A stretch of 44,482 nt of DNA from a virus (IMGVR_UViG_3300031963_000287:1-44482); one strand, 5' to 3'. Shown: positions 1 through 44,482, numbered from the stretch's first letter. The notes: a model not told the origin generated them from the sequence alone. Translations and numbers: made by a program.

Positions 1-71
1 GTATAAATAGTACAGGAGACAATAAAAATAAAGATTCTGATGAATCACAAAATCCTATATGCCTTTTTTAA
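1..71 (+). CDS. 3' end of an unknown gene (partial)
   Basis: An open frame enters from the left edge (codons begin at base 3) and stops with TAA at 69-71, three bases before the next ATG. The visible C-terminus is hydrophilic and rich in Asn, Asp, Lys and Ser, ending in the residues ICLF. Its tight spacing to the next gene indicates the same late tail-gene operon. Too little is visible to name a family; from its position a tail or baseplate protein is likely. Confidence 0.6.
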   Translation, partial: INSTGDNKNKDSDESQNPICLF

Positions 72-74
72 GAA

Positions 75-695
75 ATGAACCAATCTATTTTAAATAAATC
101 AAGAAATGATAAATTCGCACTTTTGTTTGGATTACCTGTTGGTATAAAACAAAAGATTGATCCTGTTTTAATGAGTGATTTTAATGATAATAAAGTGGAA
201 TTAAGTATATTCGGTTTATCTGTTCCTGATGTAATAATTCCACCAATTTCACTAGGGTTTAGTGGTCAAACATATAAAACTAGTTCATTTTCAAGACCAG
301 ATTATAGTCCATTGGAAGTAAAATTTTTTATAGATAATGGATATCACAATTATTATATATTGTGGTCATGGTTAAATCAATTTAATGATTCAAAATACTC
401 AGTAAGCGACATTGTTACAACACAAGAAATTCCACATATTGGTGAATCCGATATGAAAAATATGTTCTCAGATTATGTAACTAATTTAAATTTAATTATA
501 ATGGACGAATATAATAATAAATTAATGAATATATCTTATGAAGATGCGTTTATAACAAATTTAGGAGGAATAAGCTATTCACATCAAGATGGAGCAGAGA
601 TAATTGGGTCTGTTTCCTTTGCTTATAACCAACTTCATATTGAAATGGTTCATAATGTAAATGATTGTAAGGTAGATTGTCATGACAAAATATGA
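75..695 (+). CDS. gp19-fold tail tube or baseplate-tube junction protein
   Basis: 206 residues. The N-terminal part (about 14-70) alternates a short strand, a GLPVGI turn, a strand reading VELSIFGLSVPDVIIPP and the SGQTYK turn. This is followed by SFSRPDYSPLEVKFFID and YILWSWLNQFND, the arrangement of the T4 gp19/gp48/gp54 tube-fold proteins (binding interface, beta-sandwich, then an aromatic-rich helix). The C-terminal strand (residues 180-192, SVSFAYNQLHIEM) resembles the closing strand of that fold. Because it sits next to hub genes rather than next to a sheath gene, a tube-initiator or junction role (gp54/gp48-like) is as likely as the main tube. The last 14 bases overlap the next gene. 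The fold assignment comes from pattern similarity, not an alignment. Confidence 0.55.
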   Translation: MNQSILNKSRNDKFALLFGLPVGIKQKIDPVLMSDFNDNKVELSIFGLSVPDVIIPPISLGFSGQTYKTSSFSRPDYSPLEVKFFIDNGYHNYYILWSWLNQFNDSKYSVSDIVTTQEIPHIGESDMKNMFSDYVTNLNLIIMDEYNNKLMNISYEDAFITNLGGISYSHQDGAEIIGSVSFAYNQLHIEMVHNVNDCKVDCHDKI

Positions 696-2271
696 TAAAA
701 TTAATGGTGAATTGGTTACTTTAAGAAATCAATTATACCAAATAAGAATAACAATGTATAATAACATGGATAAACCTGTTTTTATACCATATAAAGTTGT
801 AATGGGGTTAGTTATAGAAGAAACTATGATTAATTGGTGGACTAAAGGATGGATTATTCTTCAAAATGATTTTGAGGTTTTGGAGAAAGGAGCTAATCTT
901 GATCTGTTTTCGGATCAAGAAAAAAATTCTTCTAAATCACAAAGTTATATTTATAAATTTAGACATGATGGTAGAAATAAAATAAACATAAGAATATCAA
1001 CGATATCTGATGGTATTAATGATGAAAAACTTTGGACGATGGATTATGATTTTGTTGTTTATGATGTAGAAGACATGGAATCAATAAATTCCATTAAAAA
1101 ATCAAAGAAATTTTATTTTATTGATGAAAGATATCAAATTTTTTCTGAAAGAAATATTCCGTGGTCAACATCTACTCATGGGGATGCTGCGAAGTCTGGG
1201 AGTCCTGTTTGGTCTTTACCCGATAGTCAAAGGAAAATGAATCCATGTGATGCAATAAAATCAATAATAAATACAGCGTCTTGCAACACTTTCACAAATT
1301 CCATAAATGAAGGTGAAATAAAGGTAGGTTATGATTATGAATTTGGATCTATAGATAAACCGGACATTCCTTTAAACAGTATAAACAATGATTTGTGGAA
1401 TAAAGGAAATTCTTCTCCTGATTATAATGTTTTTTATACTTCTCCATCCAATTCAACAGTAATAGATGATCTAGATTTTATGCTAAATCATGCTGTTGGT
1501 GACAAAAAAGATCCTATTTTTTTAAAATTCGGTAGATATGATAAAAACTGGGAATTATTATCATTAAAAGATTACTTTAAACAAGCTAAACAATTAGAAC
1601 AATTGCTTTTAAATGATGGTGTTGCTCCTACATCAACTGCATATGTTGGTAGAGCACCGATACAAAAAGATGATAAAAAAATAATAAATTTTACCTCTCC
1701 TAGAGCCTCATTAATAAATAACTATAAATTTTCTCAAATGGCCCCAGTTGATGATTTTAGATTCACAAACAGACCAATACATATGTTTGATTTTTCTACA
1801 GGAACATATAATATTCATGCTAAAGATAATAAATTAGAAAGTTTTTATGAAAATCTTAAAGAAATATGCTCCTCTGGTGAACTTTATTCATTCTCCTCTA
1901 CTGGCGGAAAAGCTCAAGTTTGGATGAATATAAATAAAACCAAAAGAGAAGGAATTTCTGTAGAAAATACACTATTAACACAGGGTTCACCTTTGTTAAA
2001 TTCTGTCAGAATGACAAAAGACATGTTGTTCTTAAATCAAAGTTTATATTTTCAAAATGAAGGATTAACATTAAGAACTCCTGGTAACTTTATATTTGTG
2101 GATAAATTAGATGCAAGTGATAAAAATTTATTTAATGATAAATTTTTAGGACAATGGTTTATAACAAAGGTAATACATTATTTTGACCAGAATATGTATG
2201 TTACTGATGTTTATTCAAATAAATTTGATGGAATTCAACCACATTGGGATGTTTTAGATAAAAAGTATTAA
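682..2271 (+). CDS. Probable baseplate hub protein (gp27-like)
   Basis: 529 residues, starting inside the end of the preceding gene. The N-terminus (residues 10-60) is strand-rich with IRITMYNN and VMGLVIEETMINWWTKGWIIL, typical of hub domains that pack on tail-tube proteins. The C-terminus (about 490-525) reads GQWFITKVIHYF then MYVTDVYSNKFDG, a pattern common at the end of gp27-like tail hub proteins. It lies two genes upstream of the gp5-like spike, the partner that gp27 binds in T4, which supports the call. No catalytic motif is seen. It could instead be another baseplate-wedge component; the assignment rests on context plus short similarity. Confidence 0.5.
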   Translation: MTKYDKINGELVTLRNQLYQIRITMYNNMDKPVFIPYKVVMGLVIEETMINWWTKGWIILQNDFEVLEKGANLDLFSDQEKNSSKSQSYIYKFRHDGRNKINIRISTISDGINDEKLWTMDYDFVVYDVEDMESINSIKKSKKFYFIDERYQIFSERNIPWSTSTHGDAAKSGSPVWSLPDSQRKMNPCDAIKSIINTASCNTFTNSINEGEIKVGYDYEFGSIDKPDIPLNSINNDLWNKGNSSPDYNVFYTSPSNSTVIDDLDFMLNHAVGDKKDPIFLKFGRYDKNWELLSLKDYFKQAKQLEQLLLNDGVAPTSTAYVGRAPIQKDDKKIINFTSPRASLINNYKFSQMAPVDDFRFTNRPIHMFDFSTGTYNIHAKDNKLESFYENLKEICSSGELYSFSSTGGKAQVWMNINKTKREGISVENTLLTQGSPLLNSVRMTKDMLFLNQSLYFQNEGLTLRTPGNFIFVDKLDASDKNLFNDKFLGQWFITKVIHYFDQNMYVTDVYSNKFDGIQPHWDVLDKKY

Positions 2272-2282
2272 GTATTATTAAT

Positions 2283-2597
2283 ATGAATTCTGATTTTTTA
2301 AAAAGAAGACTAGAAGAAACAAGACAAAGACAACTTCAATCATCAAATAAAAATCTTTCCATGCCTTCTGCTGGTCAAATGGCAAGAAATTTAGGAAGAA
2401 GTGTTGTTAACAATGCTGTTAGTGTTGTTCAAGGAAATGATTTTAGATTAACACCAGAAGAAGCAAATAGAAGGCTTTCTATTTGTAAAGGATGTCCTTT
2501 TTTCGAGTCTTTATCACAAAGATGTTCTAAATGTGGATGTTTTCTTTCTGTAAAGACATACTTAAAAGCAGAAAAATGTCCTGTTGGTAAGTGGTAA
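2283..2597 (+). CDS. Small C-terminal zinc-ribbon protein
   Basis: 104 residues. The first 35 residues are basic and Gln-rich (KRRLEETRQRQLQ). The C-terminus holds six cysteines in CKGCPFFESLSQRCSKCGCF and a final EKCPVGKW, so two CxxC pairs can form one zinc site. This short-protein pattern recurs near baseplate genes of T4-like marine phages, but I know of no assigned function. It lies in the tail operon, 11 bases after the hub gene, with an AT-only leader (ATTATTAAT) and no Shine-Dalgarno sequence. A structural zinc-binding baseplate part or an assembly factor are both possible. Confidence 0.7.
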   Translation: MNSDFLKRRLEETRQRQLQSSNKNLSMPSAGQMARNLGRSVVNNAVSVVQGNDFRLTPEEANRRLSICKGCPFFESLSQRCSKCGCFLSVKTYLKAEKCPVGKW

Positions 2598-2629
2598 AAT
2601 CGTTACTCAAGGCTAATTATTAATATAAT

Positions 2630-4336
2630 ATGGCTTTATCTAATAATCCAACAGAATCTACTAATAAAAGTACAGTTCCCTCTTCTCCAAATACTGAAAA
2701 GGATACTATATATGAACCAAAAAGACTAAAGGATACTGGTGGTTTTGTTCCTCTACCGGATGATTATTATTCTCCTTTTAAATCAACAGATGTGCTTAAA
2801 TATGTTAATCCACTAACACCTCAACAATTTGGTTTAGATCCAAATGCAAAAATAACAGCAGGATTAGGTTCTGGTGGGGAAAAAGATAAAAAAGTAAATA
2901 GCGATCCTAAAACAGTAGACGCTATAGCAAATAAAACATCAGATCCTACAAAAGAAAAACAAATTGGTGGTAGTGCTGGTAATGTTTCAATAAACATTGT
3001 GGATGTAGGTAAAGCTGCAAGACTTAATTTAAACGATCTTCTTGCTCTTTCAACATATGTTTCTGGTCCTACTAATTTGAATTTGTTAGCAGCATGGGTT
3101 TATCTTTTGTATAATGGTTCTGGTGCTGTTAATAAGACGGTTAGTATGGAAAATAATCCAAATATAAACGATCAACCTATTACTATTTCTGGAAATATGT
3201 TGATGTATATGTGGACAAAAGGAAATTCTATTGTAAAAGGATATTTTCACAAGGGAATTACAAAAATTTTTAAAAAAACTCCAGCATTTAAAGATAAATT
3301 TTTTGAAGATATTGGAGAAGCTGGAACAACAATTCTTGCAAATAGCGAAAGATTGCCAAGTAATCCATTGTCGGGTTCTTCAAAACACACTCCTTCGTTG
3401 GTTGAACGAATGTTAAATAAAATTCATCCTAAATTTTCACAAGAATTGGAAAAATATGTAAATGTTTTAAAGGGAAAGGTATATTTGGCACTTCCATCTG
3501 GGTTTTTAGGTTCAATTCAATATGCCATAAGCTATATAAATGGAATTGTTACAGCTGTTGCACAACAGATAAATGAAATTTATCAAGGTGCCTTAAAAGC
3601 TATAAGGGAATTTATTGCAGCAATTGATTCTATTATGGGAATGATAATGCAAACTCTGTTATCATTGCTTGATAGGATTATTCCTTTAGAAATAATTTGT
3701 TTGATTTTAGATATTATATCTTTATTTGCAGGTGATTTAACATTTATAACAAATTTCTTTTCTCATTCTTTAAAAATATCTGATGTTTTGAAAGCATTTA
3801 ATATAGGTGATCCTGGTATTGCAAATTTTTTGAGTGATCCTGTAAATTCATTAAAGTCTTTTCTTCCAGATGATATTAAAAACATAGTTGATATAGCAGA
3901 AAGTGTTGCAAATGACCCTATGGGTTATTTGGGAGACGTTTTAACTGAATATGGGTATTCTTATATGGCAAAATATTTAGAGGGAGATATAATGGGTGGA
4001 GTTCTTGATCAGTTTGGATCTCAAGCACCTATTTTATATCCAATATCAGGTATTATGAAAAAATATGGATTTTCTGGAAAAATACAACTAACAGATCCTA
4101 ATGAACCTTCACCAAATGTTGTTTTACCCGCAATTATTACAGAGACTAGAAAGAATGTTAAAAAAACATTTGATAGTTTGGGTAGATCAACAGAAAAATT
4201 AACCAACACAATAGATCAAGGAGTTTATGATGTTGGTCAGGGTGTTTCTGATACCTTTGGTCTTGGTTCTTTAAATCAAAGAACAAATAATCTAGGATTT
4301 GGTGATGGAGAAAGAAATCCAAACACATCAGGTTAA
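2630..4336 (+). CDS. Unknown baseplate/tail-associated protein with hydrophobic centre
   Basis: 568 residues, not matched to a family. Residues 1-110 are polar, Pro/Lys/Ser-rich and probably disordered. Residues 135-160 are a hydrophobic helical stretch. About 278-385 form long hydrophobic and amphipathic helices (segments around GSIQYAISYINGIVTAVAQQ, then IPLEIICLILDIISLFAG). The C-terminal 80 residues are again polar. It sits between the hub and the spike gene, ending 6 bases before the spike start. A virion protein that inserts in a membrane, or a tape-measure-like or chaperone role at the hub, would fit. There is no signal peptide at the start, so an ordinary secreted membrane protein is less likely. 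Confidence 0.6.
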   Translation: MALSNNPTESTNKSTVPSSPNTEKDTIYEPKRLKDTGGFVPLPDDYYSPFKSTDVLKYVNPLTPQQFGLDPNAKITAGLGSGGEKDKKVNSDPKTVDAIANKTSDPTKEKQIGGSAGNVSINIVDVGKAARLNLNDLLALSTYVSGPTNLNLLAAWVYLLYNGSGAVNKTVSMENNPNINDQPITISGNMLMYMWTKGNSIVKGYFHKGITKIFKKTPAFKDKFFEDIGEAGTTILANSERLPSNPLSGSSKHTPSLVERMLNKIHPKFSQELEKYVNVLKGKVYLALPSGFLGSIQYAISYINGIVTAVAQQINEIYQGALKAIREFIAAIDSIMGMIMQTLLSLLDRIIPLEIICLILDIISLFAGDLTFITNFFSHSLKISDVLKAFNIGDPGIANFLSDPVNSLKSFLPDDIKNIVDIAESVANDPMGYLGDVLTEYGYSYMAKYLEGDIMGGVLDQFGSQAPILYPISGIMKKYGFSGKIQLTDPNEPSPNVVLPAIITETRKNVKKTFDSLGRSTEKLTNTIDQGVYDVGQGVSDTFGLGSLNQRTNNLGFGDGERNPNTSG

Positions 4337-4342
4337 TTTATT

Positions 4343-7300
4343 ATGAGTTATGTAAAAGATCCAATTTATGGAAATCATCTAGGAATTGTCGTAAACGATG
4401 CAAGTTTTGATCCTGAACAAAGAGGAAGAGTTCAGGTATGGATTCCTTATTTATCAAATACATTACATTCTGGTTGGAATGATAAACTTGAAGACAAAAC
4501 ATTTAAACATGTACATGAATCTGGTGCTTTAACTCCTGAATTAGTAGAAGAATTAAAAAATGTTTTGCCTTGGGCAGAATGTGCTGGACCAATTATGGGT
4601 GGCGGAACATCTGCAACATATAATCCATCAACGGGGATAACAGATACAAATCCTCATAGGACTTTTGCAGGAAGAACCCAAGATTATGGTGATACATTAT
4701 TAATACCAACCGATCCTGGTGATGAATTTGATATTAATAGAAATTTAAATCCAGAATTTGCTAATAGATTAAATGGTTTTTATTCTGATTTAAAAAAAGC
4801 TGGTTATAATGTTACTATAACATCTGGTACAAGGGCAGACGCTGGTGACAAAACAGGATCTGCACATTATAGTGGAATAGCAGCTGATTTAAAAATTACA
4901 GGAAATGGTGCTTATGGAGAAGTTAATATTACTACAATGAATCCAGGTAAGGATAAAGTAGAAAATAAAGACACACAAGCATTTAGAGACTTAGCAGAGA
5001 GTCATGGATTATGGCAACCTATGCATCCAGATACAGGAGAAGTAGAAAGCATAAGTGAAAAATGGCACTTTGAACCTGTTGAAACTCGCGGAGGAAATAG
5101 AGGATATAATAAATTTGCTAATTTAGAATTAAAAAAAGGATTATCACCAAATGAAGTTACACAAACAGCAGTTGATGCAGCAGAAGTTGCTGGAGCAACA
5201 GTAAATACAGCAAAAAACCCAAAATCATCTGATTTTGAACCTACTGACATAAGCACATCTTCATATACACCAATAAAACAAATACAACCAAAATTAACCG
5301 CATATAGTCCTAAATTTGGCGGAGATTCTATGGAGGGAGGGTATGAGAGTGCAAAAAAAGGACCAGACGGAAAAAATCAAGTTAGAACATTACAAGATTT
5401 TTATGATGGAAGTTCAAAATACATTACATTAGCTGCGGATGATAATATTTCAGGAAAAACATATATAATACCAGAAATAACATGGAAAAATAAAAACGGA
5501 GAAACTATAGTTTCAAAAAACGTTCCTGCTGCTGTTCATGATAGAGGTGGTGCTTTTGTGGGGAAAGGAGAATCAAGATTCGATATCCCGTTTGATAGAG
5601 ATGTAAATGATGGAGGATCATCTCAGCCATATTCTCAAAAAAATTTAGTTTTAAATGAAGTTGATAAAAATACTTTTGAAAAAACATCAGGTCAATCTTA
5701 TATTTCAAATGATCCAAATTCTCCGATGGTGAATCCTATACCAAATTTTAATTCATCAGTAATTCCTGCTGGTGTTGCTGGAGCGCAACCATCTGGATTT
5801 ATTTCTACACCAAAAATAGGTGCAAAGGTTTTTGTTTTCTTTTTGGCTGGTGATATTCAAAAACCAATTTATTTTGCTGGTTTGTTGGAGAAGGAATCAT
5901 ATCAAAAAGCTCAATCTGTATCTAGTCCAGAAGTTCAAGTAACAGGTAAAGAAATACATAGAACAAATGAGGTACACGGCCCTGTTAATACAACAAACAT
6001 GTTTGGAAACATTAACGGAGTTCCTGTGGAGGAACAAATGGCTGCATTTAGTAAACAAGGATCATTGTATCAGGTAGGAGCCATTGTTCACGAAATAGCT
6101 GCTGCGGGTAAATCATCTACCTGTTACGGAGATAGTCATAGCCAATCTCTTGGTCATGAAATTAGAAACGTAAAAATGGATTACAAATTATCATCGGAAG
6201 ATCTTAATTTTAGTGCTGGACTAAATGGGACAGAAAAAGAAATAAATGAAAAAATAAAAGCTCAAGAAGATATTCATAAAATTTCAAAAGAAATTCAAGA
6301 AGAAAAAATAAAAGATATTGAAGCTAATGCAAAAAACGGAGAAAAGGTTCCATGTCCTTTGTGTTCTACTTCACACGCTGTTGATAGAGCAAGTGCATTT
6401 GCTAAAAAAGTTATTACTTTTTTAAGTAGAATATTAAAAATTCCTTATTTTTCTTATGTAGTTGATGTTGTAAATTTTATAACAAATGTTTTGGTTGTTC
6501 CTTTTTGTTCAATCGTGCCTGGTAGTGCATTAGGCAAATGTGGAAACGAAGAATGTGAAAATGGTATGATTCCTTCTCCACAAAAACCAATAGAAGATGC
6601 AAATAAAAAGGCAGCAGAAAAATTAGTTTCAAAACAAAAAGAAATAGGTGAATTAGAAAAAAAACTAGGAAGTGGTGGATGTTATTCTGTTACAGCATTA
6701 AAAGATGTTGTTATTTCTGCTGGTGGACCAATGAATGATGCGAAATGCTTTGCAAAAACAACAAATATTTCAGAACCAATTGGTGGACAGACAAAGGGAG
6801 AAGACGGAAAAGGAAGTACACAGACAATAAGAGCAAGATCTGCAAAGGACTTAAAAACTGTTCCATATATACCTCCCGTAGAATATCCTGGTGGTAATAT
6901 ACTTCTTAAAGGTGGTAATTCTGTAAAAATAATTGCTGGAGCACCTGGTATAGAATTGGATACTATAGGAAAAATTTCATTAAATTGTGGTTCCATAGAA
7001 ATATTATCATCTGATGGTCAGTTATTATTAGGATCTAAAAATCACACAACATTAAGTGGTAAGGTTGTTACAATATCGGCAAATGATAAAACAAAATCTG
7101 GTGGTGTTAATATAAATTCTCCTCATATGATATGTAAAGGATTTACTGCAACAGGTGATGTTGGTATAAAAGGAGGAGCTAGGATTGATGGTGAGTTATC
7201 AATTCCCTATTTAAATACAGTTTCTCAAAGGATGCAGTGTGATGATGGTATGTCACCTGATCAACGTATTCCTTTCGCTAATTGGGCAATTGGTTCTTGT

Positions 7301-7879
7301 CAATCAAATGATACTGCAAATTCAACTAGACTTGTATTAACACACTATCTTATGCCTGGTGCTCTTTTATTGCTTTCTAATATTATAAAATATGTAATGG
7401 AATTATATAATACAATTCTTACAAATACAATTATTGAACCAAGTATTACAGGAATTTATTATGGGTTTTGTCTTAATTCAGCTGGACCAGGTACATCGTG
7501 GGGATATGTTCAAAATTTCCATCACAATCATACGGAAGATCCTAAACCGCATCACCATGACTATATTATGCCCAAAGGAACCTATTATGATGATATTGCT
7601 GGTGTTAATGACTCCGCGGTTGAACCCAATGAGGTTCCTACAAGGGCAAGAAAACATGGATTAGGACCAGAAGGTGGACCAAAATCATTAGCTGGTTGCG
7701 GTGGTTTTGGTGGTTGGGGAGGTTCTTCTGGTGGAAGAAAAGCAAAATTAAATTCTTTTGGTTTGGATAATGAGTTAGATAACTTTTATGGTAATGTTAT
7801 AAATAAAAACAACACCAAAATAACATACAACAAAGACGGATCTGTTAATATAAAATTAAACGAAAATCCTTGTGATTAA
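4343..7879 (+). CDS. gp5: gp5-like baseplate spike with inserted M15 peptidase and 3D/double-psi barrel domains
   Basis: 1178 residues. The OB-fold begins at residues 7-40 (YGNHLGIVVNDASFDPEQRG, VQVWIPYL) and resumes at about 486-514 (PKIGAKVFVFFLAGD, PIYFAGL). Between them lie two domains. An M15/VanY-like peptidase (about 125-255) shows the zinc motifs SAHYSGIAADL near 175 and WHFE near 240. A 3D-type double-psi beta-barrel (about 314-430) starts KLTAYSP and carries VHDRGGAFVGKG...FDIPF near 398, as in lytic transglycosylase-like domains. Residues 625-680 contain a coiled coil and CPLC, followed by a hydrophobic segment. About 850-955 are short repeated strands (GGNILLKGGNSVKIIAG), the gp5 beta-prism needle. 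The C-terminus has a His-rich loop (HHNHTEDPKPHHH) and a Gly-rich stretch. Its likely role is to puncture the envelope and cut peptidoglycan at injection. T4 gp5 instead carries one lysozyme domain. Confidence 0.85.
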   Translation: MSYVKDPIYGNHLGIVVNDASFDPEQRGRVQVWIPYLSNTLHSGWNDKLEDKTFKHVHESGALTPELVEELKNVLPWAECAGPIMGGGTSATYNPSTGITDTNPHRTFAGRTQDYGDTLLIPTDPGDEFDINRNLNPEFANRLNGFYSDLKKAGYNVTITSGTRADAGDKTGSAHYSGIAADLKITGNGAYGEVNITTMNPGKDKVENKDTQAFRDLAESHGLWQPMHPDTGEVESISEKWHFEPVETRGGNRGYNKFANLELKKGLSPNEVTQTAVDAAEVAGATVNTAKNPKSSDFEPTDISTSSYTPIKQIQPKLTAYSPKFGGDSMEGGYESAKKGPDGKNQVRTLQDFYDGSSKYITLAADDNISGKTYIIPEITWKNKNGETIVSKNVPAAVHDRGGAFVGKGESRFDIPFDRDVNDGGSSQPYSQKNLVLNEVDKNTFEKTSGQSYISNDPNSPMVNPIPNFNSSVIPAGVAGAQPSGFISTPKIGAKVFVFFLAGDIQKPIYFAGLLEKESYQKAQSVSSPEVQVTGKEIHRTNEVHGPVNTTNMFGNINGVPVEEQMAAFSKQGSLYQVGAIVHEIAAAGKSSTCYGDSHSQSLGHEIRNVKMDYKLSSEDLNFSAGLNGTEKEINEKIKAQEDIHKISKEIQEEKIKDIEANAKNGEKVPCPLCSTSHAVDRASAFAKKVITFLSRILKIPYFSYVVDVVNFITNVLVVPFCSIVPGSALGKCGNEECENGMIPSPQKPIEDANKKAAEKLVSKQKEIGELEKKLGSGGCYSVTALKDVVISAGGPMNDAKCFAKTTNISEPIGGQTKGEDGKGSTQTIRARSAKDLKTVPYIPPVEYPGGNILLKGGNSVKIIAGAPGIELDTIGKISLNCGSIEILSSDGQLLLGSKNHTTLSGKVVTISANDKTKSGGVNINSPHMICKGFTATGDVGIKGGARIDGELSIPYLNTVSQRMQCDDGMSPDQRIPFANWAIGSCQSNDTANSTRLVLTHYLMPGALLLLSNIIKYVMELYNTILTNTIIEPSITGIYYGFCLNSAGPGTSWGYVQNFHHNHTEDPKPHHHDYIMPKGTYYDDIAGVNDSAVEPNEVPTRARKHGLGPEGGPKSLAGCGGFGGWGGSSGGRKAKLNSFGLDNELDNFYGNVINKNNTKITYNKDGSVNIKLNENPCD

Positions 7880-8679
7880 TCTATGATTTTCGGCCAAAAA
7901 GGACCAGAAAGAGCATCAACTAAATCCATATCAAATGATGATCTTAAATCTTTAACATTTTTAATTTGTAATTTTAAATTAAGTTTGGTTGCAACAATAT
8001 TTCTTGAATCAAAATAATATTTAAAATACTTTATTTGTTTTTTTGATATTTCTTCAACTCGAACTACAAATAATGCAAGCTCTCTTCCATATTTGATTTT
8101 TTCCAAATTACCTGTACTGTATGATATTAGTTCTACCTTCCAACCTTTAAGTAAATAATTATTTTTTATAAATTCTGCAAAATCTTCAGAAGATTTATTT
8201 ACTTTTTCGTTCCAAATGTCGTATGTGAATTTTTTTAAACTTTCTAGTGTTATATCTTCAGTGATATCAGAAACATCAAATCCACCTTGTCCACAAATTT
8301 GTTTTACATTATAAACTTCTTTTCCCGAAGGATCACATATTATGTCTTCCTGCAATCTACAACCGTCTTGTAAAATGGAAAGTTTTACTTCAAGAAGCGG
8401 CTTATATTTATCTAATGTCTTTTTCATTAGCTCACCTAAACTTAATCTTGGATCTCCAACCTCTGTTATGCTTGTTAACGACTCAATCCAAGGACTTATG
8501 TCAAAAGCAGACGGACCTGGTATTAAAACAGGATCAATATCATCTCTTTTGGCTAACTTTATAACTTCACAAAGAAAGGGAGTTATGTTTTCTACTGTAA
8601 GATTTTGTGGTTTTGTTAAATTTGGTAATGGTGGAATCTCACATGTATCTGGATTTAATGGTTTACTAGAATTACTCAT
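7876..8679 (-). CDS. Unknown protein
   Basis: 267 residues with no family that I recognise. The N-terminal 35 residues are Pro/Asn-rich and polar. The middle (about 95-140) contains three cysteines (DGC, IIC, QIC) around CDPSGKEVYNVKQICGQGG. The C-terminal half is Lys- and aromatic-rich and looks like a mixed alpha/beta fold (KGWKVELISYSTG, LALFVVRVEEISKKQ). It is the last gene of the long leftward operon and its stop codon overlaps the stop of the rightward spike gene. The leader is AT-only (AATTAAATAT before ATG). Confidence 0.75.
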   Translation of the reverse strand: MSNSSKPLNPDTCEIPPLPNLTKPQNLTVENITPFLCEVIKLAKRDDIDPVLIPGPSAFDISPWIESLTSITEVGDPRLSLGELMKKTLDKYKPLLEVKLSILQDGCRLQEDIICDPSGKEVYNVKQICGQGGFDVSDITEDITLESLKKFTYDIWNEKVNKSSEDFAEFIKNNYLLKGWKVELISYSTGNLEKIKYGRELALFVVRVEEISKKQIKYFKYYFDSRNIVATKLNLKLQIKNVKDLRSSFDMDLVDALSGPFWPKIID

Positions 8680-8694
8680 ATATTTAATTATATA

Positions 8695-9066
8695 TTATTC
8701 AATTTCACCTTGATGTTGTTGTATAAAAACATTTTTAAGAAATTCCATTATTGCGTCTTTATCTTTCGGTGAAGAAAACCCTTGTAAAATAACTCTCTCA
8801 CCATCCATAGTATACCCCAAAAGAAGAAAGCTATTTAAATATTCTTCAATAAGACCTTTTAAAATCGTTAAATCTCTAATAACAACAGAATTTTTTCCTT
8901 CATTTGATTTTAACCATTTATCCATACTTCTTTTTAATTCAACAGTATTCAGTGCATCGTATATTTTATTTTCAATATCATCGATTGTTGCTGGTGATGA
9001 TGATAAATTTGGCATTGTTGATTGTATTTGCTTTGGATTTTTAGTCCTTTTTTTATTTGGAGGCAT
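8695..9066 (-). CDS. Unknown small protein
   Basis: 123 residues. The basic N-terminus (PPNKKRTKNPK) is followed by a Ser/Pro linker, then predicted helices (residues 28-85) and a short strand-turn motif YTMDGERVILQGFSS before a final helix with KDAIMEFLKNVF. It looks like a protein conserved in T4-like phages, but I can name no activity. It starts 2 bases after the preceding gene's stop and is one of the few genes with a possible Shine-Dalgarno (AAAGGA, 8 bases before ATG), although those bases also code the end of the previous gene. Confidence 0.7.
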   Translation of the reverse strand: MPPNKKRTKNPKQIQSTMPNLSSSPATIDDIENKIYDALNTVELKRSMDKWLKSNEGKNSVVIRDLTILKGLIEEYLNSFLLLGYTMDGERVILQGFSSPKDKDAIMEFLKNVFIQQHQGEIE

Positions 9067-9068
9067 TA

Positions 9069-9392
9069 TTAATTTCCTTTGTATGTTGATGATTTATTAT
9101 TAATGTTAAATTTAACCAAATATTCAACAACAATTTCTATTGACGATGTTTTAATTCTAAAATTTTCAGGAATATATTGCCCCCCATCATAAATTTCAAA
9201 AAATTCTTCTCCCAAATAACTTTTATTATTAAAACAAGTTATGAATATTGATGTATTTGCTGGGTCAACTATTACAGTCCAGCTTCTAGAATCACTTTCT
9301 TTATAATCAGTATATAGCTTATCGGCTACATAACCACTATCCCTTAGTCTTTTAAGAAAATAACCTACCGTTGTTATCTTAGTTTTTGCCAT
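9069..9392 (-). CDS. Unknown small protein
   Basis: 107 residues, compact alpha/beta. The N-terminus reads TVGYFLKRLRDSGYVADKLY. Then come strands around RSWTVIVDP and SIFITCFN, an acidic EEFFEIYDGGQYIP, and a final helix SIEIVVEYLVKFNI. The composition resembles a globular cytoplasmic protein, and a similar protein seems to recur downstream of the clamp in T4-like marine phages (from memory, unverified). It follows the sliding clamp gene by 26 bases that are almost pure A/T. No motif points to a reaction. Confidence 0.7.
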   Translation of the reverse strand: MAKTKITTVGYFLKRLRDSGYVADKLYTDYKESDSRSWTVIVDPANTSIFITCFNNKSYLGEEFFEIYDGGQYIPENFRIKTSSIEIVVEYLVKFNINNKSSTYKGN

Positions 9393-9418
9393 ATTAATAT
9401 ATAATTATTACAATTATT

Positions 9419-10165
9419 TCACTTAACAAGTGCTGATGTTATATATTTCACATCAATAAATTCATCTTCTTTAACATTAAATACAAAAACTTTATATTCG
9501 TTATTTATTTTTACATTTATATTGCTATTTTTAGTATAAATTAAGTTTTTAAATAATTCTATGCTTATTGGTGTTGGTTGTTTAATTAAATCACCGATAT
9601 ATTTGTCAGATACTTTAAATTCAACACTATCTTTATTGTATTGTGTTAGATCATTTATTTCTGCAAATATAGAACCGTTATTTTCTTTAAAATATATTTT
9701 AGAGACATCTGGTGAAAATGAATAAGCAGACATTATTTTATTCTGACACGGTAATGGTATAGAAAATTCTGTGTCAAATTTTAAATTTGATATCTTTTTA
9801 AGACTAAATGGTGTTTTTGACATCACACTATCATCAACCAAGTGATATTTAAAGTGTGTTTTATCTGGAATATCCTTTGTTTGACATTTTAAATAATTTT
9901 CATTGATTATTAATTCTATAAAAGCAGAATCTAAACAATCAAGACCACACAAAAACCTTTGAATATCTATAATATTCAATTTATATGGCTGTTCTTGCTT
10001 TTCTGGTAGAATTCCTTTTATATAAAGAATAACTATGTTATCAGAAGATGAACTTATTGAATAAATTTGATCATCTTCTATTTTTACAGTACAACTATCA
10101 CATAATCTTCCAATAGTCTTTAAAAATCTTTGAAGAAAAGACTTTTCAACAGTAATATTTATCAT
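9419..10165 (-). CDS. gp45: DNA polymerase sliding clamp (gp45/PCNA fold)
   Basis: 248 residues, close to the 228 of T4 gp45. The pattern of two similar halves is visible. Residues 1-30 (INITVEKSFLQRFLKTIGRL) and 36-55 (ISSSSDNIVILYIKG) form the first unit with KLNIIDIQRFLCGLD. A second unit begins near 120, ending with the FKVSDKYIGDLI helix and VFVFNVKEDEFIDVKYIT strands. The clamp tethers gp43 polymerase and, in T4, activates late transcription through gp55 and gp33. The start overlaps the preceding stop by 4 bases (ATGA). Clamp-loader genes 44 and 62 are not in the window. Called from the overall strand/helix pattern and its neighbours. Confidence 0.75.
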   Translation of the reverse strand: MINITVEKSFLQRFLKTIGRLCDSCTVKIEDDQIYSISSSSDNIVILYIKGILPEKQEQPYKLNIIDIQRFLCGLDCLDSAFIELIINENYLKCQTKDIPDKTHFKYHLVDDSVMSKTPFSLKKISNLKFDTEFSIPLPCQNKIMSAYSFSPDVSKIYFKENNGSIFAEINDLTQYNKDSVEFKVSDKYIGDLIKQPTPISIELFKNLIYTKNSNINVKINNEYKVFVFNVKEDEFIDVKYITSALVK

Positions 10166-10584
10166 TTTTGATTTGATTTATTCATGTTTTGGAAAACTTT
10201 TCCAAACATTCCTGTTAATTTTGTTAAATTATTATTAATTTTTTCCAAATTTGTATTAATATTCTTAATATCAGACTCTAAACCATCATATGAGCTTATA
10301 GTATTTTGTGTTTGAGTTGGAAAATTATTCTGAATTTGATTATTCTGAACAGGTGGGATAGTGTGAATTTGATAATTTTGATGTGTCTGTTCTGTATTAG
10401 TTGGTATTGATTGATTTTGCTTTGCTCCTCTTACAAATTCATGTAAATTTATCCTATCAGCTGGAACATCTGGTCTAGATTCCATCATAGAATCTATGTT
10501 TCTCATTTTACTTTTAACCATACCGGCTAAAAGTGCTGCTTCCATTGCTTCTTCTTGATCAGATATCATTGTGTTTTCCTCCAT
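10162..10584 (-). CDS. Unknown protein with Gln/Asn-rich linker and C-terminal coiled coil
   Basis: 140 residues: an acidic helical N-terminus (residues 7-30, DQEEAMEAALLAGMVKSKMR), a Gln/Asn/Thr-rich central linker (55-100), and a C-terminal coiled coil (103-135, SDIKNINTNLEKINNNLTKL) ending KVFQNMNKSNQK. The two ends look like interaction segments joined by a disordered spacer, so an adaptor is plausible; a gp33-like coactivator is one possibility given the adjacent clamp, but no sequence evidence supports it. The start is uncertain: an internal ATG at 10569 has a textbook GGAGG 8 bases upstream and would remove five residues. Confidence 0.65.
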   Translation of the reverse strand: MEENTMISDQEEAMEAALLAGMVKSKMRNIDSMMESRPDVPADRINLHEFVRGAKQNQSIPTNTEQTHQNYQIHTIPPVQNNQIQNNFPTQTQNTISSYDGLESDIKNINTNLEKINNNLTKLTGMFGKVFQNMNKSNQK

Positions 10585-11395
10585 ATTCTATTTTTACAAA
10601 TGTTTCGTATGTGTTTATGCTTTCCTTTTGAGAAAGCTCTACCAAATAATTCTTAATATGTTTTTCTTTAATGTGTTTTTGTAACTTTTCATCCATATTC
10701 TTTACTATTTCTTCTATAAAGAGTGCATTTTCATACATTAATTCTGTTTGGTATGCCTCATCTTGTAGATTTGTCATGTTAAATACAGGACTTGAACAAG
10801 AGTTATCCACTAAACTTATCAAATCCTCAATCCAAAATGCTTTTTTATTATTAATATTGTCAAATTCTAATTTAAAATAAGCATTTCCTCTCTGATTATG
10901 AGCACCGTAATCAGATATTTCCTTTGATGCTGGACAAAGAGATGAGTATGGCAGGTTTGTTTCTAGAAAATAGGTTTTTTGTTGTTCTGTTACACATAAA
11001 GTAACAGAAGAATTATATTTATATAAACACTTTTTTAACGAAACAGGTGTTTGTTTTGTACAAAAATATGAAAAATCTACCTTTAATTTTAAATTCTGCG
11101 ACTCAAAATCATTAATAAAATTATTTTCTACATCATTAAACAACTCATCTATATTTAGAGATGTTCTTGCTAAGAAATAATCAGAGATCTTGTTCAAATT
11201 GGCACCATTTGTTTTATTATTAAGTGAAGATTCTATCCTTATATGACATGGAGATGTATATGATTCTCCAGATTTGTTTAAAATCTTTACGGGTATGAAT
11301 AAGTCTCCACACCCAATAGAAACTGGATGTGGAGATTTACCTGATACGTTTTTGGAAACGTATAAAATATCACTTTCTTTCTTTCTTTCAGGCAT
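10559..11395 (-). CDS. folE2: GTP cyclohydrolase FolE2 (type IB)
   Basis: 278 residues, close to the family's usual length. FolE2 opens the imidazole ring of GTP to give dihydroneopterin triphosphate, the first step of folate and of 7-deazaguanine (queuosine/preQ0) synthesis. The diagnostic block SSLCPASKEISDYGAHNQR lies at 151-169, with the metal/active-site Cys154 and His166 at the family's 12-residue spacing. The N-terminal block (52-75), DFSYFCTKQTPVS (108-119), and QDEAYQTELMYENALFIEEIV (from 211) also match the family layout. The C-terminal family motif ESIHxH reads ESINTY (258-263), so a conserved His pair seems lost. I chose the ATG at 11395, 4 bases after the gp32 stop, because an upstream in-frame ATG (11446) would overlap gp32 by 47 bases. 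No other queuosine or folate gene is visible here. Confidence 0.85.
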   Translation of the reverse strand: MPERKKESDILYVSKNVSGKSPHPVSIGCGDLFIPVKILNKSGESYTSPCHIRIESSLNNKTNGANLNKISDYFLARTSLNIDELFNDVENNFINDFESQNLKLKVDFSYFCTKQTPVSLKKCLYKYNSSVTLCVTEQQKTYFLETNLPYSSLCPASKEISDYGAHNQRGNAYFKLEFDNINNKKAFWIEDLISLVDNSCSSPVFNMTNLQDEAYQTELMYENALFIEEIVKNMDEKLQKHIKEKHIKNYLVELSQKESINTYETFVKIEYGGKHNDI

Positions 11396-11399
11396 GATA

Positions 11400-12296
11400 T
11401 TAAAGATCTTTAAGAATTTCTTCAATTTTAGCATCTGCATCATCAAAGTTATCCAATTCTTCTTTAAGAACTTTCTGTTCTGCTACCTTTTTCTTTTCAA
11501 AGATACCAGCATTTGATTCGATTTCAACCATACTGTCATAATTTTCATCTTCATTAGTAGATAAAGGTTCTTGTGTGTCTTGTGAACCCTTTTCAAGACC
11601 TAAAAAATGAAAATCTAATAATTCTTTAATCTCTCCATATGTTTTATGGTTAAAAATCTTGTCCAAATCTTTAACTTGTGTGTAAATTTCATCAATATCA
11701 TCAATTCCTTCAAGCTTTGAAGGGGACATAAATTTGGAACTAACATACGTTGGGTATCCTCCCTCATTTTGTTCAACTTTGATCTTGAAACTGCAACCGT
11801 TTTCGGACAGATCAAATACCTTTGCACCAAATTCATCAGATTCATCACCAGAAATCGCATCAGTAATGATTTTACTTAGTTGTTTTCCATATCTGAGGAT
11901 TTTTACCTTTCCTTCGTTTTCTGGATTGGTTGGATCTTTCACAACATATACATTTGCGAGCCAAGACTCGTTTCTTTTGATTGGTCTTGTCTTATCAATC
12001 TCTGCCTCGTTCTTTGAGCGATAAATTCTGGAACGATATTCTTCAATAGGACATTTCTCGCCATATGTTGTGGGGCATAGGAAAGAAATCATATTATTTG
12101 AAACAATACTCTTCCACATATGGTGATAATAATGGAAAAATGTCCTATCTGGTGCTTCAACGTTTGGAAGAAGCCTAACAACATACGTTTTTCCTGTTTC
12201 CATTTTCATAAAGTCCTTGAAATTACTTTCAGTTGGAGCTTTTTTGTTGAGTGCATCCTTGATGGATTCGAATAGATTACTAGTGTATTTGTTCAT
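11400..12296 (-). CDS. gp32: Single-stranded DNA-binding protein gp32
   Basis: 298 residues, similar to T4 gp32 (301). The basic N-terminal region (1-25) would serve cooperative self-binding. The core OB-fold (about 30-220) includes YVVRLLPNVEAPDRTFFHYYHHMW and the zinc-site region with His-His (55-60) and CPTTYGEKCPIEEY (74-87). The tail (240-298) is strongly acidic (NEDENYDSMVEIESN, DNFDDADAKIEE), as needed for partner binding. It coats unwound DNA and organises gp59, gp41, UvsX and UvsY. It lies directly downstream of the probable gp59 gene, as in T4. The 35-base leader has no Shine-Dalgarno sequence (CTGAAAATT before ATG) although this is normally a high-output gene. Confidence 0.9.
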   Translation of the reverse strand: MNKYTSNLFESIKDALNKKAPTESNFKDFMKMETGKTYVVRLLPNVEAPDRTFFHYYHHMWKSIVSNNMISFLCPTTYGEKCPIEEYRSRIYRSKNEAEIDKTRPIKRNESWLANVYVVKDPTNPENEGKVKILRYGKQLSKIITDAISGDESDEFGAKVFDLSENGCSFKIKVEQNEGGYPTYVSSKFMSPSKLEGIDDIDEIYTQVKDLDKIFNHKTYGEIKELLDFHFLGLEKGSQDTQEPLSTNEDENYDSMVEIESNAGIFEKKKVAEQKVLKEELDNFDDADAKIEEILKDL

Positions 12297-12331
12297 AATT
12301 TTCAGACTGTGATATTAGTTTATTTTTTTTG

Positions 12332-12973
12332 TTATGTCAAATTCTTTTTGACAAAATCTTTTGTTTTATCAACCCAAAGTAATATTTTTGTCTTTGATTG
12401 ACAATTATTAAATCTTATTTTGTAAGATTCTATGTTTTTTAATAGATTTGGAACCCAAATGTCTCTTTCATCTTCTTGAAGCATAAATAACTCTGATGAA
12501 ATACCTAATGCTATTAAAGAATATATATTTATTTTACCTTCTTTATAGTGTTTAACCCATGTAGGCATACAAAGAGTTTTGTGTTTAATATATTTTTCTA
12601 TATTAATTTTCTCTCGTAGGCAGAAAGAACCTAAAAATATAATACTGTTCTTTATTTCGTCTAATTGAGAATCAGGTGAAGAGTTCTCTTTGTGTTCTTT
12701 ATACAGAGAAAAACATTTTATTGCTTTTCTTGATGTAAAAAATGAAAGAGGAGGATATTTTTCATTAGGGTATACAAAATAAAAAGATTCAAAGAAAAAA
12801 TTTAAATTTATATGTTTAAATTTATTAAAAAAGTTCTCTAATTTATACAATTCAATTCTAGTAGATGAATTGGTATTATCAAAGTTTTTTCTTGGATTAT
12901 ATGGTTCACCATTCCTAGAAAATTTCAAATAACAATTGTATATTTGTTTTTGTTTTTCGGTTATGTCGGTCAC
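12332..12973 (-). CDS. gp59: Probable helicase loader gp59
   Basis: 213 residues (T4 gp59: 217), all-helical. The pattern fits T4 gp59: an N-terminal helical domain, a middle FFESFYFVYPNEKYPP (about 58-74) where T4 has a similar FISNLVANQDAW, and a C-terminal domain with PTWVKHYKEGKINIYSLIALG (about 137-157). The segment DIWVPNLLKNIESYK aligns by eye with VWNNYSIKLKAYRK of T4 gp59. The neighbour is gp32, as in T4, and gp41 is three genes upstream. gp59 loads the gp41 helicase onto gp32-coated DNA. The call is from visual alignment; identity is low. Confidence 0.6.
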   Translation of the reverse strand: MTDITEKQKQIYNCYLKFSRNGEPYNPRKNFDNTNSSTRIELYKLENFFNKFKHINLNFFFESFYFVYPNEKYPPLSFFTSRKAIKCFSLYKEHKENSSPDSQLDEIKNSIIFLGSFCLREKINIEKYIKHKTLCMPTWVKHYKEGKINIYSLIALGISSELFMLQEDERDIWVPNLLKNIESYKIRFNNCQSKTKILLWVDKTKDFVKKNLT

Positions 12974-13260
12974 TTGTTAAATTTTGAACGAAATATTTTT
13001 TTGTAAAACCCAGGTATATTGTCTATATATGTTTTAATAACATATTGTAGATTATATTCACCCAAAAGATCACAGTATAGTTTTTGGATTTCTTTATCTT
13101 CAATAATTAATTTAAGTAAATTTAAAAAATTTAATTTTTTATTCTGACAAATGCTTATATACGCTCCAAATTTAAGCGTTATTTCTTCAAATTCATTAAC
13201 ATCCAACGAATTTGATGGATTTATTAATTTTTCTATTTGTTGATACGATGTTATAATCAT
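12970..13260 (-). CDS. Unknown small helical protein
   Basis: 96 residues, predicted mostly helical and basic at the C-terminus (YKKIFRSKFNK). It overlaps the stop of the DHH gene and the start of the gp59-like gene by 4 bases on each side (ATGA junctions), so it is translated as part of the replication operon. A late-transcription coactivator of gp33 type would be of similar size and position (T4 gene 33 precedes 59), but I see no sequence support beyond size and context. Confidence 0.65.
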   Translation of the reverse strand: MIITSYQQIEKLINPSNSLDVNEFEEITLKFGAYISICQNKKLNFLNLLKLIIEDKEIQKLYCDLLGEYNLQYVIKTYIDNIPGFYKKIFRSKFNK

Positions 13261-14147
13261 TCTGGTTTCAAGTTTTTCATCATTTCCATAAAAACAGGTG
13301 TCAATTTTCCTCCTGCGGAATTTGAATTACCACCACCTTCGCAAAATTTTTCTGCAAAATCACTAATATTAAAATCTTTGATACTTGGTTTTTTTCTCAT
13401 GTTTACTTTTTCTGTTTTTATGTTTATAAAAAAGAACATATCTGGATCATACTTATTGATAAGGCAATCAATAGCAAGTAAATTATACTTTTCTCCAATA
13501 ACAGCAATAGTATTATAACTTTGACCTTTTATCTTTAATTCACCAAAAAATTTTTGATAAGATTCAGCTAATTTACATCCCAAGTACTTTTCATTTTCAA
13601 TTAATCTTCTTTGAGATTCTGTGAATGGTTTAAATCCTAATTTATAATCTTCTATAAATTTACAAAAATTACCTCTATATTCTGACCAAAATAAAACATT
13701 TAGATCATAAGAGTCTTTAAGTTTTAATTCATAACAATCAAAATCATTAGCCAATGCTATTAAGTATTTTTGATCTTTTGTTAAATTATTATTTTCCTTT
13801 AAGAATGTATTATACATCAATGCGGTATTTGATGTTGTTTCTTTAAAAACTACTTTTGAGTTTTTGAATTGTTTAACAAAAATTTCTGATCTTTTGTGGT
13901 GATCTATAAAAACAAATTCTGGAATATCGAAATTTAAAAAAGTTTCTCTTAAAGAAAAATCCATAACAAGAGTTGTTGGTTTGTTTATGGTTTTTTCTTT
14001 ATACAAAACCAATCTATCCTCAATAGTATTATTAAATAATTCCTCATACTCTATTGTTGCATCTGGTCTTGTCCAGAGAAAACAAAGAAGACTTACTGCC
14101 CCATCGAGATCACCATGAGTGAAAACTTTATACAATTTATTTGACAT
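13257..14147 (-). CDS. DHH-family phosphoesterase (RecJ/nanoRNase-like)
   Basis: About 296 residues. The four DHH motifs are present: THGDLDGAVS near residue 9, VMDFS near 60, IDHHK near 80, and ALANDFDCYEL near 134. A C-terminal DHHA1 motif GGGNSNSAGGK lies near 276. These residues bind two metal ions to cleave phosphodiester bonds; the family includes the RecJ exonuclease, nanoRNases and cyclic-dinucleotide hydrolases. The protein is too short for a full RecJ. It lies between the helicase and gp59 genes, hinting at a job on replication-fork DNA or on short RNA primers. Start chosen at MSNKLYK, just before the first motif; ATGs at 14165 and 14180 (the latter overlapping the helicase gene) are alternatives. 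No T4 counterpart comes to mind. Confidence 0.8.
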   Translation of the reverse strand: MSNKLYKVFTHGDLDGAVSLLCFLWTRPDATIEYEELFNNTIEDRLVLYKEKTINKPTTLVMDFSLRETFLNFDIPEFVFIDHHKRSEIFVKQFKNSKVVFKETTSNTALMYNTFLKENNNLTKDQKYLIALANDFDCYELKLKDSYDLNVLFWSEYRGNFCKFIEDYKLGFKPFTESQRRLIENEKYLGCKLAESYQKFFGELKIKGQSYNTIAVIGEKYNLLAIDCLINKYDPDMFFFINIKTEKVNMRKKPSIKDFNISDFAEKFCEGGGNSNSAGGKLTPVFMEMMKNLKPE

Positions 14148-14166
14148 TAATATACTTATATCCATA

Positions 14167-15549
14167 TCAATCAATATCATCCCCCAATGATTCCAATAAT
14201 CCTATTGTGTCAGAAACTTCACTTTTTTCATTTTTGTTTGTTTTTTTACTAGGAACAATAAATGAAGTAGAAACGTTATCTGGATCTTTTAATGTTAAAG
14301 TTGGATAATCTATCTCCAATACAGTATGACAATCTCTAGGTCCAAATCTGTTTTTTGTAATTCCTAGATGAATTATTCCTAATTCAACATCTTCTTCCTC
14401 TGTCCAGATAGAAAATTGGGCATCCGCTGTATGTGAAAGACCCATAGATTCACTTGTAGTTTCAAGACCTGGATTTTGTTGGTTATAACCAGATCTGTTG
14501 GTCTGCGTTGCTGTTACTACAGGACATTCGAATTGATAAGACATCGCTCTAACCATCTCTGTTATTTCCTTAACAGCCTCATAAGACGAGACACCTTTCT
14601 CGCTTGGAGCAATTAGGTTTAAGTAATCCAAAATAATAACATCTGGTTTAATTCCTGATGCAATTAATTTTTCTATATATGTTTTTATATGAAAACAAGA
14701 AACTGTTTTAGGTGGAAATTCTTTGATTATAAGTTTTGAATTTTTATGTTTTATTTTATAAGTGTTTAATTTGTCCTTTAACAGAGTAATCTGAGAAGAA
14801 AGATCATCCATACAAATTTGTGAAAGTTGTGAACTTATTCTTTTTGCATAAACTTGTTCAGACATCTCCATAGAAATCAAAACAACATTTTTATTTTGAT
14901 TTAAAATATTCGTTGCAATGTTTCCTAAAAATATTGATTTTCCTACGTTTGTTACACCATAAAAGACATATAATGCTCTTCCAGTAGCAAGAAAACCTCC
15001 ACCAATTCTTTCATCCAACCATTTCCAACCAGAAGGTATATATGTAAACGTTTTTTGAAGTTCTTCGCAATGTGTATCTATGTTTTCAAGATAATCAAAT
15101 CCATTATCACTTACAAGAGATATAGAACATGCTTTTTCAAAAGACTTTAAAATTTCAGAAGTGTTTATGTTTCCACTTTGAATATTTAAGCTTGTTTTTA
15201 AAACAGTATTAAAAACAGCTTTTTCTTTTAAAAATTTTTCCGTGTTCTTTGTGAGAAGATCTTTGTTATATTTTTTATCAATATCTGAAAAACTTAAAAA
15301 AACTTCTTTTACAATTTTTCTTTTAGACTCATCTAGAACATTTAATTTTAATTCAGTAATGTTCGGTATCTTTTTGTGATTTCTATAAAAATCACATAGT
15401 ATAGATATAAACGTTCTATTCTTTTCATCAGAAAAGAATGATGGATTTAAATGTTCATATATTGATTCAAAATAAGAACTATCAAAAAAACAGTTATATG
15501 CCACAACCTTTTCAAAAAGGTCATAGTCAAAGTCAATAGAATCTCCCAT
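14167..15549 (-). CDS. gp41: Replicative DNA helicase gp41 (DnaB family)
   Basis: 460 residues (T4 gp41: 475). The N-terminal helical domain (1-150) is followed by the RecA-like motor with Walker A YGVTNVGKS near 195, VVLISMEMSEQVYAKR near 219 (H1a, catalytic Glu), Walker B DVIILDYLNL near 306, and VVTATQTNRSGY near 341 (H3). The C-terminal segment (about 365-400) includes SMGLSHTADAQFSIWTEEE and ITKNRFGPRD, with the arginine-finger region. It is the 5'-3' hexameric helicase of the phage replisome. It lies 2 bases downstream of UvsX with no Shine-Dalgarno sequence. Confidence 0.95.
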   Translation of the reverse strand: MGDSIDFDYDLFEKVVAYNCFFDSSYFESIYEHLNPSFFSDEKNRTFISILCDFYRNHKKIPNITELKLNVLDESKRKIVKEVFLSFSDIDKKYNKDLLTKNTEKFLKEKAVFNTVLKTSLNIQSGNINTSEILKSFEKACSISLVSDNGFDYLENIDTHCEELQKTFTYIPSGWKWLDERIGGGFLATGRALYVFYGVTNVGKSIFLGNIATNILNQNKNVVLISMEMSEQVYAKRISSQLSQICMDDLSSQITLLKDKLNTYKIKHKNSKLIIKEFPPKTVSCFHIKTYIEKLIASGIKPDVIILDYLNLIAPSEKGVSSYEAVKEITEMVRAMSYQFECPVVTATQTNRSGYNQQNPGLETTSESMGLSHTADAQFSIWTEEEDVELGIIHLGITKNRFGPRDCHTVLEIDYPTLTLKDPDNVSTSFIVPSKKTNKNEKSEVSDTIGLLESLGDDID

Positions 15550-15551
15550 AA

Positions 15552-16700
15552 TTATTCTTCAAGAAGAACTTTTTCTGATTTTTGTTTTAAAACAATATTT
15601 GCTTCATTTTTAAATTTAAGTTCATATTTTAATTTTTCCTCTAATTGTGGTAAAATTTTTGATTCCCAAATAGAATCATCATCCTTCCAGTCTTTATAAA
15701 AACCTAAAACTTCCTCACCAACTGCATATCTATGTCCTTGTTTATGGATAATTCCGTAACCTTCTGCCATCTCTAAGAGTCCAGAATACTTCGACAACCC
15801 TGTTCTAAAATTAAGATACATTTCACATTCTAAAAAGGGCGGAACAAATCTATTCTTGGTTGTTAATGCTCTCATGGTTAATCCGTTTACATCTTTTGAC
15901 AGAGGAGTGACATCATCACTAGCATTTTTATTATCAGATTTTCCTACTCTTTCTTGTTTGGTAGCCATTTGAACTAGAACAGACGACATATAAAGAGGAC
16001 CAGAACCACCGCTTTGGTTCTTTACTAGAGTTGGATACATGGCACCTGGATTGTCATAAATATGATTTGTAAAAACCACAGGACAGTTTGCTTTTGCTGA
16101 TGCATGTGTAATTGCTCTCAACATAGATTTCAAAGCTACAGCCCTAGCACCCATATCAGCAGAATCCTTTCCATCCTCAATTACCTTTGCTTCTCTTGCT
16201 GAGATTAAATTACCCAAAGAATCAATTGCAAGAAGAACCTTTCCTTGTAGTCCCTTTTCAATAATTGTTTTTAAGAACTTAACGATTTGATTTCTGCAAT
16301 CTTCTATAATTTCTGTTGGACAGTGTTTAATTTTCTTTGGATCGCAACCAAGACTTATTGCTGTTTCTGGATCAAGAGCATTTTCGGTATCAAAGTAAAC
16401 AACATGCATACCCTTCTTCTGTGCATTAGCCATAATTTTATTAACCATCAATGTCTTTCCACATGCTTGAGGTCCAGCAAACCCTGTAATTCTTCCTACA
16501 GGAATTCCTCCATAAAGAGAACCAGAAATAATAGCATTAAGTGCCATGCAACCAGTATCAATCCATTCTTTAACTGTTGATAATGTATTTTCATTTAAAA
16601 ATGCAGCATCTGGATTGAGATCATCCAAAACTTTGAATGCATCTTCAATGTATCCTGTGTGTTCATTTTCTTGATTTGTTTCTTTTTTTGTTTTTGCCAT
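15552..16700 (-). CDS. uvsX: RecA-like recombinase UvsX
   Basis: 382 residues (T4 UvsX: 391). Walker A reads GFAGPQACGKT near residue 70, followed by VVYFDTENALDPE near 97 with the catalytic Glu region, Walker B VLLAIDSLGNLI near 155, and the DNA-binding loops KVIEDGKDSADMGARAVAL (about 171-190) and KNQSGGSGPLYMSS (about 227-240). It forms filaments on ssDNA, exchanges gp32 with UvsY's help, and drives strand invasion for repair and recombination-dependent replication. It follows an intergenic hairpin terminator and so probably has its own promoter in 16701-16800. Confidence 0.95.
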   Translation of the reverse strand: MAKTKKETNQENEHTGYIEDAFKVLDDLNPDAAFLNENTLSTVKEWIDTGCMALNAIISGSLYGGIPVGRITGFAGPQACGKTLMVNKIMANAQKKGMHVVYFDTENALDPETAISLGCDPKKIKHCPTEIIEDCRNQIVKFLKTIIEKGLQGKVLLAIDSLGNLISAREAKVIEDGKDSADMGARAVALKSMLRAITHASAKANCPVVFTNHIYDNPGAMYPTLVKNQSGGSGPLYMSSVLVQMATKQERVGKSDNKNASDDVTPLSKDVNGLTMRALTTKNRFVPPFLECEMYLNFRTGLSKYSGLLEMAEGYGIIHKQGHRYAVGEEVLGFYKDWKDDDSIWESKILPQLEEKLKYELKFKNEANIVLKQKSEKVLLEE

Positions 16701-16741
16701 AGTTGTGTAACATTATAAAGTTTTTTTTAGTAAAAGCAAGA

Positions 16742-16777
16742 AACAAAAAACCCGACTTTTACATCGGGTTTTTTGTT
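16742..16777. terminator. Strong intrinsic terminator, bidirectional
   Basis: A perfect 14-bp inverted repeat: arms AACAAAAAACCCGA (16742-16755) and its complement (16764-16777) around the 8-base loop CTTTTACA. Runs of six A and six T flank the GC core, so it can terminate in both directions. In the leftward direction it lies between the 127-residue gene and uvsX, separating their transcription, unlike almost every other junction in this operon. Confidence 0.85.
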
Positions 16778-16800
16778 ACCTATTTTATCAACACTAAATT

Positions 16801-17184
16801 CTACTCATCGAACAACTTAATGACGTCGGGTCCTTTATTTTCAGGAGTTGAGATTCCTTGACCAGACGGAACATAAATATTATTCTTATTGAAAATTTGA
16901 GCATACTGAGCCTGTAATCTAAAATCTAATGCCTCAATATCTGTAGTTGTTATTGTATTCTTATTATAAGAAATAACAACATCAGCTTCTTTTTCTGCTA
17001 AGAATTCTCTAAAGAACAATGGAAACAATTGAATTGACATTCTATTATCTGGTGTTGGAACCGTGGATAATACCACAGGATTCTTAACATTTATTTTTAT
17101 TTCATCCTCAGATGAAAGTTCTCCAAGAATTGTTCTTCCTACATAATCGAGAAAGACTGTTAGTTTTTTATTTGTATCACTCAT
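16801..17184 (-). CDS. Small protein of unknown function, possible beta-barrel with clamp-binding-like tail
   Basis: 127 residues. The first 95 residues look like alternating strands (KLTVFLDYVGRTILGEL, EIKINVKNPVVLSTVP, MSIQLFPLFFREFL), which could be an SH3/Sm-like small barrel. The last 20 residues are a Gly/Pro linker ending VIKLFDE, a hydrophobic pair followed by acids at the very C-terminus. Similar tails bind sliding clamps in phage and bacterial proteins, so a clamp-bound replication accessory is possible (inference). It sits between the polymerase and UvsX genes and is followed by a terminator. No known function is recognised. Confidence 0.7.
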   Translation of the reverse strand: MSDTNKKLTVFLDYVGRTILGELSSEDEIKINVKNPVVLSTVPTPDNRMSIQLFPLFFREFLAEKEADVVISYNKNTITTTDIEALDFRLQAQYAQIFNKNNIYVPSGQGISTPENKGPDVIKLFDE

Positions 17185-17233
17185 ATTAGACTTTATATCT
17201 TATATAAGTTTATAAAAAAATCAACAATTTTTT

Positions 17234-19822
17234 TTATAATTCATCAGAATCTTCTAAAAAAAGAGATGTTATATCTGTTTCATAATTACAAGTAAGAGAA
17301 GGGAAATTCCATCCTATACATGAATAAATTCTTTCTAATGGAGGAGATACAGTTTTTTTAAACATCTTTTCGTAATCAGGAACAATATCTTTTTTTATCT
17401 CTTCTGGAAATATTTCATTATAAGAAATAACATTTATGTTATATTTGTTTTTAGAAACATAAAAAATTTTAACCTTGTTTCCACTAGAAATTTTTTCATA
17501 TAAATGTTCTATATTGTAATTTTTCAAAAGATTATTGAAAAATATTGATGCTTTTACATGATTAGGTGTTCCTTTTGGTGTTTTAAAACCAACTGTTCTA
17601 GATTCATACTTTGTAATATCTGTAATTTTTTTTCTTGTAGATATTAAATTAGTATCCATTTCTAAAAATTTTTTATATGAATCTATAAAAATGTTATCGG
17701 ATTCTTTTTTATCTTCTGATAAAATAATAGACTCAACAACATTTCTGATCAAATCCTTAACTTCACCCGACATTGTTGATTTCGCTAATTCGACGCCTTT
17801 ATAAACAAAAGGTTTTTTTGGTACTGTCCCCTCCTTGTCAATTACATGAAGAATGTACATTTTTTTCTCAAGAAATAATCCTTTATCACAAATTGTTTCT
17901 CTTTTAAACACAAACCTTGGATCTATTGAATTATGTTTCTGTTTTGACCAATCAATAATTTCTTTGTTTAAATTTTGATCTATTTCGTCTATTATTTTTT
18001 TTGCAATTGGTGTTACATTGTTTTTATTGTCCAGGAGTGATGCGTTTTGATTTTTTAACAGAGGATCTATTGTAAAAAAAATACTATCTGTATCAGAATA
18101 AAGATAGACACCGCTTTTTTCACCAGTAAATCCATTTTCTTTCATGTAATCATAAACAATATCAGATGCCTTTTTAATTACAGATTGACCAGTCATTGTT
18201 ACACTGGCTGAATGATCTATATCATAAAGTGGTGAAAATTTTTGAGCAAAAGTTCCATAAATAGAGTTCAAAACAAGTTTGTAAACATTTTGTTGAGTAT
18301 CCAAATCTTGGATTTTTTGTTTAATTTTTTGCTTTTCACCCTTTTCGGTTACATCAGAAAGTTTTTTCTGATATTTTTGCATTTCATTTTTGGCATCTAC
18401 TCTTTGTTTATATAATTTATCAATATAAGAAGGCACTACTCCTTTTGTTTTTTGTGTATATAAAACATCATAATCTGAAATACAAATTTTTTCTTTATCA
18501 ACTAGTTTTAAAAATTTTTCCTTTGATAAAGAAATTATTTTTCCATTTATTAAATATAATTTGTATTCATTTTCTGTCTTTTCTAAAATTTTTCCTATTT
18601 TAGTTTCGGGTGATATATTTAAAGTTATAATAGTGTTTGGATATAGACTATTAGCATCATAACTAACTAATGACTTTTGTAATCCTCTTTCTGGATCATG
18701 TACATAACCCCCCACATATTCTTGTTTTTCATGATCTGATTTAAATGTAGGAATCATTTTGCCTTGTAATAATGCTTCGTGCGCGATTGCTCCTGTAATC
18801 ATCGAAACCTTTCCTGTTGCTTTCTCAAAAGGAATAAATCCTTTATATGACAAGTTTCTAACCAAGTCCAAGTATTTTAATGTTTCTTCGAGTTTTACAA
18901 GAAGTCTTACGTCTTGGATGTTGTATCTTACAAAGGTATCCCAATCAGAATTAGCTAATTCTGCTAAATTTCCTGTTCCAAAGTCAATTTTTCCTTCTTT
19001 TAATTCTTTTTCTGCAATAAAATTAAGACTATATGATTCAGAATCTCCTCTTGAGAATGCTTTATATATAATCATGTAGTCCAAATTTGAAACTCCTGAT
19101 ATATACCACTTGTCAAATGGCTTGTTATATTTGTTTATAACAACACCTTCTCTACAATACACATTCTGAATAGGAGAAAGTCTGGTATATTCATCTCCTT
19201 TAAATTGTTTTATTCTGTTTATTAGATAAGGAACATCGAAAGTTTCTGTATTCCATCCACACATTATATCTGGTGGATCTTTTTCCCAAAATTGAAGAAA
19301 TTTTTCTAGTAATTCATATTCATTTTCACAAAAGTAATAAATTTCATTTGATTCTTTTGAAGAATATTTCTTTGTACCCCAACTATAATATTTTTTCTTT
19401 AATGAATCATAAATTGTTATTAAATTTATAGGGTCTTCTGCCTTAGAAGGTTCTGGAAATCCATTTGGGCTGTAAGTTTCAATGTCCCAAAAGTAGATTT
19501 TTAAAGGAAATCCTGATAAATCATTCTTTTTTTCATCCTCTCTGAATGTATTAATTAAAAAATCCTGTTCTACATTCAAATTTTGAAAAATTCTTTTTAT
19601 AGGGGTTTCATTTACAAACTTATTCCTGTAATAATTGTTTTTAAATGTAAGTTTTTTTAACTGTGTGTTAAAAATAGAAAGTGCATCGTTTTTTTCATTA
19701 CTTTCAATATATAAACTGGGTTCGTAACTTGTTTCATATTTTACTCTATTGCCGTCTTCATCCCAAGTCCATAAATGAATACAACCTTCTTGGTTATTAT
19801 ATGCTATATTTCGATAAGCCAT
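17234..19822 (-). CDS. gp43: DNA polymerase gp43 (family B)
   Basis: 862 residues (T4 gp43: 898). Exonuclease motifs: YFWDIETYS near 110 (Exo I), CGWNTETFDVPYL near 188 (Exo II), and YNIQDVRLLVKLEE near 300 (Exo III Asp). Polymerase motifs: VSYDANSLYPN near 388 (motif A), KLVLNSIYGTFAQ near 520 (motif B with the conserved YG) and YLYSDTDSIFF near 573 (motif C, DTD). All catalytic acids appear intact, so it should both synthesise and proofread. The C-terminal tail ends SLFLEDSDEL, a likely clamp-binding peptide. The start has no Shine-Dalgarno sequence (AAGCCAAATC before ATG). Confidence 0.97.
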   Translation of the reverse strand: MAYRNIAYNNQEGCIHLWTWDEDGNRVKYETSYEPSLYIESNEKNDALSIFNTQLKKLTFKNNYYRNKFVNETPIKRIFQNLNVEQDFLINTFREDEKKNDLSGFPLKIYFWDIETYSPNGFPEPSKAEDPINLITIYDSLKKKYYSWGTKKYSSKESNEIYYFCENEYELLEKFLQFWEKDPPDIMCGWNTETFDVPYLINRIKQFKGDEYTRLSPIQNVYCREGVVINKYNKPFDKWYISGVSNLDYMIIYKAFSRGDSESYSLNFIAEKELKEGKIDFGTGNLAELANSDWDTFVRYNIQDVRLLVKLEETLKYLDLVRNLSYKGFIPFEKATGKVSMITGAIAHEALLQGKMIPTFKSDHEKQEYVGGYVHDPERGLQKSLVSYDANSLYPNTIITLNISPETKIGKILEKTENEYKLYLINGKIISLSKEKFLKLVDKEKICISDYDVLYTQKTKGVVPSYIDKLYKQRVDAKNEMQKYQKKLSDVTEKGEKQKIKQKIQDLDTQQNVYKLVLNSIYGTFAQKFSPLYDIDHSASVTMTGQSVIKKASDIVYDYMKENGFTGEKSGVYLYSDTDSIFFTIDPLLKNQNASLLDNKNNVTPIAKKIIDEIDQNLNKEIIDWSKQKHNSIDPRFVFKRETICDKGLFLEKKMYILHVIDKEGTVPKKPFVYKGVELAKSTMSGEVKDLIRNVVESIILSEDKKESDNIFIDSYKKFLEMDTNLISTRKKITDITKYESRTVGFKTPKGTPNHVKASIFFNNLLKNYNIEHLYEKISSGNKVKIFYVSKNKYNINVISYNEIFPEEIKKDIVPDYEKMFKKTVSPPLERIYSCIGWNFPSLTCNYETDITSLFLEDSDEL

Positions 19823-19830
19823 GATTTGGC

Positions 19831-21132
19831 TTACATTATCTGATCTTTATTTAGTAAAATCAAGTTCGGATATTGTTCATTTCTTTCTTTTGAACCCCAA
19901 CCAGTCAAGTAAAGACCTTCGTATAGATCCATATGGTCTTCTAACCACATTGTTTCTGCAAATTCTCTGGCTTTTTTGGATTCTTTCATATAAATGTTCA
20001 CATCTGATGTCATATGCTCCAAAAGACCAATCAAATCTTTTCCTGACTTAAATTTATTCGGTGACAATTCATACGTACACATGTCTTGGTATGCACCAGG
20101 CATTCCAAGAGCACCCGATTCTATCATTTTAATATTACTCTTTGATTTGTTAAAGATGTTATCAATCAATGGTGCAAATGTAACATTGCAATTAGCATCA
20201 ACCAACCCCTGTGGGTATTCTGGTAACACAGACCAGTCCAAATATTCCATTTCTCCGTTATCTATGAACGGTTTTACTGCTAATGGGTAACAACCCTTCC
20301 ATACAAACTTAAATTTTTTCCTTGCTTTGATGATTTCGTCCACTACATGATTAAAATCATCTTTCATTCCTGTTCTATTCAATACATCTATATGTGTACC
20401 TGATCCAGAATAAAGAACTCTTGGTCTTTTTTTATTTTTCTCAAAGTTTTTAAGAAGTTTTTCTGCATTATATAGCTTATCAAGCCAAAATTTTGGTGCA
20501 TAATTAGGAATAACTGTTATATTTTTGTTTCCTGTTTTTTCTATATAATAATCTTTCATGAACTGACACGTAACGGTCATTTCATCCATCATTCCTATGA
20601 TTTCTAGAATATTTTTTACAATCTTATCATCATTAAACGCATCTTTACATCTGTTGTAATCAGGAATGTCTTCTCTGAAGACAATATCATCAACTTCATA
20701 TAACAATCTAAGACCAAAATCTTTTTTAATCTTATTAAGTTCTTTAATAAAGGCCAATTGATGTTCTGTTGCCTGTCTTTGAAATCTAACAGCCTTTAAA
20801 GATTGATAAAACCTAACATCAAGGATCATTTGTGTCATACCAGAGCAAACAGCCTTTTGATAAAAATTTAAAAGATACTCAGGCCATATCATTCTCCAAT
20901 ATCCACAACCACCATAGTCGGCATAATAATTTAAGACTCTAGGAAGATTTGCTTCTGGCATTTCGATAGGTGCTGGTGCTGGAATGTTTACCGGAAAAAG
21001 ATGGATATAAAAATAATTTAATAAATTATGATTTGTTCCTACAGGCGGGAGTGGAATTTCTTTTCTAACAACAGAAAACCCGTATGTAACTCTTTTATTT
21101 AAGTTTTCTTCTTTTTTTATTTTCAATGCCAT
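19831..21132 (-). CDS. GT-B-fold glycosyltransferase
   Basis: 433 residues. A GT4-like C-terminal domain is visible: PRVLYSGSGTHID near 244 (start of the donor domain), and NKSKSNIKMIESGALGMPG near 330-348, matching the family's conserved KSnlKxxExgAlGxP phosphate/sugar-binding segment. The N-terminal half includes YYADYGGCGYWRMIWP and RLLYEVDDIVF, as seen in phage and exopolysaccharide transferases. There is no signal peptide or membrane helix, so it is cytoplasmic. It lies between gp46 and gp43, with 8 bases before gp43. The acceptor may be modified DNA, a virion protein or a host glycan; the sequence does not decide. Confidence 0.75.
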   Translation of the reverse strand: MALKIKKEENLNKRVTYGFSVVRKEIPLPPVGTNHNLLNYFYIHLFPVNIPAPAPIEMPEANLPRVLNYYADYGGCGYWRMIWPEYLLNFYQKAVCSGMTQMILDVRFYQSLKAVRFQRQATEHQLAFIKELNKIKKDFGLRLLYEVDDIVFREDIPDYNRCKDAFNDDKIVKNILEIIGMMDEMTVTCQFMKDYYIEKTGNKNITVIPNYAPKFWLDKLYNAEKLLKNFEKNKKRPRVLYSGSGTHIDVLNRTGMKDDFNHVVDEIIKARKKFKFVWKGCYPLAVKPFIDNGEMEYLDWSVLPEYPQGLVDANCNVTFAPLIDNIFNKSKSNIKMIESGALGMPGAYQDMCTYELSPNKFKSGKDLIGLLEHMTSDVNIYMKESKKAREFAETMWLEDHMDLYEGLYLTGWGSKERNEQYPNLILLNKDQIM

Positions 21133-21164
21133 ATTTATATATTATATCAAATATTTTATAAAAA

Positions 21165-22970
21165 TCAAATTACTATTGTTGTTTTACCTTGATTTTTTTG
21201 TAGCTGAATTGTGTTATCTATGTTATTCTTAGATACAGCAGAATTATGTGATATAATATACACGGATTCATTGTATTTTTCTGTTTTTTCTCTCAATATT
21301 TCTAAAACTTTATTTGCTCCTGCTTCATCCAGAGCAGAATCAAACAATTCATCATACATATTAAGTGAATAATATATACCGGACTGTGATTTTAGTATGT
21401 CTTGAAATGTAAAAAGAATAGCTAGGTCTATTCTTTTCCGTTCTCCTCCACTAAAATTAAAATAAGAACATTCTTTTTTGTTCTCATTTGTAATTGTTTC
21501 GTCAAAATATTCATCAAAGGTACATGTACAAGGTGCTTCTAATTTTTTAAGATAAAAATTCAATTTATTATTGAAGAAAACAAGAAGTTTTTTAATAATA
21601 TGTGTCTTAACACCCTCTTCTGAAACAATTAATTTGGAATTTTCTAAAATATTGAGTTGTTTTTGCTGATTTGTTAACTTTTCTTCGAGAGTTTTGATTT
21701 CTTTTTCAAATTCTTCTATTTTTTCGATATAGGAAGACTTTTCATTTTGGATTTCGGTTATTGAAATGTTTAGTTCTTCTATTTTTTGACTTAAATTGTT
21801 GTTTTCTTGTATAGAAATTTGTAATTTATTAATTTTTGTCTTCAAATCATTGCAAAGAAGTGTTAATTCTGTTTTTTTCTTTGAAGTATTTGTTCTTTCT
21901 GTAACTATTTTGTTTTTTTCAGAAATTGCATTGTTAAATTCTTCTTCTTTTTGTTTTATTTGGATTTGTAATTCTTCTATGTGAGTTTTGATTGATTCAT
22001 CATTCTCATCAGACAATTTCCTTTTACATGTTGGACAATTACCTGTTTTATTTTTAAAAGATTTGATATTTTTTTCAAATGTTTCAATTTCATTTTGGAT
22101 TCTTGTTTCTACCTTCGTTTTTTCCAATAAAGAATCAGATATTTCTGTTATTTTTTTCTCGATCTTTTGAATTGCTTCATCTGTTTTAGTCAAAGAACTC
22201 TCTAATTTTGTTTTTTGGTTTAATAATTCAGTACTTTTGTTTTCTTTGAGTTTATTTTCTGTTTCTTTTATCTTTTCTTGAATTAAATTTATCTTGTTTT
22301 GTTTGTTTTCTATTTCTTTTTGCTGTTGTTCTTTTAAAAAAGAAATAGTTCTTTGCTTGTCTGTAAATTGGTTTGTAAAAATATCATATTCTTTCTTAGA
22401 ATCATTGTAATCTTGTCTAACTTTTGAAAGCATTTCACTAAAAACATTTATTTGAAGAATACTTTCAATAAATTTTCTTTTTTCTACTTTCTTTTGAGCC
22501 ATAAAAGGAAGAGTGTTGTCCAATGACATTACGATAGAGTTTCTAAACAACTCTTCGTTTGCTCCTATAAGCTCTCTAATAGCTTCGTCTGTTTTTTGAA
22601 TAGTAGAATATGTTGTGTCTTCTTCTTTCTTGAATAAAGACACCTTGCTTGGATTTAAAGACCTTTCAATCTTATATTCAATTTCATTTTTATCATTATC
22701 CGATATAGAAAAAAACAAATCAACTTTACATTTTGAATCGGAATGATTATGTACTATTTTATCTTTTTTAATATCTCTAATAGTATTTCCAAAGATAGAC
22801 CAATATAAAGCATCTAGAATTGTCGTTTTACCACATCCATTTTTACTGTCTTTGTCATTATTGATACCTGTAATTAAATTAATTCCTTGTTGAAAATTTA
22901 AATTTAATTTTTCTTCACCAACTGACAAAAAATTTTGAATCGAAAGATTTTTAAATTTAATTTTTTTCAC
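21165..22970 (-). CDS. gp46: Recombination nuclease ATPase subunit gp46 (SbcC/Rad50-like)
   Basis: 601 residues (T4 gp46: 560). Walker A region GINNDKDSKNGCGKTTILD near 34-52; long coiled coil from about 170 to 460 broken at the zinc hook NCPTCKRKL near 315; ABC signature FNFSGGERKRIDLA near 498; Walker B and D-loop MYDELFDSALDEAG near 537; His switch IISHN near 575. With gp47 it resects double-strand breaks and DNA ends for UvsX-mediated recombination. The frame starts with GTG; no ATG lies before IKFKNLSIQNFLSVG, so GTG is the best start. Its partner gp47 lies over 8 kb upstream, beyond the glycan island, rather than next to it. Confidence 0.93.
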   Translation of the reverse strand: MKKIKFKNLSIQNFLSVGEEKLNLNFQQGINLITGINNDKDSKNGCGKTTILDALYWSIFGNTIRDIKKDKIVHNHSDSKCKVDLFFSISDNDKNEIEYKIERSLNPSKVSLFKKEEDTTYSTIQKTDEAIRELIGANEELFRNSIVMSLDNTLPFMAQKKVEKRKFIESILQINVFSEMLSKVRQDYNDSKKEYDIFTNQFTDKQRTISFLKEQQQKEIENKQNKINLIQEKIKETENKLKENKSTELLNQKTKLESSLTKTDEAIQKIEKKITEISDSLLEKTKVETRIQNEIETFEKNIKSFKNKTGNCPTCKRKLSDENDESIKTHIEELQIQIKQKEEEFNNAISEKNKIVTERTNTSKKKTELTLLCNDLKTKINKLQISIQENNNLSQKIEELNISITEIQNEKSSYIEKIEEFEKEIKTLEEKLTNQQKQLNILENSKLIVSEEGVKTHIIKKLLVFFNNKLNFYLKKLEAPCTCTFDEYFDETITNENKKECSYFNFSGGERKRIDLAILFTFQDILKSQSGIYYSLNMYDELFDSALDEAGANKVLEILREKTEKYNESVYIISHNSAVSKNNIDNTIQLQKNQGKTTIVI

Positions 22971-22976
22971 TAAAAA

Positions 22977-23537
22977 TTATTTTTTTAGAATACCCCAACA
23001 AAGTTCCTGTTGTATATACAAACTATAATTCTTTTCTTTCAAAAAAGTATTAACCGCATGTACAACTTCGTGCCAAGCACTACTATAATCATGTCCAGCC
23101 AATACACCACCGGATTTTACTTTTGGATACCATGCATCTATATCGTTTTTTACATTTTCATAATCATGTGCTGCGTCTAAAAAAACAAAATCTAAACTAT
23201 TATCTTCATATAATTTAGAAGCCTCGATAGAGGTATTTCTTATAGGATTTACTACACTTTTTACAGGTTCTATATTTGATAGAAAATTTTCATATAAAGT
23301 GTCTTGTAAAATAACTTTTTCGTTTATATGTTCTTCGCTACCTTTCCAAGTATCTACACAGTCAAATTTTATATTCTTATTAGAATTAATAATCTCTACT
23401 GCCATATATGCAGCACTTTGACCAAGCCAAGTTCCAACTTCTACGAAATGTGAATTATTAGGATAAAGTAAAACTATATTTCGATATAGTTCTGGAAAAG
23501 TAAACCAACCGCTTATATTTTCATATATATGTTTCAT
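22977..23537 (-). CDS. Class I SAM-dependent methyltransferase (Methyltransf_24 type)
   Basis: 186 residues. SAM-binding motif I FVEVGTWLGQSAAYMA near 32-47, acidic turn FDCVDTWKGS near 58, motif IV LDFVFLDAAHDYENVKNDI near 111-129, and SGGVLAGHDY near 138. This set (including the DAAHDY loop) is typical of small sugar or natural-product O-methyltransferases and CmcI-like proteins, not DNA methylases (no NPPY or PC motif). It is the last gene of the island, 6 bases upstream of gp46. The target is probably a sugar hydroxyl added by the neighbouring transferases (inference). Confidence 0.8.
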   Translation of the reverse strand: MKHIYENISGWFTFPELYRNIVLLYPNNSHFVEVGTWLGQSAAYMAVEIINSNKNIKFDCVDTWKGSEEHINEKVILQDTLYENFLSNIEPVKSVVNPIRNTSIEASKLYEDNSLDFVFLDAAHDYENVKNDIDAWYPKVKSGGVLAGHDYSSAWHEVVHAVNTFLKEKNYSLYIQQELCWGILKK

Positions 23538-23540
23538 AAA

Positions 23541-24149
23541 TTATTTTTTCTTAAAAACTGAAGTGACTGATGTTTTATCATTGGTATAATATATTTTTAC
23601 ATCTAAAATATTTTCTTGAATTGTATGTAAATCTTTTATAAAAAAACTATGATTATTTGAATCATGGATGTTTAATTTTTCCAACAAACACAATGTTGTA
23701 GAATCATTCTCTGAACCGTAACCATATGAATAACTAGTATGTAAATCTTCGAGAATGTATATTCCATCTGACTTAAGTCTTGGTAATAAAGTTTCAAGTG
23801 ATATTTGCTGTTGAGGCATAGTGTGACCTCCATCATCTATAATAATATCAAAGTTTACATTTGAGAATACATTATTAAGAAAATTAATATCTGTTTGATC
23901 TCCACATTCTGATAATATTCTATCTTCTGAAAAGCATTTAGATCTATCAAAGTCTATTCCATATATATTGGAATTATAAAAATAATCTTTTAAAGTTCTC
24001 AAGGAACCTCCATTAAAAATTCCAATCTCTAAAATATTTAATTTTTTTTCTTTTAATGTAGAAAAATATGTTTCATAAATTTCTGTAAAATGGTGGTATG
24101 TTGCTTTATCTGTATTGTAATATAAACCTAGTTCTGTTAATGTTTTCAT
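23541..24149 (-). CDS. SAM-dependent methyltransferase (MycE/macrocin O-methyltransferase-like)
   Basis: 202 residues. TDKATYHHFTEIYETYFS (about 14-31) is the N-terminal signature of macrolide-sugar O-methyltransferases, followed by LNILEIGIFNGGSLRTLKDY near 38 (motif I), IYGIDFDRSKC near 61, and FDIIIDDGGHTMPQQQISLETL near 99-120, whose Asp-Asp and His can hold a divalent metal. ILEDLHTSY near 136 completes the pattern. It is therefore likely to methylate a sugar hydroxyl. It lies 3 bases from both neighbours inside the island. Confidence 0.8.
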   Translation of the reverse strand: MKTLTELGLYYNTDKATYHHFTEIYETYFSTLKEKKLNILEIGIFNGGSLRTLKDYFYNSNIYGIDFDRSKCFSEDRILSECGDQTDINFLNNVFSNVNFDIIIDDGGHTMPQQQISLETLLPRLKSDGIYILEDLHTSYSYGYGSENDSTTLCLLEKLNIHDSNNHSFFIKDLHTIQENILDVKIYYTNDKTSVTSVFKKK

Positions 24150-24152
24150 TTT

Positions 24153-24758
24153 TTATTTATTTTCTAAGATATTTATGCATTTTTTTATAAAATTATGTGT
24201 ATTTAATCGTATTTCAAATTGATGATATAATACATCTTGATTTTTGTAAGAGTATGTAGAACCTATTCCAAATTCTCTATCATACCCCAATCTCCACTTT
24301 GGACTTTCCACATGTGAAATTTTTAAAAATTTTACTGGTATAGCTCTCTCCTCACAACACCAAGTAATTTCTTCCCCAATATCACTTCTAAATGTTTGAT
24401 TCAAACAAGGATAATTAATCTCTGAGTATAAAGACACGGGCATGGCTAAACATGCTGGACCAGCATAAATATGATATCGAGGCATACCTGTTTGTTCCAT
24501 TCCAATTATACACTTTTCTTTTTCTAACTCTTCTAATACTATATTGTAAAAATTTTTAGTTAAGGGGATAGCATCAGCATCAAAAAACATAACATATTTT
24601 GACTTGGATGTGTTGAGAATATGTGTTAAAAATTGCCCATGGTTTAAATTATCTTGAATCTGTATTATGGGTAAATCAAATTTATCAAAAATTTGTTTTT
24701 GATAAATTAAAACATCTTTTGATAAAGAATTATAAGCGTAAGAATAAGCTTCTATCAT
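24153..24758 (-). CDS. GT-A-type glycosyltransferase
   Basis: 201 residues, somewhat short. The nucleotide-sugar site is visible as SKYVMFFDADAIPL (about 65-78), a DxD motif, preceded by DNLNHGQFLTHILN (about 46-59). Downstream are AGPACLAMPVSLY (about 107-119) and GEEITWCCEERAI (about 138-150), where the acidic residues could be the catalytic base. The N-terminus MIEAYSYAYNSLSKDVL seems to begin within the Rossmann half, so the true domain may be truncated. The acceptor is unknown. Confidence 0.65.
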   Translation of the reverse strand: MIEAYSYAYNSLSKDVLIYQKQIFDKFDLPIIQIQDNLNHGQFLTHILNTSKSKYVMFFDADAIPLTKNFYNIVLEELEKEKCIIGMEQTGMPRYHIYAGPACLAMPVSLYSEINYPCLNQTFRSDIGEEITWCCEERAIPVKFLKISHVESPKWRLGYDREFGIGSTYSYKNQDVLYHQFEIRLNTHNFIKKCINILENK

Positions 24759-24812
24759 ATTTTTTTATTTAATATAAAATACAATAATAAAAAGAAAAAG
24801 TCAAATTTATTA

Positions 24813-25427
24813 TTATCTAATAGAAGAGTTCCAAATCCCGTCTACGGTTTTTTGTGAAAGAAATGGAGAAGTCCATCCTGATATTAAATTAGTTTTTTTT
24901 ATTATTTCGTTGTATAAATGGTCTACTGGTAAATTATAATGATAATTTTTTAAAACAATATTAGCAGCTTTTAAAGATATCATATAAGCATGTGTACATC
25001 TACTAGTAAATTTGGAGGAAAAATAACAATATTTTCCATTTTCAATCATGCTACTGGGAACATCAAGTAATTTTGTTCCTCCCAACCATAATATATCTGC
25101 TTTATTTTCTTTAAACTCTGAAAAACATTTATTAAGATATTCTTGCAAATTATCTATGCTGTTTACATCTATATCATCTTCAAAAATAATAATAGTTTCT
25201 ATATTCTGTTCAAGCTGATTAATCAATGTATTTTCATGTTTTAATGATAAAGACATTTCTTTTAAAGAAATATTAAAATTTTTGGATGTGTTTAAAATTT
25301 CTTCGGGCAAAAATCTTTCTTCCCAGTGTATAGGAAATGTTAATTTATTTTTATCAAAAAAATCTAAAAGAAAAGTTTTTCTGTATTTTAACAAGTTATG
25401 ATGCAATATATATATTGGTAATTTCAT
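24813..25427 (-). CDS. GT25-like glycosyltransferase (LPS sugar transferase type)
   Basis: 204 residues. The N-terminus PIYILHHNLLKYR matches the opening strand of GT25 (LPS beta-galactosyltransferase-like) proteins. MSLSLKHENTLINQL near 57 and ETIIIFEDDIDVNS near 78-90 give the family's metal-binding EDD motif. DILWLGGTKLL near 115 and CTHAYMISLKAANIVL near 144-160 follow in family order, and VDHLY near 168 completes it. It is a paralogue of the gene at 27596-28252. Its leader is 84 bases of A/T-rich DNA, the longest gap in the island. Confidence 0.75.
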   Translation of the reverse strand: MKLPIYILHHNLLKYRKTFLLDFFDKNKLTFPIHWEERFLPEEILNTSKNFNISLKEMSLSLKHENTLINQLEQNIETIIIFEDDIDVNSIDNLQEYLNKCFSEFKENKADILWLGGTKLLDVPSSMIENGKYCYFSSKFTSRCTHAYMISLKAANIVLKNYHYNLPVDHLYNEIIKKTNLISGWTSPFLSQKTVDGIWNSSIR

Positions 25428-25511
25428 TGATTATAATTAAGTTTTTTTATTATAAAATATATGTCATGCTGTATTCAAAAGTTCCGTTTTTATGGTTTAG
25501 GTATTTTATAT
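25428..25511 (-). other. AT-rich intergenic gap within the glycan island
   Basis: 84 bases with no open frame that looks coding. It is the largest gap between genes of the island and contains long A/T runs and a short mixed segment (25467-25500). A leftward promoter for the downstream half of the island could lie here. I find no clear match to the Bacteroidota TTTG...TAnnTTTG promoter or to the T4 late promoter TATAAATA. Confidence 0.3.
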
Positions 25512-26141
25512 TTATTTTTTTTTATTAGTTAATAAAATTTTTTCAATATTATATTTTTTTTCTATTGGGTTTTTTGTAAAAAGGTAATGCCATGTATATT
25601 CAAATATTCTACTAGTTATATAATTGGATAAATCCGTTTGTTTTATCCAATTATATAAGTATTTATAATAAGACTTATCATATTGCAAAATCAATTCTTT
25701 GTTTATTACAAATTGCGCTCCACTATAAAAACCAAATTCATTCTGTTTTGGTAAGTGGTTTTCAAAAAGATACCAATTTTCGTTTATCCAATTTATTCCG
25801 TTTGGTTCTATTTTAGAAAATTTATTCATGGTCTGATACCAATCTCTTTTATTAACCGAGAAATAATCATCTAAATCCCAATTAACATTATTTATAATAA
25901 AGACGGAATCGAAATCTTGATGAGGCGAATTTAAATGATCATGATAAAATAAAATTTTATCTGGTAATTTATCATACCAATCTATAATAAATTTTAAATA
26001 CATTGGAATTTCTTGTCCTTTATTAAAATCTATAAAATTTTCATTTTTTATAGATTTAGAATAAACAACAAACGGTACATTTATTTGATTTAACCAATTA
26101 ATATTTGAATCAAAATGAGATATTAAAACTATTTTTTCCAT
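25512..26141 (-). CDS. DUF3431-like protein (putative glycosyltransferase relative)
   Basis: 209 residues. The order of motifs fits the DUF3431 family: IDWYDKLPDKILFYHDHLNSPHQ (about 52-74), FIINNVNWDLDDYF (about 81-94), FGFYSGAQFVINKELI (about 137-152), and a late FEYTWHYLFTKNP (about 184-196). DUF3431 proteins occur in polysaccharide and surface-glycan clusters and are thought to be GT-A-like, but no reaction is proven. The first 11 codons overlap the end of the upstream transferase gene by 32 bases. Confidence 0.7.
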   Translation of the reverse strand: MEKIVLISHFDSNINWLNQINVPFVVYSKSIKNENFIDFNKGQEIPMYLKFIIDWYDKLPDKILFYHDHLNSPHQDFDSVFIINNVNWDLDDYFSVNKRDWYQTMNKFSKIEPNGINWINENWYLFENHLPKQNEFGFYSGAQFVINKELILQYDKSYYKYLYNWIKQTDLSNYITSRIFEYTWHYLFTKNPIEKKYNIEKILLTNKKK

Positions 26142-26925
26142 TGTTTTTTTTAACTATAACAGAATCATCTACCCAAGGCAAATATTTATTTAGTTTACAT
26201 GGTAAATCTGTTTCATTTTGTAATTTTTTCCAACATTCCAAAGCCCCACTATAATTATAGAAAATTTCTTTAAACTTTAATTGTGATTCTAAAACATAAG
26301 CATAATGATTAAATATCCAGTTTTTTTGTTTAGTAAAATTTTTTGTTAAAAAATTTAAACATCCTTTAATTCTCGGTGGTTCGTGGCTTATCCAAAAACT
26401 TTTATTTTTTATTTTCCACAATCTGCACCATTCATTTGAGTTGTCTCCATAACAATTTTCTCCAACAGTTAATAGATCAGGACCAACAAAATAATTGCAT
26501 TTAAAAAGCATTCCATCAAAATCATCATTAGAATCAGAATATTCTAAAACACTTCTTAATGTATCAATATCCCATATTTCATCAACATCAAATTGCATTA
26601 AAATACAATCTTCAATTTCATTCATAAATGAATTACACATTTCTACTTTACCATCCCAAAAATTATCTTTTCTTATAACTGTAATATTTTTATCATTACA
26701 TATTTTGTTTAAAAATTCAAAAGTTCCGTCTACAGATGTATATTCATCAGAATAAAAATCCTTAGATATATTTTTACACCAACCAGTATCTAGTATTGGT
26801 TTAGTAACTCCTTCTATTATATACCAATGATCAAATACTTTAGGTATAATATTATATTGCCTTTCTATAAAAGGCATACCATTTAGAACTATAGTAAATG
26901 CTATTTTTTTCACTGTATTGTCCAA
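26110..26925 (-). CDS. GT-A-type glycosyltransferase
   Basis: 271 residues. The start KIAFTIVLNGMPFIERQYN is the donor-side first strand of GT2-like enzymes, the metal site is CILMQFDVDEIWDIDTL (about 102-118; DVD followed by a catalytic-type acid), and FWISHEPPRIKG (about 175-186) with WIFNHYAYV (about 200-208) supply the acceptor-side His residues. The length and the VDEIW motif suggest a small N-acetylglucosaminyl- or GT17-like transferase, though the family is not certain. No signal peptide or membrane helix is present. Confidence 0.7.
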   Translation of the reverse strand: MDNTVKKIAFTIVLNGMPFIERQYNIIPKVFDHWYIIEGVTKPILDTGWCKNISKDFYSDEYTSVDGTFEFLNKICNDKNITVIRKDNFWDGKVEMCNSFMNEIEDCILMQFDVDEIWDIDTLRSVLEYSDSNDDFDGMLFKCNYFVGPDLLTVGENCYGDNSNEWCRLWKIKNKSFWISHEPPRIKGCLNFLTKNFTKQKNWIFNHYAYVLESQLKFKEIFYNYSGALECWKKLQNETDLPCKLNKYLPWVDDSVIVKKNNGKNSFNISF

Positions 26926-27599
26926 TTATTTTTTAAAACAGGAGTTCTTAATTTATCTGATCTTAATAAGAAGATTTTTTTATTATGCAAATTTAATTGT
27001 TCAACTAAATTTGCAAAACAACTATCAAACATCACAAGTTTTTTTGCGTTTTGTAATATTTTTATCCAATCAAATATGGAGTCTGTCTTTTGTGTAATAT
27101 CTATTATTTGATAATCAAACGGATTTTCTATTGTGATTTCTTTCCTTCCATCTGAACCTTCCAAGTGCATTGCTACATAATCTTTTTTTACTAGTTGTTG
27201 ATATAATATATCTTCGTTTATATAGTTTCTTTGAATTTCCAATGTCCATTTTTTTGAAAATGGAACATTTGCTAATTCATATCTAAATTCATCGAAAGGG
27301 TTATTTTGATTTAAAAATCTTCTAGTATTTTCGTTATGCCAACTATTAGGACTCGTAAAAGATAAATCTATTATTTCACAGTTTAAATTATTTAAAATAT
27401 GAATACTGTTTTGTATACAATTGTTTATAGATATTGGTATAAAATTTACATAATTTACATAATTTGTAAAATTTTTTATGTAAAAATCGTATATTGGCCA
27501 ATATATCTCATAACCCATATCAAAATAATGCTTTGCGATAGGCAAACATATTATTATGTCACCTATTTTACCTGGTAAAATAATCCCCCCTTTCTTCAT
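26910..27599 (-). CDS. GT9-like (ADP-heptosyltransferase-type) glycosyltransferase
   Basis: 229 residues. GGIILPGKIGDIIICLPIAKH (6-25 region) is the hallmark N-terminus of GT9 heptosyltransferase-like GT-B proteins (PGxIGD...lP). The C-terminal half shows YVAMHLEGSDGRKE near 142 and KLVMFDSCFANLVEQLN near 187-203, matching the donor-binding part. It is shorter than a full heptosyltransferase (about 320-350), so the middle is reduced. The start overlaps the previous stop by 4 bases (ATGA). Confidence 0.7.
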   Translation of the reverse strand: MKKGGIILPGKIGDIIICLPIAKHYFDMGYEIYWPIYDFYIKNFTNYVNYVNFIPISINNCIQNSIHILNNLNCEIIDLSFTSPNSWHNENTRRFLNQNNPFDEFRYELANVPFSKKWTLEIQRNYINEDILYQQLVKKDYVAMHLEGSDGRKEITIENPFDYQIIDITQKTDSIFDWIKILQNAKKLVMFDSCFANLVEQLNLHNKKIFLLRSDKLRTPVLKNNWTIQ

Positions 27600-28252
27600 T
27601 TTTTATAATTTCCGTATTCGTCTCGTATATTTAAGAATGCACTATTATATTTTCCAGTCTCTGACCCTTGTTTTAATTCTAAACCAGACCATAAACATCT
27701 AATATTAAGATATGGAATAATTTGATTAAAAATAATATCAATAGCATGAAAATTTATCATACAGTCTATTAATTTCTGTGTACATTTTATATTAACAATA
27801 TAAGCATTGCAACTCTTAGTTCCATAAGTTTTATCGTAATATAAAAGAGTTGGAGGTTTTAAATCTTTAGGTTTTAATTCACAACAAGAACCCAAGAAAG
27901 CTATGTCTCCATTTAAATTAACAAATTCTTCTGATGCTTGATTTAAATATTTAATTAAATGTGTATATTCTAAATCCAAGTCATCCTCTAAAATTAAAAT
28001 ATTATTATAATTATTTTTTAACTGTTGCTCGAAACAATAAACATGAGACATATTAACTGCTAAAACCCTTTTATTTATATTAAAAGGGTTTTTTAATTTT
28101 TTCATACTTTCTTCGTCTTGATATAATTCAACCCATTCTACTTTATCTGTTAAATTAAATTCATCAAACTTTGAAATTAAATATTGTTTTCTTTCAGTTA
28201 AAGTTTTTAAATGAATTACATATATTTTTTCATAAAAATATGATAATTTCAT
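27596..28252 (-). CDS. GT25 glycosyltransferase (LPS sugar transferase type)
   Basis: 218 residues, a clear GT25: IYVIHLKTLTERKQYL (about 9-24), then NMSHVYCFEQQLKNNYNNILILEDDLDL (about 68-95) with the EDD metal motif, DIAFLGSCCEL (about 113-123), and TKSCNAYIVNIKCTQKLI (about 140-157). These enzymes in LPS and capsule clusters add galactose or glucose to lipooligosaccharide. It overlaps both neighbours by 4 bases. A perfect 12-bp inverted repeat lies inside the gene (28062-28092). Confidence 0.8.
   Translation of the reverse strand: MKLSYFYEKIYVIHLKTLTERKQYLISKFDEFNLTDKVEWVELYQDEESMKKLKNPFNINKRVLAVNMSHVYCFEQQLKNNYNNILILEDDLDLEYTHLIKYLNQASEEFVNLNGDIAFLGSCCELKPKDLKPPTLLYYDKTYGTKSCNAYIVNIKCTQKLIDCMINFHAIDIIFNQIIPYLNIRCLWSGLELKQGSETGKYNSAFLNIRDEYGNYKK
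28062..28092. repeat. Terminator-like hairpin inside the GT25 coding region
   Basis: Arms AAAACCCTTTTA (28062-28073) and TAAAAGGGTTTT (28081-28092) are perfect complements with the 7-base loop TTTATAT. On the plus strand it is followed by T residues to 28094; on the minus strand the leftward RNA would have a four-U run after the stem. Its coding sense is KNPFNINKRVL. It could weakly attenuate the operon or stop antisense transcripts; it could also be chance in AT-rich DNA. Confidence 0.4.
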
Positions 28253-29046
28253 GACATCATATATTTTCCAAAATGTTCTTTTTCTATTTGTTTTTCGTTT
28301 GGATATAATTCAAACATATCAAATCCACTTGGTCTTTTTATTAAAATATTGTGATAATACCATCCCCAAGGTTCTGTTATTTCTTTCGGTTCTGATTCGT
28401 ATAATTTTGTATTATACGAATTTTCTGGAGAAGGATGTCCAGAACCCCAACCATGATGTATATGAGCTATTTGAACAGGGTAATGGTTAATTATAGGATC
28501 GTTTTGACCATACTGTTTTAATATACATGTTAATGCAGTATCATACCAAATAGATCCAATTAAATATTCTTTAAATAAATGTCTATTTTTTATATACCAA
28601 TCCTTCTTTATAACAAAAACATCCTGACCAGCAACCTCGTATCTATAAGGGATTATTTTATCATTCAAGCTTTGAATTGGGTGAATATCCATTCTTGAAC
28701 AGGCATATCCAATATAATTTCCGTTTAATAAATATTTTATAAAATTTTCACTAAACAAAATATCACTATTTGTATAAACAATATAATCACAGTCTGTTTC
28801 TGCTAATCCATCAAAAATATCTTTTACACATAAACTTGTCTTTTTCCCTGCTTCAACAAAGTCTCTACTATCTCTATTAACAAGTTTTTTTGTATGTGAA
28901 TATGGGACAGTTTCTTCTTCATATCTTTGAAATGCATACAAAAATACATTATCTGGGTATAAATTTTTAAGTTTTACTTGAGTTTGTATACCCAAGTTTT
29001 GTTTTAAGTCATTACCGAATATATTTGTTCCTATAGATATTTTCAT
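28249..29046 (-). CDS. Putative GT-A-type glycosyltransferase
   Basis: 265 residues. It starts KISIGTNIFGN, and the central CDYIVYTNSDILFSENFIKYL (about 89-109) carries a strand followed by Asn-Ser-Asp in the DxD position. AGQDVFVIKKDWY (about 141-153) and IAHIHHGWGSGHPSPENS (about 196-213) give acceptor-side residues, the latter His-rich. The layout is that of GT-A transferases, but the DxD is relaxed to NSD, so either Asp may bind metal alone or the protein may be a divergent member. Overlaps both neighbours by 4 bases. Confidence 0.6.
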   Translation of the reverse strand: MKISIGTNIFGNDLKQNLGIQTQVKLKNLYPDNVFLYAFQRYEEETVPYSHTKKLVNRDSRDFVEAGKKTSLCVKDIFDGLAETDCDYIVYTNSDILFSENFIKYLLNGNYIGYACSRMDIHPIQSLNDKIIPYRYEVAGQDVFVIKKDWYIKNRHLFKEYLIGSIWYDTALTCILKQYGQNDPIINHYPVQIAHIHHGWGSGHPSPENSYNTKLYESEPKEITEPWGWYYHNILIKRPSGFDMFELYPNEKQIEKEHFGKYMMS

Positions 29047-30494
29047 ACATATAAAATTCCTATTCCTTTTTCCTTTTTATCAGAAAATAAAATTTCTTTG
29101 TGTTTGAAGTTGTTTTTAATTTCATTCCAAAATTTATGCCCTCCACCTTCTTCATTTTCTGCTATATCATGAAATGCAATAATTCCACCTTTCCTTACTA
29201 AAGCAGAATACCATAAATAATCATTTTTAATAGCTTCATACCTATGATCTCCGTCTATAAAAACAAAATCAAGTTCTTTCACCAAAGATTTAACTTGATT
29301 TAATGTATTCGGATCAAATGATGAAAACGGAATGACTGATAAATTAATATTTTGTTCTTTAGCCCATCTTTTCCATAATATCAAATGACCATATTCTTGT
29401 TGATCAACTCTATAATCAGAAGATCCAACAAAATCTCTAACTGGATAGTCGATAGATATTACATTGCCACCTTCCTGTGTATTTTTAATAAACTTTTTTA
29501 AGGACCAACCTAACAAAGAGCCTATTTCTAATACATTTTTTGGATTTAATTCTTTGTATATTTTTAATAACTCATCAAACTCTTCTATAATTTGAGAATT
29601 ATCAGGAAGATTATCATTTAATTCTCTCTTTTTTTCTTTATCTAATAAAACAGGCTTCCTTTTTAGTCTTTTTATAACTTTAATAACATCTTGTTTTGAT
29701 AAAATTGGTGGATTGTTTGGGTAATGTCCGTGTTTTTGTTTATATATTTCCATTCCACCATACACGTTCTTTTTCCATTGTTCACTATCTTTTGCAATTG
29801 AACTTTTTTCTATTGCTTCTGGTGCAACATCTATCAATTTATCACTATTTGCTACATCAGCAAACCACCAAAATGGCGTATGATGACCAGCCTTTATTAT
29901 TCTATATGTCAAATCTACATGTTCCCATGCATTATAAAAATTTTCATCATGAACACCTATTTCTTCCAACACAGAACGATGGAAATATGAAAGCATGGCT
30001 ACTGTGTGTTCATAAAACCATATCTCCACACCTTCAGGATACTCTACTTTTAACTTTGGATTTAATTCGGTATCTGTTTTACATTGATGTCTATTATGAA
30101 GGTCAAACTGAAAGTCTTGTTTTCTATTAAACGGAGAACCTGGTCCAAAATTTAAATGATAAATTCCTGATTTTTCTGCTGATTTTATATAAATGTTAAA
30201 AACATCAGGATTTTTAACCAACATATCATCTTCTAATAGGAAAATGTGGTCTATATCTGGATTGGCTAATGCAAATCGTAATAGATCATTTTTGCTAATT
30301 CCGACGCCTTTATTTTTTTCGTGTTTTATATAAATTGTTTCATTGTCTAATGAAACATCTTCTTTTCCATCATTACATACAGCAATAATATCAACATTAT
30401 TTGATTTTTTTACTGATTCGTAACATTTATAGAAAAAATCAGGTCTATCACATGTAACTATTCCTACAAAAGTTTTACTTTTATTTTTTTGCAT
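29043..30494 (-). CDS. Bifunctional GT2 glycosyltransferase / SAM methyltransferase fusion
   Basis: 483 residues made of two enzymes. Residues 6-250 form a GT2-like domain: FVGIVTCDRPDFFYKCYESV, KGVGISKNDLLRFAL near 66, HIFLLEDDMLVKNPDVF near 83 (EDD metal site), and ENFYNAWEHVDLTYRIIKAG near 181. Residues 300-483 form a Methyltransf_24-like domain: NVLEIGSLLGWSLKKFI near 319 (SAM motif I), LDFVFIDGDHRYEAIKNDYLW near 400, and KGGIIAFHDI near 426. The fusion suggests transfer of a sugar followed by methylation of it on one acceptor. It overlaps the next gene by 4 and the previous by 14 bases. The fused form in one reading frame is continuous, with no sign of frameshift. Confidence 0.8.
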   Translation of the reverse strand: MQKNKSKTFVGIVTCDRPDFFYKCYESVKKSNNVDIIAVCNDGKEDVSLDNETIYIKHEKNKGVGISKNDLLRFALANPDIDHIFLLEDDMLVKNPDVFNIYIKSAEKSGIYHLNFGPGSPFNRKQDFQFDLHNRHQCKTDTELNPKLKVEYPEGVEIWFYEHTVAMLSYFHRSVLEEIGVHDENFYNAWEHVDLTYRIIKAGHHTPFWWFADVANSDKLIDVAPEAIEKSSIAKDSEQWKKNVYGGMEIYKQKHGHYPNNPPILSKQDVIKVIKRLKRKPVLLDKEKKRELNDNLPDNSQIIEEFDELLKIYKELNPKNVLEIGSLLGWSLKKFIKNTQEGGNVISIDYPVRDFVGSSDYRVDQQEYGHLILWKRWAKEQNINLSVIPFSSFDPNTLNQVKSLVKELDFVFIDGDHRYEAIKNDYLWYSALVRKGGIIAFHDIAENEEGGGHKFWNEIKNNFKHKEILFSDKKEKGIGILYV

Positions 30495-31236
30495 AATTGT
30501 TTTGAAGAAATTCTATTGTTTTTAGTGTATTCTCGTCACTTTCTGGTGTGTAATTTACCTTTTCTTGGTTTGGTATATATTTGTTTTTGTGTAAAAAGTA
30601 TCCATAAGCATATCTAACTTCTTTTTCTTCAGATGGAAAGTCTTGGATGTATGGGTTTGTCATCTTTTTCTTATTTTCTTTCATTTCCAAGGAAATCGAA
30701 GGATAATATCCCTCTTTTGGATAAAGGTTCTTTGATCTTAGTCTTTGGATATAATCATAAACATCCAAATCATGAGAGTTGATGATTTGTTCATCAAAAA
30801 ATCCAAAGTTTTTAATAATTCCTTTAAACGTAAAAATGAATTTTGTGTTTATTTTCTTTGAAATTTTTAAAACAATACCGTTATCATCTTCAATATTCAA
30901 TGTGTCATTATTAACATGACCCAATAGAAACCAAGTACCAAAAGTTTCCGACAATTTTTGAACTTTTTCAAAAATAGAAGAGTCTTCTATAATTTGATCT
31001 GTGTGGATAAGAAAATAATGATCTAAATCATTAATTCTAAAGTCATGTAAAATAAGATTTCTCATGTGTGCCAAAGAAACCTTATCAACAATTATGTGGT
31101 TTTGTATTTTTTTGTTTTTAACAGATGTTTTTCTGTTGCTAACAACACAAACATGTGCATTTTCGGGTATATTTTTTAATGACTCCTCTAAAGAATCATC
31201 ATCGTATAAATCAAGTAATCCTATTCCAATTTTCAT
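30481..31236 (-). CDS. Putative GT-A-type glycosyltransferase
   Basis: 251 residues. KIGIGLLDLYDDDSLEESLKN, then AHVCVVSNRK near 28, SLAHMRNLILHDF near 54-66 and DHYFLIHTDQIIEDSSIF near 73-90, where the Thr-Asp in the DxD position would hold metal. FGFFDEQIINSHDLDVYDYI near 143-162 matches the acceptor-side acidic segment of GT2 enzymes. It is the first gene of the island, overlapping the gp47 stop by 4 bases, so translation is coupled to gp47. Confidence 0.6.
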   Translation of the reverse strand: MKIGIGLLDLYDDDSLEESLKNIPENAHVCVVSNRKTSVKNKKIQNHIIVDKVSLAHMRNLILHDFRINDLDHYFLIHTDQIIEDSSIFEKVQKLSETFGTWFLLGHVNNDTLNIEDDNGIVLKISKKINTKFIFTFKGIIKNFGFFDEQIINSHDLDVYDYIQRLRSKNLYPKEGYYPSISLEMKENKKKMTNPYIQDFPSEEKEVRYAYGYFLHKNKYIPNQEKVNYTPESDENTLKTIEFLQNNYAKK

Positions 31237-32270
31237 GTGGTTTTATTGTAAATTTCAGTCAGATATTTAATTGTTTCCTCTTTACAGTCAATATCAAGTG
31301 TCTCTATATATTCGCATATATTTTTAAGAATGTCAACAGAGTCATATGTTTTTGTTTCATTTCCTGTTGTATCTTGTTTTTCTGTGTATTCTGTTTTTAA
31401 ATTTAATGGAGCATATTGCATAACTTTCATTAAAAGATTGTTTGCATCCTCTTGTTTTAATGAAGAATCAAGATTCAAAGAAACAAAATTATTTTTAATT
31501 TTGTTTTCTATTGTTTTTTTGGTCAAATCTTCTGATTTTAGTTTAATAAACTTTGGAGAAAACTGGTTTTCGATAAATTTAAAAGAAGAATTATCAAGAT
31601 CAATTATATAATAACCTCTTTCATCACCAGTATCTCCAAAATTGTGTTGATAAGGACTTCCCAGATACAGAATTTGTCCTTTTTCATAAACCCTATGATC
31701 TTTTTTATGAAAATGACCTGATATTATGAATGGGCTTTTATCCAATAAATTTTTGGAATCCTCACCTTTTTCACATGTCCTATAACTATTCATGTAAAAG
31801 GTATTAATCTCAAAATGACCAAAACAAATATCGGTTTTTGGTATATCTTTACATTCCAACCCCCAAGGAATAAAAGAAACAGATGTATTTTGTTTTGTTT
31901 TTAACACCAATGATGTTTCATCAACTATTTTGATATTAGTCCAACCATCTAAAATAGAAATTGAGTTTATTTCTGCTTTGTCCTTTAAAAAACAATCATG
32001 ATTTCCGGCAGAAACAATGATCTGAAAGTCTTTAAAACAATCAAAAAACTTTTTTGCGGCATGAATTGTTCTTACTGATATTTCCGATCTATTATGGAAC
32101 ACATCACCAGCAATAACTATTGTTTTTATTTGATTTTTTTTATAAAATTCGGATGCTATCTTTGCAAAATTCAAAGATATATCGTGCCATTCTGGACTGT
32201 CTTGAGATAATCCTATATGAACATCAGAAAAGCAACCAACTTTTGAGTCTAAAACATCAATCATTATCAA
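31233..32270 (-). CDS. gp47: Recombination nuclease subunit gp47 (SbcD/Mre11-like)
   Basis: 345 residues (T4 gp47: 339). All metallophosphoesterase motifs are present: VGCFSDVHIG near 11-20, IVIAGDVFHNRSE near 51-63, IVSAGNHDCF near 84-93, and later FGHFEINTF near 148 and ISGHFHKKDH near 179-188. These bind two metal ions for the nuclease reaction. Together with gp46 it processes double-strand ends. The upstream gene is gp55, overlapping by 14 bases, as near T4's 55-47-46 order, but gp46 is displaced by the glycan island. Confidence 0.95.
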   Translation of the reverse strand: MIMIDVLDSKVGCFSDVHIGLSQDSPEWHDISLNFAKIASEFYKKNQIKTIVIAGDVFHNRSEISVRTIHAAKKFFDCFKDFQIIVSAGNHDCFLKDKAEINSISILDGWTNIKIVDETSLVLKTKQNTSVSFIPWGLECKDIPKTDICFGHFEINTFYMNSYRTCEKGEDSKNLLDKSPFIISGHFHKKDHRVYEKGQILYLGSPYQHNFGDTGDERGYYIIDLDNSSFKFIENQFSPKFIKLKSEDLTKKTIENKIKNNFVSLNLDSSLKQEDANNLLMKVMQYAPLNLKTEYTEKQDTTGNETKTYDSVDILKNICEYIETLDIDCKEETIKYLTEIYNKTT

Positions 32271-32877
32271 ATGGATTTAAATCTTTTGTTATTTTTGTTT
32301 GATTGTTTTTTAAAAGGTTTGAATATCCCTCTGTCATTAAGATATATTCTTGTTGATATCTCTCTTGTGCTTCGTGAATTGTTTTTTCCTTCTTAATTCT
32401 ATTTCTAAATGCATTGAATGCTATTCTTGTAAAATACGAAAAGGGATTTGTTCCCTTGTCTCTGTCATATTTTTTGGAAATAAGTGCTTTAAACATTCTG
32501 ACAATTCCATCACCAACCATTTCTTCTCTATATGTATATCCAGCAAAATTTGACGAATAACTTAACTTATTTGCAATTTTATTTAACATCTCTGCCAAGT
32601 CATTTGATATATTACCGCTGTTATAATACTTTACGATTTCATCATCAAACTTCTTAGGATCAACATAAAACTTTTCCTTCGGAATTTTAGGTCTATTCTG
32701 TCTTTTCTTTTTTTCTAATTCATCATAATCAATATCTTCCGAATATTCATTGTCTTCGTCATTGTCTTCGTCATAATCTTCTGGATAAATTTCATTTTCC
32801 GGATTATATGCCAGATATTCCTCATCATCAAATTCTTTAAATCTCTTTTTCGATAATTTTGTATTTTTCTTCATCAT
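32257..32877 (-). CDS. gp55: Late-transcription sigma factor gp55
   Basis: 206 residues (T4 gp55: 185). After an acidic N-terminal stretch (about 30-55), residues 85-170 show the sigma-region-2-like core: SNDLAEMLNKIANKL, GYTYREEMVGDGIVRMFKALI, GTNPFSYFTRIAFNAFRNRIKKEK. This is the pattern of T4-type late sigma factors that recognise a TATAAATA-like -10 element. The C-terminus DLNPFDND is a hydrophobic/acidic tail as in clamp-binding gp55. It should direct late (tail, lysis, fibre) transcription with host RNA polymerase and gp45. The start overlaps the uvsW end by about 40 bases. Confidence 0.9.
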   Translation of the reverse strand: MMKKNTKLSKKRFKEFDDEEYLAYNPENEIYPEDYDEDNDEDNEYSEDIDYDELEKKKRQNRPKIPKEKFYVDPKKFDDEIVKYYNSGNISNDLAEMLNKIANKLSYSSNFAGYTYREEMVGDGIVRMFKALISKKYDRDKGTNPFSYFTRIAFNAFRNRIKKEKTIHEAQERYQQEYILMTEGYSNLLKNNQTKITKDLNPFDND

Positions 32878-34261
32878 ATAGTTTTTTTCTTTCTTTCAAA
32901 TGTTTAATAGCATATTTTGTGTTGTCTGTTATGTCAAAAATTGTTGCAATTTTCTTTGTTGGATGAAGCCTCAATGCTCTTCCTATTGATTGCATGATCT
33001 TTATTTTTGCTTTTCCTGCTGATGCAAAAATTATATTATGTAAATTTGGTATATTAATACCAGTACTGAATATCTTTGACATGGCAACAACTATAACATC
33101 ATTACTTTTTTCCATTAATGTTCTTATGGTTTCTCTTTCTTCAACTTCTGTCGAACCTCTTATAAAATAAATCTGTTTTTTGCTTTTATTTTTCAAATAA
33201 TCATATAAAAACTGACCATGATCTATTCTATCAACCATTATAATAGTGTTGTTTTCAATTTTTTCCGATAAATTACAAATAATTTTATTTCTTTCTAAAT
33301 TATTTGTAAGAAATTCAAATTCTTTGTTATAAAGATCCATTGATGGGTCTGTGGAATAAAGATATGATGGTATATTTTTGTGTTTAATTTTTAAAATTAT
33401 AATTTGAAATGAAGAGATATAATCTTGTTTTTCCAAGTTTACTGTTTTTTCTTCGTATGTTATTGGCCCAAATTTTCCTATGATATTCCATTGATCTATC
33501 AACGAAGGAGGCATTGTTCCAGTAAATCCAAATGTGTATGGAGTTGTTAAAAGTGAGAAAATCTTATTAATTGTATTTTGTTTTCTTATTCCATGAACCT
33601 CGTCGCATATAAAAATATCCAATTCTGATAAAATAGACAAATCACTTGATTTACTTAAAAGAATCTGAGTTCCTGCAATGATTATATTTGAATTTTCAAA
33701 ATCAGGCTTGTTCTTTCCAGACCATTTAGTTACTTTATTAAGTCCATATTGTAAAAAATCATTTGATGTCTGTTCTACAAGTTGAATAGATGGAACCAAA
33801 ACCAAAACTTTTGCATCTGGTTTGTTTAAAATTTGTCTTATGTTTTTTATTAAACAAGCCATTACATAAGTTTTTCCTCCTGCTGTTGGAAGGACTGTTA
33901 TTCCTCTTCCTTGTAGTAAACTTTTTTCTATTGCCTTTTCTTGATAAGATCTAAAATCCATAGTTAATTTTTGAATCTCAAAGTCTTTTATATCTTTTAT
34001 AGGATTGTAAAGATTCCTTATTTCTTCATCTATTTGAACAAATATTCCTTTTTTAAAAAGGAAATCAATTACTTCTCCCAACATTCCAATTTCAAATTTT
34101 CCAGAAGGAGTTATACAATAAAGTCTTTTTTGAACAAATGGTGAATTACTTTTAGCTGCTGGATTTTGAACGGAAAAATATTCTCTTGCCAAAGATACCA
34201 TAGAAGCATCTCCTTCCAACTGTAATAAGTTTTTCTTTTTTCCGCTAAATTTTATATTCAT
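32837..34261 (-). CDS. uvsW: RNA/DNA helicase UvsW
   Basis: 474 residues (T4 UvsW: 503). Superfamily 2 motifs: FRSYQEKAIEKSLLQ near 103 (Q-like motif), LPTAGGKTYVMACL near 123 (motif I), IFICDEVHG near 216 (motif II, DEVH), FGFTGTMPPS near 245 (motif III), and in the second domain VAMSKIFSTGINIPNLHNIIF near 400 and QSIGRALRLHP near 432 (motif VI). UvsW unwinds branched DNA and R-loops and shuts off origin-dependent replication. It follows UvsY with a 1-base stop/start overlap. Confidence 0.93.
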   Translation of the reverse strand: MNIKFSGKKKNLLQLEGDASMVSLAREYFSVQNPAAKSNSPFVQKRLYCITPSGKFEIGMLGEVIDFLFKKGIFVQIDEEIRNLYNPIKDIKDFEIQKLTMDFRSYQEKAIEKSLLQGRGITVLPTAGGKTYVMACLIKNIRQILNKPDAKVLVLVPSIQLVEQTSNDFLQYGLNKVTKWSGKNKPDFENSNIIIAGTQILLSKSSDLSILSELDIFICDEVHGIRKQNTINKIFSLLTTPYTFGFTGTMPPSLIDQWNIIGKFGPITYEEKTVNLEKQDYISSFQIIILKIKHKNIPSYLYSTDPSMDLYNKEFEFLTNNLERNKIICNLSEKIENNTIIMVDRIDHGQFLYDYLKNKSKKQIYFIRGSTEVEERETIRTLMEKSNDVIVVAMSKIFSTGINIPNLHNIIFASAGKAKIKIMQSIGRALRLHPTKKIATIFDITDNTKYAIKHLKERKKLYDEEKYKIIEKEI

Positions 34262-34656
34262 TATGTTGTTTCGAGTTTATTAATGTCTATAATGTTTTTC
34301 AAATCATAACTCATTGTTTTGAATATTTGTTCAACTTTCTCCAGATATTCAATCATGATATTGGTTTCTTGTATTTCTTCATCTATTGTAATAATTTGTT
34401 CGGTTGAATCTATTTTTAAATCAAGGCTTTTTCTAGGTATTCCTTTTGGAATATCTTGTAATTTTGAAAGGACAGATTCTTTTATTTCTTTTCTTTTTTT
34501 ATTTAAAATGTTTAGTTTTCTTTTATGAGAAATTAATCTTGCAATCCACTTGTGTTTTACACCGGGTAATTGTAATTGCTTCTCTAAAAGATTAAGTTCA
34601 TCTATTCTAGTATCTAATGTTATTTCATTTTCATACTCTTCGAACAAATTTTTCAT
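34261..34656 (-). CDS. uvsY: Recombination mediator UvsY
   Basis: 131 residues (T4 UvsY: 137), helical and basic. KHKWIARLISHKRKLNILNKKRKEIK (about 34-59) corresponds to the WLNKHSSIKKEML helix of T4 UvsY, and TIDEEIQETNIMIEYLEKVEQIF (about 90-112) with SYDLKNIIDINKLE to its C-terminal heptamerisation helices. UvsY helps UvsX displace gp32 from ssDNA. Adjacent to uvsW, as in T4. Only 19 bases of pure A/T separate its ATG from the divergent gene at 34676, so its promoter must lie within that gene or this gap. Confidence 0.8.
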   Translation of the reverse strand: MKNLFEEYENEITLDTRIDELNLLEKQLQLPGVKHKWIARLISHKRKLNILNKKRKEIKESVLSKLQDIPKGIPRKSLDLKIDSTEQIITIDEEIQETNIMIEYLEKVEQIFKTMSYDLKNIIDINKLETT

Positions 34657-34675
34657 AAATATATAATAATATATT

Positions 34676-34942
34676 ATGAATAAATTACAACAAATAATTT
34701 TAAGTGTTATAGAGGAAATGGACTGGGGTGGTGTATATGGTTCAGCATCAGGACCATCTGCTGAACAAGGAACGCAATTATATAATACAGATTCATATGC
34801 AACTGGATCAAATATTATTACAAATAATAATTTTCCTATGCAGAAAAGAACATTTCCTGAACTAATTAATCAAAAGAAAAAGAAAAAAAATGGCAAACAA
34901 AAACAAAAACAAAGGAAAAGCATTCGAAAGACAAATTTGTGA
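34676..34942 (+). CDS. Unknown small protein, Lys-rich tail
   Basis: 88 residues. The N-terminal helix NKLQQIILSVIEEMDWG is followed by a Gly/Ser/Asn-rich stretch (about 19-50) and a tail of Lys and Arg (about 66-85). The final 53 bases overlap the nuclease gene in another frame, around an A8 run at 34882-34889. The frame has acceptable codon use before the overlap, so it is likely real, but the last 18 residues may be an artefact of reading through the nuclease start. Confidence 0.5.
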   Translation: MNKLQQIILSVIEEMDWGGVYGSASGPSAEQGTQLYNTDSYATGSNIITNNNFPMQKRTFPELINQKKKKKNGKQKQKQRKSIRKTNL

Positions 34943-35381
34943 AATATTAACTAATTGCTTTGGAATAAACTTCCAGCGCATTCCAAATTCCGGTGCTTAT
35001 GTTGGTGGAAAAAACATAGTTAGATATGATGGTTTAACAGAAGAACAAAAACTTTTGGCTGATGGGGATATTATTGTTCCTTCTGAATTAAGTCATATTT
35101 CAATGGAATGTAAATCATATAAAGATTTTTCATTTAGTGGTCTTTTTTTAGGGAAAAATGCATTATTGGATGGTTGGATTGAGCAGGTATCTAATACAAA
35201 AAAATCTAAATGGCTTTTGTTTTTTAAAATAAATAACAAGGGTATATTTGTTGTTTATGACACTTCAAAATTTCCTACAAATATGCAAAAGGAAAATTAT
35301 CATATATACAAAAACCAATATGTTATACAGGATATAAACGAATTTTTGGAAAAAAATAAAAACAAATTATATGAAAAATAA
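34890..35381 (+). CDS. PD-(D/E)XK-type nuclease (Holliday-junction resolvase-like)
   Basis: 163 residues. KGKAFERQICEIL (about 8-20) gives the first conserved Glu, DGDIIVP (about 57-63) the catalytic Asp, and ISMECKSY (about 70-77) the ExK pair, followed by a helix. It resembles small phage resolvases and endonucleases of the RusA-unrelated Hjc/VRR group. It may stand in for T4 endonuclease VII (gp49), which is not seen. The leader is an A/T run with no Shine-Dalgarno sequence. Confidence 0.65.
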   Translation: MANKNKNKGKAFERQICEILTNCFGINFQRIPNSGAYVGGKNIVRYDGLTEEQKLLADGDIIVPSELSHISMECKSYKDFSFSGLFLGKNALLDGWIEQVSNTKKSKWLLFFKINNKGIFVVYDTSKFPTNMQKENYHIYKNQYVIQDINEFLEKNKNKLYEK

Positions 35382-35910
35382 AACAGAATGCATATATTGT
35401 GGATCAACAAGTTATGGAAAAACTTGTTATTTATCTCCTAATAAAGTACATGTACATACTGGTGATCCAACTGTTTGTATATATTGTGGTTCTAAGGCAA
35501 TAGGATCTGGGTGTTATAATAATCCATATGGAAAAATTCATGTAAGAGGACCAGAATTTTTAAATAGATTCACAGAACAAGCTGAAAAATCTGTTTTGTT
35601 AAAATATTTTTTAGAAAAAATTAATAAAGATGATGAAAAACAATCTAATTCATTTTTAGATAAATTTTATTCTAAGGTTCGTTCAATGATAACAAATTTA
35701 AGTAGTCCTTTATTGGAATCATTTTTCTTAATGGAAAAACCAACATACAAAAACTTGAATAAAGAACAAATGGTTATTGCAATTCAATCAAAAAAACTTG
35801 TTTCAAGCAAATTATCTGAAATGAAAGATATTTTGTCTGAAATAAATTTGGTTTTGCCTACAGAAATAGTTGAAGAAATTATAGTTGATGCTATTATTTC
35901 TTCTAGATGA
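35371..35910 (+). CDS. Tandem zinc-ribbon protein
   Basis: 179 residues. Two near-identical units lie at residues 6-31 and 36-59: CIYCGSTSYGKTCYLSPN and CIYCGSKAIGSGCYNNP, each followed by K-HV and each providing three Cys plus a His for one zinc site. The remaining 120 residues are helical and Lys/Ser-rich, with no recognised domain. Similar repeat pairs occur in many phage proteins of unknown function. It starts inside the end of the nuclease gene (11-base overlap) and probably acts with it. Confidence 0.75.
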   Translation: MKNKTECIYCGSTSYGKTCYLSPNKVHVHTGDPTVCIYCGSKAIGSGCYNNPYGKIHVRGPEFLNRFTEQAEKSVLLKYFLEKINKDDEKQSNSFLDKFYSKVRSMITNLSSPLLESFFLMEKPTYKNLNKEQMVIAIQSKKLVSSKLSEMKDILSEINLVLPTEIVEEIIVDAIISSR

Positions 35911-36362
35911 CCGATCATTTTCTTTTTTCTTTAAAAAATCGCTTGACAATTTTTAATTATACCTTATATTTAAATATAATTGAAGAAACCATTATAAAAT
36001 ACATAGAAGAATGGAATTTATTAGATATAAATTATAAAGTTCCTAATAAAATACCATATTATTATGATTTTTTATATAAGGTATTAAAAGAAGAGACAAA
36101 AAACCTTCAAAATATTCAAAAAAGTACCAATACTAAATCGATTGTATTAATAAACTTAGAAAAACATGGAAAATTTGCAAAATACTTCGATAACTATGAT
36201 GTTTTTATAAAACAAAATACAAAAATTTTAAAAAAACTTCAAAAAAACGTATTTTTTACAAATTTAGATTTTTTAAAAACAAATGGAATGTTTAAAAATA
36301 TAAAATGTTTAGAATTATTAGGTGAAGAAGAAGAATTTTTAAAAAAACTAACAATTGTTTGA
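35907..36362 (+). CDS. Unknown protein
   Basis: 151 residues, very rich in Lys, Asn, Ile and Phe, predicted mostly helical. It starts at a 4-base overlap with the preceding gene (ATGA) and ends by overlapping the convergent minus-strand gene by 15 bases. No motif is recognised. Confidence 0.7.
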   Translation: MTDHFLFSLKNRLTIFNYTLYLNIIEETIIKYIEEWNLLDINYKVPNKIPYYYDFLYKVLKEETKNLQNIQKSTNTKSIVLINLEKHGKFAKYFDNYDVFIKQNTKILKKLQKNVFFTNLDFLKTNGMFKNIKCLELLGEEEEFLKKLTIV

Positions 36363-36641
36363 TTTTTTCTCTAATTCATAAAGTTCTTTCAATGCATCTT
36401 CAAACGAATAAGTTTTTAAACTGATAGAAGTTTCTGGTTTTATTGTGGGATTTATTTTTTCCTCTTCTGATAATACAGAATTAAAGGTATTGATTAAATC
36501 ATTTTCTAATTTTTGATTTTGTGGGTCTTTTTCAAAAAAAGGAGTAAATGAAGGACCAGATGAAGGAGTTAAAAGTATTGAATTTTTACCCCTTACTTGT
36601 GATGAATATATATTTTCAAGACTTTTATGCACAACTTTCAA
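36348..36641 (-). CDS. Unknown small protein after the endolysin gene
   Basis: Up to 97 residues. The frame opens with a TTG at 36641 (a GTG lies three codons further on), both overlapping the endolysin end. The first 40 residues are polar with Ser/Pro (SSGPSFTPF); the rest is helical and acidic. Last gene of the leftward lysis operon. Start and function are unsure, but its frame is open between two real genes and it is translated in the same direction. Confidence 0.5.
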   Translation of the reverse strand: MKVVHKSLENIYSSQVRGKNSILLTPSSGPSFTPFFEKDPQNQKLENDLINTFNSVLSEEEKINPTIKPETSISLKTYSFEDALKELYELEKKSNNC

Positions 36642-37248
36642 TTAATTTTGCTTCTGTTTCTCTTCTTTCAAGAAGTCCATCAAGACCTTTTCCGATCCAA
36701 ATCCTTTTCATCTTTCTTACTTCTTTTGCAATCCCTTTATAATCTTTAGAGGGTATCAATTCTTTAATATTTCTCATTTCCAGTCTTGATGGACCTTTTA
36801 AACTTGTTCCTCTATTAAACACAATTGATACAATAGCACCATAGGCATCTTCTTTTAGCTCTGTAGCTCCTATAAACGTTTTATTTGTTAATCTGGTGAA
36901 CTTGGGCCATGTTGTGCTATAAAAAATTTCTAGAGCCTTATTCCACTCAACAGTTATTCCTGCATTTCTTAAAACTCTCGTATAGTCTTTTCCATTTTCA
37001 CCAGTTTTACCAACTGAACCCTGTATTAATTCAATTTGATTACTTGGAAGAAAATTAAATATTTTTGCAAGTTCTATTTTAGTATAATATGCACAATCAA
37101 CACCTATTGCTATTGTTGGACCGGAAGCTCCACCAGGCCATGTAAATTTTGATAAGAACTTGTCATAATAAGATTTTCCACCACCTACTTCGTATTTTAA
37201 AAGTAAATCCAATGTTTTTGAGGAAGGTTTATCGTAATTCATAGTCAT
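36625..37248 (-). CDS. Endolysin: GH24/pesticin-like muramidase
   Basis: 207 residues. A T4-lysozyme-like E-x8-D pattern is seen: LLLKYEVGGG with Glu20 and Asp29, then TIAIGVD (Thr45) where T4 lysozyme has YTIGIGH. The C-terminal half AYGAIVSIVFNRGTSLKG (about 133-150) and GLLERRETEAKLIE (about 191-204) match the end of this lysozyme fold. It cleaves the peptidoglycan glycan backbone from the cytoplasm after holin-mediated release. No signal peptide. Its start overlaps the holin-candidate gene by 20 bases. Confidence 0.75.
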   Translation of the reverse strand: MTMNYDKPSSKTLDLLLKYEVGGGKSYYDKFLSKFTWPGGASGPTIAIGVDCAYYTKIELAKIFNFLPSNQIELIQGSVGKTGENGKDYTRVLRNAGITVEWNKALEIFYSTTWPKFTRLTNKTFIGATELKEDAYGAIVSIVFNRGTSLKGPSRLEMRNIKELIPSKDYKGIAKEVRKMKRIWIGKGLDGLLERRETEAKLIESCA

Positions 37249-37660
37249 CTTCTTTAGAATTACTTGTAATTACAGTTAATTCCTCAATTTTTTCTGTTAT
37301 ATTCTCAGATTTAAATTCAGTATTTGAATCTGACTTGTATTTAAAATCTAATAATGTCTGAACACCTAGATAGCTTCCTATTATAACTGCTAATATTTTA
37401 ATTGTTTCTACAAATATTGTAACAAAAGCAGATGTAATTGTTGTTGACATTGTTGATGTCAAAAAAAGAACAAAAATACTTACTGCATAAAAAACAGAAA
37501 GTATAATAACAGAACAAAATACAACAAAAAACTTTTTTGATGCTAAAAAATTAACTTTACTTAAATCACTTTGATATTCAGGTGGTGTATTTGGAGGAAT
37601 ATCACCAGAATGAAGCATCGAACTTGCTGTTTTTGCAATATCTACAATTTTTTGCCACAT
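37229..37660 (-). CDS. Holin candidate (two-helix membrane protein)
   Basis: 143 residues. Two membrane helices at about 43-68 (FFVVFCSVIILSVFYAVSIF) and 79-103 (TSAFVTIFVETIKILAVIIG), a 40-residue polar N-terminus and a charged C-tail with Asp, Glu and Lys. Position directly before the muramidase and after the spanin supports a holin. Two-helix holins with long N-terminal tails are less common, and an unrelated membrane protein is not excluded. Confidence 0.6.
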   Translation of the reverse strand: MWQKIVDIAKTASSMLHSGDIPPNTPPEYQSDLSKVNFLASKKFFVVFCSVIILSVFYAVSIFVLFLTSTMSTTITSAFVTIFVETIKILAVIIGSYLGVQTLLDFKYKSDSNTEFKSENITEKIEELTVITSNSKEDDYELR

Positions 37661-37661
37661 A

Positions 37662-38285
37662 TTACAAAATTCCTTTCATTCTTAGATAGATACCACCAGC
37701 AATAACAAGAATTAAAATAACAGTAATAATATTTCTTTTTAAAATAGCAAAATCTTTTTCTACAAGTTTTTTTTGCATCAAGTTATTGTCATTAACAAGC
37801 TTTTCTGCATTTTTTTGTTCTTTAATAATTTGTTGATCAACTTTTTCCTGTAATTCTTTTAAGTTTTTATAATCTTTTTGTAATTGTAAAAAGATTTCTT
37901 TATCTTTTAAGAGTTGAGAATATTCATCAGAGTTTACAACAACAACAGTCATTCCTTTAAATTTTTCAGGAACTATTAATACTCTTTGATTTTTATGATT
38001 AGTTTTTCCACTATCAGAAGCTATAACATCTAATCTGATAGATGTAGAATTTGATGTTATTTTTTGAGAAATTTCATCAACAGGAATTCTTTTTTCTGGA
38101 GGTCTTACAATTCTAACAGCCTCGTCCAATGATTTGTCTGTTAAATCAAATCGTCCTTTATCAAAGGAGTCATTAGCATGATAAACCGATTGAGAAAGTA
38201 TCTCTGACTGTTTTATTGTATAAACAGTACATGAAGCAAGAAAAAAACAAATTGTAATTATATATATAAACTTTAAAGCGTTCAT
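37662..38285 (-). CDS. Unimolecular spanin (u-spanin) candidate
   Basis: 207 residues. The N-terminus MNALKFIYIITICFFLASC is a lipoprotein signal with lipobox LASC (Cys19), so it would be lipidated and sent to the outer membrane. The C-terminus (about 187-203, IITVILILVIAGGIYL) is a single membrane helix followed by basic residues. Between them the chain is periplasmic, with a long coiled coil (about 125-180). This is the architecture of T1 gp11-type u-spanins, which fuse inner and outer membranes at lysis. The gene sits next to the holin candidate and the endolysin and implies a Gram-negative host. Confidence 0.8.
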   Translation of the reverse strand: MNALKFIYIITICFFLASCTVYTIKQSEILSQSVYHANDSFDKGRFDLTDKSLDEAVRIVRPPEKRIPVDEISQKITSNSTSIRLDVIASDSGKTNHKNQRVLIVPEKFKGMTVVVVNSDEYSQLLKDKEIFLQLQKDYKNLKELQEKVDQQIIKEQKNAEKLVNDNNLMQKKLVEKDFAILKRNIITVILILVIAGGIYLRMKGIL

Positions 38286-38311
38286 ATATATAATTACAAT
38301 TTATAATGTTT

Positions 38312-38518
38312 TTAAGATTCGGTCTTCTCTGATTCTGTCTTTCCTTTTAACGTTTTATTCTCTTCAGATAGAGCTTGAAGTATAGAATCCAATTTTAATA
38401 ATTCAGTTTCTAAAACAGAAACTTTGTCCAATGCATCATTTCTTTGAATAATTAATCTATCAAATAATACTTGTAAATAAGCTTCGTCTTTTATATTATT
38501 TTTAATAATGTCTTTCAT
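38312..38518 (-). CDS. Small coiled-coil protein
   Basis: 68 residues, mainly one long helix (about 12-58) with heptad spacing, ending in a Ser/Glu/Lys tail. It lies 5 bases downstream of the S74-type fibre gene, so it may be a fibre-assembly chaperone or part of lysis control; neither is supported by a recognised motif. Confidence 0.6.
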   Translation of the reverse strand: MKDIIKNNIKDEAYLQVLFDRLIIQRNDALDKVSVLETELLKLDSILQALSEENKTLKGKTESEKTES

Positions 38519-38523
38519 TTATT

Positions 38524-41500
38524 TTATTTAATTTTATTTTCTAATTTTTCAAGTCTTTCTGATAATTCTTTTACTGCATTTATTAGAGGAAGAATAAATG
38601 GCTCTAAGCTAATACCCTGCAAACCGCTACTTTCTTTAGACCATCCAGAAAAATAATCAGCACCTTCTTCATCCATTGCTTTTTTCACATTCTGTGCAAT
38701 TAAACCTAAAACTAGAGACGTTGAATCTTTCTCATTTTCTTCTCTGTAATGAGGATTTGATTTGTCAAGCTTGTTATTTTCTATCCAGTTGTATGTTACA
38801 GGATTTATTTTTTTAATAAAATTCAAACCTAAATTGTTTTCATTTATATTTTTCTTTAAACTTATGTCTGAAACTCTTGTCCATGAGGCAGATCCAGCTG
38901 TGCCTGTTATAGTTGCGTGTATGTATGTTGTTCCTGCACCTATTGTAACAGTATTGTCACCTACACCAGCAAGAGTATTACCTATAACAATTTGATTTGT
39001 TCCAGTTGCCACACTTGGTCTAGAATAATACCCAATCATTATGTTGTTTGTACCTGATGTTAATGAGGCTCCACCAGAACCAGTTAATCTTCCTGCACTT
39101 GAACCTATACCTATATTATTAGCACCAGTGCATTCATAAAGAGCATTAACACCTACTGCAACACAATTAGAGCTTGATAACATATTATATAAAGATTGGG
39201 TTCCTATGGCTGTATTGTTACTTCCTGTTGTATTAGTATATAAAGATTTTGAACCAACAGCCGTATGGTTATCACCAGTATCATTATAAGTTCCACTATC
39301 TAAACCTATAAAAGTTAAATTTGTTGCTGATCCACTATTTCCTGAACTAGACCCAGCTCCATATCCAATACCAATATTACCATTATCTCTATTTCTAAAA
39401 AGAGCATAAGTTCCAATAGAAACACTATTTGAAACATTGTTATTACCCTGTGTGGCACCACCAATACAAACATTGTTACTACCAGTTGTTATACCTCCCC
39501 CAGAAGCTGTACCAATTAGAACATTTTCACCTCCAAGAGTTAAACTAGGAGCAGCCAAAGCACCAATACATATGTTATAAATTCCTGTGGTAAGAATGTT
39601 CGCAGCATTATGTCCAAAAATACAATTTCCGCTACCACTAGTTAATTCTCTAGCAGCAAAATATCCAAAAACAGAATTTGCGCCACCATTAGTCAACTTC
39701 TCTAAAGATGAGCTACCAACTGCTGTATTTTCAGATGCACCAGCACCTACTCCTAAACCCATTGAGCTATAACCAATAGCTGTATTATTAGAACCAGCAG
39801 TAATTTTTTGAAATGAATTACATCCTACCGCAGTGTTATTGTTAGAAATTTCATCGTTTAACGAGTCTATCGAATTAGAACCAACAGCTGTATTATAATT
39901 TGCTTTATTATTTCTTAATGCGTCAGAACCAATAGCAGTGTTTTGTTCTCCTACTAAATTTTCATATAAACTTGCATAACCTAATGAAGTATTATATTGA
40001 CCCGTAGGAGATTTCTGTTGCGAAGCATATCCAACAGCTGAATTAAAACGCCCAATTGTTACTGATGATAAAGCATATACACCTAAAGAAGTATTATAAG
40101 AACCAAAACTTGATGATGTTCCATTAGTAAATTGTCCACCATTTCCTATGTAAATATTTCTTCCTCCACTACCTGCACCATAGTTAGTTGCTATTAGCCA
40201 TTCTTGACCACTGGAATTTACATAAAAATCTTTAAGCCTAGAAGTGCCTTCAACTTTAAATACTTCGGTAGAAGTACTTGTTGTGTTTACCAGTAATTTG
40301 GGTGTATATGTCCATACATTAGAAACCCTCAATCTTTCCGCACCAGCAATTGATGTTGAAACTTGATTTGTTGCAAAGTAAAACCCAGTATTTGTGCTTC
40401 CTGTAAAGTTTATCGAAGGGGTAGCAAGAGCACCGTTTGGGAATGTAGTATTTCCGCTAAATGTTTTAACACCAGCAATAGTTTGATTACCAGCATTCAT
40501 TACAAAATCTGCATTCGCACCAGCATCAGGAATTGTGTATGTTCTTGCTGTATTGGTTGTGTATGTTAATGTGGCTTTATTTGTTTGAGTACCAAATTCA
40601 ATTGTACCAGCACCAATAATATTTCCACTTATATTTGCACTTCCATTAAAATTTTGTCCCCAAATTGTTCTTGTAGTCTGAAGAGTTGTTGCAGTTGAAG
40701 AATTTCCAGAAGCACTAATAGGCCATGTTCCTGTTGCATTTGTACCATCTGTAAATGCTATATCTTTATATGTAGAAAATGCACTATTTGAACCATAAGG
40801 AGCTTGCCACAATCTCATTCCTATGGTTGTTTTATTGAATGATAACATGTTATCATTTCCACCAGCAGAAGTTGCAAATGTTCTAAATGCAATATAATCA
40901 GCCCAAACACCAGTATTATTATTATTCCAAGAACCAAATCCTACTGTGGCATATCCTGCTCTAAATGCAGAAGGAGCAGCAGTTCTATTGTCTATTGATT
41001 TAATTGCTGAGATGCTTATATTTGATGTTCCATCAAAAGGAAGGTCATTTATTGTTCTTGCTGTTTGTAATTTTGTTGCAGTTGCAGAATTTCCTGTAAT
41101 TGAACCAGCTATATCAGAACTAAATGTTTTTGTACCAGCAATAGTTTGATTACCAGCATTCATTACAAAATCTGCATTCGCACCAGCATCAGGAATTGTG
41201 TATGTTCTTGCTGTATTGGTTGTGTATGTTAATGTGGCTTTATTAGTCTGAGTACCAAATTTAATATTTCCAAGAACAGTTAATTTTTCGTCTGGTGTAA
41301 TAATCCCAATACCAACATTACCAATACCATTAGTACTACTAGAAGTTCTGGTTAAAGTTAATAATGCATTTCCGGTTCCAGCAGTGTCTTGTGGTCCTAT
41401 TTGTAAAGGATTTCCGATTGTTGGTGTAGTAGAAGTACTTAGCCACATCCCCCATCTGTTGTTATTAGAAACATCACTTCTTAAAAGATATTGAGGAAAA

Positions 41501-44482
41501 GAACTATTGGTAACAAATATAGCATTAGAGTTTGAAAAAATATTTCCATCTACTGTAAAATTATCATTTGTTCTTAGATTATTTGCTCCATCTCTATAAA
41601 GATTAACATCTCCTCCAAGAACAATAGCATCTCCAGAAGAAGTAGCATTAGGAAAGTTTACTGGACCTCCATTAAATGTTAATGTGTCAAGAGCATCTGA
41701 ACCTAAAACAACATCACCATTAACTGTTAAATTTCCAGTAGCAGAAACATTACCACTAACAGTTAGTTTTTCATTTGGAATAGTTGTATTAATACCAACA
41801 TTTCCAGATGTTACTATAGCTACTGCGGTAATATTAGCTACTCCCTTATCTCTAAAAAATCTTAATTGTCTTTGATTATTGTCTATTTCCCATGCACCTA
41901 CTCCGGTAGCGTCCATTATAGTTAATTGTCCCCCTTCATTTGTTCCCCCTTGAGGACCAGCATGAAATACACCTGATGAACAACTAATATCACCAACTAC
42001 AGTTAATCTTGCATTTGGAGTAGATGTATTAATACCAACATTAGTTCCATTATCAAATATCTGAGAATTTGTAATAGTATCAGCATCTGTCCATTTAGAA
42101 ATAAAATTACCAGTTCCTCCACTTCCATCAACTAAAGAAGAACCCCAAACTCTTGAGTTAATTGTTCTTTGTTGTAATGTATTTGAACTATGAATTACAA
42201 CTGTATCTGTTGTTCCATCGGATAATGTAGTCGGAACAGTTACATTGCCGACAACAAATGTATCATCGGTTTTTAGTGTATTAGTAGAAGAACGATATAA
42301 ATTAGTATCTGTTCCAAATAAAATACCATTAGAATTTGTTGTTCCACCAGTAACTTTTATTGTATCCTTTGCACTAATACTACCAGAAACAGTTAATGTT
42401 TCATTTGGTGTGGTTGTTAGTATACCAGTTCTATTGTTTGTAGAATCTACATATAAGGTATTACTGTCAACATTAAGATTTCCTGTAACAGAAATAGTTG
42501 ATCCATTATCACTTATATTAGAATTTCCGATAGTATTTGGTCCTGTTGTTTTTAATATAGTGTTTGTAGTTCCAGAACCACTTAAAAACGTTGCAGCAGT
42601 ATCCCAAACTCTTGAATTGATTGTTCTTTGTTGTAATGTATTTGAACTATGAGTTACAATTGTATCTGTTGTTCCTGTTACTAAAGAAGTCGGAACAGTT
42701 ACATTGCCGACAACAAATGTATCATCGGTTTTTAGTGTATTAGTAGAAGAACGATATAAATTAGTATCTGTTCCTATTAATAATGTATTATCAACTTTTA
42801 AATCTCCTGTAGCGGAAACATTACCAGATACAGTAAGTGCTTGGCTTGGTCCATAAGAACTTGTATTTATAGATACACCTGTATTATTTACATACAATCT
42901 AGGTTGCCCGAAGTAATTGAATCTTGCAGTATCCAATGTACCTACAAGTGGAGTTCTGTTTTGATCCACCGTCAATGATACTATATCATAGAGATAATTA
43001 TTAAGATTAAAAGCAGAGACGTTTCCTGTTGTTGTGTTTACATTTGTAATAGATCCACCAGCACTAATATTTCCAGATATAGTCAGGTTTCCTTGTGCTC
43101 TTATTTCTGGGAGATAAACAATATTATTTCTATCAACAACTATATTGTCTCTACCTAAAATAACTACATTTGAAAAATTTCCGGTATTATTTCCACTACC
43201 ACCTACTACAATAGATTTATTTTGTACTAAATTGTTATTTCCACCAATAACAACAGAATTACTTCCAACTTTATTATTATTACCTCCAATTATAAAAGAA
43301 TTGTCTCCTTTATTAGAACCATTCGGAATATTAGCAGCAGCATTATTTTGTCCACCCAAAAATACAGAATTTGATGAATTGAAATTATTATTTAATCCAC
43401 CAATTGATTGAGAGTTTTGACCAATTATTTGTGTATTAATGGAACCTATTGCAACTGCGCTTAATAATGCGGTATTCCCCTTTCCTCCTATAACAGAACT
43501 TTCTGAATAAGCTTTACTTGCACTTGAAGAAACAACAAATGAAAAATCATTAACTATATTTGATGTTCCACCTAAAACAACAGAATTCCCGGTTACACTG
43601 CTGTTATTTGTATTAAATGCCAAACTATTTGTTAATATTGTATTGTTTAAACCATTTAACAAAACAGATCTATTGTTTAATACGTTATTATTTCCTAAAA
43701 TACCAATAGAACTTAATTGTGCATTTGTATTAATATTATTTATTAATATTGAATTGGTTGATACACCAGAATTAAGTGTGTTTATTGCAAGAGAACCTGT
43801 TCTTAAATTTGAATCTGAGGAATTTATTGCAACAGAATTTGATGAAATTAAGTTATTAAAACCATCAATATTTAAAGAATTATCATAAACTTTATTATTA
43901 TCATAACCAATGTTTATTGATGAATTTGTTACAAAATTAGAACTTCCTTGAATAGAAATGCTTTTGTTATCAACAAAATTATTACTTCCGTTAAATTGCA
44001 CAGAATTTGATGAAATTGTGCTATAAGAAGAGTTAAATACAGATGAATTTTTATTTGATATTATATTATTTGATAATACTGAAAATACGTTATCTGACAA
44101 ATCACTATTATTAGTTTGTATTGCAGTTGAATTATTTTTTAGTTTATTATTATTACCAAAAAACACTAGAGATGAACTAATTTCAGAATTTGTTGTATTA
44201 AATGTTAATGAACTTAATGATTTAGTATTATTACTATTATAATCAAAAGAAGAACTTAATGAAGAATTTTTTGAATTTATACCAAAAGAACTTAATGATA
44301 AAACAGAATTAGTGGAATAAAGTCCTACTGACTTATCTCTTAAATTAGAAGATACTGTATTAAATGAGGTAGAATTGTTTAATGTATTCTGAGTTCCACC
44401 GATTGCTAAAGAACTTAATAATAAAACAGAATTAGTGGAATAAAGTCCTACTGATTTATCTGTTAAGTTAGAAGATACTGTA
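38524..44482 (-). CDS. Giant tail fibre/adhesin with YadA-head-like repeats and S74 chaperone (5' end outside window)
   Basis: At least 1986 residues; the frame is open to the window edge, and the GTG at 44166 is internal. From the N-terminal side, 44166-43100 encodes about 14-residue repeats of the form NSVAINxxNNxxxx, as in YadA/Hia trimeric adhesin heads. 43000-40160 holds repeated modules GINTSxPNxxLTVSGNVSATG with beta-sandwich or shaft-type strands. 40160-38950 holds about 17-residue repeats NTAIGxxALxxNxxG. The last 130 residues (38524-38880) are an S74 endosialidase-type intramolecular chaperone: SDISLKKNI gives Ser and Lys five apart, followed by NPVTYNW and VLGLIAQNV. In this family cleavage occurs just before the Ser, releasing the chaperone after trimerisation. 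It should be the host-binding fibre. Confidence 0.88.
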   Translation of the reverse strand, partial: TVSSNLTDKSVGLYSTNSVLLLSSLAIGGTQNTLNNSTSFNTVSSNLRDKSVGLYSTNSVLSLSSFGINSKNSSLSSSFDYNSNNTKSLSSLTFNTTNSEISSSLVFFGNNNKLKNNSTAIQTNNSDLSDNVFSVLSNNIISNKNSSVFNSSYSTISSNSVQFNGSNNFVDNKSISIQGSSNFVTNSSINIGYDNNKVYDNSLNIDGFNNLISSNSVAINSSDSNLRTGSLAINTLNSGVSTNSILINNINTNAQLSSIGILGNNNVLNNRSVLLNGLNNTILTNSLAFNTNNSSVTGNSVVLGGTSNIVNDFSFVVSSSASKAYSESSVIGGKGNTALLSAVAIGSINTQIIGQNSQSIGGLNNNFNSSNSVFLGGQNNAAANIPNGSNKGDNSFIIGGNNNKVGSNSVVIGGNNNLVQNKSIVVGGSGNNTGNFSNVVILGRDNIVVDRNNIVYLPEIRAQGNLTISGNISAGGSITNVNTTTGNVSAFNLNNYLYDIVSLTVDQNRTPLVGTLDTARFNYFGQPRLYVNNTGVSINTSSYGPSQALTVSGNVSATGDLKVDNTLLIGTDTNLYRSSTNTLKTDDTFVVGNVTVPTSLVTGTTDTIVTHSSNTLQQRTINSRVWDTAATFLSGSGTTNTILKTTGPNTIGNSNISDNGSTISVTGNLNVDSNTLYVDSTNNRTGILTTTPNETLTVSGSISAKDTIKVTGGTTNSNGILFGTDTNLYRSSTNTLKTDDTFVVGNVTVPTTLSDGTTDTVVIHSSNTLQQRTINSRVWGSSLVDGSGGTGNFISKWTDADTITNSQIFDNGTNVGINTSTPNARLTVVGDISCSSGVFHAGPQGGTNEGGQLTIMDATGVGAWEIDNNQRQLRFFRDKGVANITAVAIVTSGNVGINTTIPNEKLTVSGNVSATGNLTVNGDVVLGSDALDTLTFNGGPVNFPNATSSGDAIVLGGDVNLYRDGANNLRTNDNFTVDGNIFSNSNAIFVTNSSFPQYLLRSDVSNNNRWGMWLSTSTTPTIGNPLQIGPQDTAGTGNALLTLTRTSSSTNGIGNVGIGIITPDEKLTVLGNIKFGTQTNKATLTYTTNTARTYTIPDAGANADFVMNAGNQTIAGTKTFSSDIAGSITGNSATATKLQTARTINDLPFDGTSNISISAIKSIDNRTAAPSAFRAGYATVGFGSWNNNNTGVWADYIAFRTFATSAGGNDNMLSFNKTTIGMRLWQAPYGSNSAFSTYKDIAFTDGTNATGTWPISASGNSSTATTLQTTRTIWGQNFNGSANISGNIIGAGTIEFGTQTNKATLTYTTNTARTYTIPDAGANADFVMNAGNQTIAGVKTFSGNTTFPNGALATPSINFTGSTNTGFYFATNQVSTSIAGAERLRVSNVWTYTPKLLVNTTSTSTEVFKVEGTSRLKDFYVNSSGQEWLIATNYGAGSGGRNIYIGNGGQFTNGTSSSFGSYNTSLGVYALSSVTIGRFNSAVGYASQQKSPTGQYNTSLGYASLYENLVGEQNTAIGSDALRNNKANYNTAVGSNSIDSLNDEISNNNTAVGCNSFQKITAGSNNTAIGYSSMGLGVGAGASENTAVGSSSLEKLTNGGANSVFGYFAARELTSGSGNCIFGHNAANILTTGIYNICIGALAAPSLTLGGENVLIGTASGGGITTGSNNVCIGGATQGNNNVSNSVSIGTYALFRNRDNGNIGIGYGAGSSSGNSGSATNLTFIGLDSGTYNDTGDNHTAVGSKSLYTNTTGSNNTAIGTQSLYNMLSSSNCVAVGVNALYECTGANNIGIGSSAGRLTGSGGASLTSGTNNIMIGYYSRPSVATGTNQIVIGNTLAGVGDNTVTIGAGTTYIHATITGTAGSASWTRVSDISLKKNINENNLGLNFIKKINPVTYNWIENNKLDKSNPHYREENEKDSTSLVLGLIAQNVKKAMDEEGADYFSGWSKESSGLQGISLEPFILPLINAVKELSERLEKLENKIK
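40459..40598 (-). repeat. Direct repeat copy 1 in fibre gene
   Basis: About 140 bases nearly identical to 41122-41260 (offset 663), differing at a few positions near each edge. Encodes NADFVMNAGNQTIAG and flanking residues. Marks an in-frame duplication of a fibre module. Confidence 0.8.
41122..41260 (-). repeat. Direct repeat copy 2 in fibre gene
   Basis: Second copy of the module at 40459-40598, in the same frame and strand. Together with the repeats at 42143 and 42603 this shows that the fibre shaft grew by unequal in-frame duplication. Confidence 0.8.
42143..42315 (-). repeat. Direct repeat copy 1 (172 bases) in fibre gene
   Basis: Matches 42603-42774 over about 172 bases with about a dozen differences (offset 460). 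Encodes GTDTNLYRSSTNTLKTDD and the following VVGNVTVP segment. Confidence 0.8.
42603..42774 (-). repeat. Direct repeat copy 2 (172 bases) in fibre gene
   Basis: Second copy of the 42143-42315 module. The two copies differ mainly in the middle (SDGTTDTVV against VTGTTDTIV). Confidence 0.8.
44288..44482 (-). repeat. Tandem direct repeat near the 5' side of the fibre gene
   Basis: The 72 bases at 44288-44359 recur at 44411-44482 with about four changes (period 123 bases, 41 codons). Both encode KDKSVGLYSTNSVL-like residues (RDKSVGLYSTNSVLSLSS and TDKSVGLYSTNSVLLLSS). The second copy ends exactly at the window edge, so more copies may follow. Confidence 0.8.

Follow-up and report, generated by a model that had tools for sequence, protein, structure and literature searches.

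The window analysed here, a linear IMG/VR record of 44,482 bases (IMGVR_UViG_3300031963_000287:1-44482), encodes a family B DNA polymerase, RecA/UvsX-type and SMC/Rad50-type proteins and helicases. Judged by these replication genes, of which the DNA polymerase shares about 30% identity with its T4-like cyanophage counterparts, the window is a T4-like phage distant from cultured members. Its GC content of 28.5% and the presence of a Shine-Dalgarno-like motif at 3 of 36 genes are compatible with a Bacteroidota-type host, without proving it. A very large tail fibre ORF of at least 1880 residues, open at its end and carrying a Peptidase_S74 chaperone domain, occupies positions 38524-44481. The gene studied here, 4343..7879, encodes a gp5/VgrG-like spike of 1178 residues, as indicated by the ORF call, an OB-domain profile and full-length relatives, and its limits coincide exactly with those given in an earlier note on this DNA. 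It closes a series of genes in conserved order, namely tail tube (phrog_45, E 2.4e-12), probable baseplate hub, a protein of 104 residues, one of about 570 residues, and the spike; in the related locus L002, a terminase-type gene lies upstream of this series. The probable hub gene (682..2271) was placed by position, without a profile match, and its own profile had no match in the PDB. The 104-residue protein (2283-2597), located within this baseplate cluster, is rich in cysteines, matches DUF6171 (E 2e-6) and phrog_13558 (E 9e-18), and is kept in L002. All features of the spike described below, like the hub gene, lie on the plus strand.

Neither the whole spike nor its single domains had a significant match in a PDB sequence search, and four spike queries retrieved no spike relative among cultured phages; a further query, L020, had matches due solely to its lysozyme-containing part. 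The distal portion of the protein ends in a conserved needle/tip region (6890..7876), which sister groups encode as part of a distinct gene. It is preceded by a four-cysteine motif, C671-x2-C674 and C733-x4-C738 (6353..6556), which is likely a metal site, as the four cysteines are invariant across nine spikes and the second pair occurs in all 69 ORFs with a CPxC-type motif. The earlier note had recognized the first pair (CPLC) correctly and had read the second as CxxxC, which is in fact CX4C; the hydrophobic stretch that it mentioned, about 55 residues long, sits between the two pairs. Both pairs are found again in other spikes, whether or not these have inserts.

The N-terminal region contains an OB domain in two halves. 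The C-terminal half (5774..5890, residues 478-516, including PSGFISTPKIGAKVFVFFLAGDIQKPIYF) matches Pfam Phage_base_V (PF04717) at residues 478-514 over profile positions 39-74 of 75 (E 3.1e-6), with a score of 27.9 bits that passes the curated cut-off of 23.8. The N-terminal half (4364..4600, approximately residues 8-86, ending in LPWAECAGPIMG) is kept in spikes with and without inserts. In relatives L018, L013, L024, L014, L016, L032, L051 and L020, Phage_base_V matches as two separate stretches, for example profile positions 1-32 at about residues 12-43 in L018 and 35-74 at about residues 500-566 in L024, which indicates that the OB domain is split. Given these two stretches and the closely similar N-terminal half in the window, both barrel halves of a gp5/VgrG-type OB domain are present, and a profile built on relatives with no insert had VgrG1 as its best PDB match (E 0.019). 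In the window, the domain is interrupted between LPWAECAGP (residue 83) and PSGF...GAKVFVFF (residues 483-500), and the insert proper spans approximately residues 109-455. Because the profile is split in relatives and sister-group spikes have just 50-90 residues between the OB halves, these 350-odd residues can be regarded as a loop insert, which, with strands numbered from Pfam and VgrG alignments, would occupy the loop between OB strands 3 and 4. It had been proposed that the OB fold is open from about residue 40 to 486. The interruption is real and the fold does not close ahead of the inserts, but a start at residue 40 is too early, because residues 40-75, also present in insert-free spikes, belong to a conserved core whose intact portion extends to about residue 83-108; close relatives that are wholly different downstream share 93-100% identity over residues 1-108. 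An AlphaFold model of residues 1-545 (17 alignment rows) was too poor for use (pLDDT 44.5), and Foldseek found nothing under E 0.1 with it.

The insert comprises two domains, hereafter referred to as the cassettes at positions A and B. The cassette at position A (4667..5128, approximately residues 109-262) is predicted to be an M15-type zinc peptidase, on the basis of matches to M15_4 and to the endolysin family PHROG 894 (E 0.005), of M15 residues and of a relative in L013. The M15_4 match occurs at a single place, 4844-5011 (E 1.1e-3 for the record), and its score of 15.3 bits is under the Pfam cut-off of 25, for which reason we call the domain M15-like. The zinc site is nonetheless complete: HxxGxAxD (4865..4888, within SAHYSGIAAD at residues 173-182) provides H175 and D182 as predicted zinc ligands, and ExxH (5057..5068, E239-K-W-H242) provides a predicted catalytic base, E239, and a further ligand, H242. 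The zinc peptidase read earlier from SAHYSGIAAD and WHFE is thus borne out at the residue level, with a profile score below threshold. Besides identical copies, the sole relative found for this domain is that of L013 (6472-7002; 49% identity), which has QNGAIAVD in place of HYSGIAAD, lacks the first zinc histidine and keeps ExxH; this copy may be inactive or rearranged.

The cassette at position B (5279..5707, approximately residues 313-455) shares motifs with 3D/MltA-type double-psi barrel domains and is a predicted lytic transglycosylase. Two 3D signatures occur in the correct order within residues 313-455: TAY..GG (LTAYSPKFGG, residues 318-327), common to the window and to L103, a Pfam 3D protein (E 5e-12), and HDRGGA..G..D (VHDRGGAFVGKGESRFD, residues 398-414), common to the window and to L100, L101 and L103, all three of which were retrieved by that very motif. 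The structural study of YuiC names T91, D129, D151 and the catalytic D162 (PMC4499186), and the corresponding 3D/MltA/Sps residue set is complete in the window: T319 (5297-5299) is the equivalent of T91, D366/D367 (5438-5443) of D129, and D400 and D414 (5540..5584) of D151 and D162, that is, of MltA D297 and catalytic D308. The cassette therefore resembles Bacillus subtilis YuiC (Sps) and Escherichia coli MltA in its threonine and three aspartates but, unlike them, escapes detection by the Pfam 3D profile. Its double-psi barrel fold is a prediction, and we designate the domain 3D-like, by its motifs and residues, rather than filing it as a family member. Its best Pfam match was kiwellin, a double-psi barrel (E 0.19, not significant), and DPBB_1, searched by record, had no match in the spikes. 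AlphaFold applied to position B alone (4 alignment rows) gave a pLDDT of 35, too poor for use. A scan of genomes for relatives of this cassette gave 131 motif matches, none of which was confirmed, and a second, over-strict pattern found nothing. The double-psi barrel proposed in the earlier note accordingly retains both motifs, the threonine and the three aspartates, while lacking a Pfam match and a confident model; the equivalent of the catalytic acid on which that reading depended is present in the sequence as D414. Patterns for the M15 and 3D motifs were run over the 743 ORFs of the fetched loci and over 20,000 shuffles. Apart from the window protein and its identical copies, no ORF contained both; one other contained the M15 pattern alone, and none of the shuffles matched either.

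Comparison with close relatives indicates that both cassettes are replaced at fixed borders. In these relatives, the OB flanks and the needle are approximately 85-100% identical, whereas positions A and B hold different, often unrelated enzymes. The contrast is already visible in nucleotides: between the window and L002, identity is 80-96% to about nucleotide 300 of the gene, about 45% at 360-840, 78% at 840-900, about 42% at 900-1380 and 81-96% thereafter. The central peak corresponds to the linker between the cassettes (5153..5257, residues 271-305, EVTQTAVDAAEVAGATVN...), which is kept in protein and DNA and shows 78% nucleotide identity to its counterparts in both L002 and L006, flanked on either side by a stretch of about 45%. 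L002 and L006 have OB halves that are 100 and 98% identical and are 91% identical over the rest, with unrelated domains at A (z 1) and 54% identity at B. Relatives that share one position differ at the other: L002 and L018 have related A (73%) and unrelated B, as do the window and L013 (A, 49%), and the reverse is true of L013 and L024 (B, 81%) and of L014 and L018 (B, 54%), whose A cassettes are unrelated. As judged from these alignments, the two positions change independently and each has its own history. Homologous exchange through the conserved linker is a plausible route. In every shared cassette dN/dS is below 1 (0.16-0.83), with clear constraint on A of L002/L018 (0.26) and B of L013/L024 (0.24) and weak constraint in some other pairs (0.54-0.83).

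We identified three M15 types and CHAP-like or M23-like domains at position A, and GH24 lysozyme, two 3D types or SLT-like domains at position B. The lysozymes are the most readily recognized: GH24 is found at B of L002 (E 3e-9), L003 (E 2e-10) and L006 (E 8e-15), where Pfam Phage_lysozyme passes its cut-off of 22.3 with 37.6-55.8 bits, and as the single insert of L020 (E 1e-13, 52.1 bits). Profile support is moderate or weak for M23 in L089, CHAP in L060, NlpC/P60 in L091, a Hedgehog/M15-type zinc domain in L006 and Sps/3D in L013. Other assignments were made by motifs and invariant residues only: M15-II (L002, L003, L018, L032, L036, L051 and L064), CHAP-like (L024, L014, L035 and L041), SLT-like (L014, L018, L091 and L096), 3D type 2 (L024, L016, L032 and L093), M23-like (L016), and lysozyme-like or barrel domains elsewhere. 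The invariant catalytic residues are H, D and HxD in M15, E in SLT-like, C and H in CHAP and two aspartates in 3D cassettes. The 3D type 2 domain of L013 matches SpsC, of the YuiC group, with an E-value of 9.9e-4, far below the equivalog cut-off, and the best PDB match of the type 2 profile (B of L013, L024, L016 and L032, insert of L093) was YuiC (E 0.096). This profile gave no significant match when compared with the window copy on its own; when known 3D-type proteins were included alongside the window copy, the match was significant, but this comparison is partly circular.

Most cassettes, including both of those in the window, score below Pfam cut-offs. When Pfam 3D, M15_3, CHAP, SLT, M23, Hydrolase_2 and DPBB_1 were searched by record, the only match within spikes was M23 in L089 (4.7e-4), with nothing for CHAP, SLT or DPBB; an SLT match in the L014 record lies outside the spike. 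Profiles of the M15-II, SLT-like and CHAP-like classes found nothing significant in the PDB. In L042 (5992-7095), the OB insert matches Tlde1, an L,D-transpeptidase-type T6SS effector domain, with an E-value of 2e-4, under the Pfam cut-off.

More distant spikes also contain wall-enzyme-like domains in the same OB loop. In a tree of the OB core only, insert-bearing spikes fall into two separate supported groups of 25 and 6 rows, with at least three changes, and because these groups are separate, the loop appears to have gained or lost inserts repeatedly. Outside the clade of the window, the needle mostly has a gene of its own, apart from that of the OB-enzyme part. In L041 (5986-8437) and L042 (5992-8348), two tandem OB-fold genes with differing enzyme-like inserts are followed by a separate needle gene, an arrangement that suggests a heteromeric spike; in L041, one of the two reads as CHAP-like and the other as lysozyme-like.

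These data can be interpreted in several ways. All the sequences are metagenomic, and the differences between relatives might in principle be assembly or binning chimeras. The chance of this is negligible and we rejected it, since two contigs from other samples, L004 and L005, carry an identical copy of the window spike, many independent contigs show the same borders, and a given cassette can be met in more than one background, with a normal degree of divergence. Alternatively, the inserts might be adhesion modules that bind the wall without degrading it. The evolved Dit of lactococcal skunaviruses has the same layout, with an insert in a conserved tail core (PMC10688798), and the L013 M15 copy has lost a zinc ligand; the insert families are, however, enzyme families with invariant catalytic residues, which makes this explanation very improbable. 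A narrower version concerns position B of the window alone, which may be a merely structural or wall-binding double-psi barrel, so that only the M15 domain, or neither, cuts. Double-psi barrels are able to bind without cutting, and neither profiles nor the model inform on this copy, but T319, D366/D367, D400 and D414 agree with the threonine and three aspartates of YuiC and MltA (PMC4499186), and in relatives this position is occupied by a true lysozyme. We consider a non-catalytic position B unlikely.

The pairing of activities deserves separate consideration. Of the 16 distinct two-cassette spikes, 15 read as one peptide or amide cutter plus one glycan cutter, a count behind which about half of the cassette classes are motif readings by eye; for this reason a one-of-each rule is a hypothesis. 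The pairing could instead be an accident of a small cassette pool rather than a functional rule: besides the classification by motif, the cassette order is reversed in L091 and L096, the fit of L038 is not clear and several spikes have one cassette. Against this stand the 15 spikes themselves and the tandem OB genes of L041, likewise one of each type, and we find an accidental pairing doubtful, though it deserves to be taken seriously. The inserts of L038 (5971-7875), the sole two-cassette spike without a clear fit, resemble an SGNH-type hydrolase and an unclassified domain. As to the window itself, a peptide-cutting and a glycan-cutting activity had been inferred earlier to reside on one device. 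This gains support from the close relatives, in which GH24 (E 1e-9 to 1e-14) replaces the 3D-like domain and position A is occupied by peptidase or amidase types, but its glycan-cutting half depends in the window on a 3D assignment made by motifs and residues.

We regard it as quite probable that the gene encodes a T4-like spike with a two-position enzyme socket in its OB loop, whose cassettes are exchanged one by one. The product would be the central spike of a contractile-tailed phage, in which the OB domain joins the needle to the hub and the loop between the third and fourth OB strands accommodates a peptide-cutting wall enzyme at A, here of the M15 type, and a glycan-cutting one at B, here of the 3D/MltA type. 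By analogy with T4 (PMC3004832), tail contraction would drive the spike, presumably a trimer, through the outer membrane, carrying the enzyme copies across the envelope, and the two enzymes would cut stem peptides and glycan strands and so open the wall for passage of the tail tube. The OB shell and needle would be strongly constrained, with cassettes swapped singly; recombination within the conserved linker and flanks is the probable route, and exchange would probably follow differences in host peptidoglycan. That the loop serves generally as an exchange socket across a large group of uncultured T4-like phages, with non-homologous enzymes swapped independently at the two fixed positions while the division of labour is kept, seems to us rather likely, with less assurance.

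Like the spike described here, T4 gp5 unites an OB domain, a wall enzyme and a needle in one protein. As had been stated, its lysozyme is single and placed after the OB domain, not within it (PMC3004832), whereas the window has two enzymes inside the OB loop, neither of them a GH24 lysozyme, so that the T4 order OB, GH24 lysozyme, beta-helix is not encountered. In T4, the needle is separable by cleavage into gp5* and gp5C; in the sister groups here, it is a separate gene. Dual activity as such is not new, because the hub gp15 of the Anabaena myophage A-1(L), a phage of a Gram-negative-type host, is described as having lysozyme, endoglucanase and peptidase domains, the latter two shown to be active, and thus already places peptidase and glycan-cutting domains on one puncturing apparatus (PMC10966104). 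In the parts of that report drawn on here, the enzyme domains are on the hub protein, the spike OB is ordinary and no swapping is reported. In a review from 2017, the list of two-domain virion lysins has just five entries, every one from a Gram-positive host (PMC5380687): gp61 of phiMR11, HydH5, gp49 and gp44 of phi11, and CwlP. Each of these virion proteins likewise couples two lytic domains of different kinds, but no nesting in an OB fold is described for them. The evolved Dit proteins also have foreign domains within a conserved tail core whose ends align with the plain form; their inserts, however, bind carbohydrate and serve adsorption, in a siphophage tail and not in a spike (PMC10688798). 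Wall enzymes nested or exchanged in a spike OB loop were not reported in the literature and cultured phage records searched, a search that left subscription journals mostly outside. The combination of OB-loop nesting and independent swapping appears new, without its priority being proven.

The usual picture is that of a rigid spike core with at most one lysozyme. Here, a load-bearing OB domain accommodates insertions 200-500 residues long, and enzymes are swapped at fixed borders between near-identical phages, which raises the question of whether the entry enzyme of a virion must match the peptidoglycan chemistry of its host, and so shapes which hosts can be entered. The OB loop also offers a natural reservoir of wall-degrading domains that are small, divergent and mostly missed by current profiles. 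If the exchange socket is real, it would amount to a modular means of adjusting virions to the peptidoglycan of their hosts.
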